Assembly: GCF_009649955.1 (NCBI RefSeq) | Contig: NZ_CP045875.1 | Location: 248,001-312,000, forward strand | From: Heliorestis convoluta | Lineage (GTDB): Bacteria; Bacillota; Desulfitobacteriia; Heliobacteriales; Heliobacteriaceae | Length of the DNA: 64,000 nucleotides | Reading direction: 5' to 3' | In this document: positions 1-64,000 of the stretch, one piece after another | Layout: each line of letters opens with the position of its first letter | How positions within the stretch are numbered: the stretch's first letter is position 1 | Notes under the pieces: generated by a model | Told to the model about the DNA's origin: nothing | The model's input: only the letters and a program-made list of their open reading frames with translations | Database searches by the model: none | Program-made: the position numbers and the translations under genes

Positions 1-1
1 C

Positions 2-799
2 ATAGAGCTAGGGGCCGTTCAACGGACCATTCAAGTTAACTCACCGCCAAACATTCAAGTCATCAGTTACACACCCTCAGAGTTAGATATCAACGTCGAT
101 ATATTAGAAAATCGATCTTTGCCTGTGCAGTATGAGCTAAAAGGAACGGTGCCGGCTGGTTACTTTATGCGAGATCCTGTTTTACAGCCTGCAGAAGTCA
201 TTATTAGTGGGCCTCGAGAACGAGTTCGCGCTGTCCAGAGAGCAACCATAGAAATTCCAATTGCATCTACAGAAACTTTTAGTCAAAAAATCCCCGTACG
301 ACTCGTTGAGACAGGTGCCAACCGCACCATCGGTGATATTCGGATTTCACCACAATCCATTGACGTAACTGTCCCAATTGTAGAAGAATTGGCTAGCAAA
401 AGCGTTCCCATTGAACCTCAACTTTCAGGAGCACCCGCCAAAGGTCTTCGGATTACAGGGACTCGTGTAGAGCCTGCCAACCTTACAATAACAGCAGGTT
501 CAGAGCGTATCAAAGACATTGAGAGCTTGCGTACCCTACCGATTGACATTAACGAGATCAAAGGCGAAGTGACGCGAGAAGTCAACCTCATGATCCCCAC
601 AGGCGTACAGACTCAAAACGGTATCAGCCGCGTTAAAGTGACTGTTCTCGTAGAAGGCCAACTAGAAGAAGCCAGGCCTGCACCCACAACACCAATAGGA
701 CCACCAGCCGGACAAGGGCCCACAACACCTATAGAGCCACAGAACCCACCAGAAAATGGTGAGCCAGCCCCTGCTGAGGGTCTCGATGAAGAGTTCTAA
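2..799 (+). CDS. cdaR: CdaR/YbbR-domain protein, C-terminal part
   Basis: The reading frame is open from base 2, so the gene begins upstream of the window. The visible part contains YbbR-type repeats (VDVTVPIVEE-like strands, 'ISPQSIDVTV', 'VTVLVEGQ') and ends in a Pro/Gly-rich tail. In Firmicutes CdaR is the membrane-anchored extracytoplasmic regulator of the diadenylate cyclase CdaA, and cdaA-cdaR-glmM is a conserved cluster; glmM follows at 2862 here, which supports the call. The N-terminal anchor is outside the window. Family identity is well supported; the regulatory role is inferred from the family. Confidence 0.85.
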   Translation: MELGAVQRTIQVNSPPNIQVISYTPSELDINVDILENRSLPVQYELKGTVPAGYFMRDPVLQPAEVIISGPRERVRAVQRATIEIPIASTETFSQKIPVRLVETGANRTIGDIRISPQSIDVTVPIVEELASKSVPIEPQLSGAPAKGLRITGTRVEPANLTITAGSERIKDIESLRTLPIDINEIKGEVTREVNLMIPTGVQTQNGISRVKVTVLVEGQLEEARPAPTTPIGPPAGQGPTTPIEPQNPPENGEPAPAEGLDEEF

Positions 800-834
800 G
801 TAGTGAAGACTAGAGAAGGAGACGGACAGTAGAA

Positions 835-2511
835 TTGAAGCTACGAATTGCCAACCTACGAGCCGGACTAACAGAAAATAAAGAACAAATCATAAAAAAA
901 GCAGCCAAGCGCTTGGGCCTACGAATGACGCAAATCGCCCATCTTGAGATTACCAAAGAAGCCATTGATGCTCGCAAAAAGCAAGAACTTCGTCTCGTCT
1001 ACACCGTAGAAGTAGAGTTACAAAAGGGCGTCAAAGTGGCCCCGGCTGTCTTTGATAAAGACCGCCAGATTGTCCAAGTGACCGATGAAGTGCCTGGACC
1101 TTTGCTGCGAGGCAGCGAACCACTGCGACAACGCCCTGTCGTTGTCGGTGCCGGTCCCTGTGGCTACTTTGCTGCTCTAAAGCTAGCAGAAGCAGGCTAT
1201 CGACCTATCTTACTAGAGCGTGGGCAAGCGGTCGCTCAAAGAGCAGAAGACGTAGAGACGTTTTGGCAAAGTGGCCAGCTCAATCTCGACTCTAATGTGC
1301 AGTATGGAGAAGGCGGTGCTGGTACTTTCTCCGACGGCAAACTTACGACCAGAACCCATGATCGTAGAATTGGCGAAGTCTTTACGACGTTTGTAGAAGC
1401 AGGAGCGCCCGAAGAGATTAAAGTAAAAGCAAAACCTCACATTGGCACCGATCGCTTGCGTACCGTTGTGGCGCAGTTGCGTCAACGCCTAGAATCTCTT
1501 GGAGGCAGCGTTTTTTTTGGTGCTAAGGTAGAAAGTTTGCTTTTAGAAAAAGAACAGACCCATGCGCATAAGGCAACGCAACAAGAACGGAAAGTAGTAG
1601 GCCTGTCTCTTGCAAATGGCAACTCTCTTGATGGTATGGCACCGGGTGGAGAACTAAAAACCTCTATAGTCATACTCGCCATGGGGCACAGTGCCCGCGA
1701 TACAGCCAAAGCGTTATACGATCAAGACGTTCCTTTTGAAGAAAAACCTTTTGCCATAGGCCTTCGTGTTGAACATCCCCAAGCTTTGATCGATGAAAGC
1801 CAGTATGGGGAATGGGCTGGCCATCCTCGTCTTGGTGTGGCTGATTACCAACTTCATACCAAGCTGGTTACGGAAGAGCGCACTGTGTTTTCCTTCTGCA
1901 TGTGCCCCGGTGGCCAAGTCGTAGCGGCCGCATCGGAAGAAGGTGGCGTTGTTACCAACGGTATGAGCGCCTACGCCCGAGATAGTGCCGTAGCCAACTC
2001 AGCGCTTGTCGTATCGGTAAAGCCAGAAGATTTTCCGATACCAGGTCCCCTCGGTGGCGTTGAATTCCAGCGCATCTGGGAACGGAAAGCCTATCAAGCT
2101 GGAGGCAGCAATTACAAAGCGCCGGCTCAATCGGTAGAAGGCTTTCTCCAAGATCAGAAAGGCGATTTATCCGGTCTTGCCGTACAGCCCACGTACCGAC
2201 CCGGCGTTGAAGCCGTAAACCTACGAGACTGCCTACCGAAAGAAGTTGGAGAAGCCCTCGTCGCTGGTTTAGAAGACTTTGGTCGTAAGATCAAAGGTTT
2301 TAACGGTGGCGATGCTGTTTTAACAGGTGTTGAGACAAGAACATCAGCGCCTTGGCGTATCCCTAGAGACGAATCACTTCAATCTATCGGCGTTCAAGGC
2401 CTCTATCCTGCTGGTGAAGGAGCCGGTTACGCTGGAGGTATTGTTAGCGCTGCCGTCGACGGCTTGCGCGTTGCAGAAGCAATTATTGCGACCTATCGTT
2501 TGGTGCAGTAA
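835..2511 (+). CDS. NAD(P)/FAD-dependent oxidoreductase (COG2509 type)
   Basis: The protein has 558 aa with a TTG start 13 bases after a GAAGGAGA ribosome-binding site. An N-terminal region of about 90 residues precedes a dinucleotide-binding fold 'VVVGAGPCGYFAALKLAEAG' (about residues 101-120). Further FAD-family segments are 'GGAGTFSDGKL' and the C-terminal 'GLYPAGEGAGYAGGIVSAA'. This matches the uncharacterised FAD-dependent dehydrogenase family that often sits beside glmM in Firmicutes. The substrate is unknown. It follows cdaR by 35 bases and is probably cotranscribed with it. Start choice rests on the Shine-Dalgarno sequence. Confidence 0.85.
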   Translation: MKLRIANLRAGLTENKEQIIKKAAKRLGLRMTQIAHLEITKEAIDARKKQELRLVYTVEVELQKGVKVAPAVFDKDRQIVQVTDEVPGPLLRGSEPLRQRPVVVGAGPCGYFAALKLAEAGYRPILLERGQAVAQRAEDVETFWQSGQLNLDSNVQYGEGGAGTFSDGKLTTRTHDRRIGEVFTTFVEAGAPEEIKVKAKPHIGTDRLRTVVAQLRQRLESLGGSVFFGAKVESLLLEKEQTHAHKATQQERKVVGLSLANGNSLDGMAPGGELKTSIVILAMGHSARDTAKALYDQDVPFEEKPFAIGLRVEHPQALIDESQYGEWAGHPRLGVADYQLHTKLVTEERTVFSFCMCPGGQVVAAASEEGGVVTNGMSAYARDSAVANSALVVSVKPEDFPIPGPLGGVEFQRIWERKAYQAGGSNYKAPAQSVEGFLQDQKGDLSGLAVQPTYRPGVEAVNLRDCLPKEVGEALVAGLEDFGRKIKGFNGGDAVLTGVETRTSAPWRIPRDESLQSIGVQGLYPAGEGAGYAGGIVSAAVDGLRVAEAIIATYRLVQ

Positions 2512-2558
2512 CGCTGAGGGGACCGTTTGTTTGTCACGCTTTTTTTAGGGGCATGACG

Positions 2559-2806
2559 AAAATAGCTACTTTGTGGTGGGGTCAGGCCTTATTCATTCCT
2601 TCCGAACGGACTCATCCCACGCCATGAGCGGCAGCGTAGCTGCCGATGGCTGAGGTCTGAAGTCCTCTCTCCAGGAATGAATAAGGCCTGACCCAGGTAC
2701 AGCTTGCTGGCGGTAACAGCGTGGGACCAGTCCAGAGCGGAGGAAAGCGTGATGACCAGTCCCCTGCACAAAGTTACCCCAACGTAATCAAGAAAAGTTA
2801 TTTTCA
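2559..2806 (+). repeat. Interspersed palindromic repeat, copy A (internally deleted)
   Basis: This copy begins with GAAAATAGCTACTTTGTGG, followed by a perfect 21-bp inverted repeat (2579-2599 with 2674-2694) enclosing a smaller hairpin CGGCAGC/GCTGCCG. It then jumps directly to the outer half of the second module (2703-2806). Compared with the full copies at 35.74, 42.24 and 59.99 kb it lacks about 170 bp; the junction lies at a CTTGCTGG octamer that occurs on both sides of the missing segment in full copies. It ends about 55 bp before glmM. A short half-hairpin (GGGGACCGTTTG) lies just upstream at 2518-2529. Confidence 0.85.
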
Positions 2807-2861
2807 TTTCTGGTATGTGCCATATAGGCACTTTGATTTATGATATAAGGAGTTCGAGTTC

Positions 2862-4202
2862 GTGGTAAAAAGATTATTTGGAACTGACGGTGTCAGAGGC
2901 GTGGCCAATCAAGAATTGACGCCGGAGTTGGCCTTCCGCCTAGGCCGTTCCGGTGCCTATGTCCTAGGGCGTGACATAGAAAAGCCCAAGATTGTAATTG
3001 GGAAAGATACAAGAATTTCAGGTGATATGTTAGAAGCGGCCTTGATCGCCGGCATTACCTCAGTCGGTGCCGACGTCTTAAAAGTTGGTGTCCTGCCTAC
3101 GCCAGGCATTGCTTTTTTGACAAGGCAGTTAGGCGCGACAGCAGGTGTTGTTATCTCAGCTTCTCATAACCCTGTAGAAGACAATGGCATTAAGTTTATC
3201 GGCGGCAACGGTTATAAGCTTTCCGATGCGTTAGAAGAAGAAATTGAACAACTTTGTGGACCTCACTCTACCTCGGACTTGCCTGCTCCTACTGGAACAG
3301 CCATTGGGCGGGTCTATGAAGTCGCTGATGCTGCTCAACAATATAGTGATTTTCTCCAGTCCACCATTCAAAGCGATCTTGCTGGATTGAAGGTAGTTCT
3401 AGATGGTGCCAATGGGGCAGCCTCACAAATTGCACCAAAAGTGCTCCAAGAGCTAGGCGCTGAAGTAATTACGCTACACTGCCAACCTGATGGAACGAAT
3501 ATTAACAAAGCTTGCGGATCGACCCACCCAGAGGACCTCTGCCAAGCTGTTGTAAAAGAAAAAGCCCATGTAGGCCTCGCCTATGATGGCGATGCCGATC
3601 GCTTAATTGCAGTCGATGAAAAAGGCCAAATCGTTGACGGCGATCAAATTATGGTAACTTGCGCCTTACATATGAAAGAGAAAAATGAACTTGTCAAGAA
3701 CATGGTAGCCCTTACTGTGATGAGCAATTTAGGGCTTCACATTGCTTTGAAAAAGGCTGGCATCGAGATAGTAGAGACCAAAGTGGGCGATCGCTATGTC
3801 TTAGAAGCACTGCGCGAAAAAGGTGCCATCTTCGGTGGTGAACAGTCTGGTCATATTCTCTTTTTACAACATAACACGACTGGTGATGGCATTCTAACAG
3901 GCTTACAATTGCTGGCCGTGATGAAAGAAAGGGGACTTCCTCTTTCCACACTAGCCGGACAAATGAACAAACTACCACAGTTGCTTGTTAACGTACGCGT
4001 CAAAGATAAAAGTTGCATGGACAATGAAACTGTCCAAAATGCCATTGCCAAAGGGCAAAAAACACTGGAAGGACGAGGTCGCATTCTTGTACGGCCTTCG
4101 GGGACAGAACCGTTGATTCGTGTCATGGGTGAAGGACCTGATCAAGAAGAGCTAACGGCAATTGTAGAAGAGATTGCCGATGTTTTTCGAAGCTACTGTT
4201 AG
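2862..4202 (+). CDS. glmM: Phosphoglucosamine mutase
   Basis: GlmM interconverts glucosamine-6-phosphate and glucosamine-1-phosphate in UDP-GlcNAc synthesis for cell wall. The 446 aa are typical for the family. The start '[12 protein letters not shown]', the phosphoserine loop '[15 protein letters not shown]' (catalytic Ser near residue 102), the metal loop 'DGDADR' and the sugar/phosphate loops 'GGEQSGH' and '[15 protein letters not shown]' are all present. GTG start with AAGGAG 9 bases upstream. It lies between cdaR and glmS, the usual Firmicute arrangement. Confidence 0.97.
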
Positions 4203-4203
4203 G

Positions 4204-4268
4204 GACAGGAGGGAATAGAAAGGGACGGTTTTTTGGTGACATAGAAGAACCGTCCTCTCTGTTCCCCC
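4204..4268. repeat. GGGACGGTT/AACCGTCC hairpin (small repeat family)
   Basis: An imperfect inverted repeat has arms around AGGGACGGTT (4221-4230) and GAACCGTCCTCT (from 4248). It lies just after glmM and could act as its terminator, although there is no long T run. Related hairpins occur at 22.08, 36.81 and 37.31 kb, so it belongs to a dispersed family. Similar GGGACGGTT palindromes are known to me from other Clostridia as REP-like sequences; any link to a RAYT-type transposase is inference, and none is in the window. Confidence 0.7.
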
Positions 4269-4300
4269 TAGGATCATAAAAAAATCTATGTACTCGAGGG

Positions 4301-4329
4301 TTGCAGACTGCTTGTCTTACTGATACAAT
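4301..4329 (+). promoter_or_regulatory. Probable sigma-A promoter of glmS
   Basis: TTGCAG (4301-4306) and TACAAT (4324-4329) are separated by exactly 17 bases. The predicted start is near 4336, about 50 bases before the ribozyme cleavage site. Confidence 0.7.
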
Positions 4330-4369
4330 GAATCATAACTGACTTGGAAAAGGCTAGAAAAGATAACAT

Positions 4370-4566
4370 GCTGACAAAAGAAGAGATAGCGCCAGAGCCG
4401 CAAAAGGATCCGCGAAGATAGGGTTCATTGCGGTTGACGAGGAAGGGGATTATCGAAGGTTTCGGCGGATGCCCCTCGGTTGCTCACAGTCGATAGCAAG
4501 GTACACAAAGCCTGCAAGCAATTGCAGAGACAAAGAGCCTTGCAGTGGGTGTCAGGATAGCTGTGC
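4370..4566 (+). ncRNA. glmS ribozyme: glmS ribozyme (GlcN6P-activated self-cleaving riboswitch)
   Basis: The leader carries the conserved core of the family: AGCGCC at 4388-4393 (cleavage expected between A4388 and G4389), GCGAAG, GTTGACGAGG, TTATCGA and TTCGGCGGATGCCCC. A helix-rich 3' domain with CAAGCAATTGCAGAGAC follows. In this family glucosamine-6-phosphate is the cofactor for cleavage, and the 5'-hydroxyl mRNA is then degraded, lowering GlmS when its product is abundant. Position upstream of glmS fits. The 3' boundary is approximate. Confidence 0.95.
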
Positions 4567-4575
4567 CCTTTTTAG

Positions 4576-4619
4576 CCACCAGATTTTTTTGCATATAGTG
4601 CGAAAAAGGTGGTTTTTTT
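4576..4619 (+). terminator. Terminator-like hairpin between ribozyme and glmS
   Basis: CCACC (4576-4580) pairs with GGTGG (4608-4612). The inner TTTTTTGCA and TGCGAAAAA also pair, and seven T residues follow at once (4613-4619). It has the form of an intrinsic terminator but lies inside the glmS leader. Just beyond it, CCCTTTT (4623-4629) can pair with AAAAGGG (4648-4654), covering the glmS ribosome-binding site. Confidence 0.6.
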
Positions 4620-4666
4620 GTGCCCTTTTCCAAGCTCAGGCATACGTAAAAGGGGGATATTATATT

Positions 4667-6490
4667 ATGTGCGGGATTGTCGGTTATATCGGCACGAAAA
4701 AAGCGGCGCCCATCTTACTAGAAGGTCTGAAGAAGTTAGAGTATCGTGGTTACGACTCCGCAGGCATTGCTGTGTTAGAAGATGAAGTGATTCAAGTGCA
4801 AAAGTCTGTGGGCAGACTGGCAGAGCTGGAAGGAAAACTTAACGGCTCAGCCCCTTGCGGTTGTATCGGCATTGGCCACACACGCTGGGCCACCCACGGC
4901 AAGCCTTCTAATGAGAACTCCCATCCTCACCAAGATTGCTGCGGTGACTTTGCAGTTGTTCATAACGGCATTATTGAAAACTACCTAGCTCTGAAAGAGA
5001 AGCTAGAAGCGCAAGGACACAAATTCTGCTCTGAGACAGACACAGAAGTGCTGGCCCATCTGGTAGAAATCTACTACGAAGGCGATCTAGAAGAAGCCGT
5101 TCGTAAAGTGGCCAAAGAGCTAGAAGGCTCCTTCGCCTGCGCTTTTATCACCAAAAAAGAACCGGGTAAGATTGTAGCCCTACGCAAAGACAGTCCTCTT
5201 GTCGTTGGCCTTGGGGAAGGAGAGTACTTCCTCGCTTCTGATATTCCAGCCATTTTGAATCATACACGCCTTACCTACGTGTTAGACGACGGTGAAATGG
5301 TCCTGATGACCCAAGATAAAGTAACCGTTAAAAAAGTTTGTAGTGGCGAAATCATCGAAAAAGAAATCTTCGAAGTAAAGTGGGATCCCGTAGCTGCCGA
5401 GAAAAATGGCTACGACCACTTTATGCTCAAAGAAATCTATGAACAACCGAAAGCCATTCGCGACACCATCGCAGGTCGCATTAACGGTGGTGTGAATTTA
5501 GATAAAGTACTCATTGATCGTCAACTGTTGGTAGACGCACGCAATGTAACCATCGTCGCTTGCGGCACCGCCTACCACGCCGGACTCGTTGGGAAATACA
5601 TCATCGAGAGCGTCGCACGCATTCCTGTAGAAGTGGACATTGCTTCAGAATTCCGCTACCGCAACCCTCTCGTCGACGAAAAAACTTTAATGGTCGTGGT
5701 CAGCCAATCGGGTGAAACAGCCGACACTTTAGCAGCCCTGCGAGAAGCCCGCTCTAAAGGTGCCAAAGTTTTTGCGATTACCAACGTACTCGGATCGTCC
5801 ATTGCCCGAGAAGCTGACTCTGTTCTCTATACCCTAGCCGGTCCTGAGATAGCCGTTGCTTCCACGAAAGCCTACACTACCCAGTTAGCAGCCATGAACT
5901 TCCTGGCCCTGGCTCTCGCTGAAGCAAGAGGCACTTTGGGCCAGACGGAAATTCAGACAATTGCAGAAGCCATGCAAGCTCTTCCGGCTCAAATCGAAGA
6001 AATCTTAAAGCAAGCCGACAAAGTGAAAGAAGTAACCGAAGCGATCAAAGAATGGGAGAATCTTTTCTATATCGGTCGCAGCGTAGACTATGCCGTAGCC
6101 ATGGAAGGCTCACTCAAGCTCAAAGAAATCTCCTACATTCACGCAGAAGCTTACGCCGCTGGCGAACTAAAGCACGGCACCTTGGCCTTGATTACTGAGG
6201 GTATCCCTGTTATCGCCTTAGCCACACAAGAACAAGTCCTCGACAAAACCATCTCCAACATCCAAGAAGTACGAGCAAGAGGTGCCCATATCATCGCTGT
6301 TGCTCAAGAAGGCAATAAAGAGATTGCCAACTATGCTGATGTAGTGCTTACTGTACCACGGACGCACCCCGTCTTAACGCCCCTGTTAGCTGTTGTACCT
6401 TTGCAACTGCTGGCTTATTATACAGCGGTTGTGCGCGGTTGTGACGTTGATAAGCCACGGAATTTGGCGAAAAGTGTGACGGTGGAGTAA
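4667..6490 (+). CDS. glmS: Glutamine-fructose-6-phosphate aminotransferase (isomerising)
   Basis: GlmS makes glucosamine-6-phosphate from fructose-6-phosphate and glutamine. I place the start at ATG 4667 because it gives Met-Cys-Gly-Ile-Val, so Cys2 becomes the N-terminal nucleophile, and AAAGGGGGAT lies about 10 bases upstream; a longer in-frame extension would run through the ribozyme. The 607 aa comprise a glutaminase domain (HTRWATHG, 'NSHPHQD') and two SIS isomerase domains ('SQSGETADTLAALREA', 'KELKHG-like' loop GELKHGTLALI), ending 'DKPRNLAKSVTVE' as in the family. Confidence 0.98.
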   Translation: MCGIVGYIGTKKAAPILLEGLKKLEYRGYDSAGIAVLEDEVIQVQKSVGRLAELEGKLNGSAPCGCIGIGHTRWATHGKPSNENSHPHQDCCGDFAVVHNGIIENYLALKEKLEAQGHKFCSETDTEVLAHLVEIYYEGDLEEAVRKVAKELEGSFACAFITKKEPGKIVALRKDSPLVVGLGEGEYFLASDIPAILNHTRLTYVLDDGEMVLMTQDKVTVKKVCSGEIIEKEIFEVKWDPVAAEKNGYDHFMLKEIYEQPKAIRDTIAGRINGGVNLDKVLIDRQLLVDARNVTIVACGTAYHAGLVGKYIIESVARIPVEVDIASEFRYRNPLVDEKTLMVVVSQSGETADTLAALREARSKGAKVFAITNVLGSSIAREADSVLYTLAGPEIAVASTKAYTTQLAAMNFLALALAEARGTLGQTEIQTIAEAMQALPAQIEEILKQADKVKEVTEAIKEWENLFYIGRSVDYAVAMEGSLKLKEISYIHAEAYAAGELKHGTLALITEGIPVIALATQEQVLDKTISNIQEVRARGAHIIAVAQEGNKEIANYADVVLTVPRTHPVLTPLLAVVPLQLLAYYTAVVRGCDVDKPRNLAKSVTVE

Positions 6491-6529
6491 CATTGTTTCT
6501 ACAAAAAACTACCTAATTGTACTTTGAAA

Positions 6530-6570
6530 AGTCCCTTGCATTGGTTAATAAATCAGTGCAGGGGATTTTT
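6530..6570 (+). terminator. Intrinsic terminator of glmS
   Basis: AGTCCCTTGCA (6530-6540) pairs with TGCAGGGGATT (from 6557), an 11-bp stem with two wobble pairs. It ends in a run of T at 6566-6570, about 40 bases after the glmS stop. Confidence 0.8.
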
Positions 6571-6581
6571 GCGTACTGTGA

Positions 6582-7061
6582 TTCGGGGAAGCAATTAGTA
6601 GAAGTGTTTATTATAATGCCAGAATGGTATCGAATATATTGAAAAAAGGGGAAGACTATAATAGACTTCCCAAAACTGTAACAATCATCATTACAGGATA
6701 TCGTCAATTTCTTGAAAGCAATGCCTATCGTCATCGGTTTCATTGGTGGGAAGATGAACAACCTATATTGCTGTCTGAACGACAAGAGATAATATTTTTA
6801 GATTTGGTCATGATTCGAAGATTATGTAACCGCGGTTTATTGGGAGACAAGAGAAAAAGCGATCGCAGTATTAAGTGGATGTTGTTTTTGCTAGCGAAAG
6901 AAAACAATGCCATAGCCAGGGAGGTAGAAGAAATGGGTCTGCATGATCCTACGTTAGAAAAAGCAATCCGTGATCTCGAAAGAATTAGTAGCGATCCGAA
7001 AGTTATTGCGGAATATGAAGCCCGTCTCAAATATGAGTATGATCAAGCGGCCATGAAGTGA
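6582..7061 (+). pseudogene. Rpn/PD-(D/E)XK transposase-family protein, 5'-truncated
   Basis: The frame contains 'KKGEDYNRLPKTVTIII' followed by 'HRFHWWEDEQPILLSERQEI', which resembles the middle and C-terminal part of Rpn-type (recombination-promoting nuclease / PDDEXK_2) proteins. Family-like sequence continues upstream of the first ATG (6624) as 'EAISRSVYYNARM' back to a stop at 6579, so the catalytic N-terminal half has been lost. A protein of 145 aa could still be made from 6624. A second short fragment of the same gene type lies at 7760-7849. Probably decayed mobile or selfish DNA. Confidence 0.65.
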
Positions 7062-7678
7062 GTGAGCAATCGTCTGTAATTAAGGAGAAGTTTAATCAAA
7101 AAGCGGACAAATATGATCGCGTGATGGCCCCGATGGAAAAGATGATGATGGCAAAATGGCGGACCCAATTGTTACGAAAAGCACAGGGGTTGGTTCTAGA
7201 AGCCGGGGTCGGGACGGGTGCTAACCTTCCTTATTATCCGGCGGGTGTAAAGGTGATTGCCGTTGATTTTAGCTCTAGAATGCTAGAATTGGCAGCAAAA
7301 AAACTTCCACAGACTAAAGCAGAAGTTGAATTGAAAGTGGCCGATATACAGGCGTTGACCTTTACTGACAATACTTTTGATACGGTTATAACGGCTTGTG
7401 TTTTTTGTACTGTGCCCGATCCGCTTCAAGGTTTTAGAGAACTTCGCAGAGTTACTAAACCAGATGGCAAACTGTACTTCCTCGAGCATGTCCGCAGTGA
7501 GAATGTTCTTTTAGGCCCAGTTATGGACTACTTGAACCCAATTGTCTTACGACATATGGGAAGCAATATTAACCGCAGAACAGAAGAGAATATTCAGCGA
7601 TCAGGCATGAAAATATTGCAGTGTGACAAGTTGTTCGGCGATATTGTAAAAAGGCTTACCGTAATACCCAATAAATAG
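7058..7678 (+). CDS. Class I SAM-dependent methyltransferase (UbiE/METTL7-like)
   Basis: The protein has 206 aa. Motif I 'VLEAGVGTGANLPYY' (about residues 46-60), an acidic end of beta-2 'VIAVDFS', and 'TVITACVFCTVPDP' followed by 'YFLEHVRS' fit small-molecule methyltransferases of the UbiE/METTL7 group. GTG start overlaps the preceding stop by 4 bases, so translational coupling to the truncated gene upstream is possible; no strong Shine-Dalgarno is seen. The substrate cannot be told. Confidence 0.8.
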   Translation: MSEQSSVIKEKFNQKADKYDRVMAPMEKMMMAKWRTQLLRKAQGLVLEAGVGTGANLPYYPAGVKVIAVDFSSRMLELAAKKLPQTKAEVELKVADIQALTFTDNTFDTVITACVFCTVPDPLQGFRELRRVTKPDGKLYFLEHVRSENVLLGPVMDYLNPIVLRHMGSNINRRTEENIQRSGMKILQCDKLFGDIVKRLTVIPNK

Positions 7679-7680
7679 CT

Positions 7681-7708
7681 TGAAACCGGGTTGTAAAGCC
7701 CGGTTTCA
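7681..7708. terminator. Inverted repeat after the methyltransferase gene
   Basis: TGAAACCGGG (7681-7690) and CCCGGTTTCA (7699-7708) form a perfect 10-bp stem with an 8-base loop, starting 3 bases after the stop. No T run follows on either strand, so terminator activity is uncertain. Confidence 0.5.
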
Positions 7709-7759
7709 GATTGCCATTCTTCTCGAATCTTCTTGCATTAGCCCTATATGGAAATAACA

Positions 7760-7849
7760 AAAATTCTGTTTTTGTTAGCGAAAGAAAACGATGCCATTGC
7801 CAGATGGCAGAGCAATCAAGATGAAATACCGCCGATTTTAACCCTTTAA
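7760..7849 (+). pseudogene. Second Rpn-family fragment
   Basis: Bases 7763-7803 closely match 6879-6919 inside the truncated Rpn-type gene (shared TTTTTG-TAGCGAAAGAAAAC). The frame reads 'ILFLLAKENDAIARWQ' against 'MLFLLAKENNAIAREV'. Only about 30 codons remain, and the stop codon lies inside the 3' end of the chemoreceptor gene. It is a relic of a second, related gene. Confidence 0.6.
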
Positions 7850-9616
7850 TTGAAACCGTGTCATCATTCTATCAAGTTCTAAGGCCATTAAACTGAGTCC
7901 TTTGGCTGCATCGGCAAGCTCTTTCATCGATTTGGACTGATCTTGGGTGGAACCAGACATGACTTCTGTGGCGGCAGTGTTTTGCTCAATGATGGCGATG
8001 AGATTTTCTGTTCGCTTAAGAACTTCCTGGGATGTTTTTTTCACAATACCAACAGCGTTGATAACTTGATCAATGTCGATATTTACATTCTTAAGGTCTA
8101 TAAAAACAGCTTGGAAGGCCTCGCCAGCTTGTCCTACGAGCTGGGCACCTTCTTCGGCTTCCTTGTGACTGTTTTGCATCATAATAACAGCCCTATCCGT
8201 TTGCTTCTGAATTTCTTGAATGAGAAGGCTCACTTCCTGTGCTGACAAAGCAGACTGCTCGGCCAATTTTCTCACTTCGTCGGCTACAACGGCAAAGCCA
8301 AGTCCGTTGGTGCCAGCACGCGCCGCCTCGATGGCCGCATTTAAGGCCAAAAGGTTCGTCTGCCTAGCTATAGTCTGGATAACTTGAACGATTTCACCAG
8401 CTTTTTCTGTTTTGGAAGCCAGTGTATGAACCGTATCAGTTCCTTGGTCGACGGACTGTTGTAAGCGATCCATCTGAAGCATAGCATTTTTTACAGTCTC
8501 ATCTCCTGTCATTGCATGCGTCAAGGCATTGCTAGCACATTGATTGAGGGTGGTCATACTTCCTGTTACATCTTGCATTTCACCCATGATCCGATCGACC
8601 GTGGAAACGACGTTGCTCAAATCTACCTGGCTTTGTTCTGCTTGTTGAGCAATGCCATTGGAAGCGTCTGTAATCTCTTGAGAAGATAAAGCTAAGTGGG
8701 TTGTCTCTTTTTCCAATTGAAGCGACGACTGATGCAGTTGGTTCGAGGTATTATGTAGTCTTTGTACGATGTCTCGCCAAGTACGGATCAAGTTGTTCAT
8801 GGATTTGTTCATCTGACCAAGTTCATCAATCCGGTTCGTAGCAGGCAGCTCCACATTCAAATTCCCCTCCGTTAGGGATTGAAGTACATTCACACTTTCT
8901 TGCAGAGGCTTGGTGATAAGCCGTCGTAAAAGAAAGAAAATCAGACCGAAAATGACAATTGTAGCGATGAGTCCGGTAGTTAAGATAAGCTTTAAATGGT
9001 TCTCTATTGAGAGAATCATGCTCTCTTTTGGAATTAAGACACTGATTCCGCCCCGTAGTTCCCCTACGGTGTAGCCTTCTTTGGCATAACCAGTAATGTC
9101 GATTTCCCCCGGAGGACCTCCATGGCAACTGAGACAACTTTCGTTAATAGGAAGGGGTACGATATATCGATAATAGAGAGTATCGTCGATCTGGTCGTTA
9201 CCATAAAGTTCTTTCAAATCGGGATTGGTAAGAAATTGCTCCAAACTTTTTATTTCCCATTCATCGGGGGCGTTGCTTGAATTTCGATATTCCAAGCTGG
9301 TCTGTCGGACCTTGGTTTCGGAATTCTTGTTAAACTCAGTGGCAATCAAATAGGCGGCACGAGCCGGGTTCAGCCCTTTAAACTCGTAGTTTCCTTTTGA
9401 ATCATGATTGATCCGGTCCTGATGAAGTGCAAAAAAGCTTCGTTGGGCGATAACTTGGGCCGTCAACAATCGAGCCTGTTCGAGGAGTTGCTTTTCGCCT
9501 TCTTTCATCAAGTCATGATATACAAGAATGATAGCAGCTCCGAGAAATAGGGAAATGACGAGAATGAGGGTCACAATGAATCGCAAAGCTACGTTAGAGC
9601 GAATGTACTGGATCAT
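7838..9616 (-). CDS. Haem-c (DUF3365/Tll0287-like) methyl-accepting chemotaxis protein
   Basis: This 592-aa receptor has a transmembrane segment at about 13-33, an extracytoplasmic region to about 205, a second membrane segment at about 208-230, a HAMP linker and a signalling domain with the hairpin '[14 protein letters not shown]' and '[14 protein letters not shown]'. The outer domain carries 'ESCLSCHGG', a CxxCH covalent haem motif (Cys161, Cys164, His165) typical of DUF3365 sensors. Such domains are thought to sense redox state or diatomic gas. ATG start with GAGGGGG upstream. It stands alone and faces away from the hybrid kinase at 10029. Ligand is inference. Confidence 0.9.
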
Positions 9617-10028
9617 GCTGCGCCCCCTCGATTATTCTATTCAGTTGCTGTGGTAGTACTAACTTGCACGATTGACATTGCACTTTTCGTCCACTGTACA
9701 ACTTTCACGGAATGACCTAAAAGTTTACTGTAATATTACTGTATTGATTAAAAAGATAGCATACTTCATCGAGTTTAACAAGAAAGATATAAGCGGAACC
9801 GAGTGTAAATAATTGGCCATTGTTGATTTCGAGCAAAAGCAAGAAATAAAGTTTAAAAACAAAAACAAGCAATCATTAATATTTTTAATTTATAAGTTTA
9901 ATTTCTATTATATCATTGAAAAATCAAATAATAATAAGCATTTGCCAAAAAAATAACTACCATAAATAAGTCAACTCAGGTAAAATATATTAGAAACCTA
10001 AAGTAGAGCTACCAATAAGGAGAAAAAT
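9617..10028. other. AT-rich intergenic region between divergent sensor genes
   Basis: These 412 bases hold no gene that I can support. The perfect palindrome GTAATATTAC lies near 9729-9738. Bases 9747-9782 closely match 24014-24049 upstream of the other minus-strand chemoreceptor, at nearly the same distance from the start. AAGGAG at 10017-10022 serves the kinase gene. Promoters for both flanking genes must lie here, but no strong sigma-A pair stands out. Confidence 0.5.
9747..9782 (-). promoter_or_regulatory. Motif shared upstream of two chemoreceptor genes
   Basis: Read on the minus strand the shared element is TTAAACT, 13 bases after TAAA, then GCTATC. The same element occurs at 24014-24049. 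TAAA recalls a sigma-28 -35 box but the -10 part does not match GCCGATAA well, so its class is open. It lies 131-166 bases before the receptor start. Confidence 0.4.
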
Positions 10029-12557
10029 ATGGGGGAAAAGTTTTCGCATAGTAATCCAGTCCTCGCCTCTATGCCTTACGGTTATGCCTTGCATAAAGCA
10101 ATTTTTGATTCAAATAATCAAATTGTTGATTATATATTTATAGAAGTGAACAAGGCCTTTGAAGATATAACGAACTTACAAAGCCAGGAACTCGTCAATA
10201 AAAGAGCTAGTGGAGTTTTTCACAAAGATAACGTCTTTAATTTTGTACAACCACTACAGAAAAGAAAGCTCAAAAAGCATTCAGGACACTCAGATACCTT
10301 TGAAATATACTACAAGAAGGAAAACAAGTGGTTTCAAGTAGAGTTGTTTTTTACCAGTTCGCAGCATTTTGCTGTAACCTTTCATGATATTAGTACGGCA
10401 AAGAAAAATGAAATCTATAAAGAAGTGATCGAAAGACAACAAGAGATGGTTTGTCGCTATTTACCCGATACGACGCTGACTTTTGTGAATGAAGCTTACT
10501 GTAACCACTTTGGTTTTTCTGAAGAAGAGTTGCTCGGGAAAAAGTTTCTTTTTTTATTTCCCGAAGAAGCCCATGAGCCAATACTGAATAATATAGAAAA
10601 TATTATTAAGAATAAATCTAAAATCACTTGTGAACATCTCACGGCCTTGCCACAAAGCAATCAAAAGAGGTGGCAAAAGTGGATAAACTACCCTCTTTTT
10701 GATAGTAACAACGAAGTTGTAGAGTTTCTCACAGCAGGGATAGACATTACGGCACAGAAAGAAGCAGAGTTATCCTTAAAGCTTCGTGAATCTTTGCTAG
10801 AGGCAGTCAATGTGACAGCAGAAAAACTTTTAAAATGTCATGAGTGGGAACAAGTCGTACCTCAAGCACTTCGTCAACTTGGAGAAATCACCGATGTAAG
10901 TCGTATCATTTTGTTCAAAAAGATGGTTACCGAGGATGGGAAAGAAGATTTACAATTGCACTGTGAGTGGCACAAGCCAACGCTTGCGCCTCTTGTAACA
11001 ACGAGTGAATCTTTTAGGAAGCAGTGGCAATCTGTCGAACAAGCCGAATGGTACAGCTTCTTAACCAAAAATCACATTATTAACAAACAAGTCGAAGAAC
11101 TACCCCCTTCTGTACAAGCTTTTTTTCGAGAAAAAGGCGTAAAAACAGTGCTCATAGCACCTATTTTTGTAGAGCGGCAATGGTGGGGAGGTCTGAGCTT
11201 TGAACAACAAATAGATTCTAGAGAATGGTCGGAGTCAGAAATTGATGTAATCGCAATTTTTACCAGCCTTCTAGGTGCTGCTATGGAACGAATGCAGGTA
11301 GAAAAGCGGCTTGTCCAAGCCAAGGAAGAGGCCGACCGAGCGAACAAAGCGAAGTCAGATTTTCTTGCTACCATCAGCCACGAAATACGAACACCCATTC
11401 ATGGAATTATGGGCATGGCCGACTTAGCGCGAATGACCGATTTATCGGAGCAACAACAAAACTATATCAAGACCATTCTCCAGTCATCACAAACGTTGCT
11501 CGATATTATCAATGATATCTTAGACTATAGCAAAATCGAATCAAAGACACTTCAAATACGAGAAAAAGTCTTGAACCTACCAGCTTTACTCAACGAAGTA
11601 TTTCAAATTTTCCTGCCGACAAAATTTGAAAAAGACGTAGACTTGATCTTGTCGCTTCCTTCTAATATACCAACGATTTGTCTCGGTGACCCTCTTCGAA
11701 TTCGTCAAATCTTGCTTAATCTTTTAGGCAATGCTGTGAAGTTTACGGAAAAGGGCTCCGTGTCCTTACAACTTTCCTGTCCAGAAAAAACATATTTGCC
11801 TGGAGAAATTGTACCTATTGAAATCACAGTTACCGATACAGGCATTGGCATACCCCATGACCGACTAGAGAGTATCTTTGCTGCTTTTGCGCAAATAGAC
11901 AGTTCCATGGGGCGAAATTATGAAGGCACCGGCCTTGGCTTAGCTATCTCGAAAAAATTAGCCCAGCTTATGGGGGGATCTATTTCTGTTGAAAGTGAAA
12001 TCGACCAAGGAAGCACTTTCCGCTTGCAACTGCCTTTGAAGGTTGTAGAAGTAGAAGAGAGCGACGCAAAGGAAGGTTCAGTTTCGAAAAAAGAAGAAGA
12101 TCTGAAAGTAGAGATTGATAGTACGATCACCACGAAGAAAGATTTCGAATCTTCTTTAGAACAGGAAGAAAGAAAAAGTTCAAGGTATAATCATACGATT
12201 TTAATTACAGAAGACAACCCAGTGAACATGATGATTGCCAGAGAACGAGTTAGAAAGTTAGGCTATAAAGTAATAGAAGCACGAAATGGCATCGAAGCTG
12301 TAGAGCAGTTCTTAAACGAATCGATTGATTTGATTTTTATGGACTTACACATGCCGGACATGGACGGCATGGAAGCAACTCGTATCATTCGGAAAATCAC
12401 AGAACGGGAAAAGCGTAGAGAAGTTCCCATAATAGCGCTTACTGCCGATGCGATGAAAGGCAACCGAGAAAAATGCCTAGCCGCTGGCATGGATGACTAT
12501 ATTACCAAACCGTTCAAGCGAGAAGATATTGAAAAAGCCATAGCTTGTTACTTATAA
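10029..12557 (+). CDS. Hybrid sensor histidine kinase (PAS-PAS-GAF-HisKA-HATPase-REC)
   Basis: The protein has 842 aa and no clear membrane segment, so it is likely cytoplasmic. Two PAS domains (about 10-120 and 130-245) and a GAF domain (about 260-425) precede the H-box 'TISHEIRTPIHGIMGM' with phospho-acceptor His451. The ATPase N-box 'NLLGNAVKFTEKG', G1 'DTGIGIP' and G2 'GTGLGLAISKKL' follow. A C-terminal receiver carries Asp772 in 'IFMDLHMPDMDGMEATR'. Start ATG is preceded by AAGGAG. No separate output regulator is adjacent; it is divergent from the haem receptor. Confidence 0.93.
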   Translation: MGEKFSHSNPVLASMPYGYALHKAIFDSNNQIVDYIFIEVNKAFEDITNLQSQELVNKRASGVFHKDNVFNFVQPLQKRKLKKHSGHSDTFEIYYKKENKWFQVELFFTSSQHFAVTFHDISTAKKNEIYKEVIERQQEMVCRYLPDTTLTFVNEAYCNHFGFSEEELLGKKFLFLFPEEAHEPILNNIENIIKNKSKITCEHLTALPQSNQKRWQKWINYPLFDSNNEVVEFLTAGIDITAQKEAELSLKLRESLLEAVNVTAEKLLKCHEWEQVVPQALRQLGEITDVSRIILFKKMVTEDGKEDLQLHCEWHKPTLAPLVTTSESFRKQWQSVEQAEWYSFLTKNHIINKQVEELPPSVQAFFREKGVKTVLIAPIFVERQWWGGLSFEQQIDSREWSESEIDVIAIFTSLLGAAMERMQVEKRLVQAKEEADRANKAKSDFLATISHEIRTPIHGIMGMADLARMTDLSEQQQNYIKTILQSSQTLLDIINDILDYSKIESKTLQIREKVLNLPALLNEVFQIFLPTKFEKDVDLILSLPSNIPTICLGDPLRIRQILLNLLGNAVKFTEKGSVSLQLSCPEKTYLPGEIVPIEITVTDTGIGIPHDRLESIFAAFAQIDSSMGRNYEGTGLGLAISKKLAQLMGGSISVESEIDQGSTFRLQLPLKVVEVEESDAKEGSVSKKEEDLKVEIDSTITTKKDFESSLEQEERKSSRYNHTILITEDNPVNMMIARERVRKLGYKVIEARNGIEAVEQFLNESIDLIFMDLHMPDMDGMEATRIIRKITEREKRREVPIIALTADAMKGNREKCLAAGMDDYITKPFKREDIEKAIACYL

Positions 12558-12565
12558 GAACACAG

Positions 12566-12603
12566 AAACACAGGGGACTTGGACCTCCTGTGTTTATTTT
12601 TAT
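12566..12603 (+). terminator. Intrinsic terminator of the hybrid kinase gene
   Basis: AAACACAGG (12566-12574) pairs with CCTGTGTTT (12587-12595), followed by a T-rich stretch ATTTTTAT. Confidence 0.75.
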
Positions 12604-12753
12604 GTATCCAGTAATGCTAGGTTAGGAGACTTTTTGACACTCTTTTTAATTGGATGAGATTGTGCATTGCTGCGCTTTCTAGGCAACGATACAATGAAAA
12701 AGATAAACTTGCCTAGTCAGGAACATACAGTTTGCGGAGAGAGGGGTGCCTTC

Positions 12754-13386
12754 ATGGCAAGCTCAGTTTACGACAGCGATTTCTATAAAGACGTTGAAAC
12801 CAAAGTACAAGATCTTATCAACAAATACAGCAAAATGTTATCATCTCAAACCATTAATAGCCCCCGCTCTATTGGCGATTCACTGCAAGATATTTTAAGT
12901 GATGAATTTCAAGCCATCTTAGGAGATAAATGCAAAGACTTCTCCACCAGTGTAACACGTCGCTCCCTAGAAGATCTGAAATTCACAGATACAGAAGGCT
13001 ATACCCACTGGGTCGATGTCAAAACCCATAACCTAGATACCAAGTTCAGCATGCCCAATCTTATCTCAGTAAAGAGACTGGCCGAATTGTACAAAGAGGA
13101 TTCGAACTATTTTGCCTTGCTGCTTATCGATTATAAAGTACAGCAAGGCAAACTAGAGGTTACGAAAGTAATGTTCTTTCCCATTGAGTTTTTGTCTTGG
13201 GAGTCCATGTCCATTGGTGCTTTAGGGTGGGGTCAGTTGCAAATCACCGATTCCAACCGGGTGAAGATATTGGACCAGAATTGCAGAGAGAAGTGGATTG
13301 GGGAGTTCAAAACAAATGTATTACGATTTTATCGGAATGAGATGAACAAGATTGGGCAGCGTGTGACTTATTTTGAGGCGCTCTAG
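12754..13386 (+). CDS. Putative PD-(D/E)XK restriction-endonuclease-like protein
   Basis: The protein has 210 aa. Start ATG 12754 is chosen because GGAGAGAGGGG lies 7 bases upstream; the frame is open further 5' but without such a site. The core 'LEDLKFTDTEGYTHWVDVKTHN' has the spacing of a PD-(D/E)XK nuclease (an acidic residue, then D-V-K), and the following 'NLISVKRLAELY' and 'YFALLLIDYKV' segments resemble type II restriction enzymes. I cannot name the specificity. No cognate DNA methyltransferase gene is beside it. Confidence 0.55.
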   Translation: MASSVYDSDFYKDVETKVQDLINKYSKMLSSQTINSPRSIGDSLQDILSDEFQAILGDKCKDFSTSVTRRSLEDLKFTDTEGYTHWVDVKTHNLDTKFSMPNLISVKRLAELYKEDSNYFALLLIDYKVQQGKLEVTKVMFFPIEFLSWESMSIGALGWGQLQITDSNRVKILDQNCREKWIGEFKTNVLRFYRNEMNKIGQRVTYFEAL

Positions 13387-13570
13387 GTCTCTCACAATAA
13401 AAAACAAAAGTTACCAAGAAAAGGGGTTCTAACCAAGAGTGTTGATAGGCCGTTGCAATTGTATTTCATTGGGACATTTCGTTGCGAAGATATAAAGCCT
13501 TTGGAGAATACTTCTGCGTGAAAAGCAAAAAATACGAAAAAAGCAATAACACAGTGAAAGGTGCTTTTCG

Positions 13571-15325
13571 ATGGAAGAAAAAATCTTACGCGTGAACATG
13601 GCCAAGGGAACGGCTCAAGAAGAGCCTGTGCCGCCTTCTTACCAAAGCCTAGGAGGGCGAGCGCTAACGTCCAAAATCATTCTCGATGAAGTGGAACCAA
13701 CCTGTCATCCCCTGGGCAAACAAAACAAACTCGTCATCGCCGCTGGCATCTTATCAGGGACCAAATGCCCCAATTCAGGCCGCCTCTCTATCGGTGGCAA
13801 AAGCCCTTTAACCAACGGTATTAAAGAAGCCAATGCAGGCACTCCTATTTCCCACCAATTGGCCAGTCTTGGTTACAAAGCCATTGTTGTAGAAGAAGCA
13901 CCAGAAGGAGAAGAACAATATCTACTCTATCTCTCTGAAGAAGGTGCACGCTTAGAACCAGCCGGTGACATAGCGGGTCTAGGCACTTACGATCTGAACA
14001 GCCGCCTACGAGAGCGCTATCATGAGAAAATTTACGTGCTTTGCATTGGACCTGCTGGAGAAAAGCTCATGCGCAATGCAGGCATATCCTGTAATGATCC
14101 TGAAGGCGGCCCTGGTCGCTTTGCCGGTCGCGGTGGCCTTGGTGCACTAATGGGCTCTAAAAAGCTAAAAGCCATCATCTTCGATACGAGCAAGATTTTC
14201 CACGCACCCATTCAAGAGAAAGAAAAATTCAGCGAAGCCTCGAAGAAGTTTGCTAAAATCCTCCGTGATAATCCCATCAGCGGTGAAGGCCTACCCAAAT
14301 ACGGAACCAATGTCTTAATGAACTTGGTGAATGAAGCAGGCGCCTTGCCAACGAAAAATTTTCGCTATGGAACTTTTGAGGGTGCCGACAAAGTAAGCGG
14401 GGAAGAGCTAGCAGCAAGAGCGCTGGCACGAGGTGGCGCAGGAACACCGACGCACAACTGTCACCCGGGCTGCGTCATTCGATGCTCCAATATTTATCCC
14501 GATGAAAAGGGAGAAGTCCTCTGCTCTCCTATTGAATATGAAACTGTCTGGGCTTTAGGCCCCAACTTAATGATTGACGATCTTGATGTAATTGCTCGCT
14601 TGAACCGTATCTGTAACGACCTAGGTCTAGATACCATTGAAGCCGGCGGTGCCTTAGGCGTGGCGATGGAAGCTGGCATTATTCCTTTTGGCGATGGACC
14701 TGGCGCCATTCGTTTGCTAGAAGAAGTCGGAACGGGTACGCCTCTAGGCCATATTATTGGACAAGGCGCTGATAGTGTTGGCAAGACCTATGGCGTTACT
14801 CGCGTCGCCACTGTTAAAGGTCAACACCTACCAGCCTATGATCCGAGAGCGATTAAAGGAATTGGCGTCACTTATGCAATGACAACGATGGGTGCTGATC
14901 ATACGGCCGGATACAGTGTGACTCACAACCTCTTGAAATCAGGTGGCTATGTAGATCCCTTAAAGCCAGAAGGACAAGTAAAGCTATCTGTAGATTTACA
15001 AGTAGCAACTGCAGCCCTTGACTCTTTTGGCTTGTGTATCTTTGTTGCCTTTGCACTTCTTGACAATCCCGAGGGCTGGCCAACGGTCGTCGATATCTGG
15101 AATGCCAAGACAGGAAAGAATCATAGCATGGAAGAAATTCTCGAGCTCGGGAGAGAGGTAATGCGAGCTGAGCGTGAGTTTAACAAAAGGGTCGGCTTTA
15201 CACCTGCCCATGACCGCTTGCCTGAGTTCTTCCGAACAGAGCCACTGCCTCCCCACAATACAATCTTCGATGTCAAAGCGGAAGAAATGGATGAAATGAA
15301 CGAGAAATTTAATATGTATCATTAG
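13571..15325 (+). CDS. aor: Aldehyde:ferredoxin oxidoreductase (tungstopterin family)
   Basis: This family oxidises aldehydes to acids with ferredoxin as acceptor, using a tungsten bis-pterin cofactor and a [4Fe-4S] cluster in the cytoplasm. The 584 aa show the N-terminal fold ('SGRLSIGGKSPLTNGIKEAN'), pterin-binding segments ('GPGRFAGRGGLGALMGSKKL') and the cluster cysteines Cys297, Cys301 and Cys305 in 'NCHPGCVIRCSN', with a fourth in 'DSFGLCIF' near 489. The spacing CxxxCxxxC differs from the CxxCxxxC I know for the Pyrococcus enzyme. ATG start with GAAAGGTG upstream; appears monocistronic. Confidence 0.93.
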   Translation: MEEKILRVNMAKGTAQEEPVPPSYQSLGGRALTSKIILDEVEPTCHPLGKQNKLVIAAGILSGTKCPNSGRLSIGGKSPLTNGIKEANAGTPISHQLASLGYKAIVVEEAPEGEEQYLLYLSEEGARLEPAGDIAGLGTYDLNSRLRERYHEKIYVLCIGPAGEKLMRNAGISCNDPEGGPGRFAGRGGLGALMGSKKLKAIIFDTSKIFHAPIQEKEKFSEASKKFAKILRDNPISGEGLPKYGTNVLMNLVNEAGALPTKNFRYGTFEGADKVSGEELAARALARGGAGTPTHNCHPGCVIRCSNIYPDEKGEVLCSPIEYETVWALGPNLMIDDLDVIARLNRICNDLGLDTIEAGGALGVAMEAGIIPFGDGPGAIRLLEEVGTGTPLGHIIGQGADSVGKTYGVTRVATVKGQHLPAYDPRAIKGIGVTYAMTTMGADHTAGYSVTHNLLKSGGYVDPLKPEGQVKLSVDLQVATAALDSFGLCIFVAFALLDNPEGWPTVVDIWNAKTGKNHSMEEILELGREVMRAEREFNKRVGFTPAHDRLPEFFRTEPLPPHNTIFDVKAEEMDEMNEKFNMYH

Positions 15326-15420
15326 TACCAAAAACAAAAGCTAGATATCAGAATTAGAAGCCAGAAAGAGACTTAGGTTCTTTAGAAGACCTACTTTCTC
15401 ATAGAAAATGAGGTGATAAA

Positions 15421-15582
15421 GTGACACAAGATAAATCGATGAATCAAATTCAAGAAGCTCTTGGGCAAGGATTGAAGATTGGATCACAAAAAGAAGAGCT
15501 AGAGCGGATGGTCAATGATAGAAGAGGAATTCGGAAGAAATTAGAGCAAACGGAGAAGTTTGTGTCCGATCAGGACTTATGA
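15421..15582 (+). CDS. Small charged hypothetical protein (53 aa)
   Basis: A GTG start lies 6 bases after GAGGTG. The product begins MTQDKSMNQIQEALGQG and is rich in Lys, Glu and Gln, probably helical and soluble. No cysteines or membrane segment. I do not recognise a family; it recalls Spo0E-type phosphatases in size, but the SxxLD signature is absent. It lies 95 bases after the AOR gene and could be cotranscribed. Confidence 0.5.
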   Translation: MTQDKSMNQIQEALGQGLKIGSQKEELERMVNDRRGIRKKLEQTEKFVSDQDL

Positions 15583-15696
15583 ATAAGTGATAACTTAGTG
15601 GTTACCAATCATTACCAACTCTCATAGGCTATACAAAGGCACAGGAAGCAAGGTGCTTTCTTGTCTTGAAAGCCAATGAGAGGAGGAGTGATTGTC

Positions 15697-15828
15697 ATGG
15701 CTCGTCTAACGCCACGGGTCCTACTTCGTCGTGGAACTTGTATCTGTTTTCGTGTTGATCGACGCAACAGACTGAGAACAACAGGTAGATTCCGTTGTCG
15801 TCGTCTTCCTATTGTTCGTCGGGTTTAA
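15697..15828 (+). CDS. Arginine-rich microprotein (43 aa)
   Basis: ATG is preceded by AGGAGG with good spacing. Fifteen of 43 residues are arginine, there is no lysine, and three cysteines are present (Cys15, Cys17, Cys34); examples are 'RLTPRVLLRRG' and 'RFRCRRLPIVRRV'. Strong positive charge suggests binding to nucleic acid or membrane, but this is inference. Codon use favours CGT, as in expressed genes. No family recognised. Confidence 0.55.
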   Translation: MARLTPRVLLRRGTCICFRVDRRNRLRTTGRFRCRRLPIVRRV

Positions 15829-15880
15829 TATCGAAGCCTAGTAACACTCTCCTGACACAGTGAACTGAAAAAAGTGTAGA

Positions 15881-15918
15881 AAAATCCTGGCAGTGCTATA
15901 AGAGCGGCTGTCAGATTT
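15881..15918 (+). terminator. Hairpin after the microprotein gene
   Basis: AAAATCCTGGCAG (15881-15893) can pair with CTGTCAGATTTT (15907-15918) with one bulge and one wobble. The U tract is short; likely terminator for 15697-15828. Confidence 0.5.
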
Positions 15919-15985
15919 TCTATGGTGCCATGGAGCCTGATACGAAATAACCCCAAGAAAAGAAGTAATAATTTTCTGAATCTTC

Positions 15986-15995
15986 ATGCTATAAT
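15986..15995 (+). promoter_or_regulatory. Extended -10 promoter for the CoA-transferase gene
   Basis: ATGCTATAAT contains TGN-TATAAT (TATAAT at 15990-15995), with no convincing -35 box. It lies 54 bases before the start of the CoA-transferase gene. Confidence 0.55.
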
Positions 15996-16048
15996 GTAAC
16001 GACAGAAAACTTCTGCTTCTCAATTACAAAGAGAAAGGGGTCCTTATC

Positions 16049-17176
16049 TTGCTACAAGGTATCAAAGTTCTAGATTTATCTCGTCTCTATCCTGGGCCTA
16101 TGGCCAGTTGGTTGCTTGCCGATATGGGGGCTGAAGTTATTAAAGTGGAAGACCCTCAACAAGGCGACTATTTCCGCGAGATGGGCCCCTCTTTCGATGG
16201 CATGAGCACCTACTACCGCAGTATCAATGGTAATAAAAAAAGCGTCATCTTAGACTTAAAACAAGATCAAGATCGAGAAACTTTTTATACCCTCGTTCGT
16301 CAATCACAGGTCTTATTGGAAAGCTTTCGCCCCGGTGTGGCTTCAAGGCTGAAAGTAGGGTATGAAGATCTAAAACCTTTACAACCCAGTCTTGTCTACT
16401 GCTCCCTCAGTGCTTACGGTCAAGAAAGTCCTCTCAAAAACCGTCCAGCCCATGATTTGAACGTGGTCGCATTATCAGGTATTTTACATCTGATGGGTCT
16501 TCAAGATAAGCCGATCCCAGTGCCACCGATTCAATTGGCTGATGTTACATCTGCCTATTATGCAGTAATTGCGATTCTTGGGGGGGTGTTGAACCAAGCG
16601 CGAACAGGGCAAGGGTCTTATGTTGATGTATCCATGCTAGACAGCTTATACAACTGGTTAGCCATTCACATAGCCAGCGAAGAAAAACCTTTACGGCGAG
16701 AAGATATGGAGTTATCGGGCAACTTGGTCTGTTACAATATATATGAAACGAAAGAGGGTCGCCACATAGCTTTTGCGCCTTTGGAGCCTAAGTTTTGGAA
16801 GAATTTTTGTCGAGCGATTCATCGCGAAGACTTGCTATCACAACATATGGAACGGGCCGAACCGGGCAATAGCACCTATGAAACAGTAAAAGCAATTTTT
16901 CGCTCTAAGACGTTAGAAGAATGGCGACCTCTTTTGGAAGAATATGATGCTTGTTGGGAGCCTGTTCTAACGCCCGAAGAAGCTTTGAACACAGCTCACA
17001 TTCAACAACGCAATTTACTTTTACAACGAGGAAAAGGATTTACAGAACTTGCCTTTCCTCTGAAAGCATCAACCTTGTCTTCAAAGCCTCGCCGGGAAGC
17101 GCCCCGAGCAGGTCAAGATCAGGAAGAGGTTGTTGGGGGTCTTATTCAACTGTGCCTAAGGAGCGAGGTGACATAG
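16049..17176 (+). CDS. Class III CoA-transferase (CaiB/BaiF family)
   Basis: The protein has 375 aa. The N terminus 'GIKVLDLSRLYPGPMASWLLADMGAEVIKVE' pattern, 'SFRPGVASRLKVGYEDL' and the conserved Asp in 'PAHDLNVVALSG' (family nucleophile position) identify a family III CoA-transferase or alpha-methylacyl-CoA racemase. TTG start with GAAAGGGG upstream. The acyl substrate is unknown. It is followed after 3 bases by a methyltransferase gene, so the two probably form an operon. Confidence 0.87.
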   Translation: MLQGIKVLDLSRLYPGPMASWLLADMGAEVIKVEDPQQGDYFREMGPSFDGMSTYYRSINGNKKSVILDLKQDQDRETFYTLVRQSQVLLESFRPGVASRLKVGYEDLKPLQPSLVYCSLSAYGQESPLKNRPAHDLNVVALSGILHLMGLQDKPIPVPPIQLADVTSAYYAVIAILGGVLNQARTGQGSYVDVSMLDSLYNWLAIHIASEEKPLRREDMELSGNLVCYNIYETKEGRHIAFAPLEPKFWKNFCRAIHREDLLSQHMERAEPGNSTYETVKAIFRSKTLEEWRPLLEEYDACWEPVLTPEEALNTAHIQQRNLLLQRGKGFTELAFPLKASTLSSKPRREAPRAGQDQEEVVGGLIQLCLRSEVT

Positions 17177-17179
17177 AGA

Positions 17180-17812
17180 TTGACTTTATCAAAATCTAAA
17201 TCTAATAGGATTCATGAAGCTGAAACTATGACGATTCAGTACTACGAAGAGCACGGCGAGGCTTTTTATGATGCAACTGTCCATGCTGATCTTTCTGCTC
17301 TGTACAAGCCTTTCTTGGCATCGCTACCGTCACAAAGCCATATTCTCGATGCTGGATCAGGCTCTGGTCGCGATAGTCGTTTTTTTCTCGATCAAGGCTA
17401 TGAGGTAACTTCGATAGATGCTTCGAAAGCGATGGTTGAAAAAACGACTGTTTTAACGGGTAGAGAAGCTTTGCATTTACGCTTTGACCAGATTGAATTT
17501 GAAAATATTTTTGATGGCATCTGGGCTTGTGCTTCTTTGCTTCATGTTCCACCTACGGCCATAGACGATGTTCTTTATCGCTTGACAAGAGCTTTGAGAG
17601 AAGGCGGTATTATGTATTGTTCTTTTAAGTATGGTGAAGGAACAGAATATCGAGGGGGTCGCTTTTTTGCCAATTATAATGAAAGAACCTGGCAAGAGGT
17701 TCTTTCAAGGCAGAAGGAGAATCCGTTAAAACTTCTTCAATTATGGAAGACCCAAGATGTGCGTCCTGGTCGGGATGAAGAGTGGTGGTTGAATTGTTTG
17801 GTGGAGCGATGA
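17180..17812 (+). CDS. Class I SAM-dependent methyltransferase
   Basis: The protein has 210 aa with motif I 'HILDAGSGSGRDSRFFLDQG', 'VTSIDASKAMVEK', 'IWACASLLHVPPTAIDDVL' and 'GGIMYCSFKYGEG', a Tehb/UbiG-like small methyltransferase. Start: TTG 17180 follows GAGGTGAC at the end of the upstream gene; ATG 17228 is an alternative but lacks a good ribosome-binding site. Substrate unknown. Confidence 0.82.
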   Translation: MTLSKSKSNRIHEAETMTIQYYEEHGEAFYDATVHADLSALYKPFLASLPSQSHILDAGSGSGRDSRFFLDQGYEVTSIDASKAMVEKTTVLTGREALHLRFDQIEFENIFDGIWACASLLHVPPTAIDDVLYRLTRALREGGIMYCSFKYGEGTEYRGGRFFANYNERTWQEVLSRQKENPLKLLQLWKTQDVRPGRDEEWWLNCLVER

Positions 17813-17829
17813 TGTTTTTATCAAACAAA

Positions 17830-18216
17830 TCATCCCCAAAGCCCCTGTTGAACATTAAAAATATCGGGACTGTCATAACGTGGCGAATTCACCAGCGTAG
17901 AAACTTCCTGAACCGCCATCTTTTCTTCAGAAAGCGGCTGAAGCAATATAGAAGCCAAGTTCCAGGGTCCTTCTAACCAGGGTGCACATGTTTCAGGTGT
18001 TAAAATTACTGGCATACGATCATGAACTTTCGCCACAAGATCGTTGGGCTCCGTTGTTACAATCGTACAAGAAGGAATAACAATGTTGTTGGAAGACCAG
18101 ATCGTCCATAAACCAGCAAAAGCAAAAAGTCTCTGATCCTTCAATGTGAAGCGATAAGGGATTTTTTCTTTGCCCATTTTTATCCATTCGTAAAAACCAT
18201 AGAGACATAGACGACT
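17830..18216 (-). pseudogene. SRAP (YedK/HMCES-type) gene, 5'-truncated
   Basis: The frame reads 'GFYEWIKMGKEKIPYRFTLKD', then 'TIVTTEPNDLVAKVHDRMPVIL', which matches the C-terminal part of SOS-response-associated peptidase proteins that shield abasic sites. The family needs Cys2 at the start and an Asn further in; both are missing, because a TGA stop and non-family sequence precede the first recognisable residues. The Glu of GFYEW and the His of HDRMP remain. It lies between two unrelated genes on opposite strands and is a remnant. Confidence 0.8.
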
Positions 18217-18245
18217 TCAAAGCATTGGGAACATAGATATTTTTG

Positions 18246-18785
18246 CTACAGTTTTATACCCTCAAGCTGCAAAAGCCTATGCTTCAACGTTACCCTGTTC
18301 TCAACGCCAGCGAAACCGCCAATACCTTTTTGCGCAAGAATACGATGACAAGGAATCATTAAGGGGAAGGGGTTTCTTCGCAAAGCACCACCAATGGCTC
18401 GTACTGCTTTCGCGTTGCCAACTTGTGCAGCCAACTCACTGTATGTCTTGGTTTTTCCCGCTTCGATTTTAGCGACCTCTATAAGTACAGTTTTATAAAA
18501 AAGGGGAAAGCCAGTCCAGTCGAAATCTATAGGAAAATCATTTCGAATCCCTTTTTGGAGATACTCTTTCAACCAATGAGTAATTTTTTCTTCAACTTCA
18601 GCTTCTGCTGCAACTGCGACTTCTATAGGAATTTTGCGAAGCTTTTGCAAAGAAATCTTCGCTTCCGCTTCTGTTTCCTGGGGCAGGGTAAGAGCCCATA
18701 AGCCCCCTTTAGACCAAGAGCAAGCAATAAAGCCCCACTTATCTATACTGAAACATTGTTTATGAAAAATAGTAAATTGACCCAC
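18246..18785 (-). CDS. ogt: Methylated-DNA-protein cysteine methyltransferase
   Basis: Ogt transfers the alkyl group from O6-alkylguanine in DNA to its own cysteine. The 179 aa contain the helix-turn-helix 'KTKTYSELAAQVGNAKAVRAIG', the arginine finger region and the active site 'IPCHRIL' (Cys146), then 'GGFAGVENRVTLKHRLLQLEG'. It is near a DNA-damage-related SRAP remnant. Start supported by GGAGAG just upstream on the minus strand. Confidence 0.93.
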   Translation of the reverse strand: MGQFTIFHKQCFSIDKWGFIACSWSKGGLWALTLPQETEAEAKISLQKLRKIPIEVAVAAEAEVEEKITHWLKEYLQKGIRNDFPIDFDWTGFPLFYKTVLIEVAKIEAGKTKTYSELAAQVGNAKAVRAIGGALRRNPFPLMIPCHRILAQKGIGGFAGVENRVTLKHRLLQLEGIKL

Positions 18786-18924
18786 TCTCCTTTTTTAGAC
18801 AGCTTTTTAGATGTTTTTCACGCGCTAGCTGACGCATACTATCTCATGATCAAAGGATACTTACTTCCGTTCTATAAAAAACCATAAAGATTCTTATGAA
18901 TCTGTTAAAAAGGATGAAAAGCAA

Positions 18925-19593
18925 ATGTCAAAAACAGCATTGATTGCAGGTGCTACGGGATTGGTAGGTCAGGAATTACTTCAGATTCTGCTTCAAGGAA
19001 CCCAGTATGAAAAGATTTATGCAATCGGTAGAAGACCCTTAGAAATAGAACACCCAAAGCTAAGGTCGATTGTCTGTGACTTTGAAAAGCTAGACCAGGT
19101 TAAAGAATATTTTGCCGTACAGGACCTTTTTATTTGCTTAGGAACGACGATTAAGAAGGCAAAAACAAAAGAAGCGATGTATAGAGTAGATGTAGACTAT
19201 CCTCTAACCATCGCTCGATTGGCCTTAGAACAAGGTGCAAGGCACTTTTTGATTATAAGCTCCACGAACGCCAACGCCAATTCTTTCTTTTGGTATCCTA
19301 GAATGAAAGGAATCTTAGAAGAAGAGTTACAAAAGATTCCTTATCCAAGTATGTCCATCCTTCAACCTGCTCTATTATTAGGAGACCGTAAAGAATTTAG
19401 GTTGGGCGAGCACGTTGCGAGTATTCTATGTAGTCGGGTGTTGTCAAAGCAAAGCCCATTACGAAGAAAGCTTGCCGTAGAAGCCCATACAGTCGCATTA
19501 GCGATGTGTAACATTGCACAACTGAATAAAAAAGGGATTGCGACTTATTCGAATGATCAGATTATAAAAATAGCAAAGATAGAAAGTCCCTAA
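18925..19593 (+). CDS. NAD(P)-binding short-chain oxidoreductase (HTATIP2/TIP30-like)
   Basis: The protein has 222 aa. 'ALIAGATGLVGQELLQILL' is a Rossmann nucleotide-binding motif (residues 5-23), followed by 'IGRRPLEIEHPKL', 'FICLGTTIKKAKTKEAMYRVD' in family style and 'HFLIISSTNANANSFFWY' with 'RMKGILEEEL'. This matches NAD(P)H-binding proteins related to HTATIP2. ATG start with AAAGGATG upstream. Function unknown. Confidence 0.82.
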   Translation: MSKTALIAGATGLVGQELLQILLQGTQYEKIYAIGRRPLEIEHPKLRSIVCDFEKLDQVKEYFAVQDLFICLGTTIKKAKTKEAMYRVDVDYPLTIARLALEQGARHFLIISSTNANANSFFWYPRMKGILEEELQKIPYPSMSILQPALLLGDRKEFRLGEHVASILCSRVLSKQSPLRRKLAVEAHTVALAMCNIAQLNKKGIATYSNDQIIKIAKIESP

Positions 19594-19614
19594 GGATTTT
19601 CTATCTTTGATCAA

Positions 19615-20457
19615 TTACTGAATGAACCGATTTTCCTCAAGCTCTTTAAAAGCTTTATCTAATTCTTCACGAGTATTCATCACAATCGGACCGCCCCAAG
19701 CAATGGGTTCACCAAGAGGTTTTGCTGATAGAAGCAAAAACCGTAGTCCCTGCTCTGATGCTTTTACTCTGAAGGAAGTGCCCTCCTGAAACAGCAGGGC
19801 ATGCTTTTCTGCATAGGAGGCATCGTCGGTAGGACCAAAAGAACCTTCACCCTGCAGAATATACACAAATAAGGTAGCCTCAGGGTCCGTCTCCAATGAC
19901 CACTCTGTAAGAGGGTCTACCTCTACATCTAGGAAGAGCGTTTTCACATAATCTCCTGCCACGGCACCGGCTTGTCCTTGGTAGGAACCAGCAATTACAC
20001 GCACTGTTCCATTGCCAACATCAATCGCTGGAATCTCTTCTGCGGATATACCTCTATAGGTTGGTGCAGCCATCTTATCTTTTGCAGGCAAATTGAGCCA
20101 CAATTGTACACCTAGCATTCTAGGACAAGGCTTTGGCATTTCTTGGTGAATGATCCCCGAACCTGCCGTCATCCATTGACATTGACCATCTAAGATTGTA
20201 CCTCGATTGCCCAGGCTATCACTGTGCTCTATTTCTCCATGGACGAGATAGGTAACCGTTTCTATCCCACGATGAGGATGCCAAGGAAAGCCTTTCGTAT
20301 AATCATCGGGATTGACAGAATCAAAAGCATCTAGCATCAGAAAGGGATCAAAATCTTGCGTATCCTGCTTCCCAAAAACTCTAACCAACTTTACCCCTGC
20401 ACCATCTACTGCATTTTGTCCAGTAACAACTTTTTTAACGGTACGAATAGGACTCAT
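19615..20457 (-). CDS. Pirin family protein
   Basis: Start ATG 20457 is chosen because AGGAGGA lies 6 bases before it; the longer frame has no such site. The 280 aa show two cupin halves with the metal-binding 'FPWHPHRGIETVTYLVHGE' and 'QWMTAGSGIIHQEMP', diagnostic of pirins, followed by the C-terminal cupin ('AKPLGEPIAWGGPIVMNT'). Bacterial pirins include quercetinase-like enzymes and redox regulators; the role here is unknown. Confidence 0.93.
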   Translation of the reverse strand: MSPIRTVKKVVTGQNAVDGAGVKLVRVFGKQDTQDFDPFLMLDAFDSVNPDDYTKGFPWHPHRGIETVTYLVHGEIEHSDSLGNRGTILDGQCQWMTAGSGIIHQEMPKPCPRMLGVQLWLNLPAKDKMAAPTYRGISAEEIPAIDVGNGTVRVIAGSYQGQAGAVAGDYVKTLFLDVEVDPLTEWSLETDPEATLFVYILQGEGSFGPTDDASYAEKHALLFQEGTSFRVKASEQGLRFLLLSAKPLGEPIAWGGPIVMNTREELDKAFKELEENRFIQ

Positions 20458-20522
20458 TTTTCTTCCTCCTAGATATGTTATTTTAGTTTGCGAAGAAAAA
20501 ATCACTGCGTCTAAACCACTCA

Positions 20523-20855
20523 TTATATTTCACTGTATCGATCAAGAATACTCACTCCCGTTCTATGAATAAGTCCAGCAAATGTAGTCAGATCCTCTTT
20601 ATAAGTCAGCCATTCATCAGGCGTAAAAAGAACAAAATCAATGTCAATATCACTTTCTATAGCTAGATACATCTCCATAGTTGTTTCTCTTTTGTTTTTG
20701 GTTGAAATAATTATACATAGGTCGATGTCGCTACCTCGTCGTACTCTTTTTTTAGCGCAAGAACCAAAGAGTATTATGTCAATAGGGTTAAACTTTTCTA
20801 TTAGCTGGCTTCTAATTTTATTAATATCTTTTTCATAAGGCAACAATGATATCAC
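20523..20855 (-). CDS. Nucleotidyltransferase-domain protein (MNT type)
   Basis: The protein has 110 aa. 'IILFGSCAKKRVRRGSDIDLCI' has the G-S...D-x-D catalytic pattern of the NTP_transf_2 family (residues about 28-49), and the third acidic position is in 'DIDIDFVLF'. Minimal nucleotidyltransferases often act as antitoxins to a HEPN toxin, but no HEPN gene flanks it. It starts next to the pirin gene on the same strand. Confidence 0.82.
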   Translation of the reverse strand: MISLLPYEKDINKIRSQLIEKFNPIDIILFGSCAKKRVRRGSDIDLCIIISTKNKRETTMEMYLAIESDIDIDFVLFTPDEWLTYKEDLTTFAGLIHRTGVSILDRYSEI

Positions 20856-21052
20856 AATCCTTTAAGAAGGTTCCTTTTGTTTATTTTACTATATTTTCCA
20901 CTGTGATAAAAGCAACCCTCACTTAAAAGATTGAACTGAAATGTTCTCTTCCTAAAGACAAGCTAATTTAATCAAACTTTCCCATTAACCTGAGGCACAT
21001 TCCAATCTTAAAGCATATGATATGGCAAAATCCTACGAGAGGGTTGAGCAAT

Positions 21053-21637
21053 ATGTATCATAGATACAAACCATATCCCTGTCCCTACCATTGTAATAGG
21101 CCAACGTATCATCGGGGTAATAGGTATCACCCGGATATGTATAATTATCCAAACAATATATACGACGGCTATAATCGCTACCCAGATCCTTATCAGGTTG
21201 AAAGACCAATGTGTTATCCAGATCCGAGGAGACCCTTGAGCAAAGTAAGAGATTATGGACCAGAACCCTTTGTAGTCAATATTGAGGAAGCTACGAAGCA
21301 AAATAAGACTTATCGTACAGCCCTCTGGACAGGATGTTATTTGCAACTTACCCTAATGAGCATCGATGTTGGGGATGACATAGGTCTAGAGCTCCATGAA
21401 GACCACGACCAATTCATAAGAATTGAAGAAGGTCAAGGAATCGTTAAAATGGGAGATAGAAAAGACCAGTTGAATTTTCAAAGAAAAGTTTATGATGACT
21501 ATGCCATATTTATCCCTGCAGGCAAATGGCACAATCTGATCAATACAGGCAATAGACCACTTAAATTATACTCAATTTATGCGCCGCCTGAGCATCCCCG
21601 TGGTACGGTTCATGTAACGAAAGAAGATGCTAAATAG
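21053..21637 (+). CDS. Cupin-domain protein with Pro/Tyr/His-rich N terminus
   Basis: Start ATG 21053 follows GAGAGGG; an upstream in-frame ATG lacks a site. The first 65 residues are rich in Tyr, Pro, His, Asn and Arg (e.g. 'YKPYPCPYHCNRP'), a low-complexity tail resembling spore-coat proteins. Residues 70-194 form a single cupin with metal ligands in 'ELHEDHDQFIRIEEG' and 'PAGKWHNLINTG', ending 'HPRGTVHVTKEDAK'. A separate 3' fragment of a related gene lies at 24058-24165. Spore or coat role is inference. Confidence 0.82.
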   Translation: MYHRYKPYPCPYHCNRPTYHRGNRYHPDMYNYPNNIYDGYNRYPDPYQVERPMCYPDPRRPLSKVRDYGPEPFVVNIEEATKQNKTYRTALWTGCYLQLTLMSIDVGDDIGLELHEDHDQFIRIEEGQGIVKMGDRKDQLNFQRKVYDDYAIFIPAGKWHNLINTGNRPLKLYSIYAPPEHPRGTVHVTKEDAK

Positions 21638-21642
21638 TGTGC

Positions 21643-21978
21643 TCACTCCCACTGGCCCCATTGCTCAGGACAATAGCCGAGGGTAGCTTTTTTGCCATTT
21701 CTTACAATGGGAGTCTTAAAAAGTAGAGGATTGCTTAATAGCTCTTCTTCAACATTATGAACTAAGTACTTCAAGTTGCGTCGACCATATTCTTTGCCCT
21801 CTTTGTCTATTAGATGATCTATAGCACCGACTGCTTTTGCTACGCTTTCTAACTCACCTTTGCTTAAGCCTTTTACGTTCAAGTCAATAAATTGAAATTT
21901 TATCCTGCGCTCCTTAAAGTAGCGTTCTGCTTTTCTGGTATTCTGGCACTTTTTTGTTCCCCAGATTTGAATATTCAT
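21643..21978 (-). CDS. ArsC/Spx-family thioredoxin-fold protein
   Basis: The 111 aa start 'IQIWGTKKCQNTRKAERYFKE', with the single active-site Cys and the following Arg pattern of ArsC-like proteins. 'FIDLNVKGLSKGEL' and 'TPIVRNGKKATLGYCPEQW' also fit. It resembles the arsenate reductase-like YffB/Spx group; no ars genes are nearby, so arsenate reduction is not implied. Tail-to-tail with the cupin gene. Confidence 0.85.
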   Translation of the reverse strand: MNIQIWGTKKCQNTRKAERYFKERRIKFQFIDLNVKGLSKGELESVAKAVGAIDHLIDKEGKEYGRRNLKYLVHNVEEELLSNPLLFKTPIVRNGKKATLGYCPEQWGQWE

Positions 21979-22084
21979 TAGAAAACGCCCTTTCTTCTTT
22001 TTTCACTAGTTTACCATGAACTGCCCGTTTACAAGAAAAACATTCTTCTATAGAAATACCTGAATCCCTGCTACAAAAACACAA

Positions 22085-22135
22085 GGGGACGGTTCGCTTG
22101 GCAGGCTAAAAATTGCTGCCAAGCGAACCGTCCCC
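22085..22135. repeat. Perfect 19-bp hairpin of the GGGACGGTT family
   Basis: GGGGACGGTTCGCTTGGCA (22085-22103) and its exact complement (22117-22135) flank a 13-base loop. It lies 22 bases past the 3' end of the chemoreceptor gene at 22158 and may end its transcript. This is the best-preserved member of the small hairpin family. Confidence 0.8.
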
Positions 22136-22157
22136 TCGCCATTAAAAACTGTAGCAC

Positions 22158-23861
22158 CTAATCGACTTTAAAAGTTGAAACCATTTTTTCTAGCTCATTG
22201 ACACTTTCTTTCGTAGTTTGGACAGATTGCTGAACTTGATTGAATTTTTCTGCGATAACCGCAATACTTTGGGCAATATTTTGGGAGCCATTCGCTGCTT
22301 GGTCTGCAGAATTTGATATCTCGATGATAGACTGTCGAATTTCATCGATGGAAAGGCTCAGCGCTTGCGACGTAGCTGCAAAATCAGCAACTAGTTCTTC
22401 AACTGTTTCAGCATCATGATGATACTGATCTGCAGTATGAACCATAGAGTTGTAGTCCGAAACAATCCTGTTCGACATGAAATCAAGGATAGTTTCTGAG
22501 GATTGGGATAAAAGTTCAACAGAACTTAGTACTTCTTTCGTCGTTATTTGTATCTCTGTAACGATATTCGTTGAGTTTTCGGCCAGTTTTTGAACTTCTC
22601 CGGCCACTACTGCAAATCCACGACCAGCTTCCCCAGCTCTAGCGGCTTCAATGGCAGCATTGAAGGCTAAAAGATTTGTTTGAGAAGCAATTTGCAATAT
22701 AGCGTTGGAAAGAACATTGATTTTTTCAACACTTTGTGCCTGTTGGATAGCAATGCGTAGTTTCTTTTCAATCTCATCTTTTGTATCGTTTGCATAAGCT
22801 TGAGAAGCCAGTGAATCTTGTCGTAATTTTTCAGCACGCTTTCGGATTTCCCCAACTGAACTCGAACCCTTTTGTGCTTTTGTGGAAATGGAATTCACGG
22901 CTTCAGAAACAGCGTCGGTGGTATTGGTAATGGTAACGGAAGATGCCGCAGTTTGCTCCATCCCAGCAGCCAATTGTTCCGTTGTCGCTGAGATATTATC
23001 TATCTGCGCAGATAAATCAAGAATGTGATGGTTACTGTCTTGAACAATTGCATTAACAGATTGGGATTCTTGCTTAATACGGCTTATTATAAGACCAAAG
23101 GTTTTTTGCATACGATTTACAGCGTGGGCCAAAGAACCTATTTCATCGTTGTGATTCACTTTAATTTGCTGCGTCAAATCACCATTGCTATCAGCAATAT
23201 CTTCCACTCTTGAGAGAACGTGCTTGACTGGAGCAATAATTGATTTGGAGATGTACAACCAAGTGAAGATAGAAACCAAAATCCCAATCGCTAAGGATAG
23301 AGATAATATGTAGGTTACTTTTTTCGTAGCCTTTTCAATAGCCTCTACATTCTTCTCCACTTCAACGTCTATATCAGCTTTGAAAAGATCTACTTTATCG
23401 TTAATTTCTAGAGCAACTGTGTCAAACTCTTCCATAAACAAGTTGCCCTTCTCGGGTCCACCATCAATATAGGCCTGGGCCATGATTTTTCCAGTTTCAT
23501 AATAAGGCTCAAAGGCATGGAGAATAGAATTTAACTCTAGCTCTTTAGAAGGGGCTAATTCTTTCAGTTCTGTAATCAGTTGTCTAACGTACTCGGCATG
23601 TTCTTCTGCTTCCAGAAATCCATCATCAAAGCCCTCAGCCGCTCTTGTAGCACTAATATCTGTAAGCCACTGTTGCACTTGAACGACATTCAATTTTAAC
23701 TCATCTGATTTATGAAGTGTAACAAAAGATATTTGGTGTAAATTTTGAACCATATTATAATTTTGATTCAAGTTCATAATTTGGTTTCCCATAATTGCAG
23801 AAAAAAGCAATACCAATACAATGATTGGCAAAAAAAGTTTTACACGGATGCTTGTTAACAT
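22158..23861 (-). CDS. Methyl-accepting chemotaxis protein (four-helix-bundle sensor)
   Basis: I place the start at ATG 23861, 11 bases after GGGAGAA; upstream in-frame ATG/TTG codons lack a site. The 567 aa have a signal-anchor segment (about 7-27), an all-helical extracytoplasmic region to about 190, a second membrane segment (about 193-213), HAMP with '[16 protein letters not shown]', and a signalling domain with '[20 protein letters not shown]'. The sensor is helical like 4HB-type receptors; ligand unknown. Confidence 0.9.
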
Positions 23862-24013
23862 TATGGTCAATTCTCCCATCAAAATGATATTTAATCTTAC
23901 TCCCCAATGCTAAAACATAGGCGAGCCATTTATTTTTAGAAGCCATAATATCTGCCCGACCAAGAGATAGATCTAACCTGCGCAAGTGACGGTGAATTTT
24001 GCATCCATAATTA

Positions 24014-24049
24014 ATTAAAACGATAGCATATTCCAGAAAGTTTAACAAG
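24014..24049 (-). promoter_or_regulatory. Second copy of the shared chemoreceptor upstream motif
   Basis: This segment matches 9747-9782, with ATTAAAA-GATAGCATA-TTTAACAAG shared on the plus strand. It lies about 150-190 bases before the chosen start at 23861. Conservation outside coding sequence at a similar distance suggests a common promoter or operator. Confidence 0.4.
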
Positions 24050-24057
24050 GACCTATT

Positions 24058-24165
24058 CCGCCTGCCTATCTAGGTGGTACATTTCATGTAACGAAAGAAG
24101 ATGCTGAAAGGGACTTCATGAACCTGCCTTTTGAAAATATAGGACGAATGGCTCAAGTTTTCTAA
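24058..24165 (+). pseudogene. 3' fragment of a second cupin gene
   Basis: The frame reads 'PPAYLGGTFHVTKEDAERDF' and continues to a TAA at 24163. It matches the end of the cupin at 21053-21637 ('PPEHPRGTVHVTKEDAK'), including a near-identical DNA stretch CATGTAACGAAAGAAGATGCT. The rest of the gene is absent, replaced upstream by the chemoreceptor promoter region. The 24166-24331 stretch that follows holds the leader of the chemosensory operon; no clear promoter was identified. Confidence 0.7.
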
Positions 24166-24331
24166 AGGATTTTTATAAATTCTGTACAATACTAGTTTGT
24201 GCAGAATACTTTTTTATCCAAAAATGACTACATTTACAATAAAGACGTAGGCAGAGAGAATCTGAGAGAAACCCATGAAAAAGAAAAATCCAATAAATTG
24301 TTGGAATTAGATGCATAGGAGGTCTTTGCAT

Positions 24332-26278
24332 ATGGCTGAATCAAAAACCTTACTATCACCACCGAACTTCGATTCTGAAGATAAAATTGGCTATGGCGGA
24401 GTTATGAAAGTGAAAAGTGAAAAAAATGATCTATCGGCACGAAAATTACAAGAGCAACGTCGAAGAGCACGTACTTTTGCCAAACAACAACAGATTTCAG
24501 AGCGCTTGACTACTGCATCAGCAGAGCTTTCATCGGGTGTAGAAGAATCGTTGTCTGCCGTGAATGAATTGCGGCAGTCTATGGAAGAGATTGCCGCAGG
24601 TGCCCAAGAAGCCAGCGCAGCTAGCGAAGAAAGTACAGCGGCGGTGACACAAATTGTTGGTAGCATCGATAAAAGCTCTGCTGCTGCAAAAGAATCGATG
24701 GAACACAGTAACGTCATTCAACAAAAGGTGGCTCTTACAGCCATTGATATTAAGCGACTTATAGAAGGTGTGGCAAAATCTGCCAAAAGAAGTGAGGAAT
24801 CGGCTCATCTCGTAGCAGAACTGGAAAATCAAGCGAAAGAAATAGGAAACATTATAGAGACAGTCGTCAATATTGCCGACCAGACGAATCTACTAGCTTT
24901 GAATGCTGCTATAGAAGCAGCTCGAGCAGGTGAGTATGGCAGTGGCTTTTCTGTTGTAGCCGATGAAGTACGTACCTTAGCGGAAACATCAGAAAAAGCA
25001 GCCAATGATATTCGGCAAGTGATCGAACAGATTCAAAGAGATGTAAAAGAAATTGCTAGCTCCATCAACGGCGCTGTACAGATTGCCAATTCAGAAGTGC
25101 ATAATGGTATGGAAATTACAAAGAAACTCGATCATATGACGACAATGTTTGCTGAGTTTGTCGACGGTACAAACAAAGTCAGCGTATCAATCAACCAGTT
25201 ATTAAATAACACACTGGAAATAGAGCAAGGTACGAAAGAGATCGCCAACACATCAGAACAACAAGCGGCAGCAGCAACAGAGTCACAAAATGCCTTAGAG
25301 GAACTGGTTAAAGCAATGTCTGATATTAGCCAATCGGCTCTAGAACTGAATGATATGGCCGACGATCTCAAGTCTTCCACTGATATTAATAAGTCTGCAG
25401 AATTGCTTGCATCGGCGGCAGAAGAACTGTCAGCAGCGATTAGCCAATCAAGTACTTCTGCCAAACAAATCTTACTAGCCATTAATATGATTCATCGAGG
25501 GGCAGAACAACAGTCCACTGCTACGGAACAATCAGCAACATCAGCCCAGATGGCGGAAAGAGAGATCCAACATATTTCTGAAGTAGCGAGTACTTCGGAA
25601 ATAAAATCGAAGACAACACTTCAATTATTAATCGAAGTGAAAGAGCAGACAGAGGCATTGATCACCAATATCAGCGAAGGTCTAGAAACACTACATAAAA
25701 ACTTAAAAATGATTTTTACCTTAAATGGTCTTGTTCGCAAGATTGAAAAAATTGTCAACACCATTGACAAAGTCAGTATTCAAACAAACATGCTTGCTGT
25801 AAATGGTGCCATTGAAGCAGCCGGAGCAGGAGAATATGGTCGTGGCTTTGCTGTCGTAGCTGGTGATATTCGCAATTTGGCTTTAGATAGTGCGAATAAT
25901 GCAGAAAACATCAAAGATCTTGTGAGAGATATACAAGATCAATTGACCAGTGTAACTCGCGATGTAGAACTAGCCCTAGAAGCGAATCGTGCAGAAGTTG
26001 AAAAAGCAAGGCGTATCACGGAAGAAATAATAGTGATTGAAAAGGACGCCCAAGTCGTCTACAGCGGCATTGTCTCCATTAATAAAGTAACTACAGAAAT
26101 TGCAACAGCCGTAGAACAAGCAAAAAAAGCCATTGAACAGATCTCTACCACAGCAAGGCAAGCAACAGTGTCTAGCAAGCAAGCAGCGGGTGCTGGAACA
26201 GAGCAAGAACATGGTATCGCTGAATTGGCTCAAGCCATTGAAGAAATTGCTGCAATGGCTGATGAACTACAACAGTAA
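24332..26278 (+). CDS. Soluble double-tip methyl-accepting chemotaxis protein
   Basis: Start ATG 24332 follows AGGAGGT by 8 bases. The 648 aa have no membrane segment and no recognisable sensor domain; most of the protein is long coiled coil. There are two signalling hairpin tips: '[20 protein letters not shown]' near residues 185-204, and '[20 protein letters not shown]' near 484-503. The second differs from consensus (AAGAGE for AARAGE, VAGDI for VADEV). First gene of the chemosensory operon. A duplication of the receptor hairpin is the likely origin. Confidence 0.88.
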
Positions 26279-26302
26279 GTGAGCCGAAGAGGAGGATGAA
26301 TC

Positions 26303-27892
26303 GTGAAGACGACTCAATCGGTCACAACAGCGGTCATGGCGGATCAATATGTAACCTTTTCTTTAGGAAATGAAGTGTATGGTCTTCCAATTCACCATGT
26401 TCGTGAAATCATTCGACCGCCTAAAATCACGGTTGTACCACTTGCTCCCAAATATATTGAAGGTGTGACCAACTTACGTGGTTCTATCGTTCAAATTATG
26501 AATGGTCGTATCCTTTTTAATTTGCAAAGCACCGCAAAAAGCAAGCAGACACGGATCATAGTACTGATGAAAGAACAACGTCAACTAGGTTATGTGGTGG
26601 ATAGAATTAATGGTGTAGAAAACATTGAAAGCGGAAGCATCGACAATTACGAAGATAACGAATCAAAGCAGCGATGGATCGAAGGTGTTGCAAAAAATAA
26701 AAAAAACGCTTCAATTATAATGCTACTCAACACGGACGAGCTTTTCAGCCATACGCATTCATTGACATCGACGATGCAAAAAAAACAGGATAGCTCTTAT
26801 GACAACCATAGAGAACATGGCAATAAGGTAGTCTTGCAACGGGATCAGGAAAGAGAACGTAACAATCAAGTAACAGTCAACAAAGAAGTGGATATTCGGC
26901 AATTTGTTCGTTTCGGTGTAGGCCATGAAGAATATGGCCTTTCTATTTCCGACGTAAGAGATATTGTTCGTCTACCAGAAAAAATTGATCGATTGCCAGG
27001 TGCCCCCTCCTATTTCTTGGGGCTTGGCTTACTTAGAAATCAAATACTTCCTATTTTTCAGATGAGTAAGCTACTAGGAATTAAGGCGTCGAATTCAGAC
27101 AATCGCTCCAGAGTCATTATCGTACATGTTCATCATGGAGAAAAAAGCTATGCAGCAGGATTGCTTGTAGACAGTGTTAGTGAAATATTGCGCCTCTATG
27201 CTAGTGATGTGATGCCCTTACCAGAGGTGCTACGAACCAAAAAAACAGAGTCGATAGAAGGAGTTTGTCAATTTACAGAAAAGAAGCAAATCATGTATGT
27301 CGTCAATCTTCTTACGCTAATTCCCTGGTCAGAAGTAGAACAATTTATGGTAGACCAGCAGGTAAGAGCGGACAAAGAGACTGGTGATGGCATCATTACG
27401 CCGAATCTTCACATAAAGAAAGATAATAAAAAGGTTTCAACACATCAACAAGATCTCCATCTCATTTTTCGAATTGCTGATGAAGAATTTGGATTGCCTG
27501 TTTCGCAAGTAAAAGAAATATTGCGTGTCCCTGAGATTTTGAGCATACCGCACGCACCAGAGTATATACGTGGTATTGCCAATTTGCGTGGTCAGCTCAT
27601 TACGGTACTTGATTTGCGAGTTCGATTGGGATTAGAACCGATCCAGATAGTGGGGCAACAACGTATTATCATTGCTGAACAAAAGAACCAATATATTGGT
27701 TTGATCGTAGATAGCATTCGAGAAGTACAGAAAATACGAATCAAAGATATTGAAGAATGTGAAGTTACAGCACCAGACCATGACTATGCAAACTACTTAT
27801 CAGGCATAGCAAAGCTAAGCGATCATCGCATGGTAATGCTCCTACATCTCAAGGTGGTTTGCCTAGGAAAGAATGATTCTCTTGATGAATAA
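26303..27892 (+). CDS. cheW: CheW protein with three tandem CheW domains
   Basis: The protein has 529 aa with CheW-like domains at about 13-155, 198-345 and 383-525. Each has the pattern of 'YGLPIHHVREIIRPP', 'YIEGVTNLRG' and 'GYVVDRINGV'; the middle copy is the most divergent ('YFLGLGLLRNQILPIFQM'). CheW domains couple receptors to CheA. GTG start after GAGGAGG. Its stop codon overlaps the cheB start. Three domains in one chain may bridge several receptor or kinase units. Confidence 0.92.
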   Translation: MKTTQSVTTAVMADQYVTFSLGNEVYGLPIHHVREIIRPPKITVVPLAPKYIEGVTNLRGSIVQIMNGRILFNLQSTAKSKQTRIIVLMKEQRQLGYVVDRINGVENIESGSIDNYEDNESKQRWIEGVAKNKKNASIIMLLNTDELFSHTHSLTSTMQKKQDSSYDNHREHGNKVVLQRDQERERNNQVTVNKEVDIRQFVRFGVGHEEYGLSISDVRDIVRLPEKIDRLPGAPSYFLGLGLLRNQILPIFQMSKLLGIKASNSDNRSRVIIVHVHHGEKSYAAGLLVDSVSEILRLYASDVMPLPEVLRTKKTESIEGVCQFTEKKQIMYVVNLLTLIPWSEVEQFMVDQQVRADKETGDGIITPNLHIKKDNKKVSTHQQDLHLIFRIADEEFGLPVSQVKEILRVPEILSIPHAPEYIRGIANLRGQLITVLDLRVRLGLEPIQIVGQQRIIIAEQKNQYIGLIVDSIREVQKIRIKDIEECEVTAPDHDYANYLSGIAKLSDHRMVMLLHLKVVCLGKNDSLDE

Positions 27893-29072
27893 AAGCATTC
27901 GACTTTTGGTTGTAGATGATTCGGCACTGATGAGGAAGCATCTTGTTGCTTATCTGCAAAAAGATCGTCGCATTGATGTAATTGCAACAGCCAGAGATGG
28001 TGTTGATGCTGTAGACAAAGCAATAGAGTTGCGACCCGATGTGATCACTTTAGATATCAACATGCCCAAAATGGACGGCTTGACAGCTTTACAACATATA
28101 ATGTATAAAGCGCCTTGTCCTATTATTATTTTATCTTCTCTAACCCAAAAAGGCGCCTTGATCACCTTTGAAGCTCTAGAGCTCGGTGCTTTTGATTTTA
28201 TTAACAAGCCAAAAGGAACCATATCATATGATATTGAAGGCATGGGAAAAGAACTTCTCAACAAAATTTATGCTGCTGCAGACAGCAAAGGAATGGGCAA
28301 AAGCTCAATGTACCGTACAAGAGCAAAAGCAACTGCGCCTTCTTCGACCAAGTCACTTTCAACCAATAGAGAAATCGGTACAAAAAGCAAATCTGCTATA
28401 GCAAAAAACTATTTAACTGTAGATGGAAGTCGGAGCAAAGGCAGGGAAAGAGAAAAGGAAGTTCTGCCAGCGATAGCTTTACCAGAACGAGTCGTACTTA
28501 TTGGCGTATCTACAGGTGGACCAAAAACGTTGATGGATATTCTGCCCAAACTACCTGCCCATTTTCCCTATCCAATTTTACTGATACAACATATGCCGGC
28601 ACATTTTACGAGCTCTTTTGCTGCACGACTCCATAAAATCTTACCGATGAATGTAATAGAAGCAAGACATCGCCAACCGCTAGAAGCAGGCACCATTTAT
28701 TTGGCACCGGGTGGCGTTCATATGCATGTGGATCGACCGATTGGACGCAATCAATTGCGCCTTCTAATCAGCGAGAAGCCAGCAGATAGGCTTTTTAAAC
28801 CGTCTGTAGATGTTACCCTTTTTTCATTATTAAAGCATTTCCCTGCAGAGCGAATTATTTCAGTTTTGTTAACAGGTATTGGTGATGATGGAGCGAAAGC
28901 GATGGCCGCAGTAACCGAACAAGGTGGATGTACCATTGCTGAATCAGAAGAGACAGCCATTGTTTTTGGTATGCCGAAAGTAGCAGCTGAGCTTGGCGGA
29001 GCATCTAAAGTATTACCGAGTTATGAGATTGCAGATGAGATAATGAGAGAAGCGGCAAGGTCTCTGATCTGA
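27885..29072 (+). CDS. cheB: Chemotaxis response regulator methylesterase CheB
   Basis: CheB removes methyl groups from receptors or deamidates them, and is activated by CheA. A receiver domain (Asp57 in 'LDINMPKMDG') is joined by a linker rich in Ser, Lys and Thr to the esterase domain with Ser in 'IGVSTGGPKTL', His in 'IQHMPAHFTSSFA' and Asp in 'LLTGIGDDGA'. ATG 27885 overlaps the cheW stop (ATGAATAA); an ATG 12 bases upstream is the alternative. Confidence 0.95.
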   Translation: MNKSIRLLVVDDSALMRKHLVAYLQKDRRIDVIATARDGVDAVDKAIELRPDVITLDINMPKMDGLTALQHIMYKAPCPIIILSSLTQKGALITFEALELGAFDFINKPKGTISYDIEGMGKELLNKIYAAADSKGMGKSSMYRTRAKATAPSSTKSLSTNREIGTKSKSAIAKNYLTVDGSRSKGREREKEVLPAIALPERVVLIGVSTGGPKTLMDILPKLPAHFPYPILLIQHMPAHFTSSFAARLHKILPMNVIEARHRQPLEAGTIYLAPGGVHMHVDRPIGRNQLRLLISEKPADRLFKPSVDVTLFSLLKHFPAERIISVLLTGIGDDGAKAMAAVTEQGGCTIAESEETAIVFGMPKVAAELGGASKVLPSYEIADEIMREAARSLI

Positions 29073-29120
29073 TAATCGACCGTTTAAAAGTCAGTCTAGT
29101 TTTTAACGAGGTGGGTTGAT

Positions 29121-31712
29121 ATGGACTTTCAACAAACTTTTTTAGAAGAAGCAGAAGAACTTCTGATAGGAATTAATGAAGATATTCTTGCTTTAGAGGC
29201 AAAGTCCAATGATGTAGAGCTCGTCAATAAAATATTCCGAGCTGCCCACACCATTAAGGGTTCAGCCAATCTTTTTGCGCTACAAGGTATTAGCGAATTA
29301 ACACATCTATTGGAAAGCATTCTCGATAGACTACGAAATCATTCCCTTACTATTGATCCCGTCCTTACCGATCTATTGTTAGCAGGATTTGATCAAGTAG
29401 AAAAACTAATAGGAAGTTTAAACAATGGCCTTGTTGATCCGCAACCAGATCAAGAGCTTATGCAACAGTTGTATCGCTATATGAATGGCGATCAAAGTGA
29501 TTGCAATGATGGCTTTGAACAGACTGCTATCGAGGAGAAAGTTGATCAAAAGCGACTTGCTTATCTCAAAACAGAAAAAATTTTGGAATTGGTCAAAGCA
29601 TCGCTACAAAAAGAAAAATTGTGGCAAGTTCTGATAGAACCAGCAGAAGATTTGTTTTTTACGGGCCATGATTTAGTTCATACAATAAATCAATTGACAG
29701 AAGTAGGACCCATTGTTTCAGCAGAGTTAAGTGGAGAAAGATTGCCTGAATGGAACGAATTTGACCCTTTGAATTGTTATTTGGATGTACACATAATCCT
29801 AGCCTCTCCCTCGGGTACAAATCGCCACGATATAGTAGAGATTCTTGATTTTTTGGTCAGTGATAAAACAAAAGTTCTTTTGGCTGAAATTACATTGGCT
29901 GATCTCGTTCTTGATGAATTGATCCCTCAGAAAAATAAAGTTCAGCTCCTGACAGAGAAAGATGGGGACAACCGTAGAAAAATAAAAACTCAACAAGAAA
30001 AGAAAAACAATCTAGAATCTTTTACCGTCGATGAGATCTATGAAAAGTTTCTTGCTGATGAAGCGACTCTAATCAGTCAAGAGAGTCACTGTAGCGATCT
30101 TTTAGAACATAGAATTCAGCAAATGATTCATAAACTAGAAGAGATGTTGTCTATAGCACAGAGTGATGAGCCTTGTTCACCTTTGCAAATGACTTGCTCT
30201 AACTTGCGCAATGCAACAGTAGGAGCTCTTTGCTTGGGCTCCTATGTTCATACTCTGAATCAGAATCATGGACAAGATAAAGTTGTTGCTGAAAAAGTAC
30301 TGAAAGCGCTTCCACCATGGTGGCAAGCGATCTGGCATGAATGGAGTAGCAAACTTTTTTCAATTGTGACAAGCCATGCTGAAGAATCCGTAGCAGACTT
30401 TACTCTCGATATTATAGAGCTTCTAGCAGAGTCTGCTTCGTTGGATAGCGAGGAAATCAGTGAAATAAAAAGCGCAAAAGAAGTAGTAGAATGTGCAGAG
30501 GTTTCCAAGACTGCCGAAGCCATACTCTCTTCTTCCATCAATGCAAATGTTACATTTCGAGTAGAGCAGAAAAAAATTGATCGATTGATGGAATTAATCG
30601 GAGAGTTGATTATCGGCAAAAATACGTTGCCTTATATGGTGAAAAAACTAAATCATCAATACCAAATGCCTCAAGCCGCTCGAGAGCTGAAAGAGAAACA
30701 CGATGTAATAGATCGAATTTCCAAAGAATTACAAAACGCCATTATGGATATTCGAATGTTACCTTTATCTTTTGCTTTCGGAAAGTTTAACCGTTTTGTT
30801 CGAGATCTAGCTCGGCAATCAAACAAAATTATTAAGCTTGAGATCAGAGGCGAAGAGACAGCGATTGACAAAAACTTGGTAGAAGCACTTTCAGAACCTT
30901 TGCTGCATCTGGTGCGCAATGCCATTGATCATGGTTTAGAGACGATTGAAGAGAGACTGATAGCGAATAAAAGTTCAAATAGTATTTTGCGCTTAGAAGC
31001 ATGGCGTGAAGGGGAACGTGTTTTTGTTCAAGTTCAAGATGATGGCCGTGGTATCGATGCGAATGCGGTAAAAGCCAAGGCTGTAGCACAAGGGCTTATT
31101 ACATCAGAAGATGCCAAAAGCATGCCCTACGAAAGAGCCATTCAGTTTATTTTTCATCCAGGACTATCAACAGCCAAAAGCGTAACCGACCTCTCAGGGA
31201 GAGGTGTAGGAATGGATGTAGTGTATAGCAACATACAGTCTATTGGTGGGCAAGTTCGCGTGATGAGTGAAGAAGGAAAAGGCACATCTGTTTTGTTGGA
31301 ACTGCCTTTGACAATGACCATGACACAGGTATTACAAGTAATGGTAGATAAGAAGCTTTATGGGATATCACTTGATCAGATTCAAGAAACGGTACGTTTA
31401 CAAGATAGTGATATTCAACGCATGCAAAATCAAGAAATATTTGTGTTACGAGACCGATTGATTCCCATTATAGATCTAGCTGAATATTTTCATAGCAACC
31501 CAATTGATGCAAAAGCCAAGAAGTCTTTTCGCTACCTTGTCATTCTCAAAACGGGGATAGCTTTACAAGTAGATGGCTTAATAGGTCGCCAAGAGGTTGT
31601 TATAAAGCCGATTGATCACAATCTGAATCATTGTAAAGCTATTTCTGGTGCAGCTATTCTTGGAGATGGCACTGTTATGCTAATTATAAATGGAAATAGC
31701 ATTCGAATCTGA
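29121..31712 (+). CDS. cheA: Chemotaxis histidine kinase CheA
   Basis: The protein has 863 aa. The P1 Hpt domain carries His43 in 'FRAAHTIKGSANLF'. A long region (about 110-470) without a clear P2 match follows. The dimerisation domain starts near 473 ('FRVEQKKIDRLMELIGELII'), the ATPase has 'HLVRNAIDHGLE' (about 595-606), 'DDGRGID' and 'LSGRGVGMDVV', and the C-terminal CheW-like P5 starts near 725. ATG start after GAGGTGGG. Centre of the operon. The linker is larger than in typical Firmicute CheA and may hold an unrecognised docking domain. Confidence 0.95.
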   Translation: MDFQQTFLEEAEELLIGINEDILALEAKSNDVELVNKIFRAAHTIKGSANLFALQGISELTHLLESILDRLRNHSLTIDPVLTDLLLAGFDQVEKLIGSLNNGLVDPQPDQELMQQLYRYMNGDQSDCNDGFEQTAIEEKVDQKRLAYLKTEKILELVKASLQKEKLWQVLIEPAEDLFFTGHDLVHTINQLTEVGPIVSAELSGERLPEWNEFDPLNCYLDVHIILASPSGTNRHDIVEILDFLVSDKTKVLLAEITLADLVLDELIPQKNKVQLLTEKDGDNRRKIKTQQEKKNNLESFTVDEIYEKFLADEATLISQESHCSDLLEHRIQQMIHKLEEMLSIAQSDEPCSPLQMTCSNLRNATVGALCLGSYVHTLNQNHGQDKVVAEKVLKALPPWWQAIWHEWSSKLFSIVTSHAEESVADFTLDIIELLAESASLDSEEISEIKSAKEVVECAEVSKTAEAILSSSINANVTFRVEQKKIDRLMELIGELIIGKNTLPYMVKKLNHQYQMPQAARELKEKHDVIDRISKELQNAIMDIRMLPLSFAFGKFNRFVRDLARQSNKIIKLEIRGEETAIDKNLVEALSEPLLHLVRNAIDHGLETIEERLIANKSSNSILRLEAWREGERVFVQVQDDGRGIDANAVKAKAVAQGLITSEDAKSMPYERAIQFIFHPGLSTAKSVTDLSGRGVGMDVVYSNIQSIGGQVRVMSEEGKGTSVLLELPLTMTMTQVLQVMVDKKLYGISLDQIQETVRLQDSDIQRMQNQEIFVLRDRLIPIIDLAEYFHSNPIDAKAKKSFRYLVILKTGIALQVDGLIGRQEVVIKPIDHNLNHCKAISGAAILGDGTVMLIINGNSIRI

Positions 31713-31730
31713 TAGCAAAGGAGAATGCCT

Positions 31731-31988
31731 ATGGCCTATCGCTTACGAAAGAAAGAACTTCAAATCTTTGGAGACTTGTTTATCGAAGAACTTGAACTTT
31801 TGCATCACAAAATTAAAGAGAGAGGCATTGAGCAGATAGAAGTAATAGACTTGGCACAATTAAAAAGGGTAGATTTTGCATCATTACAATGGTTGATTCT
31901 GCTTACAAAACAGCAAATGAATGCAAAATGGCATTGGCCAACTACAGGCGAATTGGCAAAAATACGCCAATTACTTAATAGTCAATGA
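31731..31988 (+). CDS. STAS-like domain protein
   Basis: The protein has 85 aa. 'IEVIDLAQLKRVDFASLQWLI' has the shape of the anti-anti-sigma (STAS) helix-strand region, with 'DFASLQ' in place of the usual 'DSSGLQ'-type phosphorylation site. Start ATG 31731 lies 6 bases after AAGGAG. STAS proteins of this kind appear in some chemosensory operons. The lack of an obvious Ser in the site position (Ala-Ser instead of Ser-Ser) makes phosphorylation uncertain. Confidence 0.65.
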   Translation: MAYRLRKKELQIFGDLFIEELELLHHKIKERGIEQIEVIDLAQLKRVDFASLQWLILLTKQQMNAKWHWPTTGELAKIRQLLNSQ

Positions 31989-32005
31989 AAAGGGGTTCTA
32001 AAGAA

Positions 32006-32374
32006 ATGGGAAAAACTATATTTATTGTAGATGATTCCGTAACAATGCTACTTAATATTAAGATGATTCTAGAACAAGCGGGGTATACAGTATACCAAGC
32101 AAGAGATGGCCTAGAAGCCTTAGAAAGTTTGAAAAAGATTGGAAAAGTCGATGGAATCATTTCAGATGTCAATATGCCTACTATGGATGGTTATACTTTT
32201 ATTTTAGAACTACGAGCACAACGCCAATACCGATTTACACCGATTATTATGTTAACCACAGAATCACAAGCTGCGAAAAAAGAGAAAGGACGCCAAGCAG
32301 GTGCAACAGGTTGGATTACCAAACCCTTTCAACCAGAACAATTGCTGCAGGTGTTACAGCGAGTTATCAAATAA
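32006..32374 (+). CDS. cheY: CheY-type response regulator
   Basis: A stand-alone receiver of 122 aa begins 'GKTIFIVDDSVTMLLNIK', with phospho-acceptor Asp in 'GIISDVNMPTMDGYTF', Thr in 'IIMLTTESQ' and Lys in 'WITKPFQPEQL'. Start ATG 32006 follows AAGGGG; the earlier in-frame ATG overlaps the STAS gene end. It is the probable output of the CheA in this operon. Confidence 0.93.
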   Translation: MGKTIFIVDDSVTMLLNIKMILEQAGYTVYQARDGLEALESLKKIGKVDGIISDVNMPTMDGYTFILELRAQRQYRFTPIIMLTTESQAAKKEKGRQAGATGWITKPFQPEQLLQVLQRVIK

Positions 32375-32398
32375 AGTGACATCAAGAGGTGATAGCAA

Positions 32399-33052
32399 GT
32401 GGATATTCCCGTTGGATTGCATATCTTTTTCATCATTTGCGCACTATCTGGTGCTTTTGCAGTGGGCTTACTTTTTGCTCAGCGATATACCTCTCCCGTA
32501 AGTCATAGTGAGAGTAGTCAGACTGTAAAAGAACTCACGAACTCTACAATGACAGATGAGTTGTTCGAAAAGTCTCCAATACGTAAAGAGCCTTTGCCAT
32601 CTAATTCAGATTATTTATCAAAGCGTGCGACAAGGCTCCAACAAGACATAGATGCTATGATTGAGTTAAGCCGAGCGATGAAAGCAAATATTTCTGATGT
32701 CAACCGAGAGACGGAGCAAGCAGCTCTTACATTAGCTGATGTAATGGAACAAATTGGAGATATGGGCAAAAAGAATCCTGAAATACAAAGCGAAATGAAT
32801 AAAATTGTACAAAAAGGCGTGTCTGCATTACAATTCCAGGACATTACACGACAAAAACTCGAAAACATGCAAGGGCTACTCAATGATTTTACTGAATTGC
32901 TACAGCATGATAAAAGTTTGCCTAGAAAAACGTCGCAAATTGCGGAAGTTGCACAGGAAAAGTACACAACGCATGGAGAGTTAATGAATCACCAGAAATA
33001 TGTTAGCAAAAATAAGGGCCAGGAGTTGGGCAATAATGTGGAGCTTTTTTAA
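32399..33052 (+). CDS. Membrane-anchored CheZ-like protein (putative CheY phosphatase)
   Basis: The protein has 217 aa. An N-terminal hydrophobic segment (about 7-27) is followed by a polar linker and a helical region. 'SALQFQDITRQKLENM' places Asp148 and Gln152 in the D-x-x-x-Q arrangement of CheZ (Asp143 and Gln147 in E. coli, 'FQDLTGQ'), which attacks CheY-P. Overall similarity to CheZ is low; comparable motifs occur in other chemosensory accessory proteins. GTG start after GAGGTGAT; directly follows cheY. Phosphatase activity is inference. Confidence 0.6.
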   Translation: MDIPVGLHIFFIICALSGAFAVGLLFAQRYTSPVSHSESSQTVKELTNSTMTDELFEKSPIRKEPLPSNSDYLSKRATRLQQDIDAMIELSRAMKANISDVNRETEQAALTLADVMEQIGDMGKKNPEIQSEMNKIVQKGVSALQFQDITRQKLENMQGLLNDFTELLQHDKSLPRKTSQIAEVAQEKYTTHGELMNHQKYVSKNKGQELGNNVELF

Positions 33053-34262
33053 AAAGAAAAAAGCTGGTAATATAATATTTGGCCAACTCAGGACAGTGTT
33101 GCTCAGTTTATGGGCTTATATAGGCCTCTGGATTGGTGTGATTGCACCTTTCTTTGCATGGTTATGGCCTGGTACAAATCTTTTTAACGACATGCTACCT
33201 CCAGATATATTGTGGTTTTACTACAGCTTAGTAGGGCTAGTTGCCTTTCTTTTGCATGCCCTATTGACAACTCTGACAACAGAGAAAAGTAAGTCGACGG
33301 AAAGCATGTACAGCAAGTACAGAGATGAAGCTTTAGCAGAAATGGAAATCATTTATTTTCGTGATATTATTGAAGCAAACTTTATTCAAGAGTGGAAAGA
33401 AGGAGTTACAAAACAGCTAAACGATTTATCGGAAACCGAAAAAGTGCTAGAAGCAGTCAAAGAAAGATCAAGTTACCTAAAAGCGGCCACTGGTGATAGT
33501 CAAGCTGTGCTAAACCATGTCTATATGATAAGTGATACTTTACGGGAAGCACTTAAGATTTCAGACAATGTAGCCATTCAAGTAAAGTCATCGTTAACTA
33601 CGATGTCAAATGTGTCAAATCTTATTAACGAAAATAACAAATTTACAGAGGCGATACAAAGCTTTTACATACGTAGTACCCAGGAGATGGAAACCTTGCA
33701 AAATCAAATTAAGGAAATTGACAAAGTGGTTACTGGTATTAATGGCATTAATCGCCAAAGCAATATTCTGGCAATTAATGCTTCTATAGAAGCAGCGCGT
33801 ATGGGTGAGGCAGGACGCACTTTTGCGATTGTTGCTTCAGAAGTACAGGCTTTGGCAAAAAATACTTCTGATTTTACAGCACAAATTCAAGCGGCTGCAA
33901 AATCTATTAAAGAAATCAGCCACCAAGTGGTGAAACATATGAATGAAGCAGCTTCTCTTGTTACAAGGCAGCATGAAACACTGCCTGTAGCTGAACAGCT
34001 CATGGTTACGGTGAGTGAGATGGCTAGTGACAGTGATCAGGCCATTAAAAAGCAACAGATACAATTGCATGTACTACATGAAAAAACAGGCATTGCTTTA
34101 GAGAAACTAGATGAGCTTAGTGATTTGACGACAACGAATGCTAAATTTCTTAACACAATCGAAAGTGATATTTTGAATTTGGCTGAATCGGTACTTTTTA
34201 TTGTTCATAATTTACATGAACAAGTAGAATTGTTACAAAACTTTCTAGTTAGCAGTGAGTAA
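33036..34262 (+). CDS. Membrane methyl-accepting protein lacking a sensor domain
   Basis: Start ATG 33036 lies 11 bases after AGGAG inside the end of the CheZ-like gene. The 408 aa carry two membrane segments (about 18-40 and 55-75) with almost no loop between them. A coiled-coil signalling domain follows, with the tip 'QSNILAINASIEAARMGEAG' and 'FAIVASEVQALAKNT'. With no outer sensor domain, it may respond to membrane state or act as a scaffold. The N terminus 'WSFFKKKKAG' is basic. Confidence 0.85.
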   Translation: MWSFFKKKKAGNIIFGQLRTVLLSLWAYIGLWIGVIAPFFAWLWPGTNLFNDMLPPDILWFYYSLVGLVAFLLHALLTTLTTEKSKSTESMYSKYRDEALAEMEIIYFRDIIEANFIQEWKEGVTKQLNDLSETEKVLEAVKERSSYLKAATGDSQAVLNHVYMISDTLREALKISDNVAIQVKSSLTTMSNVSNLINENNKFTEAIQSFYIRSTQEMETLQNQIKEIDKVVTGINGINRQSNILAINASIEAARMGEAGRTFAIVASEVQALAKNTSDFTAQIQAAAKSIKEISHQVVKHMNEAASLVTRQHETLPVAEQLMVTVSEMASDSDQAIKKQQIQLHVLHEKTGIALEKLDELSDLTTTNAKFLNTIESDILNLAESVLFIVHNLHEQVELLQNFLVSSE

Positions 34263-35109
34263 TTTCATAGCTAAAAAATTACAAAGGGGAATTTACCTGA
34301 AAGAGCAGCAGTTTTTTCGTTTAAGAGAACAGGTATATCAAAAATCGGGAATATATATTCCCAATAACAAGCGATATTTTTTAGAACGTCGTTTTATTGA
34401 CTGTATGAAAGCAACTATGATTCAAGACTCTGTAGCATATTATAACTTGTTACGTTATGATAAAAGTGGTCGACATCTGCAAACTTTTATAGAAGCATTA
34501 ACAGTCAATGAAACATATTTTTTTCGTGAATTTGAGCAATTGCGATGTTTTGCAGAAGAAGTTCTCCCTATTGTTGGCGCAAAAAAAAAGCAAGGATTGA
34601 AGATCTGGTCAGCAGGTTGTTCAACGGGCGAAGAAGCTTATACACTTGCTATTATTCTACTGGAAATGCTTGATGGGGAGATTCGAAGTAAAAGTACTAT
34701 TTTGGCGACTGATATTAATCAACAAGTCCTTGAAATTGCAGAGAAAGGTATTTACGATGAACGAGCGATAAGGAAAGTACCATTGCCTTATCGCTCAAAA
34801 TACTTTACTTCTCTTTCTCAAGGTTATCAAGTTATTCCCAGATTGAAGAGGATGATCGATTTTCGTCAAACCAATATTCTAGATTCTACAATCATGCCAT
34901 TTGCTGAAACCATTGATGTGATTTTTTGTCGCAATGTATTAATTTACTTTGACGACAATTCCCGTCATAAGGCCGTTTTAAACTTTTTTAAAGCCTTGCG
35001 CTCTGGAGGATTTATCTTTCTAGGTCATGCTGAATCGATGAGTAGGATTACTGATATTTTTCAGTTACAAAAGTTCAAAGACATTATAATTTATCAAAAA
35101 CCTATGTGA
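34255..35109 (+). CDS. cheR: Chemotaxis protein methyltransferase CheR
   Basis: CheR methylates receptor glutamates with SAM. The 284 aa show the N-terminal helical domain, 'EALTVNETYFFREFEQL', motif I 'IWSAGCSTGEEAYTLAI', 'ILATDINQQVLEIAEKG' and 'DVIFCRNVLIYFDDNSRHK'. GTG start overlaps the preceding stop. Last gene of the operon, which therefore contains receptor, coupling, kinase, output and both adaptation enzymes. Confidence 0.95.
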   Translation: MSNFIAKKLQRGIYLKEQQFFRLREQVYQKSGIYIPNNKRYFLERRFIDCMKATMIQDSVAYYNLLRYDKSGRHLQTFIEALTVNETYFFREFEQLRCFAEEVLPIVGAKKKQGLKIWSAGCSTGEEAYTLAIILLEMLDGEIRSKSTILATDINQQVLEIAEKGIYDERAIRKVPLPYRSKYFTSLSQGYQVIPRLKRMIDFRQTNILDSTIMPFAETIDVIFCRNVLIYFDDNSRHKAVLNFFKALRSGGFIFLGHAESMSRITDIFQLQKFKDIIIYQKPM

Positions 35110-35214
35110 TCGTAGATTTTCTCGATGCTCTGATGAAAAAATGGTTATGATAGAAATCGTAAAAAGTATGTACAATATCTAACCAGTATTGTTCGCGAGG
35201 AAAGGAAGGCTTCT

Positions 35215-35736
35215 TTGAAAGAAACAAAACTACGCAACGTGATCTTTCCCATCTGGTTTCTATGGTTTTTCCCACCCATTTTGCTAATCGCTCTTCTAGG
35301 GAACTTCATAATCGATAGTATTGTAATTGTAGCAAGCTTTATAGCTTTAAAAGTAAGTGCTATCACGGGTTTTACCATCAAAGAACTATACAAAAAAACC
35401 ATCGTGAAAGTCTGGGGCTTTGGCTTTCTTGCTGATATTATTGGGACTATTCCGCTATTAATTGGATTTGCTTTCGGCTTACGCCCTTTCCAAGTGCCAT
35501 CAGAAGTTGAAGTTGCTGTTATGATGAACCCTTTATCGAACTTTTGGGCTTTTCTGATTGTATTTTCTTGCATGGTTTTGGCATCGATATTTATATATCT
35601 TTTCAACTACCATATTACATACAAAGCGATTGTGGAAGATAAGATAGTAAGAGCGAAGCTGGCACTTATCTTGGCCGTTGTTACAACACCCTGGACCTTT
35701 TTGATTCCTAGTGAATGGTTCTACAGTGGATTTTAG
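35215..35736 (+). CDS. Integral membrane protein of unknown function
   Basis: The protein has 173 aa with about four hydrophobic segments (roughly 8-45, 62-86, 105-130 and 145-165). TTG start after AAAGGAAGG. It is not recognised as a named family. Its stop codon lies immediately before repeat copy B, so the 3' untranslated part of its mRNA would contain the repeat. Confidence 0.65.
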   Translation: MKETKLRNVIFPIWFLWFFPPILLIALLGNFIIDSIVIVASFIALKVSAITGFTIKELYKKTIVKVWGFGFLADIIGTIPLLIGFAFGLRPFQVPSEVEVAVMMNPLSNFWAFLIVFSCMVLASIFIYLFNYHITYKAIVEDKIVRAKLALILAVVTTPWTFLIPSEWFYSGF

Positions 35737-35739
35737 TCC

Positions 35740-36160
35740 GAAAATAGCTACCTTGTAGTGGGGTCAGGCGTTATGACTTCCTTCCGAACGGACTCATCCC
35801 ACGCCATGAGCGGCAGCAAGCTGCCGATGGCTAAGGTCTGAAGTCCTCTCTCCAGGAAGTCATAACGCCTGACCCAGATACATCTTGCTGGTTGTGACTG
35901 GTTTTGAGCCTATTGCAAATGCAATAGACAGTTGCGTATACATAGCAAAAAGTTACGCAAAGCTATTCCAACGGGAGTAACAATCAGCAAAAACTTTCTG
36001 GGCCTGGGCATCACGCTTTCCGCAGCGGGACTTGGGACCTCAGCGCATCAGTAGCTTGCTGGCGGTAACAGCGTGGGACCAGTCCAGAGCGGAGGAAAGC
36101 GTGATGACCTGGCCCCTCTATGAAGTAACCCCAACATAATCAGGAAAAGTTATTTTCATC
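35740..36160 (+). repeat. Interspersed palindromic repeat, copy B (full length)
   Basis: Module 1 is 35761-35875, with a perfect 21-bp outer stem (35761-35781 with 35855-35875). Inside it pair GGACT/AGTCC and CGGCAG-CAAG-CTGCCG. Module 2 is 36000-36115, with a 22-bp stem holding two mismatches, and it resembles the reverse complement of module 1. The spacer between them starts TTGCTGGTTGTGAC and ends GTAACAATCAGCAA, again an inverted pair. Ends are GAAAATAGC and the complement of GAAAATAAC. No ORF of note lies inside. Confidence 0.9.
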
Positions 36161-36197
36161 AAATGGTTGTGCCCAACCGGGCATGGAGGGTAATAAA

Positions 36198-36225
36198 AGA
36201 CCCTTACCTGAACAGGCAAGGGTCT
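36198..36225. terminator. Inverted repeat upstream of the peroxidase gene
   Basis: AGACCCTTACCTG (36198-36210) and CAGGCAAGGGTCT (36213-36225) pair with one mismatch around a 2-base loop. On the minus strand it is followed by TTTTATTA, so it could terminate leftward transcription; it may also end readthrough from repeat B. Confidence 0.5.
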
Positions 36226-36318
36226 AACAACAATGCTTACGATTAGAGTACATAAATGGATAAATGTGGTATAATTCGAATATAAGTACTTCTAAGGATA
36301 GAAAGGTGGTATATACAA

Positions 36319-36795
36319 ATGTCTATCTACGATTTCACAGTCAAAACAATCACGAATGAAGATCGATCTTTAGCAGATTACAAAGGAAAAGTTATGCTTA
36401 TCGTCAACACGGCCAGCAACTGTGGCTTTACTCCTCAGTATAAAGGGTTGCAGCGACTTTATGAAGTATATCAAGATCGAGGCTTCGTCGTGCTCGGCTT
36501 TCCCTGCAATCAATTTATGAATCAGGAGCCGGCTGCGAATGAGGAGATTATGAGTTTTTGTGAACTGAACTTTGGCGTTACCTTCCCTTTGTTTGCCAAA
36601 ATCGATGTAAATGGACCAAATGCCCATCCTTTGTATCAGTACTTGACCAAGAACAAGCCCGGGCTCCTCGGTTCCACAGCCATTAAGTGGAACTTCACCA
36701 AATTTCTAATTGACCGAGAAGGTAAAATTGTAGAACGATATGCACCAACGGACAAGCCAGAGCAAATTGAACAAAAAATTCAAGATCTTCTATAA
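36319..36795 (+). CDS. Glutathione peroxidase family thiol peroxidase
   Basis: The protein has 158 aa and reduces peroxides, in bacteria normally with thioredoxin. The peroxidatic Cys35 is in 'VNTASNCGFTPQY' (Cys, not selenocysteine), with 'GFPCNQFMNQEPA' (Gln of the tetrad) and 'IKWNFTKFLID' (Trp and Asn). AAAGGTGG precedes the ATG. An extended -10 (TGGTATAAT, TATAAT at 36270-36275) lies 44 bases upstream. Confidence 0.93.
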   Translation: MSIYDFTVKTITNEDRSLADYKGKVMLIVNTASNCGFTPQYKGLQRLYEVYQDRGFVVLGFPCNQFMNQEPAANEEIMSFCELNFGVTFPLFAKIDVNGPNAHPLYQYLTKNKPGLLGSTAIKWNFTKFLIDREGKIVERYAPTDKPEQIEQKIQDLL

Positions 36796-36812
36796 GATAG
36801 GAACCACAAATG

Positions 36813-36880
36813 CAAGGGAGACAGAGGGAGACGGTTTATAAAAAATAGTACAAGAAAACCGTCCCTCTGTTCAACCCTTG
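36813..36880. repeat. GGGACGGTT-family hairpin after the peroxidase gene
   Basis: CAAGGG (36813-36818) and CCCTTG (36875-36880) close a longer stem whose core is GAGACGGTTT / AAACCGTCCC. It probably also ends the peroxidase transcript, lying 18 bases past its stop. Confidence 0.7.
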
Positions 36881-36897
36881 TTCTGTGTTACGTCAGT

Positions 36898-37053
36898 TTA
36901 CTTGTTGCCTATGAAGAAAGAAGGCAACATTAGAAAAGGAAAAATTAAAAGAAAAGCCTCATTGTCAACAATGAAATTGTCAAAACCTTGCGTATAGACG
37001 AAAAAAGATACCATTGAAAAAATAACAAAAAGGTATAGTACAATTCTTTTCAC
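36898..37053 (-). CDS. Small membrane protein (51 aa)
   Basis: GTG 37053 is preceded by GAGAGGGGGG, so I use it rather than the longer frame. The product has two hydrophobic stretches (about 4-21 and 32-48, 'AFLLIFPFLMLPSFF'). No family recognised. Confidence 0.5.
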   Translation of the reverse strand: MKRIVLYLFVIFSMVSFFVYTQGFDNFIVDNEAFLLIFPFLMLPSFFIGNK

Positions 37054-37313
37054 CCTGTGCCCCCCTCTCTTATAACGGCTCTGTGCAAGATTGTCGAAGA
37101 CACCCAAATGTTTACATTTAATTACAGAAACATTATCTAACAAAGAAATCGCTTTTGTCAATAAATTTAGAATAGTCTGACAAGATTATATATTTTGAAA
37201 TTTTAATCATTTGCTTCATTTACTACAAAATTATTAAAGGTAACCCTGTTTGTTTTTTAGATTTACCTTTTATGATTCGTGATGAGATTAATTAAAAAAT
37301 ATATAAGGATACA

Positions 37314-37372
37314 AAGAGGACGGTTTCTCTTGTACTGCTTCACAACAGCACAGGAGAAGCCGTCCCCTCTGT
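37314..37372. repeat. GGGACGGTT-family hairpin
   Basis: GAGGACGGTTTCTC (from 37316) pairs with GAGAAGCCGTCCCCTC (ending near 37370). It stands alone in the 385-base interval 37054-37439 between a small membrane protein gene and flagellin; otherwise this interval is AT-rich with no supported feature. Confidence 0.65.
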
Positions 37373-37439
37373 TCTTAGCGAATAAAATTCGTAAGCGTCT
37401 TCCGTTCTTTTTCAGGCCTTTTTACAGTGTTAAAAATTA

Positions 37440-38243
37440 TTATACTAGCATCGATAGTCCGGTTCCCATCGTTTTCTGCTTCATGGATAGGGTCATCATG
37501 GCAGAATAAAGCTTAATGCCACTTTCTTGGAAAAGCATAGCTTCTTTGGCCATATCAGCATCACGGATTCTAGATTCTGATGCTCGCTGTTGTGTAGCAG
37601 TAGCCTCGATATTTTGCTGACTATGCTCGAGACGGTTTTCTAAAGCGCCTACGTTAGAGCGATTCGATGAAAGAGCACCCAGGGCTTGATCGAGACTAGA
37701 AAGAGAGGAACTCGCATTGGCCTGCGTTGTTACATCAATGTCAGCATCAAGACCTGTCACAGAAGTATCGGAAATGGTAATATCTATAGTTTGACCGCTG
37801 TTGGCTCCAACTTGAATTTGTTTACTTTGTAAAGTGCCATCGTTCGTTGCCATACTGTTAAACTGTGTTTGACTCGCATTTGCGTTCAGTTGATCCTTAA
37901 GCTGATTCATCTCACTTTGAATGGTGGAACGATCAGAATCTGTGAGAATGCCGTTTGATGCCTGGAGAGATAAGTCGCGCATTCGTTGTAGTATAGATTG
38001 ACTGCTATTCATGGTGCCTTCGGAAGTGCGCAACATTGAAATGCCGTCTTGTGTATTTCTGTTAGCTTGATTGAGACCGCGAACTTGGCCAGAGATTTTT
38101 TCAGCAATCGCAAGGCCCGCTGCATTGTCGGCTGCACCTTTGATCTGCACTGCCGAGCTTAGACGCTCTTGTGCCTTTGTCGAGGACTGCATAGTGTTAT
38201 AGTAAGCGCTCGGTACACTACTTTTGATCCCGCCAATTGCCAT
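37440..38243 (-). CDS. Flagellin
   Basis: The protein has 267 aa with conserved N-terminal ('GAADNAAGLAIAEKISGQVRGL', 'NTQDGISMLRTSEG') and C-terminal ('NVGALENRLEHSQQNIEATA', 'RDADMAKEAMLFQ') flagellin regions and a short variable middle (about 140-185). The first 30 residues ('AIGGIKSSVPSAYYNTM') depart from the usual 'RINxNxxAxxA' start. ATG 38243 follows AGGCGGTGAT. No other flagellar structural gene is adjacent, so it is an orphan flagellin. Confidence 0.92.
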   Translation of the reverse strand: MAIGGIKSSVPSAYYNTMQSSTKAQERLSSAVQIKGAADNAAGLAIAEKISGQVRGLNQANRNTQDGISMLRTSEGTMNSSQSILQRMRDLSLQASNGILTDSDRSTIQSEMNQLKDQLNANASQTQFNSMATNDGTLQSKQIQVGANSGQTIDITISDTSVTGLDADIDVTTQANASSSLSSLDQALGALSSNRSNVGALENRLEHSQQNIEATATQQRASESRIRDADMAKEAMLFQESGIKLYSAMMTLSMKQKTMGTGLSMLV

Positions 38244-38285
38244 TGTTATCACCGCCTAATCAAGATGTTTCTACCTATAGTTTAC

Positions 38286-38312
38286 GCTATTTGGCAAAAA
38301 AGAACAATAGAC
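38286..38312 (-). promoter_or_regulatory. Possible sigma-28 promoter of the flagellin gene
   Basis: On the minus strand TAAG is followed after 16 bases by GCCAAATA, compared with the sigma-28 consensus TAAA-N15-GCCGATAA. It lies about 45-70 bases before the start codon. Match is partial. Confidence 0.35.
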
Positions 38313-38495
38313 TTACGTCCTAATCAACAGACCTGCCCCACCACCACGAAGATATTCGCAATCGTGAGAGGGATTGGATCGCCTTGGCGAGCATTAATTT
38401 TTACAAAAAAAACATGTACATGCAATTTTTTGCTCAAGTCAACATACCCTTTAATTGTCTGATAATTCAGGCAATACGATAAAGGAGGGAATCTT

Positions 38496-38684
38496 ATGTC
38501 GGTCAGAGAAGCGGGAGTGATTTGCCAGTTATGCCACAATCAAAGGGTGGTCGATTCCATTTGTGCGATGGTACCGGAGTGCTGGGGATCTGCGAAAAAA
38601 GATCTTGCTTGCTGGCATATATGTGCCGACTGCTATCCGCACTTTGAAGAAAAGGTTCTCTCTTTTTATCGCGCAATGGACTAA
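38496..38684 (+). CDS. Small cysteine-rich protein (62 aa)
   Basis: AAAGGAGGG precedes ATG with ideal spacing. Two CxxC pairs ('CQLCHN' and 'CADCYPH') and several more cysteines suggest a small zinc-binding protein. No family recognised. It has its own strong terminator. Confidence 0.65.
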   Translation: MSVREAGVICQLCHNQRVVDSICAMVPECWGSAKKDLACWHICADCYPHFEEKVLSFYRAMD

Positions 38685-38725
38685 TATTGAAAACCCCTTT
38701 ACGCTAAGAAAAAAGAAAAGAAAAG

Positions 38726-38774
38726 AAAAGAAATTCCCTTACCCTTTCTGAATAGGGTAAGGGAATTTCTTTTC
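38726..38774 (+). terminator. Strong intrinsic terminator (20-bp perfect stem)
   Basis: Bases 38726-38745 pair perfectly with 38754-38773 around an 8-base loop; the descending arm ends TTTCTTTT. The following 38775-39041 contains a TATAAT at 38889-38894 without a clear -35, and a 13-base match (CTCATGGCGTGGG) to the large repeat near 38778. Confidence 0.9.
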
Positions 38775-39041
38775 TAACCCCTCATGGCGTGGGTAGGACC
38801 CATTGAATACTCTCGTGTTATTCGGTGATTTTTTTGCAAAAACCCCACAAACACGCATGATTCGACAAAATCTGCATAACAGAACCATTATAATATGAGT
38901 AAAAAAAGGAATTGAGAAAGAGGTTCACTTTAAATTAATCAGATGCATATATATTTTTGTGATCTTTTAATGAATAACATCCATTCAAATGAAGATCATC
39001 AGCAAAGGAAGTAAGATAGAGAAGAGAAGGGACTGCACCGT

Positions 39042-40115
39042 ATGTATTTTAATACAATAGGGGAAATCAGCAAGCATCTAGAGGTAAGTAAGCGTAAAGA
39101 CAATGAAGTCCTCATGGTATTAGTAAGTGACAAGTCAGCAGGGCAAGTATCAGAACTAAGGGATATGCTCAACCGCAAAGAAATCACTTTTTTTGGAGCG
39201 ATTTACCCAGCCTTACTCGTTGGCGATAAAACGCACCGAGAAGGCTTTATTGTTCAGCATTTTGAGCCTCTATATTGTGGTTTGGTTCTGCCCTTTATGA
39301 TGAGATTCCCATTAGAAAAAGAAGATCTTGCTGGTACTACTTCTATTGTACTGGTCGACGGTTTAACGAGCCGCTTCAAGGATTTGACCGATACGTTAGA
39401 AGCAAAGGTAGGCAGCAAAACAAAGTATATAGGTGGTGGGGCAGGCTTCTATTCCCTAGAACAAAAACCTTGTATCTTTGATAACAAAGGAATATACCAA
39501 GATGGGCTCTACTTGTGCATCCTTAAGCAAGACGTTGTTCTAGCCGTAGAACACGGTTGGAAGCAGATGGAAGGGCCTTTTACCATCACAAAGTCAAAGG
39601 ACAATGTGCTCATGCAGTTAGATGGAATTCCAGCTTTTGAAGTATATCGTGATATTATCATAGAGCATGAAAACATTCGTATTAGTAGAGAAGATTTCTT
39701 TAGCTTTGCGAAAGACTATCCCTTTGGGATTGAAAAGAAAGGTGAGCAATCCTATATCGTTCGCGATCCTATTTCTGTAGATAATAATGAAGATATACTT
39801 TGTGTTGCCAACTTGCCGCAAGGCTATAACTTATACGTGTTACATGGTAACAAAGACACACTCCTAGGATCGTCTCAGCTAATTGCTACCTATTGTTCTT
39901 ATAAAGCGCCAGAAAAATATAGGCCCCTCCTTTTTGACTGCATATCCAGAGCGATGTTTCTAGAAGATGACTTTGAAAAAGAGCTTCGTAATATTCAAGA
40001 AAAATTGAAGTACCAAGTCGAAGGTGCTCTTTCTATCGGTGAGATAGCATCAGCGAAAAGCGGTGAAATCGTGATCCATAACAAATCTACCATTATCGGT
40101 TTAGTAGCGGAATAA
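39042..40115 (+). CDS. FIST-domain signal transduction protein
   Basis: The protein has 357 aa with FIST_N and FIST_C regions: 'VSDKSAGQVSELRD', 'TKYIGGGAGFYSLEQKPCIF', 'QDGLYLCILKQDVVLAVEHGW', 'DGIPAFEVYRDII', 'FGIEKKGEQSYIVRDPISVD'. FIST proteins are sensors linked to chemotaxis, kinases or cyclic-di-GMP enzymes. Here it stands alone, soluble, with AGAAGGG before the ATG. Ligand unknown (small molecules such as amino acids have been proposed for the family). Confidence 0.85.
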   Translation: MYFNTIGEISKHLEVSKRKDNEVLMVLVSDKSAGQVSELRDMLNRKEITFFGAIYPALLVGDKTHREGFIVQHFEPLYCGLVLPFMMRFPLEKEDLAGTTSIVLVDGLTSRFKDLTDTLEAKVGSKTKYIGGGAGFYSLEQKPCIFDNKGIYQDGLYLCILKQDVVLAVEHGWKQMEGPFTITKSKDNVLMQLDGIPAFEVYRDIIIEHENIRISREDFFSFAKDYPFGIEKKGEQSYIVRDPISVDNNEDILCVANLPQGYNLYVLHGNKDTLLGSSQLIATYCSYKAPEKYRPLLFDCISRAMFLEDDFEKELRNIQEKLKYQVEGALSIGEIASAKSGEIVIHNKSTIIGLVAE

Positions 40116-40188
40116 AGCCAAATTACGTGTAAAAAACAAATAAGGTTAGGCTTGATATAATTTCGTCATCTAAATAAATGCTTGCAAA

Positions 40189-40236
40189 AACAAAAACAGC
40201 CCTCTCGGTATAAATAATCCAAGGGCTGTTTTTGTT
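40189..40236 (+). terminator. Intrinsic terminator of the FIST gene
   Basis: AACAAAAACAGCCCT (40189-40203) and AGGGCTGTTTTTGTT (40222-40236) form a perfect 15-bp stem. The remaining 40237-40419 is AT-rich, with no other feature I can support. Confidence 0.9.
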
Positions 40237-40419
40237 ATGCATGGAGATATGATGGTAGAAAAAGTCTTTGAAAGCTTTTCCTAGAGAATAAAAACAGAAT
40301 CTTTTTTTTGTAAAAAATGATAGAATAGACCCACATCCCGCTTATGCGGCACCATCAGAGAATCATAATAAGAACTATGAGGGTAGGTAACAGGCTTTTC
40401 ATGGTGAGAAGAAGAGCTA

Positions 40420-41184
40420 TTGCTTCCCCGTGGGATGGCCACAATCAAGCTTTATAGAAATACCAAAAGATCTGTAGAGGTGACTCTTCTGAACGTAAAA
40501 GCATTGAATAAATCATTCTACGAACAAACAACGCTAGATCTAGCCCAGTCCTTGCTGGGAAAAATACTGGTGAAAGAAACATCAGAAGGTATCGCTTCCG
40601 GTATTATTGTAGAAACCGAAGGCTATCTTGGCTTTTCCGATGAAGCCTGCCATAGTTACGGCCATCGAAGAACGAAAAGAACAGAAGTAATGTATGGACC
40701 ACCCGGTCACGCCTATACCTACGTGATGCACTGTCATTGCTTGATGAATATTGTAAGCGGCCCTATTGATGTTCCTGAAGCGGTGTTGATTCGGGCCCTA
40801 GAGCCACAACAAGGTATAGAACTGATGCAAAAGCGCCGTGGCGAACAGAAAAAGTTGACTGATTTGACGAGTGGACCAGGAAAATTAAGCCAAGCCATGG
40901 GAATTGATAAAAGCGATTACGGAAAACCACTTTTTCTAGAGAGAGACGGAGGTATTCAAAAAGATAACGAATACAGTCACGCGCAGGGTCATAAATCTAG
41001 CAAAGACAAAGAAGCTGCTGAAGAGAAGAGCTGGATCTATATTCTAGAAGGCATCACGCCCACTTCCATTGCAGCAGGGCCGAGAATCGGCATTGAAAAT
41101 TACGGAAAAGCCAAAGAGTACCCCTGGCGCTTTTGGATTCCTGATAATCCTTTTGTATCGAGGCGATCTAAGAAAGCAAAGTAA
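40420..41184 (+). CDS. mpg: DNA-3-methyladenine glycosylase (AAG/MPG family)
   Basis: It excises alkylated purines from DNA. The 254 aa include 'LAQSLLGKILVKE', the catalytic Glu and nearby Tyr in 'IIVETEGYLGFSDEACHSY', 'YGPPGHAYTYVMHCHCLMNIV' (Tyr intercalation loop), 'VLIRALEPQQG' and 'LTSGPGKLSQAMGI'. The start is uncertain: TTG 40420 has an AGAAGAAGAG site, ATG 40435 and GTG near 40480 are alternatives, and family similarity starts only around residue 26. A Lys/Glu-rich insertion (about 185-205) is unusual. Confidence 0.92.
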   Translation: MLPRGMATIKLYRNTKRSVEVTLLNVKALNKSFYEQTTLDLAQSLLGKILVKETSEGIASGIIVETEGYLGFSDEACHSYGHRRTKRTEVMYGPPGHAYTYVMHCHCLMNIVSGPIDVPEAVLIRALEPQQGIELMQKRRGEQKKLTDLTSGPGKLSQAMGIDKSDYGKPLFLERDGGIQKDNEYSHAQGHKSSKDKEAAEEKSWIYILEGITPTSIAAGPRIGIENYGKAKEYPWRFWIPDNPFVSRRSKKAK

Positions 41185-41290
41185 GCAAGAAGATAGCAGA
41201 GATAGCATCAGCATCTTATAGAATGAATCAAGATAGTAGAATCATTATGAATGCTGATTTTTACAAATCAAGACAAAAGGTGTACTCCAA

Positions 41291-42238
41291 ATGACAAATC
41301 CTATAGAAATTATTCTGCAGCAAATCATGGTTTTTGCCTTACTCATGACCATCGGATTTATAGCTGCCAAAGCGAAAGTGCTAACCAAGGAAGGGCTAGG
41401 ACACCTGGCGAAGCTTGTTGTTAACATCATTCTTCCTGCTTTAATCTTCACAATCATTACTGGAAGCGGTATGACGCCACAAGATTTGTTGGTAGGCTAC
41501 CAATTTGCCCTGGCCGTTCTTTTTTCTTTTGCCCTTCTATTGCTGGTAGGCTATCTATTAAGTAAATTGCTAAAACTTGAAGGCAAGACAGCCAACCTTT
41601 TTATCGCCCTTTCGGCTTTCGGTAACATGGGCTTTATCGGAATCCCCCTCATTCACGGGCTTTACACCGAACCGATTGCCCAAGTTAGCATTGCTATCTA
41701 TACAGTCATTGATATGGCACTTTTGTGGACTGTTGGCGTTTACTTGTGCAGTCGCCATCAAGGAGAGGCCAATTTTTTTCGCTCCGCCCGCAACATGTTG
41801 AACCCGCTAACAGTGACCTTGGTTATCGCTTTTATCATCATGATCTTACAAATCCCTTTGCCAGAATTACTGGCAAGAACAGTAGGCGAAATCGGTAACA
41901 CCAGTAAAACCTTAACTTTAATCTACATTGGAGGACTATTAGCCTATACATCGATGGGCAACTTGTTCAAAAAGCCAAGCCTTTTCGTCTTAGCAGGTGT
42001 GAAAATGGTCCTAATGCCCCTGTTGATCTTTATGCTAACAGGCTTTTTTCTACCTGAGATTCCACGATTCATACTAACGCTCATCGTAGGACTGCCAACG
42101 ATGACAACGCTAGTAATGATAGCCTCCACCTATGAATCGGACAAAGACTATGCTGCAGAAGCCATTTTTCTGACAACCCTACTAAGTCTCATCACCATTC
42201 CTGCTGTTGCTGTGCTTACGACATGGATAGGGTTATAG
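41291..42238 (+). CDS. AEC family transporter (auxin efflux carrier type)
   Basis: A 315-aa integral membrane protein with about ten hydrophobic segments. 'LGHLAKLVVNIILPALIFTII', 'ALSAFGNMGFIGIPLIHGLY' and 'FILTLIVGLPTMTTLVMIAS' match bacterial AEC permeases for organic acids such as malate. The substrate is not deducible. Its stop is 5 bases before the end of repeat copy C. Confidence 0.92.
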   Translation: MTNPIEIILQQIMVFALLMTIGFIAAKAKVLTKEGLGHLAKLVVNIILPALIFTIITGSGMTPQDLLVGYQFALAVLFSFALLLLVGYLLSKLLKLEGKTANLFIALSAFGNMGFIGIPLIHGLYTEPIAQVSIAIYTVIDMALLWTVGVYLCSRHQGEANFFRSARNMLNPLTVTLVIAFIIMILQIPLPELLARTVGEIGNTSKTLTLIYIGGLLAYTSMGNLFKKPSLFVLAGVKMVLMPLLIFMLTGFFLPEIPRFILTLIVGLPTMTTLVMIASTYESDKDYAAEAIFLTTLLSLITIPAVAVLTTWIGL

Positions 42239-42243
42239 AATTA

Positions 42244-42664
42244 AAGCTTTTCCTGATTACGTTGGGGTTACTTCATAGAGGGGCCAGGTCATCACGCTTT
42301 CCTCCGCTCTGGACTGGTCCCACGCTGTTACCGCCAGCAAGCTACTGATACGCTGAGGTCCCAAGTCCCGCTACGGAAAGCGTGATGCCCTGGCCCAGAG
42401 GGTTTTTGCTGATTGTTACTTTCCGTTGACATTGCTTTGCGCAACTTTCTGCGATGTATACGCAACTGCTTATTGTATTTGTATTTGCAATAGGCCAAAA
42501 CGCAGTCACAACCAGCAAAATGTACCTGGGTCAGGCGTTATGACTTCCTGGAGAGAGGACTTCAGACCTCAGCCATCGGCAGCTTGCTGCCGCTCATGGC
42601 GTGGGATGAGTCCGTTCGGAAGGAAATCATAACGCCTGACCCCACCACAAAGTAGCTATTTTCG
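42244..42664 (-). repeat. Interspersed palindromic repeat, copy C (full length, inverted)
   Basis: This copy is in reverse orientation to A, B and D. It carries both modules and the spacer. In the orientation of the other copies, the module 1 stem has a single C-to-T change that leaves a G-U wobble pair in RNA. The module 2 stem has only one mismatch, the internal one seen in all full copies. It fills almost all of the interval between the AEC transporter and the amidase, apart from 42665-42777. Confidence 0.9.
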
Positions 42665-42720
42665 TACTACCCCCCCATGCCCAAGCAAGCGCAACCAAAA
42701 ATAGGAATTGATGCCAAACA

Positions 42721-42773
42721 AAACGTCCCCGTGCCACGCTAGAAACGTCCCAGTGGCACGCCCGTGCCACGCT
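42721..42773. repeat. GTGGCAC hairpin with direct CCCGTGCCACGCTA repeats
   Basis: CCCGTGCCACGCTA occurs twice (about 42728-42741 and 42761-42774), each associated with AAACGTCCC-like sequence. GTGGCAC (42753-42759) pairs with GTGCCAC (42764-42770). It lies just past the amidase 3' end and may be another REP-like hairpin or a terminator. Confidence 0.5.
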
Positions 42774-42777
42774 AAGC

Positions 42778-43425
42778 TTAATGCATCAAGTAGGAAGCCA
42801 CACGCTCAAGTAAGATACCAGCAAAATCACCTCTCACACTTTTACCTTCTCGAGCATGGCCAAGCCAGTAATCAGGTGATTGAATAATCCCTTTTTGCAC
42901 CAAGATGTCTAAAGACAAGGCAAGGCTATCAGGCCCTTTTTCCTGTACTTGCTCCTTAAACAGATGCCACCGAGCCCAATGATTGGCTCCCATAGTTCCC
43001 GGACATACTTTTCCACTAGCATCAAAATGGCGAACCACTCTCTCTATAGGAACACCGTGTTGCTGCATTAGAAGCTTGATCAAATACTTCGTCTGATGTA
43101 TAGCTTTCTCATAATCGCCGTCACCATTGATGCAAATCTCCACACCAATCGAATTCTGATTGGTAATACCATAGCGACCTCTACCATCACCACAATGCCA
43201 AGAAGCATTCACATCTTCAACAAGTTGCAAGATCTGCCTATCGTCAACAAAATAATGAGCCGAAGCTTGTCGATTGCCACCATTAAAGTAACGGAAATGG
43301 GCCTCACTATCAGCACCTATTTTCGTATTGCCTGTATCATGAACAACAATATAACGAATGCTTTGCCCCAAGCGACTAGAGAAGTTAAATTGAATAGATC
43401 TTTTCCGTATCACACCTTGATTCAC
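42778..43425 (-). CDS. N-acetylmuramoyl-L-alanine amidase (Ami_2/CwlA type)
   Basis: The enzyme cleaves the bond between muramic acid and the peptide stem of peptidoglycan. The 215 aa show the zinc-amidase pattern 'YIVVHDTGN', 'ASAHYFVDD', 'WHCGDG', 'NSIGVEICIN' and 'VVRHFDASGKVCPG' (zinc His residues and catalytic Glu/His). A C-terminal helical repeat ('GIIQSPDYWLGHA') resembles the short extension of CwlA/XlyA proteins. No signal peptide. GTG start with AAGGAGGTGAT. Confidence 0.93.
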   Translation of the reverse strand: MNQGVIRKRSIQFNFSSRLGQSIRYIVVHDTGNTKIGADSEAHFRYFNGGNRQASAHYFVDDRQILQLVEDVNASWHCGDGRGRYGITNQNSIGVEICINGDGDYEKAIHQTKYLIKLLMQQHGVPIERVVRHFDASGKVCPGTMGANHWARWHLFKEQVQEKGPDSLALSLDILVQKGIIQSPDYWLGHAREGKSVRGDFAGILLERVASYLMH

Positions 43426-43671
43426 TGTATAATCACCTCCTTCTGTATCTGTTTTTTCCCTGCAACAAGAAAACTTGTTCCATAGAAATTATATTCTAAC
43501 AAAATGGGCTTGTACAGTCTTTTTTTATAAAAGATGAAAGTAGCTGCCAAACGAAAGGCCCCCATGCCACCCTTTTATTTTTTGCGAAAAGGGGAATTCT
43601 CCTCTCGCTGTAGAAATAACTACAAGACAAAGCAAACAGCAAAAGTAGAAAAAAGCGAGGTGGAACTACTC

Positions 43672-44136
43672 TTGTCCTCATTCTTTTTGCTCTTCGGATT
43701 CGTTGCACTTGTTGTCATTATTGCACTCATTATCGCAGGTGCCAAAACAAAAGCAGAAATACAAGGAGGAGACGAATTGATCAAGAAAGTCTATATCTAC
43801 GTAGTCCTTTTCGCAACGCTTATGATGACAATCGGTGGCAGTGTCGGTTCTTTCATGGCGATTGCAGACCTAATAGCGCCACAACCGTATCATCAATCCT
43901 ATGAAGACTTCGTACGTTGGGGTGTTGAAAAAAGGCCAGTAAGCGATGAGATGGTAGAAGAAAAGACCGTAACAGAAGAAGAATTGCGTGAACGCTATGA
44001 AGCAATGGTTATACATGAACAAGAGCGGCAAGCGGCTCGAGCTAAAAATTCTTTAATTAAAAGCCTTGGCTGGATTATCATTCCTTTGCCGATCTTCTTA
44101 ATTTTTCAGCGCCGATTGGCCCAAGAAAAGAGTTAG
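43672..44136 (+). CDS. Membrane protein with three hydrophobic segments
   Basis: TTG 43672 is chosen because GAGGTGG lies 8 bases upstream; the frame is open to 43534 without a site. The 154 aa have membrane segments at about 2-22, 41-65 and 130-148, with 'EDFVRWGVEKRPVSDE' and a charged Glu/Arg helix between. It resembles DUF5671-like proteins, but I am not certain. Divergent from the amidase gene. Confidence 0.65.
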   Translation: MSSFFLLFGFVALVVIIALIIAGAKTKAEIQGGDELIKKVYIYVVLFATLMMTIGGSVGSFMAIADLIAPQPYHQSYEDFVRWGVEKRPVSDEMVEEKTVTEEELRERYEAMVIHEQERQAARAKNSLIKSLGWIIIPLPIFLIFQRRLAQEKS

Positions 44137-44201
44137 AGTAAAATTCTAATGGCTTTAACCAGACGCGGTTGTTATAAAATAAGGAAAGGACGTGATCTCC
44201 C

Positions 44202-44399
44202 GTGGATATCGCCGCCCTATCCATTCTGATGAACCAATCACAAGTTCGTCAAGAAGCATCTATATCGGTACTCAAGATGGCCCTAGACACATCGCAAGTG
44301 CAGAGTGCCGATCTTGCGAAAATGATGCAGGCCAATACAAAGACCATGGAGCAGTCTGTCAACCCGCATGTGGGTGCTCGTATAGATGTAACATTATGA
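44202..44399 (+). CDS. yjfB: YjfB family putative motility protein
   Basis: The 65 aa 'MDIAALSILMNQSQVRQEA' ... 'VNPHVGARIDVTL' match the small YjfB family, named for a predicted motility role in Bacillus. GTG start after AAAGGACG. It stands alone with its own terminator (AAGATCCT-GCAA-AGGATCTT, 44399-44418). Confidence 0.85.
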   Translation: MDIAALSILMNQSQVRQEASISVLKMALDTSQVQSADLAKMMQANTKTMEQSVNPHVGARIDVTL

Positions 44400-44422
44400 A
44401 GATCCTGCAAAGGATCTTTTTC
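44399..44422 (+). terminator. Intrinsic terminator of yjfB
   Basis: AAGATCCT and AGGATCTT pair around GCAA and run into TTTT; it overlaps the last base of the stop codon. Confidence 0.85.
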
Positions 44423-44560
44423 TTTTACTCATTTCTGTTGAAGTCCTTTTTCAAGACTGATAAAAGGATGTAAAAATCTTGCAAAGGATGACATAATCGA
44501 CAGTAACCTCATCATACCTTTGAGCAAAGCAGCGATTCGTAATAGGAGGAGGGAAATGGT

Positions 44561-45340
44561 TTGAAAAGAGTGAAATCATCCATACTTTTTACCCTGGCTT
44601 TTCTTTTCATCACATTCCACAGTGTCCAGGCTTTAGAACCGGAAGTCATTGTCGACGTTGTACCAGAACAGTACCCTCTCTATGAGGACAAGATAGAGGC
44701 CATGATCTTACAAGAGCGTGCCCTTGTTCCTTTAAGAGAAGCAGCAGAGAAGCTTGGCTACCACATAGAGTGGAATGGTGAAGAAAGAAAAGTGTTCGTT
44801 CAAAAAGATAACACTGAAATTGTTCTGTTTATTGATAGCACAGAGGCTCTCGTTAACGGAGAACGAAAAAGTCTTGATGTGCCACCAATACTTATAGACA
44901 ACAGAACCTATGCACCCATCCGCTTCCTCGCTGAAGAAACCAACTACAATGTCCACTACAGCCGGCGTTATGTACAATTTGGATATGCACCTGAAGTATT
45001 TGTTACCTTCTATACGATGGTGCCTGATGAAGAATGGGAAATTATCTACCACGACAGTGATAACTACAGCCAACAAGGGTGCGATGAAATGCCTTCTTCC
45101 TATTGCTACCAAAGCCTCAACGCCCAAGGGCAAACAGTGCGAAATATTAGAATCGGTTCTTCCCTTGCAGAAGTTAAAAAAGCCTACGGCATACCTAGAA
45201 ACAAAAGCATTGATGAACATGGATCAGGAACGCTTGCTTACGCGGGGCCTTTTACGCCCCAGAGCGGCGACTTTAACGAAATGCAATTTCATTTTGAAAA
45301 TGGAATCGTTATAGAACACATAGTTCCTTATGGGAACTAG
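44561..45340 (+). CDS. Secreted stalk-domain (copper amine oxidase N-like) protein
   Basis: The 259 aa start with a signal peptide ('ILFTLAFLFITFHSVQA', cleavage near residue 24). A copper-amine-oxidase-N-like domain follows: 'LVPLREAAEKLGYHIEWNGEE', 'VNGERKSLDVPPILIDNRTYA' and 'PIRFLAEETNYNVHY'. Such domains bind cell wall or form stalks in Firmicutes. The C-terminal half (about 150-259) has 'IRIGSSLAEVKKAYGIP', an SmpA/OmlA-like small fold seen in surface proteins. TTG start after AGGAGGAGGG. Confidence 0.85.
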   Translation: MKRVKSSILFTLAFLFITFHSVQALEPEVIVDVVPEQYPLYEDKIEAMILQERALVPLREAAEKLGYHIEWNGEERKVFVQKDNTEIVLFIDSTEALVNGERKSLDVPPILIDNRTYAPIRFLAEETNYNVHYSRRYVQFGYAPEVFVTFYTMVPDEEWEIIYHDSDNYSQQGCDEMPSSYCYQSLNAQGQTVRNIRIGSSLAEVKKAYGIPRNKSIDEHGSGTLAYAGPFTPQSGDFNEMQFHFENGIVIEHIVPYGN

Positions 45341-45371
45341 CGCGTGTAACGTAATAACTAGAAAAATAAAA

Positions 45372-45409
45372 AAGCAAAAAAAGATCCAGTGAAGGGATCT
45401 TTTTTGCTT
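45372..45409 (+). terminator. Intrinsic terminator of the stalk-domain gene
   Basis: AAGCAAAAAAAGATCC (45372-45387) pairs with GGATCTTTTTTGCTT (45395-45409). Confidence 0.88.
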
Positions 45410-45488
45410 ACTATATCAATATATTAATTTCAGGACTGTCTCCAAATTATAGTTAAGATAAAGCTGCACAATAGACTCTATGAAAAAA

Positions 45489-46742
45489 TTACTTGCTAGA
45501 ACTATGAGAAGAAAGAGGTTCAACGCTATCAGAAAGACGCAGTCTTGACAACAATAGCTTTGCTCCACCTAACATATAAAGGTATCGCAAGTCGATTAAT
45601 TTTTTCATTAACAAGGCCAATTTTCCTTTTACTTTCATGCCGAAGACGACACCAACAGCATCTTCTTTCCCCAAAGTAGCGACAGAACCTTTCATAAAAG
45701 GCTCAAAAGTTTCTAAAGTAGGACCACCACGAACCAAAGCTGCAATATTATTCGCACAAGTCTGGGACTGCATAATCGCAATTTGTGCTGTTGGTGGGTA
45801 AGGTCGACCCGTACGCTTGTCAATAAAAGAAGAACAATCGCCGATGACAAAAACATTGTCATAATCTTTGATGCGCAAGTCAGCTTCCGCAGGAATTCTA
45901 CCATGAGATGCTTCGAAGACTCTATCACAGACAACGGTGTTTCCTTGAATTCCGCCTGTCCAGATGACCGTAGCTGGGGCAATGCGTTCTTCCCCTTCTT
46001 GAGAAAGAAGAGTTACACCTTCTGGATCAACAGCTTTGATTCTCGTTGAAAGGCGGAAAGATACACCGAGGCTTTCCAGTGATTTCTGAGCGTACTCTGC
46101 CAGAGAACAATCGAAGTTTGCCAAAATCCCTGGAGCACCTTCAACGTTAATCAATTGAACTTGCTTCCGATCAATCCTATACTCATCGCAAAGCGCAGGG
46201 ACTCGCTCTGCCAATTCGGCGATAAATTCGATACCAGTAAATCCAGCCCCACCAACAATAAAGGTTAGCTTTTCATGATTATTTTTACGAGCTGCAAAAT
46301 CAGCAAAGCGGCTTTCAATCTTGCTGCGAATCTCTCGTGCACTGTTCATGCTGCGAATGGTCAAAGAATGTTCGAGAATCCCGGGAATCCCAAAGGTTGC
46401 TGGCTCGTAACCTAGAGCAACAACGAGATAATCGTACGTAAGAGCTTCGCCATGACAAAGCAGAACGCGCTGCTCTTCTTTTTGAACTTCCATTACCGTA
46501 TCTTTAATAAACTGAACCCGTTCTGTATCAATGACGCTACGAACGGGTATGGTAATGCGACTCTCATCACAAGTGCCTGCTGCTACTTCATGAAGCCAAG
46601 TCGTTAAATAGTGGTAATCATGCTTGTTAACAAGTATAATATCTGCTTCATCCTGTCGCAGGAGTTTTTGCAGTCGCGCAACTGTTAAAATGCCGGCATA
46701 CCCTGATCCAAGAACAACAATTCGAGGTTTATGGTTCTTCAT
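45489..46742 (-). CDS. ndh: Type II NADH dehydrogenase (NDH-2)
   Basis: NDH-2 passes electrons from NADH to quinone without pumping protons. The 417 aa have an FAD-binding start 'RIVVLGSGYAGILTVARL', a second nucleotide site 'LTFIVGGAGFTGIEFIAELA' and 'DNVFVIGDCSSF' / 'PPTAQIAIMQSQTCANNI', ending in a membrane-attachment region. Start ATG 46742 is 8 bases after GGGAG. The minus-strand upstream region has a TATAAT at about 46907-46912 and half-sites resembling the Rex motif (TTGTGAAT); the latter is weak. Confidence 0.93.
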   Translation of the reverse strand: MKNHKPRIVVLGSGYAGILTVARLQKLLRQDEADIILVNKHDYHYLTTWLHEVAAGTCDESRITIPVRSVIDTERVQFIKDTVMEVQKEEQRVLLCHGEALTYDYLVVALGYEPATFGIPGILEHSLTIRSMNSAREIRSKIESRFADFAARKNNHEKLTFIVGGAGFTGIEFIAELAERVPALCDEYRIDRKQVQLINVEGAPGILANFDCSLAEYAQKSLESLGVSFRLSTRIKAVDPEGVTLLSQEGEERIAPATVIWTGGIQGNTVVCDRVFEASHGRIPAEADLRIKDYDNVFVIGDCSSFIDKRTGRPYPPTAQIAIMQSQTCANNIAALVRGGPTLETFEPFMKGSVATLGKEDAVGVVFGMKVKGKLALLMKKLIDLRYLYMLGGAKLLLSRLRLSDSVEPLSSHSSSK

Positions 46743-47010
46743 AAGAGACGCTCCCATCCAATTATTAAAAAATTCACAAAGAGAATATTAAAAGACCTAC
46801 CATTAGTATCTTGCCGAAGGGCATTGCCTGCAAGAGTTCTCTTGGATAACTATGGAATAACTCCACGAGTTGTGAATATTAGCTTTTTCATTTATGTTGC
46901 TATTATAAAGCCAATGGAGGGCATAGATAAAATGCATATTAAACATGGGGGGTATGATCAGGGTTTATGGACACTTTGCACAAGGATGTGCTGGTGAAAT
47001 CGATCGCAAG

Positions 47011-47910
47011 TTACAGTTCCTTTTCCGGCTTATTGAGTAAAAAAGATAAAAACTTTTCTGCTGCTACTGATAAAGGAATCGTTTTGAGATGAACAACACC
47101 GATATACCTCGATGGGATTGGCTGGGTCAAATTTACTTCATAGAGGGATTGGTTTTTTAATTCTTTCGCAATAAAGTTTTTGATCACCGATGCAACACCA
47201 AAGTCAATCAAGGCAAACTGAATATTCAGCTCAAAATCACTCAACTCAAAGGCCGGCTTTACCGTTAGCCCATGTTGAGAAAAAACTTTTTCAATATAAG
47301 TCCGTGAACTACTTCCTTTTTCTAATAGAATCAGAGGATATTCGACCACTTCCTTCATAGTGCGAGGGTAACGGGCAAGCTCTTTAAATTTTTCACCGAC
47401 GACAAAGCAGTCTTGAATTTCCATGATCTTATAAACCATCAACTGCTCATCTTGCACAGGCAAATGAACAAAACCAATGTCAAGAGCACCTTTTTTCAAC
47501 ATTTGAATAACAGACAATGTATTTTGGTTGCTCACATGAATACCAATCCCTGGATGAGCTCGCTTGAAGTCTTTCAAGTAGGGAGGAAGATAGTGCTTGC
47601 AAATCGTATCGCCAGCACCAATAGAGATTTCCCCATTTTGAAGATCTTTGACTTCCGTTAATGAACGCTCCCCTAAGGAAATAAAGTTAAAAGCTTGCTC
47701 CACATAGGGGAAAAGAAGCTCTCCATCTTTGGTTAAACGAACGCCTTTCGGAGTTCTAAAAAAAAGCACAGAGCCTAACTTTTCTTCTAACTGCTGTATA
47801 GAGCGACTTACAGCAGGTTGGGTAATATACAAAAACTCAGCGGCTCTGGATATACTGCCTTTTTTGGCTACCACGTAAAAAATCCTGTACAACTCCATAT
47901 TTATCGCCAT
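47011..47910 (-). CDS. LysR family transcriptional regulator
   Basis: ATG 47910 lies 6 bases after GGAGGT; longer in-frame sequence lacks a site. The 299 aa begin with the winged helix-turn-helix 'FYVVAKKGSISRAAEFLYITQ' / 'AVSRSIQQLEEKLG' and continue with a substrate-binding domain of the LysR family ('ISIGAGDTICKHYLPPYLKDF'). Target genes are not evident: the neighbours are ndh (same strand, downstream) and a divergent YvyF-like gene. Confidence 0.93.
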   Translation of the reverse strand: MAINMELYRIFYVVAKKGSISRAAEFLYITQPAVSRSIQQLEEKLGSVLFFRTPKGVRLTKDGELLFPYVEQAFNFISLGERSLTEVKDLQNGEISIGAGDTICKHYLPPYLKDFKRAHPGIGIHVSNQNTLSVIQMLKKGALDIGFVHLPVQDEQLMVYKIMEIQDCFVVGEKFKELARYPRTMKEVVEYPLILLEKGSSSRTYIEKVFSQHGLTVKPAFELSDFELNIQFALIDFGVASVIKNFIAKELKNQSLYEVNLTQPIPSRYIGVVHLKTIPLSVAAEKFLSFLLNKPEKEL

Positions 47911-48170
47911 AAGATACCTCCGACTTTGGCCTAGTAGGCGCTTCATTTCCTGGCTATTTGCTGAGCAAGAATCACCGTCAAAGGATAGTAAATTAGGGAT
48001 TGAATTTATAATCAATTATGTTAAAATGATCAGAGGATTAAGAGATGGAAGAGCTGTAATTATTAGGTTTCTAAAATATAAGAGCTGGCTTCTATGTTAC
48101 TCTTTTTTCATTTTCTAAGAGAAAGAATGATCGAACGAGATTGGATAAAGAGAAAAAGAAGGTGATAAAT

Positions 48171-48545
48171 GTGAATGTCAAAAACTGTGCCTCTTGTCAC
48201 ACGCTTTTCTTCAACCCGATTAGAAGTCAAATTCTTTGCCCGCAGTGCAAGGAAGACGAAGAGATAAACTTAGGCAAAGTTCACACTTTTTTGAACAACC
48301 ATCAAGATGCATCGCTATTGGATGTTGTAATGGAAACTGGTATTTCAGAAAGTCAAATACGCCGTTATATAGAAGAAGGACGAATTGACACAACATCATT
48401 TACAGGGCTAGAGTTAAACTGCCAGATATGTGGCCTTCCTATTAAAACGGGAAATAGATGTTCTCGCTGCTCTGATGAACTCAAAAAAGAATTTCAGATC
48501 GCTTATTTAAATCTTTCAAGAAAAGATAGCAATAATAAGCTGTAA
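48171..48545 (+). CDS. yvyF: YvyF-like flagellar operon protein
   Basis: GTG 48171 follows AAGGTGA by 5 bases. The 124 aa begin with a zinc ribbon 'CASCHTLFFNPIRSQILCPQC', followed by 'TFLNNHQDASLLDVVMETG' and 'ISESQIRRYIEEGRID', a helix-turn-helix-like segment, and a second cysteine cluster 'CQICGLPIKTGNRCSRC'. This matches the YvyF family encoded with flagellar genes in Firmicutes, although none is adjacent here. Confidence 0.8.
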   Translation: MNVKNCASCHTLFFNPIRSQILCPQCKEDEEINLGKVHTFLNNHQDASLLDVVMETGISESQIRRYIEEGRIDTTSFTGLELNCQICGLPIKTGNRCSRCSDELKKEFQIAYLNLSRKDSNNKL

Positions 48546-48570
48546 CAGGTGACACAAAGGACTTCCTTAT

Positions 48571-48612
48571 GACCGTTTTGTTTTCGATTTCGAAAACAGC
48601 GGTCTTTTTTTT
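48571..48612 (+). terminator. Intrinsic terminator of the YvyF-like gene
   Basis: GACCG (48571-48575) pairs with CGGTC (48600-48604), with inner TTTTCG/CGAAAA, followed by eight T residues. Confidence 0.85.
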
Positions 48613-48629
48613 ACGGGAGTAGGAGTCCT

Positions 48630-48749
48630 TTCATTAATGATATACTAGACCTGCTCAAAATTGAAGAAGGTAAACTAGGATTGCAAGATGCCATTGATGA
48701 TGTACTTATTTGCGCATTTAGTCTTATCATGATTTGTGCTATTATATAA
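48630..48749 (+). pseudogene. Histidine kinase fragment
   Basis: Forty codons read 'FINDILDLLKIEEGKLGLQD' before a stop. This resembles the end of a HisKA domain ('IINDILDFSKIEAGKL' is the usual pattern). No start, no ATPase domain. It is a relic upstream of the response regulator gene, whose promoter probably lies within or after it (CTATTATATAAAG near 48742). Confidence 0.55.
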
Positions 48750-48784
48750 AGTAAAAGCGTAGTTGTACTGGAGGAGGCTATAGG

Positions 48785-49216
48785 GTGATTAAGGAACTAA
48801 AAGCCTTATCACAACAAATGCACGTACTGTATGTAGAAGATGATAAAACTATCCAAAAGCAAATGGAGGTATTGCTGAACAAATTTTTCGCTACTGTTAC
48901 AGTAGCGAATGACGGAACTATGGGCCTTCGCCAGTATCAACAGAATATAAATGCCTATGACATTGTACTTTCTGATATATCAATGCCAATGATGAATGGA
49001 TTGGATATGGCTCGAGCTATCAAAGAGATCAATCCAGAACAGATGATTCTTTTGATTTCGGCTCACAATGATAGCGTCAACTTACAAAAAGCAAGTGCTC
49101 TTGGAATTACTTCGGATTACTTCATAATCAAGCCGATTGATAAAGATAGACTGCTGAAAGCACTTTACCAGGCTGTGCAAAAAGTCCAAAGAGCTAAAAA
49201 AGTCCAGTGGCCATAG
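48785..49216 (+). CDS. Single-receiver response regulator
   Basis: The 143 aa contain a receiver: 'HVLYVEDDKTIQKQMEVLL', Asp in 'IVLSDISMPMMNGLDMA', and Lys in 'YFIIKPIDKDRL'. No output domain. GTG start after GGAGGAGG. The kinase gene starts 24 bases later, and the two form a two-component pair. Confidence 0.92.
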   Translation: MIKELKALSQQMHVLYVEDDKTIQKQMEVLLNKFFATVTVANDGTMGLRQYQQNINAYDIVLSDISMPMMNGLDMARAIKEINPEQMILLISAHNDSVNLQKASALGITSDYFIIKPIDKDRLLKALYQAVQKVQRAKKVQWP

Positions 49217-49239
49217 GGAGAATATCAGGGGGTAAAGAT

Positions 49240-50988
49240 ATGGATAAATCGCTCCAAGATTTTGTTAACCACTCTCCCATGATTGTCATTGTCTGGCAAT
49301 GCGAAGACCCATGGAAAGTCAAATTTATCTCTAACGCTATTTGTCAATTCGGATATGATCCCCAGGAGATCCTATCGGGCAAAATCTCTTTTCTTGATCT
49401 GATTTACAGTGAAGACAGGCACCGATATATAGCAGCAATGAAAAACAGGTTTCTGGCTACTTGTCAGGAATATACCCTGGAATACCGTATAGTGACCAAA
49501 GAAGGTCAGATTCGCTGGGTAGAAGCTCAGAAAATCATTAGCCAACGGACAGAAACTAAGCAGTTTTTTCATCAAGATATCCTCATTGATGTCACTCGAC
49601 GCAAAGGGATGGAAGAAGCACTTTATCGAAAAGATCGACTCTTACATGGCGTTGCTGCAGCCACCAATAGCTTGCTGACAACCTATGATTTTAATCACGC
49701 CATCATACAAGCCCTTAACTACTTAGGAGAAGCTGTAGAAGTCGATCGCGTATACATATTTCGCAATCACGAGCACTCCCTAACAGGAGCCCCCGCGGTG
49801 AGTCAAACTTTTGAATGGTCTCGAGATAACATAGTCCCCCAAATCGACAACCCTGTACTACAAGACTTGCCCTATGAAGAAATCGGGCTCTTATGGTGGT
49901 ACAAGAACTTAAAGGATAATAAAACGATCAATGGCCTCGTAAAAGATTTTCCTGAAGCAGAGCGAAGCGTTTTGGAGCCACAGGGAATTATTTCGTTGCT
50001 TGTCGTGCCGATCTTTATTGGAAAGGAATTCTGGGGCTTTGTAGGCTTCGACGATTGTCATTCTGAGCGGATATGGACAAAAGAAGAAGAATCCATTCTG
50101 ATGGTAGCAGCTGCGAGCATTGGCGGTGCCATTCAACGAAAAGAAGCCGAAAGCGCTCTCCAACTTAGTGAAGAAGAGCTCCGCATCGCTTTAGAGAAGC
50201 TCTCTCGACTCAATGAAACCTTAGAAGAACGAGTTTTTCAAGAAGTCATGATGAACCGCCAAAAAGACATGATGTTACAGCAACAATCACGACAGGTGGC
50301 CATGGGTGAAATCATCAACTCCATTGCCCATCAATGGCGACAGCCTCTTAATAGCATCAGTTTAGCAGCTTCAAACATTGTGATAGATGTTGAATTGGGT
50401 GAAAACCTTGAAGAGATTGCTGAAGAAGGCAATCAGATTATTGAACTGGCTCAAAGCATGTCTCAAACCATTACTGACTTTATGGAATTTTTTAATGACA
50501 ACAAAAAAGAAGAATTTTTTCGAGTGGAAGATGTACTCAAAAGCATCGGTGGCATGCTGCAATCACAGCTTTATAGCAAGAATATTGCCTACCAGATCAG
50601 ACTCCCCGAAAAAATTGAAGTAAAGGCCTTTCGCAATGAACTTCAGCAAGTTCTTTTGAATATCATCACCAACGCCATCCATGCCTTTGATGAAAAAAAA
50701 GTAGAACGAAAAATGATTTGTGCCCATGGGTGGATAGAGCATGGCCCAGAGGAACAGGAGCATCTGATCTTAGAAATTGCTGATAATGCAGGTGGCGTAC
50801 CGGAAGAGATCATGGAAAAAATCTTCGAACCTTATATAACAACGAAAGAAAAAGGCAAAGGAACGGGCCTTGGACTTTCTATCAGCCGTACTATCGTTCA
50901 GGATAAACTAAAAGGCAATATCGTTGTGCGTAATGAAAATGGTGGCGCTGTCTTTTCTCTGAACTTTCCTGTATCTTCTTCAGGCTAA
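49240..50988 (+). CDS. Sensor histidine kinase (PAS-GAF-HisKA-HATPase)
   Basis: Start ATG 49240 is 7 bases after CAGGGGGT. The 582 aa have a PAS domain (about 8-125, 'ILIDVTRRKGMEEAL'), a GAF domain (about 140-295), a short coiled coil and an H-box of the 'HQWRQPLN' type ('GEIINSIAHQWRQPLNSIS', His364). The ATPase has 'LQQVLLNIITNAIHAF', 'DNAGGVP' and 'GKGTGLGLSISRTIV'. No membrane segment. Pairs with the receiver protein just upstream. Confidence 0.92.
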   Translation: MDKSLQDFVNHSPMIVIVWQCEDPWKVKFISNAICQFGYDPQEILSGKISFLDLIYSEDRHRYIAAMKNRFLATCQEYTLEYRIVTKEGQIRWVEAQKIISQRTETKQFFHQDILIDVTRRKGMEEALYRKDRLLHGVAAATNSLLTTYDFNHAIIQALNYLGEAVEVDRVYIFRNHEHSLTGAPAVSQTFEWSRDNIVPQIDNPVLQDLPYEEIGLLWWYKNLKDNKTINGLVKDFPEAERSVLEPQGIISLLVVPIFIGKEFWGFVGFDDCHSERIWTKEEESILMVAAASIGGAIQRKEAESALQLSEEELRIALEKLSRLNETLEERVFQEVMMNRQKDMMLQQQSRQVAMGEIINSIAHQWRQPLNSISLAASNIVIDVELGENLEEIAEEGNQIIELAQSMSQTITDFMEFFNDNKKEEFFRVEDVLKSIGGMLQSQLYSKNIAYQIRLPEKIEVKAFRNELQQVLLNIITNAIHAFDEKKVERKMICAHGWIEHGPEEQEHLILEIADNAGGVPEEIMEKIFEPYITTKEKGKGTGLGLSISRTIVQDKLKGNIVVRNENGGAVFSLNFPVSSSG

Positions 50989-51013
50989 TCGAAGGGCAAG
51001 GCGGATTAAAAAG

Positions 51014-51056
51014 AAAAGAGCGAGTAGGGATACTTTTACTCCCTACTCGCTCTTTT
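51014..51056 (+). terminator. Intrinsic terminator of the two-component pair
   Basis: A perfect 17-bp stem (51014-51030 with 51040-51056) ends in a T-rich arm. Confidence 0.9.
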
Positions 51057-51189
51057 TATAGACTTTTTTCGACAAGTAAGTGGTAACAATGGTTGAATAT
51101 ATAGGGAGGTCGTAAAAAAGGGTAAACAAAAAATAAGTTTCTTGTACTTTTTTACAAAACCATATATTCCTAAAAGAAGAGAAATGCGC

Positions 51190-51271
51190 TATAATGTTTT
51201 TACCCAGTAGTGGGGAAAGAAGTGCATTTTAGGTTTCTTCCAAGCTACGAAAGGGTAGCTTCTTTTTTTTT
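51190..51271 (+). promoter_or_regulatory. Promoter and attenuator-like leader of the ATP-grasp operon
   Basis: TATAAT (51190-51195) is followed by CCCAGTAGTGGGG, then by AAGCTAC (51242-51248) pairing with GTAGCTT (51255-51261) and nine T residues (51263-51271). This intrinsic terminator lies between the -10 box and the start codon at 51295, so it would end transcripts before the operon unless relieved. The -35 box is not clear. Confidence 0.55.
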
Positions 51272-51294
51272 GGCATTTTTTCGGAGGTGTTCTC

Positions 51295-52770
51295 GTGTTT
51301 TCTGTGGATAGTGAGAAAAGGTTTTTTAATGAAATGTTTGATCATTCCTGTGCCGTTCGACCTTGCTATGAGACAATTTATAATTATTTTAACAATCTAT
51401 CACCCATGATGCTGGAACATCTAAAAAACAAAGCGGAGCATGGTTTCGTCAACTTAGGAGTTACCTTTCGGGTTTATCATGAGTCAACGAGTATGGAGAG
51501 AACAATTCCTTTTGACATTCTTCCTCGTTTAATTCCTGAAGAAGAATGGACGATCTTAGATGAAGGATGTCGCCAACGAGTTCGAGCTCTCAATGCCTTC
51601 CTCTATGACATTTATCACGGTCAGGAAATTCTTCACGATCAAGTTATACCAAGAGAATTGGTCGTAACACATCCCGACTTTTGCTGGGCCATGGCAGGAC
51701 TCCATGTTCCATTAAATGAGTATATTACTTTAGCAGGTATCGATGTAATTCGAGATAATGAGGGCAAATATTTTGTCTTAGAAGATAACTTGCGCGTACC
51801 TTCTGGAATCAGCTATGTGTATGAAAATCGAAAAATGATGCAACAGCTTTTCCCAGAGCTTTGTCAAAATCATCAAATTGAGCCGATTATGCCATCTTTG
51901 AGCTATCTAGCGCGGTACTTGCAGTCTCTATCTCCCAGGCGGGTCTCCAAGCCTACCGTTGTCTTGTTGACGCCAGGTCCTTATAACGCCGCCTATTATG
52001 ATCACGTCTTTCTATCGCAGCAACTTGGTATTGACCTTGTAGAAGGCCAAGATCTAATGACCCTTGATAACCGCGTCTATTTGCGCAGCGTGGAAGGGTT
52101 GCGACAAGTCGATGTCATTTATCGACGTGTTGACGATGCTTTCTTAGACCCTCTTGTATTTCGACCCGACTCTATGCTGGGTGTGCCCGGACTTATGAGT
52201 GCCTATCGAGCCGGTCATGTTGCTCTGGCTAACGCGCCTGGCGCTGGTGTTGCTGATGACAAAGCCATCTTTGCTTATGTGCCTGCCATGATTCGCTACT
52301 ATCTCGGTGAAGAGCCGATTCTAGAAAATGTTCCTACCTTCCTTTTGAAGAATCGAGAAGAGCAGGAATATGTACTCCATAACTTAGAGAAAATGGTCGT
52401 CAAGAAAACAACGGGTGCTGGTGGCTACGGCATGCTTATCGGCCCGAAAGCATCAGAAGAAGAACTAGCCACGTTCCGTACCATATTGCAAGAAAAGCCG
52501 CATCACTATATTGCACAGCCGACCATTCAATTGTCGCAACACCCATCTTTTATCAATGGTGTTTTTAGCAATCGACACATTGATCTTCGGCCTTTTGTCA
52601 TAGGAGGCAAAAAAGTCATACCAGGTGGCTTAACTCGTGTTGCCTTGCGGGAAGGTTCTCTTGTAGTAAATTCTTCGCAAGGTGGAGGTAGCAAAGACAC
52701 CTGGGTTCTTCGAAGTCAAGGTGGAGAAAGGGAGTGCCAATTATGCTCAACCGTCAGGCCGACAGCTTGA
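51295..52770 (+). CDS. Circularly permuted type 2 ATP-grasp protein
   Basis: The protein has 491 aa and matches the CP_ATPgrasp_2 (DUF404/407) family: 'IPRELVVTHPDFCWAM', 'FVLEDNLRVPSGISYVYENR', 'VDVIYRRVDDAFLDPLVFR', 'KTTGAGGYGMLIGP' (nucleotide-binding loop) and 'SQHPSFINGVFSNRHIDLRPF'. ATP-grasp enzymes form amide or peptide bonds via acyl phosphates. In many bacteria this gene is linked to alpha-E and transglutaminase genes, as here. GTG start after GGAGGTG. The substrate is unknown. Confidence 0.92.
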   Translation: MFSVDSEKRFFNEMFDHSCAVRPCYETIYNYFNNLSPMMLEHLKNKAEHGFVNLGVTFRVYHESTSMERTIPFDILPRLIPEEEWTILDEGCRQRVRALNAFLYDIYHGQEILHDQVIPRELVVTHPDFCWAMAGLHVPLNEYITLAGIDVIRDNEGKYFVLEDNLRVPSGISYVYENRKMMQQLFPELCQNHQIEPIMPSLSYLARYLQSLSPRRVSKPTVVLLTPGPYNAAYYDHVFLSQQLGIDLVEGQDLMTLDNRVYLRSVEGLRQVDVIYRRVDDAFLDPLVFRPDSMLGVPGLMSAYRAGHVALANAPGAGVADDKAIFAYVPAMIRYYLGEEPILENVPTFLLKNREEQEYVLHNLEKMVVKKTTGAGGYGMLIGPKASEEELATFRTILQEKPHHYIAQPTIQLSQHPSFINGVFSNRHIDLRPFVIGGKKVIPGGLTRVALREGSLVVNSSQGGGSKDTWVLRSQGGERECQLCSTVRPTA

Positions 52771-53657
52771 TTTGGTTGGCCCGCATGATTGAACGGGCAG
52801 AAAACAACGCACGAATGTTAGAAGTATATTACGCAGAATCGCTAGAAGAAAAAGCATCATACTGGGAATCTCTCGTAGCTGTTACAGGCGACGTAGCACT
52901 GTATCGTCAACAATATAAAAACGTCGATAGCCTATCTGTTTTTGAATTTCTTTCTTTTTCTGATCAGAATCCCAACTCTATTTACTGTTGCTTGCACCAG
53001 GCCAAAGAAAATGCTCTCGTAGCCCGTGAAATTCTCCCCAATGAAATTTACGAAGTCGTAAATTCCTTTTACCTTGTCGTTCGCACTTGTGCGCAAAAGC
53101 TACAAGGGAAGTCTCCTCTAGAATTTTTACATCTCGTGAAAAAGCGTTCTCTTCTTTTTCAAGGTATGGTAGAAGCCATTTTGCCGCAAAACAAAGGCTG
53201 GGCTTTTCTCCAACTAGGTCGCTATCTCGAGAGAGCTGACAAAACAGCGCGGATCATTGATGCCGCTGTAGGCCATCCTAAGAGCCACCAAGAGAACTTA
53301 TGGTTGCGCGTTTTACTTTCTGTGAGCGCCTATGAAGCCTATCGCCGAGAATGGTGTGGGCGCATTGGAGCTCGAGAAGTAACTGAATTTTTGGTTCATC
53401 AAGCTGATTTTCCTCGATCTTTATCTTTTTCCGTTGCTCATGCACTAGAAGCGGCTGATAAAGCTTTTCAAAATGGCGCTCAAGTCGTAGAGCCCATTCA
53501 ATTGTTAGAGCATCTAGACCAACAGTTGCGGATGACAGCCATTGAGGAAATTGAAAGACAGGGCGTTCACAATTTCTTGCAATCTTTTCTCAGCGAAAAC
53601 AACAAAGTAGGGGATGCCGTGAATCATACACTGTTTCGCGGCCCAAGTACTGCGTGA
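52743..53657 (+). CDS. Alpha-E domain protein (DUF403)
   Basis: ATG 52743 follows GGGAG and overlaps the ATP-grasp gene by 28 bases, implying translational coupling. The 304 aa are almost all helical: 'LIWLARMIERAENNARMLE', 'FLQLGRYLERADKTARIID' and 'RSLSFSVAHALEAADKAF' are typical alpha-E signatures. It is thought to work with the ATP-grasp protein; no reaction has been assigned. Confidence 0.92.
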   Translation: MLNRQADSLIWLARMIERAENNARMLEVYYAESLEEKASYWESLVAVTGDVALYRQQYKNVDSLSVFEFLSFSDQNPNSIYCCLHQAKENALVAREILPNEIYEVVNSFYLVVRTCAQKLQGKSPLEFLHLVKKRSLLFQGMVEAILPQNKGWAFLQLGRYLERADKTARIIDAAVGHPKSHQENLWLRVLLSVSAYEAYRREWCGRIGAREVTEFLVHQADFPRSLSFSVAHALEAADKAFQNGAQVVEPIQLLEHLDQQLRMTAIEEIERQGVHNFLQSFLSENNKVGDAVNHTLFRGPSTA

Positions 53658-54523
53658 CTCTTTTGTCGGTTTATCACCGAACTTTGTACAGTTATTCCAG
53701 CAATGTATCGCGTGGAATCAGTGAAGTTCGCTTGACGCCCATGACTGACCAGAACCAGAGATTGCTTTCTTTTCAGCTCAAGACAGAGCCTTTAGGGGCC
53801 TTGCAGCAATCGATGGACGCCTTTGGCAATCAGGTCCACACACTGTGGTTCCCAGAGCCCCATGATCAATTGGTTATAGAGACGAGAGCCATCGTAGAAA
53901 ATCAGCAAGTCGAGAACAGTATAGTGCAACATAACAATATCTTACGAAACAGTGACGCTACCTTAGAATACGTTGACATAGAACAATGGTCTAAACAGAT
54001 CAAGCAAAGTCATGCTGAATGGTTAATGGAGACCTCCTATTGCCCTTTTCTGCCAGAAGTACAGATGATGGCTGAAAGCTTTCAAGGCATTTCGGGCGGT
54101 TGGCCTGAAATTTATAAAATGTCGAATTATATATACGAAAACTTTACCTATCAAGAGCAGGTAACGGCTGTAGGTTCTACCATTGATGCAATACTATCTA
54201 AAAAAGTCGGTGTTTGTCAGGACTTTTCTCATCTTCTACTTGCCTTACTTCGCTTTCAAGGCATTCCAGCACGATATGTTAGTGGCTATATTCCTTGTGG
54301 CGGTCCCTTGCGTGGAAGCGGTGCTTCTCATGCCTGGGTAGAAGCTTATCTGCCAGGAATAGGATGGCAAGGTATTGATCCTACCAACAATTGCACTGTC
54401 AATGACGCTTATGTCAAAGTAGCCCATGGTCGTGATTATCTCGACATCGTGCCCGTTAAGGGTCTTTATTGTGGCAGAGCAAGACAAAACTTGCAGGTAA
54501 CGGTATATGTACAAGTTTTGTAA
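53654..54523 (+). CDS. Transglutaminase-like cysteine protease family protein
   Basis: The protein has 289 aa with an N-terminal beta domain ('YSYSSNVSRGISEVRLTPM') and a transglutaminase core with Cys in 'KKVGVCQDFSHLLLALLR', His in 'GSGASHAWVEAYLPG' and Asp in 'GWQGIDPTNN'. GTG start overlaps the alpha-E stop by 4 bases. It may hydrolyse or transfer peptides produced or ligated by the ATP-grasp partner. No signal peptide is seen. Confidence 0.92.
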   Translation: MTLLSVYHRTLYSYSSNVSRGISEVRLTPMTDQNQRLLSFQLKTEPLGALQQSMDAFGNQVHTLWFPEPHDQLVIETRAIVENQQVENSIVQHNNILRNSDATLEYVDIEQWSKQIKQSHAEWLMETSYCPFLPEVQMMAESFQGISGGWPEIYKMSNYIYENFTYQEQVTAVGSTIDAILSKKVGVCQDFSHLLLALLRFQGIPARYVSGYIPCGGPLRGSGASHAWVEAYLPGIGWQGIDPTNNCTVNDAYVKVAHGRDYLDIVPVKGLYCGRARQNLQVTVYVQVL

Positions 54524-54604
54524 TACATTCATAGGTTTCGTGAAGCCATCCTCATAAGATTCCTATCGCTCCTTGAATCAGGAGCCTAGATTGGAGGTGG
54601 TCCC

Positions 54605-55588
54605 ATGGAGGAGAAGATCCTCACCATTCGCATGCCTGCTTCTGATCACTTTAGCATACGCAAAGAAGTTATAGGTTCCCGAAAGTTTGCTGACTCAAAG
54701 CGTGTTGCCATCATAGCAGGCATTCATGGTGATGAATTTGAAGGCTTATATACTTGCTATTTGTTACATCAACAGCTGCAAAATCTCATAGAAAAAAACG
54801 AGCAAGTGCTCACAGGGCAAGTAGACTTCTATCCTTCTGTCAATTCTTTAGGCCTTGGTAGTTTGAATCGAGCCTGGCCTTTTTTTAATGTTGACTTAAA
54901 TCGCCAGTTTCCTGGCACGAATGAGGGTCATGTTCCTTTGCAAGCGGCTCATGCGCTTCTACAAGATTTACAAGGCGCTGATCTAGTTGTAGATATTCAT
55001 GCTAGCAACCGCTTTGTCTTGGAACTACCACAAATTCGCATGCAAGAACACTATGCACCGCGCCTGTTGCCTCTGGCCAAGCGGTCTAATGTAGATCTTG
55101 TCTGGCTTCATGGATCTTCTACTATATTGGAGACCACGCTGGCGACCAATCTCAATGAAATGAACATTCCCACGCTCGTTGTAGAAATGGGCATTGGGCA
55201 ACGTCTGACCATTGGTTATTCCGAGCAATTGCTAAAAGGCTTGCTCCATCTATTGCGAGACCTTGGTATTTTGCAAATACCAGAAGAGCAACTACCTGTC
55301 TTGGGCTATCCTCGCATCATGAAAGATGAAGAAGTCTGGTACTTAAACGCCAAAGCATCAGGTCTTTTCGTACCTGAACAAGCTATTTTTGGCCGCTTTG
55401 TTCAAGAAAAAGAAAAGATCGGGCGCATTGTTGATCCCTTAAGTGGAAAAGATCTTCAGATTATTGAAGCACCCTGTGCCGGACTGGTCTTTACGCTGCG
55501 ACAACACCCTGTGGTCTATGAAGGCTCTCTATTAGGTCGCCTGGCTACGCAACCAACCGATTCGGTAGGAGGGGATGCCGATGCTTGA
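54605..55588 (+). CDS. Succinylglutamate desuccinylase/aspartoacylase family protein (first)
   Basis: A zinc hydrolase of the M14-like AstE/AspA family with 327 aa. Ligands are 'AGIHGDEFEGLYT' (His and Glu) and the distal His in 'VVDIHASNRF'. 'LNRQFPGTNEGH' fits the family. The C-terminal part (about 230-327) forms the beta barrel common to this group. ATG with GAGGTGG upstream, 81 bases after the transglutaminase gene. It probably deacylates an N-acyl amino acid or trims a peptide. Confidence 0.88.
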   Translation: MEEKILTIRMPASDHFSIRKEVIGSRKFADSKRVAIIAGIHGDEFEGLYTCYLLHQQLQNLIEKNEQVLTGQVDFYPSVNSLGLGSLNRAWPFFNVDLNRQFPGTNEGHVPLQAAHALLQDLQGADLVVDIHASNRFVLELPQIRMQEHYAPRLLPLAKRSNVDLVWLHGSSTILETTLATNLNEMNIPTLVVEMGIGQRLTIGYSEQLLKGLLHLLRDLGILQIPEEQLPVLGYPRIMKDEEVWYLNAKASGLFVPEQAIFGRFVQEKEKIGRIVDPLSGKDLQIIEAPCAGLVFTLRQHPVVYEGSLLGRLATQPTDSVGGDADA

Positions 55589-56564
55589 ACCGATTTTGAC
55601 ACTGAACATTCCTTTTCGTGAGCCCATGGTTCTTTATAAAAATGAGTTTCAAGGCACTGGCGAAGGACCCATCGTTTCTTTGGTATCAGGCATCCATGGC
55701 GACGAACTAAATGGCATTTACTTGTTAACACGGTTGGCTGCTTTTTTAGAAGAAGTCGTACAAGGGAAAAAAGAAGGCTACACCTTACAAGGAACGGTTC
55801 GCTTGGTTCCTGTCGTTAATGTGCCCGGTGTTAACTTTGCTTTACGCAACTGGCCTTTTGACGGCACCGATATTAATCGTATGTTTCCCGGATACGATCA
55901 AGGGGAAACAACACAGCGTATTGCCGACGGTGTCTTTCAAGCGACCTTGGGGTCTCATTATGCTTTTGATGTACATAGTTCGAACGAACAATTTTATGAA
56001 TTGCCCCATTTGCGCACTTTTTTCCCCGATGAACGGGAACTAAAGCTTGCGCCTTATCTGCGTTGCCCCTATTTACTCCATCGTGAGCTAACGCCCCTGT
56101 ATAAGACCCAGCTAGCCTACCTTTGGAAAGACAGTGGTATCTCTCCTTACATACTAATGCTCGGAGTGGCTCGACGCATTGATGAATCGATGGTGCAGCA
56201 AGTCTTTCATGGCTTAATCGACTTTATGGTAGCTACGGAAATTTTAGCAGGGCCGCCCCTTGCGCCACCACCGGCAACGCCCTTTTTCAGAACGGCCAAT
56301 ACGCACCTCGTTCTTTCTCAAGCAGCTGGTATTTTTCGTCCTACCGCTGTTGTTGGCACAGAGATAGAACAAGAAGATCTTATAGGGCACATCTACAATG
56401 TACTCACCGGAGCCTTAGAAGAAGAAGTGCGTGCGCCTGCTTCCGGCCTTTTGGCCGGCTTGCGCGCTTATCCCATGGTTTATGAAAAAGAGCTGTTGGC
56501 TCGTATTTTTTCGCCCCATGAAAGCTTAGAAAAGGGCTTTGATATTTGGTATCCAGAACAGTAA
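55581..56564 (+). CDS. Succinylglutamate desuccinylase/aspartoacylase family protein (second)
   Basis: A paralogue of the preceding gene with 327 aa: 'SGIHGDELNGIYLLTRL', 'DINRMFPGYDQGETTQ', 'YAFDVHSSNEQF'. Zinc residues are conserved. ATG 55581 follows AGGAGGGG and overlaps the upstream stop by 8 bases. Two unequal copies in tandem suggest a heteromer or two related substrates. Ends with a strong terminator. Confidence 0.88.
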   Translation: MLEPILTLNIPFREPMVLYKNEFQGTGEGPIVSLVSGIHGDELNGIYLLTRLAAFLEEVVQGKKEGYTLQGTVRLVPVVNVPGVNFALRNWPFDGTDINRMFPGYDQGETTQRIADGVFQATLGSHYAFDVHSSNEQFYELPHLRTFFPDERELKLAPYLRCPYLLHRELTPLYKTQLAYLWKDSGISPYILMLGVARRIDESMVQQVFHGLIDFMVATEILAGPPLAPPPATPFFRTANTHLVLSQAAGIFRPTAVVGTEIEQEDLIGHIYNVLTGALEEEVRAPASGLLAGLRAYPMVYEKELLARIFSPHESLEKGFDIWYPEQ

Positions 56565-56630
56565 GGAAAAATGCCTTCTTTGAACGATTATTATCGATGC
56601 TGCAAAGACCTTTTGAACCATGAAAAAAGC

Positions 56631-56678
56631 AGACCCTCTCTGGTACGCTTTTCAAAGCACCAGAGAGGGTCTTTTTTC
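56631..56678 (+). terminator. Intrinsic terminator of the ATP-grasp operon
   Basis: AGACCCTCTCTGGT (56631-56644) pairs with ACCAGAGAGGGTCT (56659-56672), with inner GCTTT/AAAGC, followed by a T run. Confidence 0.92.
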
Positions 56679-56753
56679 GTGAATGGCTACTATGTGTAAA
56701 TGATAAAAAATCTTATGTCAAAACCATATTAGAAAATGAAGGTACCATCTTGC

Positions 56754-56891
56754 TTAGCTTAATTTTACATAACCTGTGTATTTACAGATTGGACAGACTG
56801 GTAGCTCTTCGTTGTCTTGCAACTCCGCTACATAGCGACATTTTTCGCACTTGTAAGAGCCTTTACCTGGCTTTTCTCCCGCTTTAGGCAT
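56754..56891 (-). CDS. Small zinc-ribbon protein (45 aa)
   Basis: The sequence starts MPKAGEKPGKGSYKCEKC and has two CxxC pairs ('CEKC', 'CPIC'), a rubredoxin-knuckle-like zinc ribbon family common in anaerobes. AGGAGGTGATA lies just upstream; an extra in-frame ATG precedes the chosen one. Confidence 0.8.
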   Translation of the reverse strand: MPKAGEKPGKGSYKCEKCRYVAELQDNEELPVCPICKYTGYVKLS

Positions 56892-56952
56892 CATTATCAC
56901 CTCCTCAATGCTATCAATTCTACTTTGTGGCTACGATTTCCTCTTTTCTCAT

Positions 56953-57117
56953 TTACTTTTCATGGTTACAATTTCCTGTTCCACTACAGCCTTTTTCTCC
57001 ACCACACTGGCACGAGTGCTCCGTCTTTTTTGCTTTTCGTTGAAAGCTCCAGGCGGTTGATAAGACGATTAAGGCTACGAAAAAGCCACCCAAAAGGTAT
57101 GTTATTGTATTTTCCAT
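56953..57117 (-). CDS. Small membrane protein with Cys-rich tail (FeoB-associated type)
   Basis: The 54 aa have one N-terminal membrane helix ('YLLGGFFVALIVLSTAW'), a basic stretch and a tail 'CQCGGEKGCSGTGNC'. This is the layout of FeoB-associated Cys-rich membrane proteins. No feoAB gene is near. Confidence 0.7.
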   Translation of the reverse strand: MENTITYLLGGFFVALIVLSTAWSFQRKAKKTEHSCQCGGEKGCSGTGNCNHEK

Positions 57118-57310
57118 GGTACTAGTACACCTCTTTTTATGAAAAAAAGAATTTTCAATAATGCAAGAAAAGCATGAAATTTATGGTAAAATAAAAATAT
57201 CGCAATCTCTACTAAAAATGATTCCTTTTATTCTTAACAGAAAACCAAAAGTTACCAAAAAGTTACTACGTAAAAAGGTTTGGTACTTTTTACTTCTAAG
57301 AATCGAAAAA

Positions 57311-58059
57311 ATGCAAAAGAAAGATGTGCCAGCTATGATTGCAAAAATATTTTGGTTTTGGTATGCCGTTGGCTTGGTTTTACTTTTTGTTGTTGGCGAT
57401 GTGCCTGCTATCTTGCATTTCTCGAACGGTCTTTTCAACCTTTTTTATGCTCTTTACGCCCTAGAATTAGATAGTGCGTTGCGTGAAAAGTGGACTTTGG
57501 TTTGGGGAAGAGCCATTATTATTGCTTTCTCTACTTTTTTTCTTGAGTGGTTCGGTACAAAGACAGGGCTTCTCTTTGGGGACTATAGCTATACCCACGT
57601 TCTTGGTGTTGCTTTGGGGACGGTACCTTGGCAATTGCCTGGGCTTGGGTGGGTGTCGTCATCAATGCTATCTTGTTATCAAGAGCGACCTCTCGATTTT
57701 GGAGAGGCTTGGAAGTCGGTTTTTGGGCTGTTGCTTTTGATCTGGTTTTAGATCCAGTTGCCTATGCCCGAGAATTTTGGATCTGGCATGACCAAGGTAT
57801 TTATTATGGCATTCCTTTGCAGAACTTTGTGGGCTGGTTTGTCATTGCCATGGTCCTTTCTTATCTATTTCCGATTCGCACAGTGCCTTATGAGGTTCGT
57901 ATGAAAGCGTTACGAATGTACCAAATGGTGTTACTCTTCTTTGGTCTTTTGGCCTTTCGAGAAGATATGACAGCTTTGTTGCTCCTGGCGCTGTTCATCG
58001 CAGCTCTGGCAGAAGGGTGGGTACGACGTGATCGAAGCTTCCAAAAGCCTTTGGTTTAA
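57311..58059 (+). pseudogene. cruF: CruF-like carotenoid hydratase (DUF422), frameshifted
   Basis: The first frame (57311 to about 57630) gives membrane segments and 'TKTGLLFGDYSYTHVLG', and the second (from about 57629) continues 'LAIAWAWVGVVINAILLSRA', 'DLVLDPVAYAREFWIW' and 'YYGIPLQNFVGWF'. Together they make one protein of the carotenoid biosynthesis (CruF, bisanhydrobacterioruberin/carotenoid 1',2'-hydratase) family. One T is missing near 57627-57630 (GTACCTTGG where GTACCTTTGG would be in frame). Real mutation, slippage or sequencing error cannot be told apart. Start uncertain. Confidence 0.78.
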
Positions 58060-58765
58060 GAAGCTCTTCTATTACTATAACGCATATTATCTCCTGCGTC
58101 GCCATTTTCACGCTCTTTATCTGCGCGGTCAAGTGGACCCCCTGCCGGCAAAGCCTGCGCTTTATATTATGAATCATAGCAGTTGGTGGGATGGTCTGCT
58201 CGTTTTTCATGTTGTAGAGACTTGTTCTCAAGGCGATCATTATCTGATGATGGATGAAGAACAGATGAAAAAATTTCGCTTCTTTCGACGGATTGGCGCT
58301 TTTTCGATTAACAAAAAAGAAGGGCGAGAGATTATCACTTCTTTAGATTATGGAGCGCACTTACTAAAGCAAGGGGCTTCTATCTGGATTTTTCCACAAG
58401 GTGATATCTATCCTTTAGAAAAGCGCCCGTTGCAGTTTCAATCAGGCCTAGGGCAGATTTTGCGTCAATGCTCTCAAGTCCCTGTCCTTCCCGTAACTTT
58501 GTATTACAGCCTCTGTCTTCACCAGAAGATAGAAGCTTCCTTTTACTTTGGTTCTTCCATCGAGAAAGACTGGGGCAGGATGACACGAAAAGAGATTTCC
58601 CAGTTCTTAGAAATATCTTTAGAAAAGCAACTAGATGAGCATCGCCAGATCATTTGCCAATATGGAAGAGAGGCCTTGCCTGAATTTTCGTTGCTCATGG
58701 CACCAGGACGTTCTACCAATGAATACTTTGAGCAATTTCTGAAAATGGTGAAGCCATGGAAATAG
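58028..58765 (+). CDS. Lysophospholipid-type acyltransferase (CruD-like)
   Basis: The protein has 245 aa of the PlsC superfamily, with the catalytic block 'IMNHSSWWDGLLVFH' (H-x4-D), 'FSINKKEGREI' and 'WIFPQGDIYPLEKRP' (P-x-G motif). GTG start overlaps cruF by 32 bases. Its place between cruF and a glycosyltransferase suggests it acylates the sugar of a carotenoid glucoside, as CruD does in green sulfur bacteria; a glycerolipid acyltransferase role is the alternative. Confidence 0.82.
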   Translation: MIEASKSLWFKKLFYYYNAYYLLRRHFHALYLRGQVDPLPAKPALYIMNHSSWWDGLLVFHVVETCSQGDHYLMMDEEQMKKFRFFRRIGAFSINKKEGREIITSLDYGAHLLKQGASIWIFPQGDIYPLEKRPLQFQSGLGQILRQCSQVPVLPVTLYYSLCLHQKIEASFYFGSSIEKDWGRMTRKEISQFLEISLEKQLDEHRQIICQYGREALPEFSLLMAPGRSTNEYFEQFLKMVKPWK

Positions 58766-59907
58766 TACTTTTCATCATTGTAGCAATGCTTGTGGCCCAG
58801 CTTTTCTTTGTCCTCTGGAATGGAAGCTATTTATCTTCTCTAACCGATCTTGCCAAGAAAGGGCAGTCCGACGCAGGTGCGAAGCCACAACAAGAACCTT
58901 TGGTATCTGTGCTGATTCCAGCTCGTAATGAAGAGAGTAACATCGACGCTTGTCTGGAAAGCGTTCTATCTCAGCAAGATCTAGCTTTGGAAGTCCTTGT
59001 CCTCGATGACGGTTCTACCGATGGGACGCCAGAAAAAGTCGCTTCCTGGACCGAACAGGATCAGCGCCTTTGCCTCATTAAAGGTAGGGCAAAGCCGGAG
59101 GGATGGATGGGCAAATCTTATGCTTGTCATCAGCTTGCGCAGCAAGCACAAGGAACGTGGTGGCTTTTTCTCGATGCCGATACAAGGTTGCGAAATCCTA
59201 AAGCACTGGCTAAAACATTGGCAGTTGCAAAGCAGCAAGGGAAAGGTATGATTACAGGCATTCCCTATCAGCGTACAGGCACCTGGATGGAAAAACTCAT
59301 ACTACCTATGATGATGTTCACCATCTTATGCCACCTTCCTTTGCGTCTCCTTCACAAGTCGTCCAACCCACTGTATTCAGCAGCCCATGGGGCTTTTCTC
59401 TTTCTTCATCGAGACAGCTATCGCGCTTTTGGCGGCCATGAAGCCTTTCGTAGCCATCTATTAGATGATATGCAAATGGCGCAAGCCCTAAAAAAAGCAG
59501 GTCATAGGCTTACCTTTGCAGCGATTCATCAAGATGTAGAAATGCGCATGTATCACAATGCGCAAGAAGTCTGGCAGGGATTTAAGAAAAATACCTTTTC
59601 CGGCTTGGGCCGAAGCTATGGACTTTTGCTTCTAATTACAACGTTTTACAGCTTGCTTTACCTGTTGCCACCTGCTTTATTTCTTTTTTATCTTTTGGTA
59701 AAAGGTACTTTTTTACCAACCGCACTGGTCGGATGGGTCCTTGCGATGGTAATCAAAGGTTTTATCGATAGAAAAAGTGACCAACCGCTTTGGTTAGCGC
59801 CCTTGTTGCCACTGAGTATATTCTTTATGCTCCTCATTGCCTGGGACTCAGCGCGTTCTGCTTTTTTGGGAAAAGGATATGCTTGGAAAGGTCGGCAGTA
59901 TGGGTAA
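58756..59907 (+). CDS. Family 2 glycosyltransferase (CruC-like)
   Basis: The protein has 383 aa. An N-terminal membrane helix, then a GT-A domain with 'VLIPARNEESNIDACLESVL', 'VLVLDDGSTDGTPEKV' and 'WWLFLDADTRLRNPK', and C-terminal membrane helices ('YSLLYLLPPALFLFYLLV'). It overlaps the acyltransferase gene by 10 bases. It probably glucosylates a hydroxylated carotenoid; this is inference from the neighbours. Confidence 0.85.
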   Translation: MEIVLFIIVAMLVAQLFFVLWNGSYLSSLTDLAKKGQSDAGAKPQQEPLVSVLIPARNEESNIDACLESVLSQQDLALEVLVLDDGSTDGTPEKVASWTEQDQRLCLIKGRAKPEGWMGKSYACHQLAQQAQGTWWLFLDADTRLRNPKALAKTLAVAKQQGKGMITGIPYQRTGTWMEKLILPMMMFTILCHLPLRLLHKSSNPLYSAAHGAFLFLHRDSYRAFGGHEAFRSHLLDDMQMAQALKKAGHRLTFAAIHQDVEMRMYHNAQEVWQGFKKNTFSGLGRSYGLLLLITTFYSLLYLLPPALFLFYLLVKGTFLPTALVGWVLAMVIKGFIDRKSDQPLWLAPLLPLSIFFMLLIAWDSARSAFLGKGYAWKGRQYG

Positions 59908-59984
59908 AATAATATAGTGCATGAAGGGGTCTCACCGTTTTTACGTTAAAACGAAAATAACCACAGAGGCACAGAGGTAATACA

Positions 59985-60410
59985 AAAATAGCTACTCTGT
60001 GGTGGGGTCAGGCGTTATGACTTCCTTCCGAACGGACTCATCCCACGCCATGAGCGGCAGCAAGCTGCCGATGGCTGAGGTCTGAAGTCCTCTCTCCAGG
60101 AAGTCATAACGCCTGACCCAGATACATCTTGCTGGTTGTGACTGAGTTTTGGCCTATTGCATTGCAAATATACAATAGGTAGTTGCGGATAGAAGAAAGT
60201 TTCGCCAAGCTATTCCAACGGAAGTAACAATCAGCAAAAAACTTCTGGGCCAGGGCATCACGCTTTCCGGAGCGGGACTTGGGACCTCAGCTGTCGCCAG
60301 CTTGCTGGCGGTAACAGCGTGGGACCAGTCCAGAGCGGAGGAAAGCGTGATGACCGGGCCCCTCTATGAAGTAACCCCAACGCAATCAGAAAAAGCTAAC
60401 TTTCATCAAA
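59985..60410 (+). repeat. Interspersed palindromic repeat, copy D (full length)
   Basis: Same layout as copy B. The module 1 stem is perfect over 21 bp (60005-60025 with 60099-60119). Module 2 here has a perfect apical hairpin CGCCAG-CTTG-CTGGCG (about 60294-60310). The right end overlaps the last five codons and stop of the phosphoribosyltransferase gene on the minus strand, and shares TTTCATCAAA with copy B. Confidence 0.9.
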
Positions 60411-61873
60411 TTGGTTGAGGACAGAGCCATAGACTGGCACTACGATATAGATGCTTTGAATTCCTGTAGAATCTAAAGCTTGTAACAAAGGTATAATTCT
60501 CTCCTTAGGAAGTGGTCGCTCCAGAAATAAAAAGATTTCTTCGTATTTGCCCACTCCTATGTTATAGACATAGTTAGGAATGAGAGGATCATCAGCACTG
60601 GGAAAAGCTAAGGCATGACGAATCCCATAATCCTCTTTGTCCACAGGATAGACAGGACTACGGGTTGTTGCTTGCACAAGAACCTTTTCACCCATATAAG
60701 AAGCAATCTTAAAAGGCAGATACATAAACTCGCCTGTACCGAGACATAAAGTCTTGCTTCCTCGTCGCAGTTGCTGTAGTTGTGTTCCCACTTTACAAGC
60801 AAGTGCCTCCATTTGTGCCTGTTCCTTCGTGGTCATTCCGAATCGACCTGTATAAGGAAGATAAGGCGCTCCATTCACCCAACCTGTAGAGTCCATGGAA
60901 GTGAAGGGCAACCCTTGTTCCACTTCATACTCTATCACTTCTACAGCAGTGCCTCCTGCTAAAGGCTCTCTTTCTACTTCTTTTAAATCATAAAGGCACG
61001 ATAGGGAAGGCGAAGATGCTTTATGGGTTACTTTCTCTGTAAGATCTTTTTCATTGAACCTGTTATGTGCCCAGTAAGCATTTTCAGCGTTATAAAAAGT
61101 TCCGATTTCCCTTTCTACTACAGTCCCCCAAGATTCTAAGGTGCCGGAAAGAAGAGAAAAAACCTGAATAGACACTCCAAGTTCTTTTTCCATTTGTTTC
61201 AAAGCTGCTCGATCTTCTTGAGAGCGCCAATCAAGGAGGGTAAGAACGTAATAGTTTTTTCTACTATATTTTTGTTCAATCGTCTTAATAAAGTTTAGGG
61301 CCGATTTGCCTGTTGTTAACTCATCGTCAATTAACACAATAGGATGATCATTGTCAAAAAAAGATGCCTTTACCGCATACAATCGATGTTCCGGTGCATG
61401 ACAATGCTCTTCTTCAAAGTCAAACAAGTCAGGCAGTTCATTAATTTTCTCTCGTGTCGTATGCCAGTAAAGAGCATTTTGTTCAAAGCAAGAAAAAACA
61501 GCCTGTCCCAATGCTGTGGCTGTTTCAGCAAAGCCGATGAAAAGATGGCTAGATGGTAGCACAAATGTGCCTTTTGGCGTTACATAGGCTTGCTCTCCAT
61601 CGAGGGCTTCCATCAATCGTTTGGCCAAAAGCTTCCCTGCTGTAAAAGCAAGATCCGGTTCAATGGGGATATGCTTTCCAAGAAGCTTGCTGACAAAAAG
61701 AAAACTTCTATGCCGATTTTTCCGAGCCGCTAGAGAAAAAAGAGCTTTCTCATCAAGCCATAGGGATTCTTTGTGATCACCAGCCGAAGATGTAAATTAT
61801 CTATAATAGGGTACACAGCTTCTTGGAAACCTTGGTCCTGCTCTCTATCTGCCTTATGTAGATGATGTAACAT
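60396..61873 (-). pseudogene. Phosphoribosyltransferase with TRSP domain (Ter cluster), frameshifted
   Basis: The main frame (60396-61628, extending open to about 61793) carries 'FLFVSKLLGKHIPIEPDLA', the PRPP loop 'IVLIDDELTTGKSALNF' and the C-terminal TRSP domain with 'VQATTRSPVYP'. Family sequence continues upstream without a start codon. It joins 'LHLRLVITKNPYGL' of another frame near 61766, where one G appears to be missing (GGCTTGATGAG). The proposed start is ATG 61873. The family belongs to Ter-associated pathways thought to make a nucleoside-like metabolite. Whether it is broken in the cell is uncertain. Confidence 0.75.
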
Positions 61874-63092
61874 GGCGTTCTGTTCCCAGCAAAATGGTAA
61901 AGTCATAGCTTTCATTTAGCACTCCATATATACGAGCTCTCGTAAGTATTTTTTGCGCCCAAGTAAGATGGGGCTTAATTTCGTTCATTTTGTTCTGAAA
62001 AGAGCTTTTCAGAACACCGACTTTTCCATTGTTGTTACTGATAATTGTGGTAGCATCACAATATTCTTCATAAGTAACTGCTTGTAAAGCATTCACAGGT
62101 CGAATATGAGAAGGATGAATCACCGTTTTTCCACATAAACCATTGGCTTGATCGAAGAGAATTTCACGAATTAAGCCGTCTATATAACGAGAGATTAGCT
62201 GTTGGCGAAAGGCAAGGCCTCGATGACCATATCGTTCAAAAGGTGCTTCCCGTAGCTTAGGCTTTAATACGCGATTGTCAGAGGGAAAATATTCCCAGAC
62301 CGGTCCAGAAATGACATAAGAGTCATCAATACGGCCAAATAGATTGACAATATCACCAATGCAATCTTGCAAAGGGGCAATGTCATATAAAGTAAGATCA
62401 GGGCTTCTGCGAATGCCAAAGAGGCTACAAAAATCAGTAGCGCCAATTCGTATATTCAAAATCATATCTTTATAGGGTAGTAACAGTGCTTTCAAAGCCA
62501 CTAAAGCATCCAGACGAGACTCTTTATATAAGATATCTCTTGTCTCTAAGATAGGCATGCCATAGAAAAAAGGAAGAGGCGACAAAGCCCTTTGTGCTCT
62601 AATAGAATCGTTTAACTGACGTAGTAACTGAAGATAGACGGAACCATTTTGTTGCGAAAATTTCGGAAAAACAAATCCTTGAAGCAAGCACCTACCTGCT
62701 ACCACAGAAGGCCACAATCTCTCTATAATTCGTTGAAATTGCTCGGGACTCCGAAGACGCAGAAAAATTAAGGGCAAGCCAACTTTCTGTTCCCTAGACA
62801 AGGTCTGCCATGCTTGTTCTAGTTGACTCAGTTGGGCAAAAAGTGCTTCCTCTGCTTCCGCAACTTCTTCATCACCGATGGCATCTTCTAAGCAGATAAC
62901 CATGGAAGTTAGCTCTTTATGTTTACAAGTGATTAAATCCTCCGCAATACGAGGACGATGGGCTGGCATGTACAAGGTTGCGCCGAGTGCATGGGCCAAT
63001 GTATTCCTATCCCAAGTAGGACCATATGGTTCTGGAGGAATATAAAAAATCCTCTCTATTTCTGCCTTGTCTAAATCGTTAAAATGGATCAC
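61854..63092 (-). CDS. CitE/HpcH-like C-C bond lyase of Ter clusters
   Basis: The protein has 412 aa. 'LGATLYMPAHRPRIAEDLI', 'MVICLEDAIGDEEVAEAE', 'GFVFPKFSQQNG' and 'KTVIHPSHIRPVNALQ' show a TIM-barrel aldolase of the citrate lyase beta type (Arg, Glu and Asp of the metal site). This variant is typical of tellurium-resistance-type gene clusters with phosphoribosyltransferase partners. GTG start after GAGGAAG. It overlaps the next gene slightly. Confidence 0.85.
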   Translation of the reverse strand: MIHFNDLDKAEIERIFYIPPEPYGPTWDRNTLAHALGATLYMPAHRPRIAEDLITCKHKELTSMVICLEDAIGDEEVAEAEEALFAQLSQLEQAWQTLSREQKVGLPLIFLRLRSPEQFQRIIERLWPSVVAGRCLLQGFVFPKFSQQNGSVYLQLLRQLNDSIRAQRALSPLPFFYGMPILETRDILYKESRLDALVALKALLLPYKDMILNIRIGATDFCSLFGIRRSPDLTLYDIAPLQDCIGDIVNLFGRIDDSYVISGPVWEYFPSDNRVLKPKLREAPFERYGHRGLAFRQQLISRYIDGLIREILFDQANGLCGKTVIHPSHIRPVNALQAVTYEEYCDATTIISNNNGKVGVLKSSFQNKMNEIKPHLTWAQKILTRARIYGVLNESYDFTILLGTERHVTSST

Positions 63093-63125
63093 CCATCGCT
63101 TCCTCGCTTTCGGCCTTATAGTAAA

Positions 63126-63815
63126 TTAGGCTCCAGGACGCCCCCCGGGAATGAACTTTTTAATCCAGTTGCCAAAGCCTCCTGGGTTCCGCGTCTGTAT
63201 AAGTACTGTTCCTGGACCTCTAAAACGACAAACGGCAATTTCTCCCGATGTGAAAGTATGTATCCAACTGCTTGAGGCTCTTTCGATTTTATAGTCCATA
63301 TAGTCAGGCCATGCTACCAAGTGATGATTATCAATGATAAACTCTTCCCCTGCATCAAGGTTGATGGCATGAATCCCGCCATAGCTATTTACAAAAACTT
63401 TGCCATAACCACTTACTTTGACAACAAAAAAGCCTTCTCCCGAAAAGAAACCTTGCATTAAGTTTTGCATCTTTGTTGATACTTGTAAATCTTGCGTGCC
63501 TGCTAAAAAGCCGTCTTTCTGTACGATCAAGTTATAGGTGCCATCAAGTTTAATATCGATAATATCACCTGGTATAGAAGGCGCTAACAAAACGGTCCCT
63601 GGGCCTCGGTTGGCTGTCAAAGTTTGAAAGAAAAATTTCTCTCCCGCTAACATTCGAGCGATGCCTTGCATGATACCTCCGTGGACAGAACCCATAACAT
63701 CGACGGTGGAAGACATGGCTACCATCGCATCGGCTTCAGCTTTGATACTTTCTCCTTTTTGCAATTGCATTTCTATAATCGGAAAAGCTCCGGGGTACAG
63801 TATCTTATAATCCAT
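63126..63815 (-). CDS. AIM24 family protein (TIGR00266)
   Basis: The protein has 229 aa of repeated beta-strand units: 'MQLQKGESIKAEADAMVAMS', 'GGIMQGIARMLAGEKFFFQ', 'GTVLLAPSIPGDIIDIKLDG', 'GFFSGEGFFVVKVSGYGKVF'. AIM24-type proteins have a TRAP-like fold and often accompany stress (Ter) genes. Gly/Pro-rich C terminus. ATG after GAGGTGAAACC. Role unknown. Confidence 0.9.
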   Translation of the reverse strand: MDYKILYPGAFPIIEMQLQKGESIKAEADAMVAMSSTVDVMGSVHGGIMQGIARMLAGEKFFFQTLTANRGPGTVLLAPSIPGDIIDIKLDGTYNLIVQKDGFLAGTQDLQVSTKMQNLMQGFFSGEGFFVVKVSGYGKVFVNSYGGIHAINLDAGEEFIIDNHHLVAWPDYMDYKIERASSSWIHTFTSGEIAVCRFRGPGTVLIQTRNPGGFGNWIKKFIPGGRPGA

Positions 63816-63840
63816 GGTTTCACCTCTTCTGCTTTATTGA

Positions 63841-64000
63841 TTATGACTGATTCAGCATCTGAACGTAGACAATTCTGCCATGCGTTTCGGTAGATAGGCG
63901 GATTTGTTGACCTTCTTGAAGGGGAATAAATTGCTTTCTGGGAATCGTTTTTTGTATACCTTTTTCTATCAACTGGGCATCCATATCGAGATTGTAAAGA
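63841..64000 (-). CDS. 3' end of an unidentified gene (likely Ter cluster)
   Basis: The last 52 codons read 'LYNLDMDAQLIEKGIQKTIP' ... 'GRIVYVQMLNQS' before TAA at 63841-63843. Its 5' part is beyond the window. The sequence is not enough to name a family. Same strand as, and 25 bases before, the AIM24 gene, so probably in the same operon. Confidence 0.6.
   Translation of the reverse strand, partial: LYNLDMDAQLIEKGIQKTIPRKQFIPLQEGQQIRLSTETHGRIVYVQMLNQS

Follow-up and report, generated by a model that had tools for sequence, protein, structure and literature searches.

Four copies of a hairpin repeat lie within the window, the 64,000-nucleotide stretch of the Heliorestis convoluta genome analyzed here (positions 248001-312000 of the 3,218,981 bases searched). 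In one of them, copy A, the outer stem carries different letters from its relatives in both arms at once. The question raised by this locus is what keeps the two arms matched: selection on a folded structure, as an earlier note on this DNA argued, or template switching between the arms, which the same note named as the alternative.

Architecture and spread of the repeat

Hairpin 1 of copy A (2579..2694, + strand) consists of an outer stem (2579-2599 and 2674-2694), a core, and an apical stem. Its arms, GGGTCAGGCCTTATTCATTCC and GGAATGAATAAGGCCTGACCC, are perfectly complementary over the 21-bp outer stem. The arms of copies B and D are GGGTCAGGCGTTATGACTTCC and GGAAGTCATAACGCCTGACCC. Compared with these, copy A is changed at arm positions 10, 15, 16, and 17, with a matching change in the opposite arm, and the coordinates and arm sequences given in the earlier note are exact. 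Copy C has a T at arm position 17 facing an unchanged G, leaving a single T.G pair. Against dinucleotide shuffles, the hairpin fold of copy A has a z-score of -8.8 on the + strand and -9.9 on the - strand.

The complete element is a composite of ~430 bp, formed by two homologous ~115-nt hairpins that are inverted relative to each other, and is palindromic as a whole. The composite of copy B (35734..36160, +), which served as the query, contains hairpin 1 at 35761..35875 (+) and its inverted homologue, hairpin 2, at 36000..36115 (-). The two hairpins are found at 42528..42642 (-) and 42281..42396 (+) in copy C, and at 60005..60119 (+) and 60247..60361 (-) in copy D. Copy A, which in its entirety spans 2552..2807 (+), is a deleted composite: the middle and the left half of hairpin 2 are gone, so that hairpin 1 is joined directly to the remaining right half (2701-2757), followed by the right end. 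It sits between two co-directional genes, the downstream of which we take to be glmM-like from its sequence; in H. acidaminivorans, the same pair of genes is separated by an empty 18-nt spacer. A strong Rfam match to the glmS riboswitch/ribozyme lies at 4377-4552 of the window.

The element occupies at least 84 loci in H. convoluta (59 composites and 25 solo hairpins, of which 13 are hairpin 1 and 12 hairpin 2), a lower bound that is based on retrieved stretches and excludes an automatic match at genome position 257299, dropped as a false positive within a gene. Most loci are intergenic. Cores with three or fewer mismatches number 71 for hairpin 1 and 74 for hairpin 2, and 28 nt are matched without mismatch in 71 of the 74 hairpin-2 cores. 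Each unit has a 20-22-bp outer stem, a bulged core of the form GGAC-nnn-TCCCACG ... TGAGGT-nnnn-AGTCC, and an apical stem. Identity across composites is graded, from 98.9% in core 1 and 96.7% in core 2, through ~95% in the outer arms and 86% in the middle, to 61-73% in the flanks. The element is short, multi-copy, non-coding, and built from inverted repeats, as MITE-like repeats are.

Other repeats accompany the element. One of ~60 bp (ATTTTCATC..GGTTGTGCCCGACCGGGCATGACTGGTTAGTACGAAAATAG), often tandem, flanks many of the hairpin elements on both sides, and its probe GGTTGTGCCCNACCGGGCAT has 68 matches in the H. convoluta genome, for example beside window 36140-36190. Another, GTGTCACGGGGACGTTTCGTTTGGCA, recurs at element flanks, as at window 2515-2540. 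No clear target-site duplication is seen in the flanks inspected, partly because copies sit inside other repeats. The hairpins of the window and 19 related loci have no Rfam match at the gathering score, and a permissive setting yields weak sub-threshold matches only. Phage and plasmid records contain no match to the element, and a search of heliobacterial genome papers turned up no description of the repeat.

Arm coupling and strand

Among 70 alignable copies in H. convoluta, the arms of hairpin 1 pair in 1420 of 1470 cells, compared with 1324±9 (maximum 1354) over 2000 shuffles of the arms among copies, a control that overstates independence because the copies are related. Both sides have changed at 8 of the 21 outer-stem pairs. 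Coupling holds at positions 10, 15, and 16 in all but two copies, one misregistered and the other, at 435905, with a broken A/B hybrid as its outer stem. Position 17 is uncoupled; the 3' arm mostly keeps its G opposite A, T, or C, and an A.G mismatch, present in 27 of the 70 copies, is the commonest state there. Hairpin 2 is weakly coupled (1438 of 1562 cells versus 1416±5 when shuffled), with stem positions 4, 6, and 9 mostly free. Across the genomic copies, the hairpin-1 arms are coupled overall but not uniformly intact: 33 stems lack a mismatch, 30 have one, 37 have at least one, and 18 of the 70 are perfectly Watson-Crick. The picture given by the four copies of the window is cleaner than the genome as a whole.

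The strand shared by copies A, B, and D had been proposed as the RNA that matters, with the G-U pair of copy C as the clue. This proposal is unsupported because the G·U bias flips between the hairpins (core strand to opposite strand, 154:77 in hairpin 1 and 10:49 in hairpin 2) and the orientation to genes is random. Wobble counts elsewhere (14:21, 5:9, and 5:6) favor neither strand clearly. Relative to tandem genes, the elements are oriented 17:20 in H. convoluta, without bias, and ~8:4 in H. acidaminivorans, a weak one, and divergent and convergent gene neighborhoods are common around the H. convoluta loci. The copy C pair is a poor clue to the strand, lying as it does at position 17, and the rRNA operons of Heliobacterium read the reverse complement of the core strand. 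Selection on RNA is possible, though the strand signals disagree.

Relatives and residence at 23S rRNA 3' ends

A covariance model of the core was searched against 83 genomes of the class, with filters that miss weak matches, and matches only H. convoluta, H. acidaminivorans (14), Heliobacterium chlorum (5), and H. mobile (5). The last three carry the same bulged core as H. convoluta with different outer stems, nearly all of them self-complementary. For 28 hairpins from the four genomes, the outer-stem score averages 15.4 with the hairpin's own partner arm and 6.2 with the arms of others. Within the core, both sides have changed in 9 of 23 pairs (22 distinct cores, four genomes), and the covariation score is 0.266 compared with 0.119 for shuffled and at most 0.094 for slid controls; the core bulges are conserved across genomes. 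Near-identical cores in H. acidaminivorans carry different outer stems, including single-site compensations. A T.C mismatch recurs in these outer stems, and the same mismatch is present in 50 of 71 hairpin-2 stems of H. convoluta.

Two sites are common to both Heliorestis species, each with a hairpin between the same genes and in the same orientation (H. convoluta hairpin-2 cores at 897451 and 373131). At each, the outer stems differ in sequence between the species and are paired in both. The site at 373131 adjoins an OLE RNA gene in both species (positions 749-1365 of locus extract L019 and 3882-4496 of L184). Such retention at orthologous sites is unexpected for a purely selfish element. At two further sites (991766 and 3122851) the species have the intergenic region alone in common, and these may be independent insertions.

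In H. chlorum and H. mobile, most hairpins lie ~20-40 nt 3' of the 23S rRNA, before tRNAs or a terminator; in the direction of the operon, the hairpin reads as the reverse complement of the core strand. Four of 15 23S 3' ends are occupied in H. chlorum and 5 of 16 in H. mobile, where the tally takes in a displaced 23S fragment; unoccupied ends have a 19-28-nt spacer. In other heliobacteria, the 23S ends inspected showed no hairpin. Filled and empty orthologous sites are thereby seen both for copy A, against H. acidaminivorans, and for 23S 3' ends. A 5S rRNA was considered as the unit 3' of the 23S and rejected, with no RF00001 match in L172-L180, as was a 23S intervening sequence proper, since the hairpin follows the 23S 3' end and is not within the gene. 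By eye, the left flank of the element suggests homology with the rRNA spacer, but the alignment scores no better than chance, 28.7% of shuffles being as good.

Several further features occur around these operons. The displaced fragment in H. mobile is a ~100-nt 23S 3' end with its hairpin, apart from an intact operon (L181, ~3867-3965). One rRNA spacer of H. modesticaldum (L226) has a core-less palindrome, TTTGATCGATCAAA, similar to the outer stem seen in rRNA hairpins of Heliobacterium. At the same position 3' of the 23S, palindromic inserts of other, apparently unrelated kinds are present in H. acidaminivorans (L231, L232, and L270) and in genome G004 (L258, L259, L262, and L263), and one unrelated insert contains GGGGTCAGACCCC. 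H. convoluta itself has 11 matches to the 23S rRNA 3' end, some as close inverted pairs; its genome paper gives nine rRNA genes in all (PMC7143216).

A probable mobile hairpin and its alternatives

The best explanation, to which we assign a probability of about 60%, is a family of small non-autonomous mobile palindromic elements of Heliobacteriaceae that spread as a composite in H. convoluta and are kept foldable. The outer-stem sequence would drift while complementarity holds. Two units in inverted orientation would have formed the composite before its spread through the genome, with movement probably provided by an enzyme acting in trans. The folded hairpin with its bulged core, as single-stranded DNA or RNA, may be what is recognized and selected, and single-site compensation and conversion between arms and copies may jointly yield the matched changes. 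Because the stems of the sister species differ yet still pair, the sequences suggest that what persists is the folded shape and the fixed core and not the lettering of the stem. The random orientation to genes is more easily reconciled with a mobile element than with a cis-acting RNA.

The view that structure is selected gains from the coupling within the genome and from the covariation in the core and across species, but conversion between arms is still viable beside it. That the matched changes arise mainly from arm-to-arm template switching or gene conversion between copies, with pairing a by-product of palindrome correction, is unlikely, and the evidence divides. Positions 15-17 change as a block whose sole intermediate is the hybrid at 435905, A-type stems are dispersed among B-type relatives when the middle regions are compared, and the chimaeric copy at 2796316 has a hairpin-2 apical stem within a hairpin-1 base; these make some contribution from conversion, between arms or between copies, probable. 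Against it stand scattered single-site compensations (T-A, G-C, and A-T at position 4, and those in the H. acidaminivorans stems), and mismatches at position 17 of hairpin 1 and position 9 of hairpin 2 persist uncorrected in many copies, and the conserved core bulges are not corrected to full pairing.

A cis-acting structured RNA selected for host benefit, such as an RNase III-cut hairpin in mRNA or rRNA processing or stability, is a still less probable reading. Where hairpins lie after the 23S and ahead of tRNAs or terminators, they are presumably transcribed with the operon, Heliorestis retains two sites across species, one of them beside the OLE RNA gene, and processing has precedents in NEMIS/Correia, ERIC, and 23S intervening sequences (PMC2229807, PMC4990558); yet the lack of orientation bias, the absence of a consistent wobble strand, the many divergent and convergent neighborhoods, and the absence of the hairpin from most rRNA operons all count against it. 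It is very doubtful that the core is the mobile part, inserting at the apex of pre-existing palindromes so that the outer stems are target sites and compensation is unneeded. Different self-complementary stems around near-identical cores in H. acidaminivorans and the core-less palindrome of H. modesticaldum would suit this idea, but outer stems within a genome have a diffuse consensus that includes the recurring T.C mismatch, and the sister genome has no palindrome at the copy A site.

REP/BIME elements with Y1 (RAYT) transposases are palindromes in composite inverted arrangements, as is the element here. The hairpins of ~115 nt are much longer than the 20-40 bp of REP palindromes (PMC3733652), and no Y1/RAYT gene was found beside any copy; the single Y1_Tnp match in the genome, at 2135424, is near none. 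Going by published descriptions, the nearest known kinds overall appear to be CIR, RPE, bcr1, and NEMIS/Correia (PMC2229807, PMC3446304, PMC2267715). CIR of Caulobacter and Brucella likewise has two long hairpin arms and a linker, is intergenic, and is conserved between genera (PMC2229807), whereas here the arms are homologous and inverted and the bulged core is different. RPEs of Rickettsia are dispersed palindromic elements of ~105-146 bp that also occur in RNA genes (PMC2229807), but their hallmark is in-frame insertion into protein genes, and the copies here are mostly intergenic. The bcr1-type repeats of the Bacillus cereus group are also MITE-like intergenic repeats in Bacillota, often lie within mRNAs (PMC3446304), and have a predicted common fold (PMC2267715); by description, they belong to a different organism and differ from the two-hairpin architecture seen here. 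For the rRNA location, the nearest kind would be the 23S intervening sequences, hairpin inserts with complementary ends in the rRNA precursor (PMC4990558), although the present hairpins are 3' of the 23S end and also dispersed outside rRNA operons. The element, apparently undescribed, would be a new member of the small palindromic mobile repeats, a placement based on the published descriptions of CIR, RPE, and bcr1.

A more specific and speculative history, which we regard as improbable in full, is that a structured-RNA or single-stranded DNA motif, its near-invariant bulged core read by a dedicated protein, began or settled as an rRNA-operon spacer hairpin, became mobile, and in H. convoluta multiplied explosively in the form of an inverted dimer. 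The favored reading, a mobile bacterial hairpin with changing stem letters and a constant fold, extends over dozens of copies in four species belonging to two genera. Change in the stem under a constant fold allows compensation to be told apart from arm conversion. With occupied and empty rRNA operons within one genome, the effect of the hairpin on 23S maturation is directly testable.

Follow-up and report, generated by a model that had tools for sequence, protein, structure and literature searches.

Overlapping cruF-like, acyltransferase and glycosyltransferase genes as a probable C30 carotenoid tailoring cassette in Heliorestis convoluta

Three overlapping genes of Heliorestis convoluta very probably form a C30 carotenoid tailoring cassette, contributing the hydration, glucosylation and C16 acylation of the carotenoid of this phototroph's genus. 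They occupy positions 57311-59907 of the window, by which we mean the whole 64,000-nucleotide stretch of DNA analysed here. Pfam profile matches identify a cruF-like hydratase gene (PF04240), a PlsC-type acyltransferase gene (AT; PF01553) and a family 2 glycosyltransferase gene (GT; PF00535), in this order and all on the + strand:

57311..57627, + strand: 5' part of the cruF-like hydratase gene (PF04240), from the open reading frame list, Pfam and alignment to H. acidaminivorans
57627..57628, + strand: cruF frameshift, a one-base deletion relative to H. acidaminivorans, from DNA alignment
57628..58059, + strand: 3' part of the cruF-like hydratase gene (PF04240, 71.8 bits), from the open reading frame list, Pfam and alignment
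58028..58765, + strand: PlsC-type acyltransferase gene (PF01553), with NH(X4)D and FPQG motifs and a GTG start
58756..59907, + strand: family 2 glycosyltransferase gene (PF00535), with a DAD motif and an ATG start

The initial annotation had described three overlapping genes in this order; the families, order, strand and overlaps hold, but the gene that it treated as a single cruF is split by a frameshift that it did not mention. The GTG start of AT at 58028 and the cruF stop at 58059 define an overlap of 32 nt, and the ATG of GT at 58756 overlaps the AT stop at 58765 by 10 nt. H. acidaminivorans (contig NZ_WBXO01000003) has the same gene order, its two overlaps measuring 32 and 13 nt, and the overlapping frames suggest translational coupling. 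The 5' frame of cruF is open from 57161 to a stop at 57751 and offers candidate ATG codons at 57311 and 57337, the latter aligning with the H. acidaminivorans protein. Both parts exceed the PF04240 cut-off of 25 bits (32.9 bits for the 5' part, 71.8 for the 3' part), while the CruF equivalog models, against which the halves were scored separately, gave the 3' half 55, 47.2 and 32.7 bits versus cut-offs of 154.7, 300 and 400 (TIGR03460, NF041333 and NF045693, respectively). AT matches PF01553 at 62 bits and carries the HX4D motif, here as NHSSWWD, which is present in 84/84 rows of the AT alignment. GT matches PF00535 at 88.3 bits, and its DxD motif (DAD in the window protein) recurs in 82 of the 83 rows of the GT alignment. 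Comparison with solved structures returned generic GT-A domain matches alone for GT and no matches for AT or CruF, and scans of the region for promoters and terminators yielded nothing beyond shuffled sequence (within about 1.4 sd).

Alkaliphilic heliobacteria are reported to have OH-diaponeurosporene glucoside C16:0 ester as their main carotenoid, and H. convoluta to produce OH-diaponeurosporene glucoside C16 esters (PMC7143216, citing the primary pigment papers Takaichi 1997 and 2003), in agreement with what the initial annotation had stated of Heliorestis-type heliobacteria. The available excerpts of this 2020 genome paper leave the genes for the last three steps unidentified, report crtM as absent and put forward a CrtC-like hydratase; the candidates named there are FTV88_0301 and FTV88_0302, which carry the annotation "carotenoid biosynthesis proteins" (PMC7143216). 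Extrapolation from the spacing of the two crtN copies and their tags places tag 0301 at about 303.3 kb versus 305.2-306.1 kb for cruF. Because the only two PF04240 matches in the H. convoluta genome both lie at this cruF, FTV88_0301 and FTV88_0302 are probably its two halves, and the two proteins of the genome paper would be one frameshifted gene. Among tags 0301-0304, a mention was found for 0301 and 0302 only, in a single paper of the literature available, and none for the neighboring AT and GT; we guess that AT and GT correspond to tags 0303 and 0304. The cassette offers candidate genes for the last three steps, which the genome paper had left unassigned.

This kind of cassette is already known from Bacillales; what is new here is its occurrence in Heliorestis, where these steps lacked genes. 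A search with the AT alignment returned 383 related stretches, of which the best 80 (78 from Bacillales and two from heliobacteria) were inspected. In 78 of these best 80 loci, cruF immediately precedes AT and GT immediately follows it, the exceptions being L033, which has no GT, and L045 (Heliophilum), with no cruF nearby. Since the same three genes recur in 78/80 independently found loci, the cruF-AT-GT unit is more than a chance arrangement. Open reading frames of the crtN type occur in 78 of the same 80 loci and are absent within the flanks only in the two heliobacterial ones; crtM stands directly upstream of cruF in 75/80 (not in the heliobacterial L030 and L045, nor in L090, L095 and L106), and all 20 Bacillales genomes tested, drawn from the 78 Bacillales loci, hold a CrtM family (PF00494) match above cut-off. 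H. convoluta shares the order, strand and overlap of the Bacillales cassette, but not the surrounding C30 cluster, in which crtM immediately precedes the cassette and crtN genes flank it on either side. Its cassette is not adjacent to crtN, the two copies of which (71% identical, tags 2648 and 3059, according to PMC7143216) we found at 2.53 and 2.92 Mb with 71.3% identity. The published cluster of Paenibacillus aurantius, crtNa-crtNc-crtM-cruF-LPAT-GT-crtNb (excerpts of PMC10673419), resembles that of Heliorestis in the cruF-AT-GT order with overlaps (loci L031 and following), and Paenibacillus sequences are the nearest outside heliobacteria in our trees; Heliorestis differs in having the three tailoring genes alone, away from crtN and with no crtM. 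The Bacillales loci L090, L095 and L106 contain cruF-AT-GT-crtN with no adjoining crtM, so that detached cassettes exist outside heliobacteria too. More distant cassettes were seen on plasmids of Cytobacillus spongiae (cruF-AT-GT-crtI) and Deinococcus deserti (carotenoid protein, AT, DoxX and GT), and on a Microvirga ossetica plasmid AT-GT lies beside a squalene/phytoene synthase gene.

In green sulfur bacteria, carotenoid glucoside esters are made by the glycosyltransferase CruC and the acyltransferase CruD, which act on C40 carotenoids that are hydrated by CrtC. By description they are alike in enzyme kind to the Heliorestis GT and AT, but the C40 backbone and CrtC set them apart; the Bacillales cassette is a nearer precedent than this pair, which the initial annotation had named. 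A C30 cluster of Planococcus maritimus iso-3 comprises CrtNa, CrtNc-like, CrtM, CrtNb, GT, AT and CruF (PMC8502411, in the parts available, as for the statements that follow). When its genes were expressed in Escherichia coli, CruF with CrtM and CrtNa gave 5-hydroxy-5,6-dihydro-4,4'-diaponeurosporene, and GT gave a glucoside of a diapolycopene-level alcohol, the CruF and GT products being identified by MS/NMR; the role of the acyltransferase is only speculated on there (PMC8502411). Judged from the published description, Planococcus and Heliorestis have the three tailoring families in common, and the Planococcus products match the Heliorestis carotenoid in kind; Planococcus differs in a further desaturation by CrtNb before glucosylation and in having crtM and crtN inside its cluster.

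By analogy, the Heliorestis orthologs probably act like Planococcus CruF and GT. CruF would hydrate 4,4'-diaponeurosporene at its terminal double bond to give a tertiary alcohol, the membrane-bound GT2 enzyme would transfer glucose onto the tertiary hydroxyl, and the PlsC-type AT would place a C16 acyl group on the glucose, resulting in the OH-diaponeurosporene glucoside C16:0/C16:1 ester. We infer the use of OH-diaponeurosporene by GT, the acylation by AT and the nature of its acyl donor from this scheme. Hydration, glucosylation and acylation of a C30 carotenoid, as first suggested from the sequence alone, is still the best reading given the crtM/crtN clusters in Bacillales, the Planococcus CruF and GT assays, the esters reported from H. 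convoluta and the co-occurrence of the three genes in 3/9 family genomes, with acylation as the presumptive member of the three steps.

Several observations count against this reading, namely, the frameshifted cruF, the listing of Heliophilum fasciatum with a plain carotenoid (see below), the lack of adjoining crtN and of crtM, the equivalog scores below cut-off, and the limits of the Planococcus precedent, in which the acyltransferase role is speculation and GT acted on the diapolycopene-level alcohol. The two parts of cruF lie in different frames, and alignment with the intact H. acidaminivorans gene shows a gap of one base between 57627 and 57628; a single reading frame is likewise intact in Heliophilum, and the break was seen in the one H. 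convoluta sequence examined. Compared with H. acidaminivorans, both cruF parts are 67% identical, and their differences are rich in third codon positions: the counts for positions 1/2/3 are 28/17/59 in the 5' part (97 codons) and 37/19/74 in the 3' part (143 codons), next to 68% identity for AT (56/40/124) and 62% for GT (118/73/221). The two cruF parts are under equal constraint, with neither relaxed; therefore, the break is either an assembly error or recent, and the deposited frameshift most likely reflects an assembly error or a recent mutation in culture. It is unlikely that the cassette is dead in H. convoluta, with cruF a true frameshift pseudogene and the esters either made through another, CrtC-like hydratase or lost in the sequenced culture. 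A one-base deletion, at which no obvious slippery heptamer for programmed frameshifting was found by eye, and the CrtC-like hydratase put forward in the genome paper would fit such a loss, but the cruF halves are conserved equally and to the same degree as AT and GT, and the main carotenoid is reported to be this ester (PMC7143216, in the excerpts available). The CrtC family (PF07143) also matched 0/9 family genomes, but this absence is weak, as the control matched 0/14 genomes.

Other functions for the genes are less probable still. That AT is an ordinary PlsC acting on membrane phospholipid, leaving a carotenoid role to cruF and GT only, is improbable: AT does belong to the PF01553 family and has a weak TIGR00530 match (44.3 versus a cut-off of 102.95), but its ortholog occurs in just 3/82 genomes of the class (E<=1e-20) and, in the best 80 of the 383 loci, always lies beside cruF and/or GT orthologs (80/80). 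This same linkage, together with crtN in 78 of those 80 loci, argues against an HpnB-like set for glycosylation of hopanoids or other lipids, which we consider very improbable. HpnB (TIGR03469) is the top NCBIfam match of GT at 199.3 bits, but this is below the cut-off of 379.25 (the next match, CruG [NF045692], likewise scores 106.5 versus 600), and none of the 9/9 heliobacterial genomes gave an above-cut-off match to the squalene/phytoene synthase family.

Within the Heliobacteriaceae, cruF (PF04240) was detected in 3/9 genomes, those of H. convoluta, H. acidaminivorans and Heliophilum fasciatum, with one further match among the 61 genomes searched, in a member of the same class (G025). The AT ortholog and full-length GT orthologs (5e-117 or better; next match, 3.6e-8) are found in the same three, while a GT2 match of some kind at E<=0.001 occurs in all nine. 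Orthologs of all three genes are absent from the other six family genomes, including that of H. modesticaldum. The initial annotation proposed to check whether non-glycosylating heliobacteria lack the cluster; Heliophilum fasciatum runs counter to this, provided that nothing is missing from its published carotenoid. Plain 4,4'-diaponeurosporene is given as the characteristic carotenoid of this species (PMC9147875, in the portion available), but it possesses intact orthologs of all three genes, with AT-GT (NZ_SLXT01000002) and cruF on different contigs. For Heliophilum, the cassette yields a prediction that can be tested. The Heliophilum contig with AT-GT (C2, 86505-99606) also bears a crtN copy, some 10 kb ahead of them and in the same orientation. 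One family member (G003, 87% complete) lacks all three cassette genes as well as any strong crtN-type match, and is perhaps not phototrophic.

Trees place the three heliobacteria in one clade (support of 94 for AT+GT and 96 for CruF) nested in a 20-row branch that is otherwise almost wholly Paenibacillaceae (support of 99 and 97, respectively). These trees were built from 31 or 29 of the 83-84 rows per gene, Deinococcus and Microvirga having been dropped from the second pair due to long branches. An AU test did not reject the arrangement of all Bacillales rows as one clade beside heliobacteria (p of 0.179 for AT+GT and 0.304 for CruF). Transfer is the better guess because the AT ortholog is confined to 3/82 class genomes, and acquisition of the cassette from a Paenibacillaceae-like source is thus favored, but not proven, by these sequence comparisons.

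C30 carotenoids have been reported from heliobacteria (PMC7143216, in the excerpts available), but no member of the squalene/phytoene synthase family (PF00494) was found above cut-off in any of the nine Heliobacteriaceae genomes. Weak PF00494 matches in 6/9 genomes (E of 0.02-0.48) were rejected as crtM: they look like IspA, a polyprenyl synthase, a call made by eye on loci L024, L026 and L028, and PF00348 matches the same six places at about 212-222 bits. A profile of Bacillales CrtM, built with 13 rows from the 20 best PF00494 matches, returned one chance-level match (E of 0.42) across the nine heliobacterial genomes, and the genes around the crtN copies, viewed by eye, included no crtM candidate. 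PF00348 has three matches in each of the nine genomes, read as IspA, HepT and a weak HepS-like protein; therefore, there is no spare synthase. The presence of crtM beside the cassette in Bacillales versus none in 9/9 heliobacteria sharpens the old question of what supplies the C30 backbone as substrate. As a tentative combined scenario, which we regard as possible though doubtful, heliobacteria might form this backbone with an enzyme that does not belong to the squalene/phytoene synthase family, Heliorestis and Heliophilum might finish the carotenoid with a cassette acquired from Paenibacillaceae-like bacteria, and Heliophilum might be an unrecognized producer of glucoside esters.

Upstream of the cassette (51295-56564) lie genes for a circularly permuted ATP-grasp protein, an Alpha-E protein and a transglutaminase, followed by two AstE/AspA-like genes, and their Pfam matches revealed no carotenoid link. 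Just 3' of GT is a strong palindrome (60005-60119; fold of -74.9 kcal/mol, z of -8.9), full-length or near-full-length copies of which, 96-100% identical, occur at 40 places in the genome (40 of the 88 candidates scored). It is followed by a second, partly related palindrome at 60247-60361.
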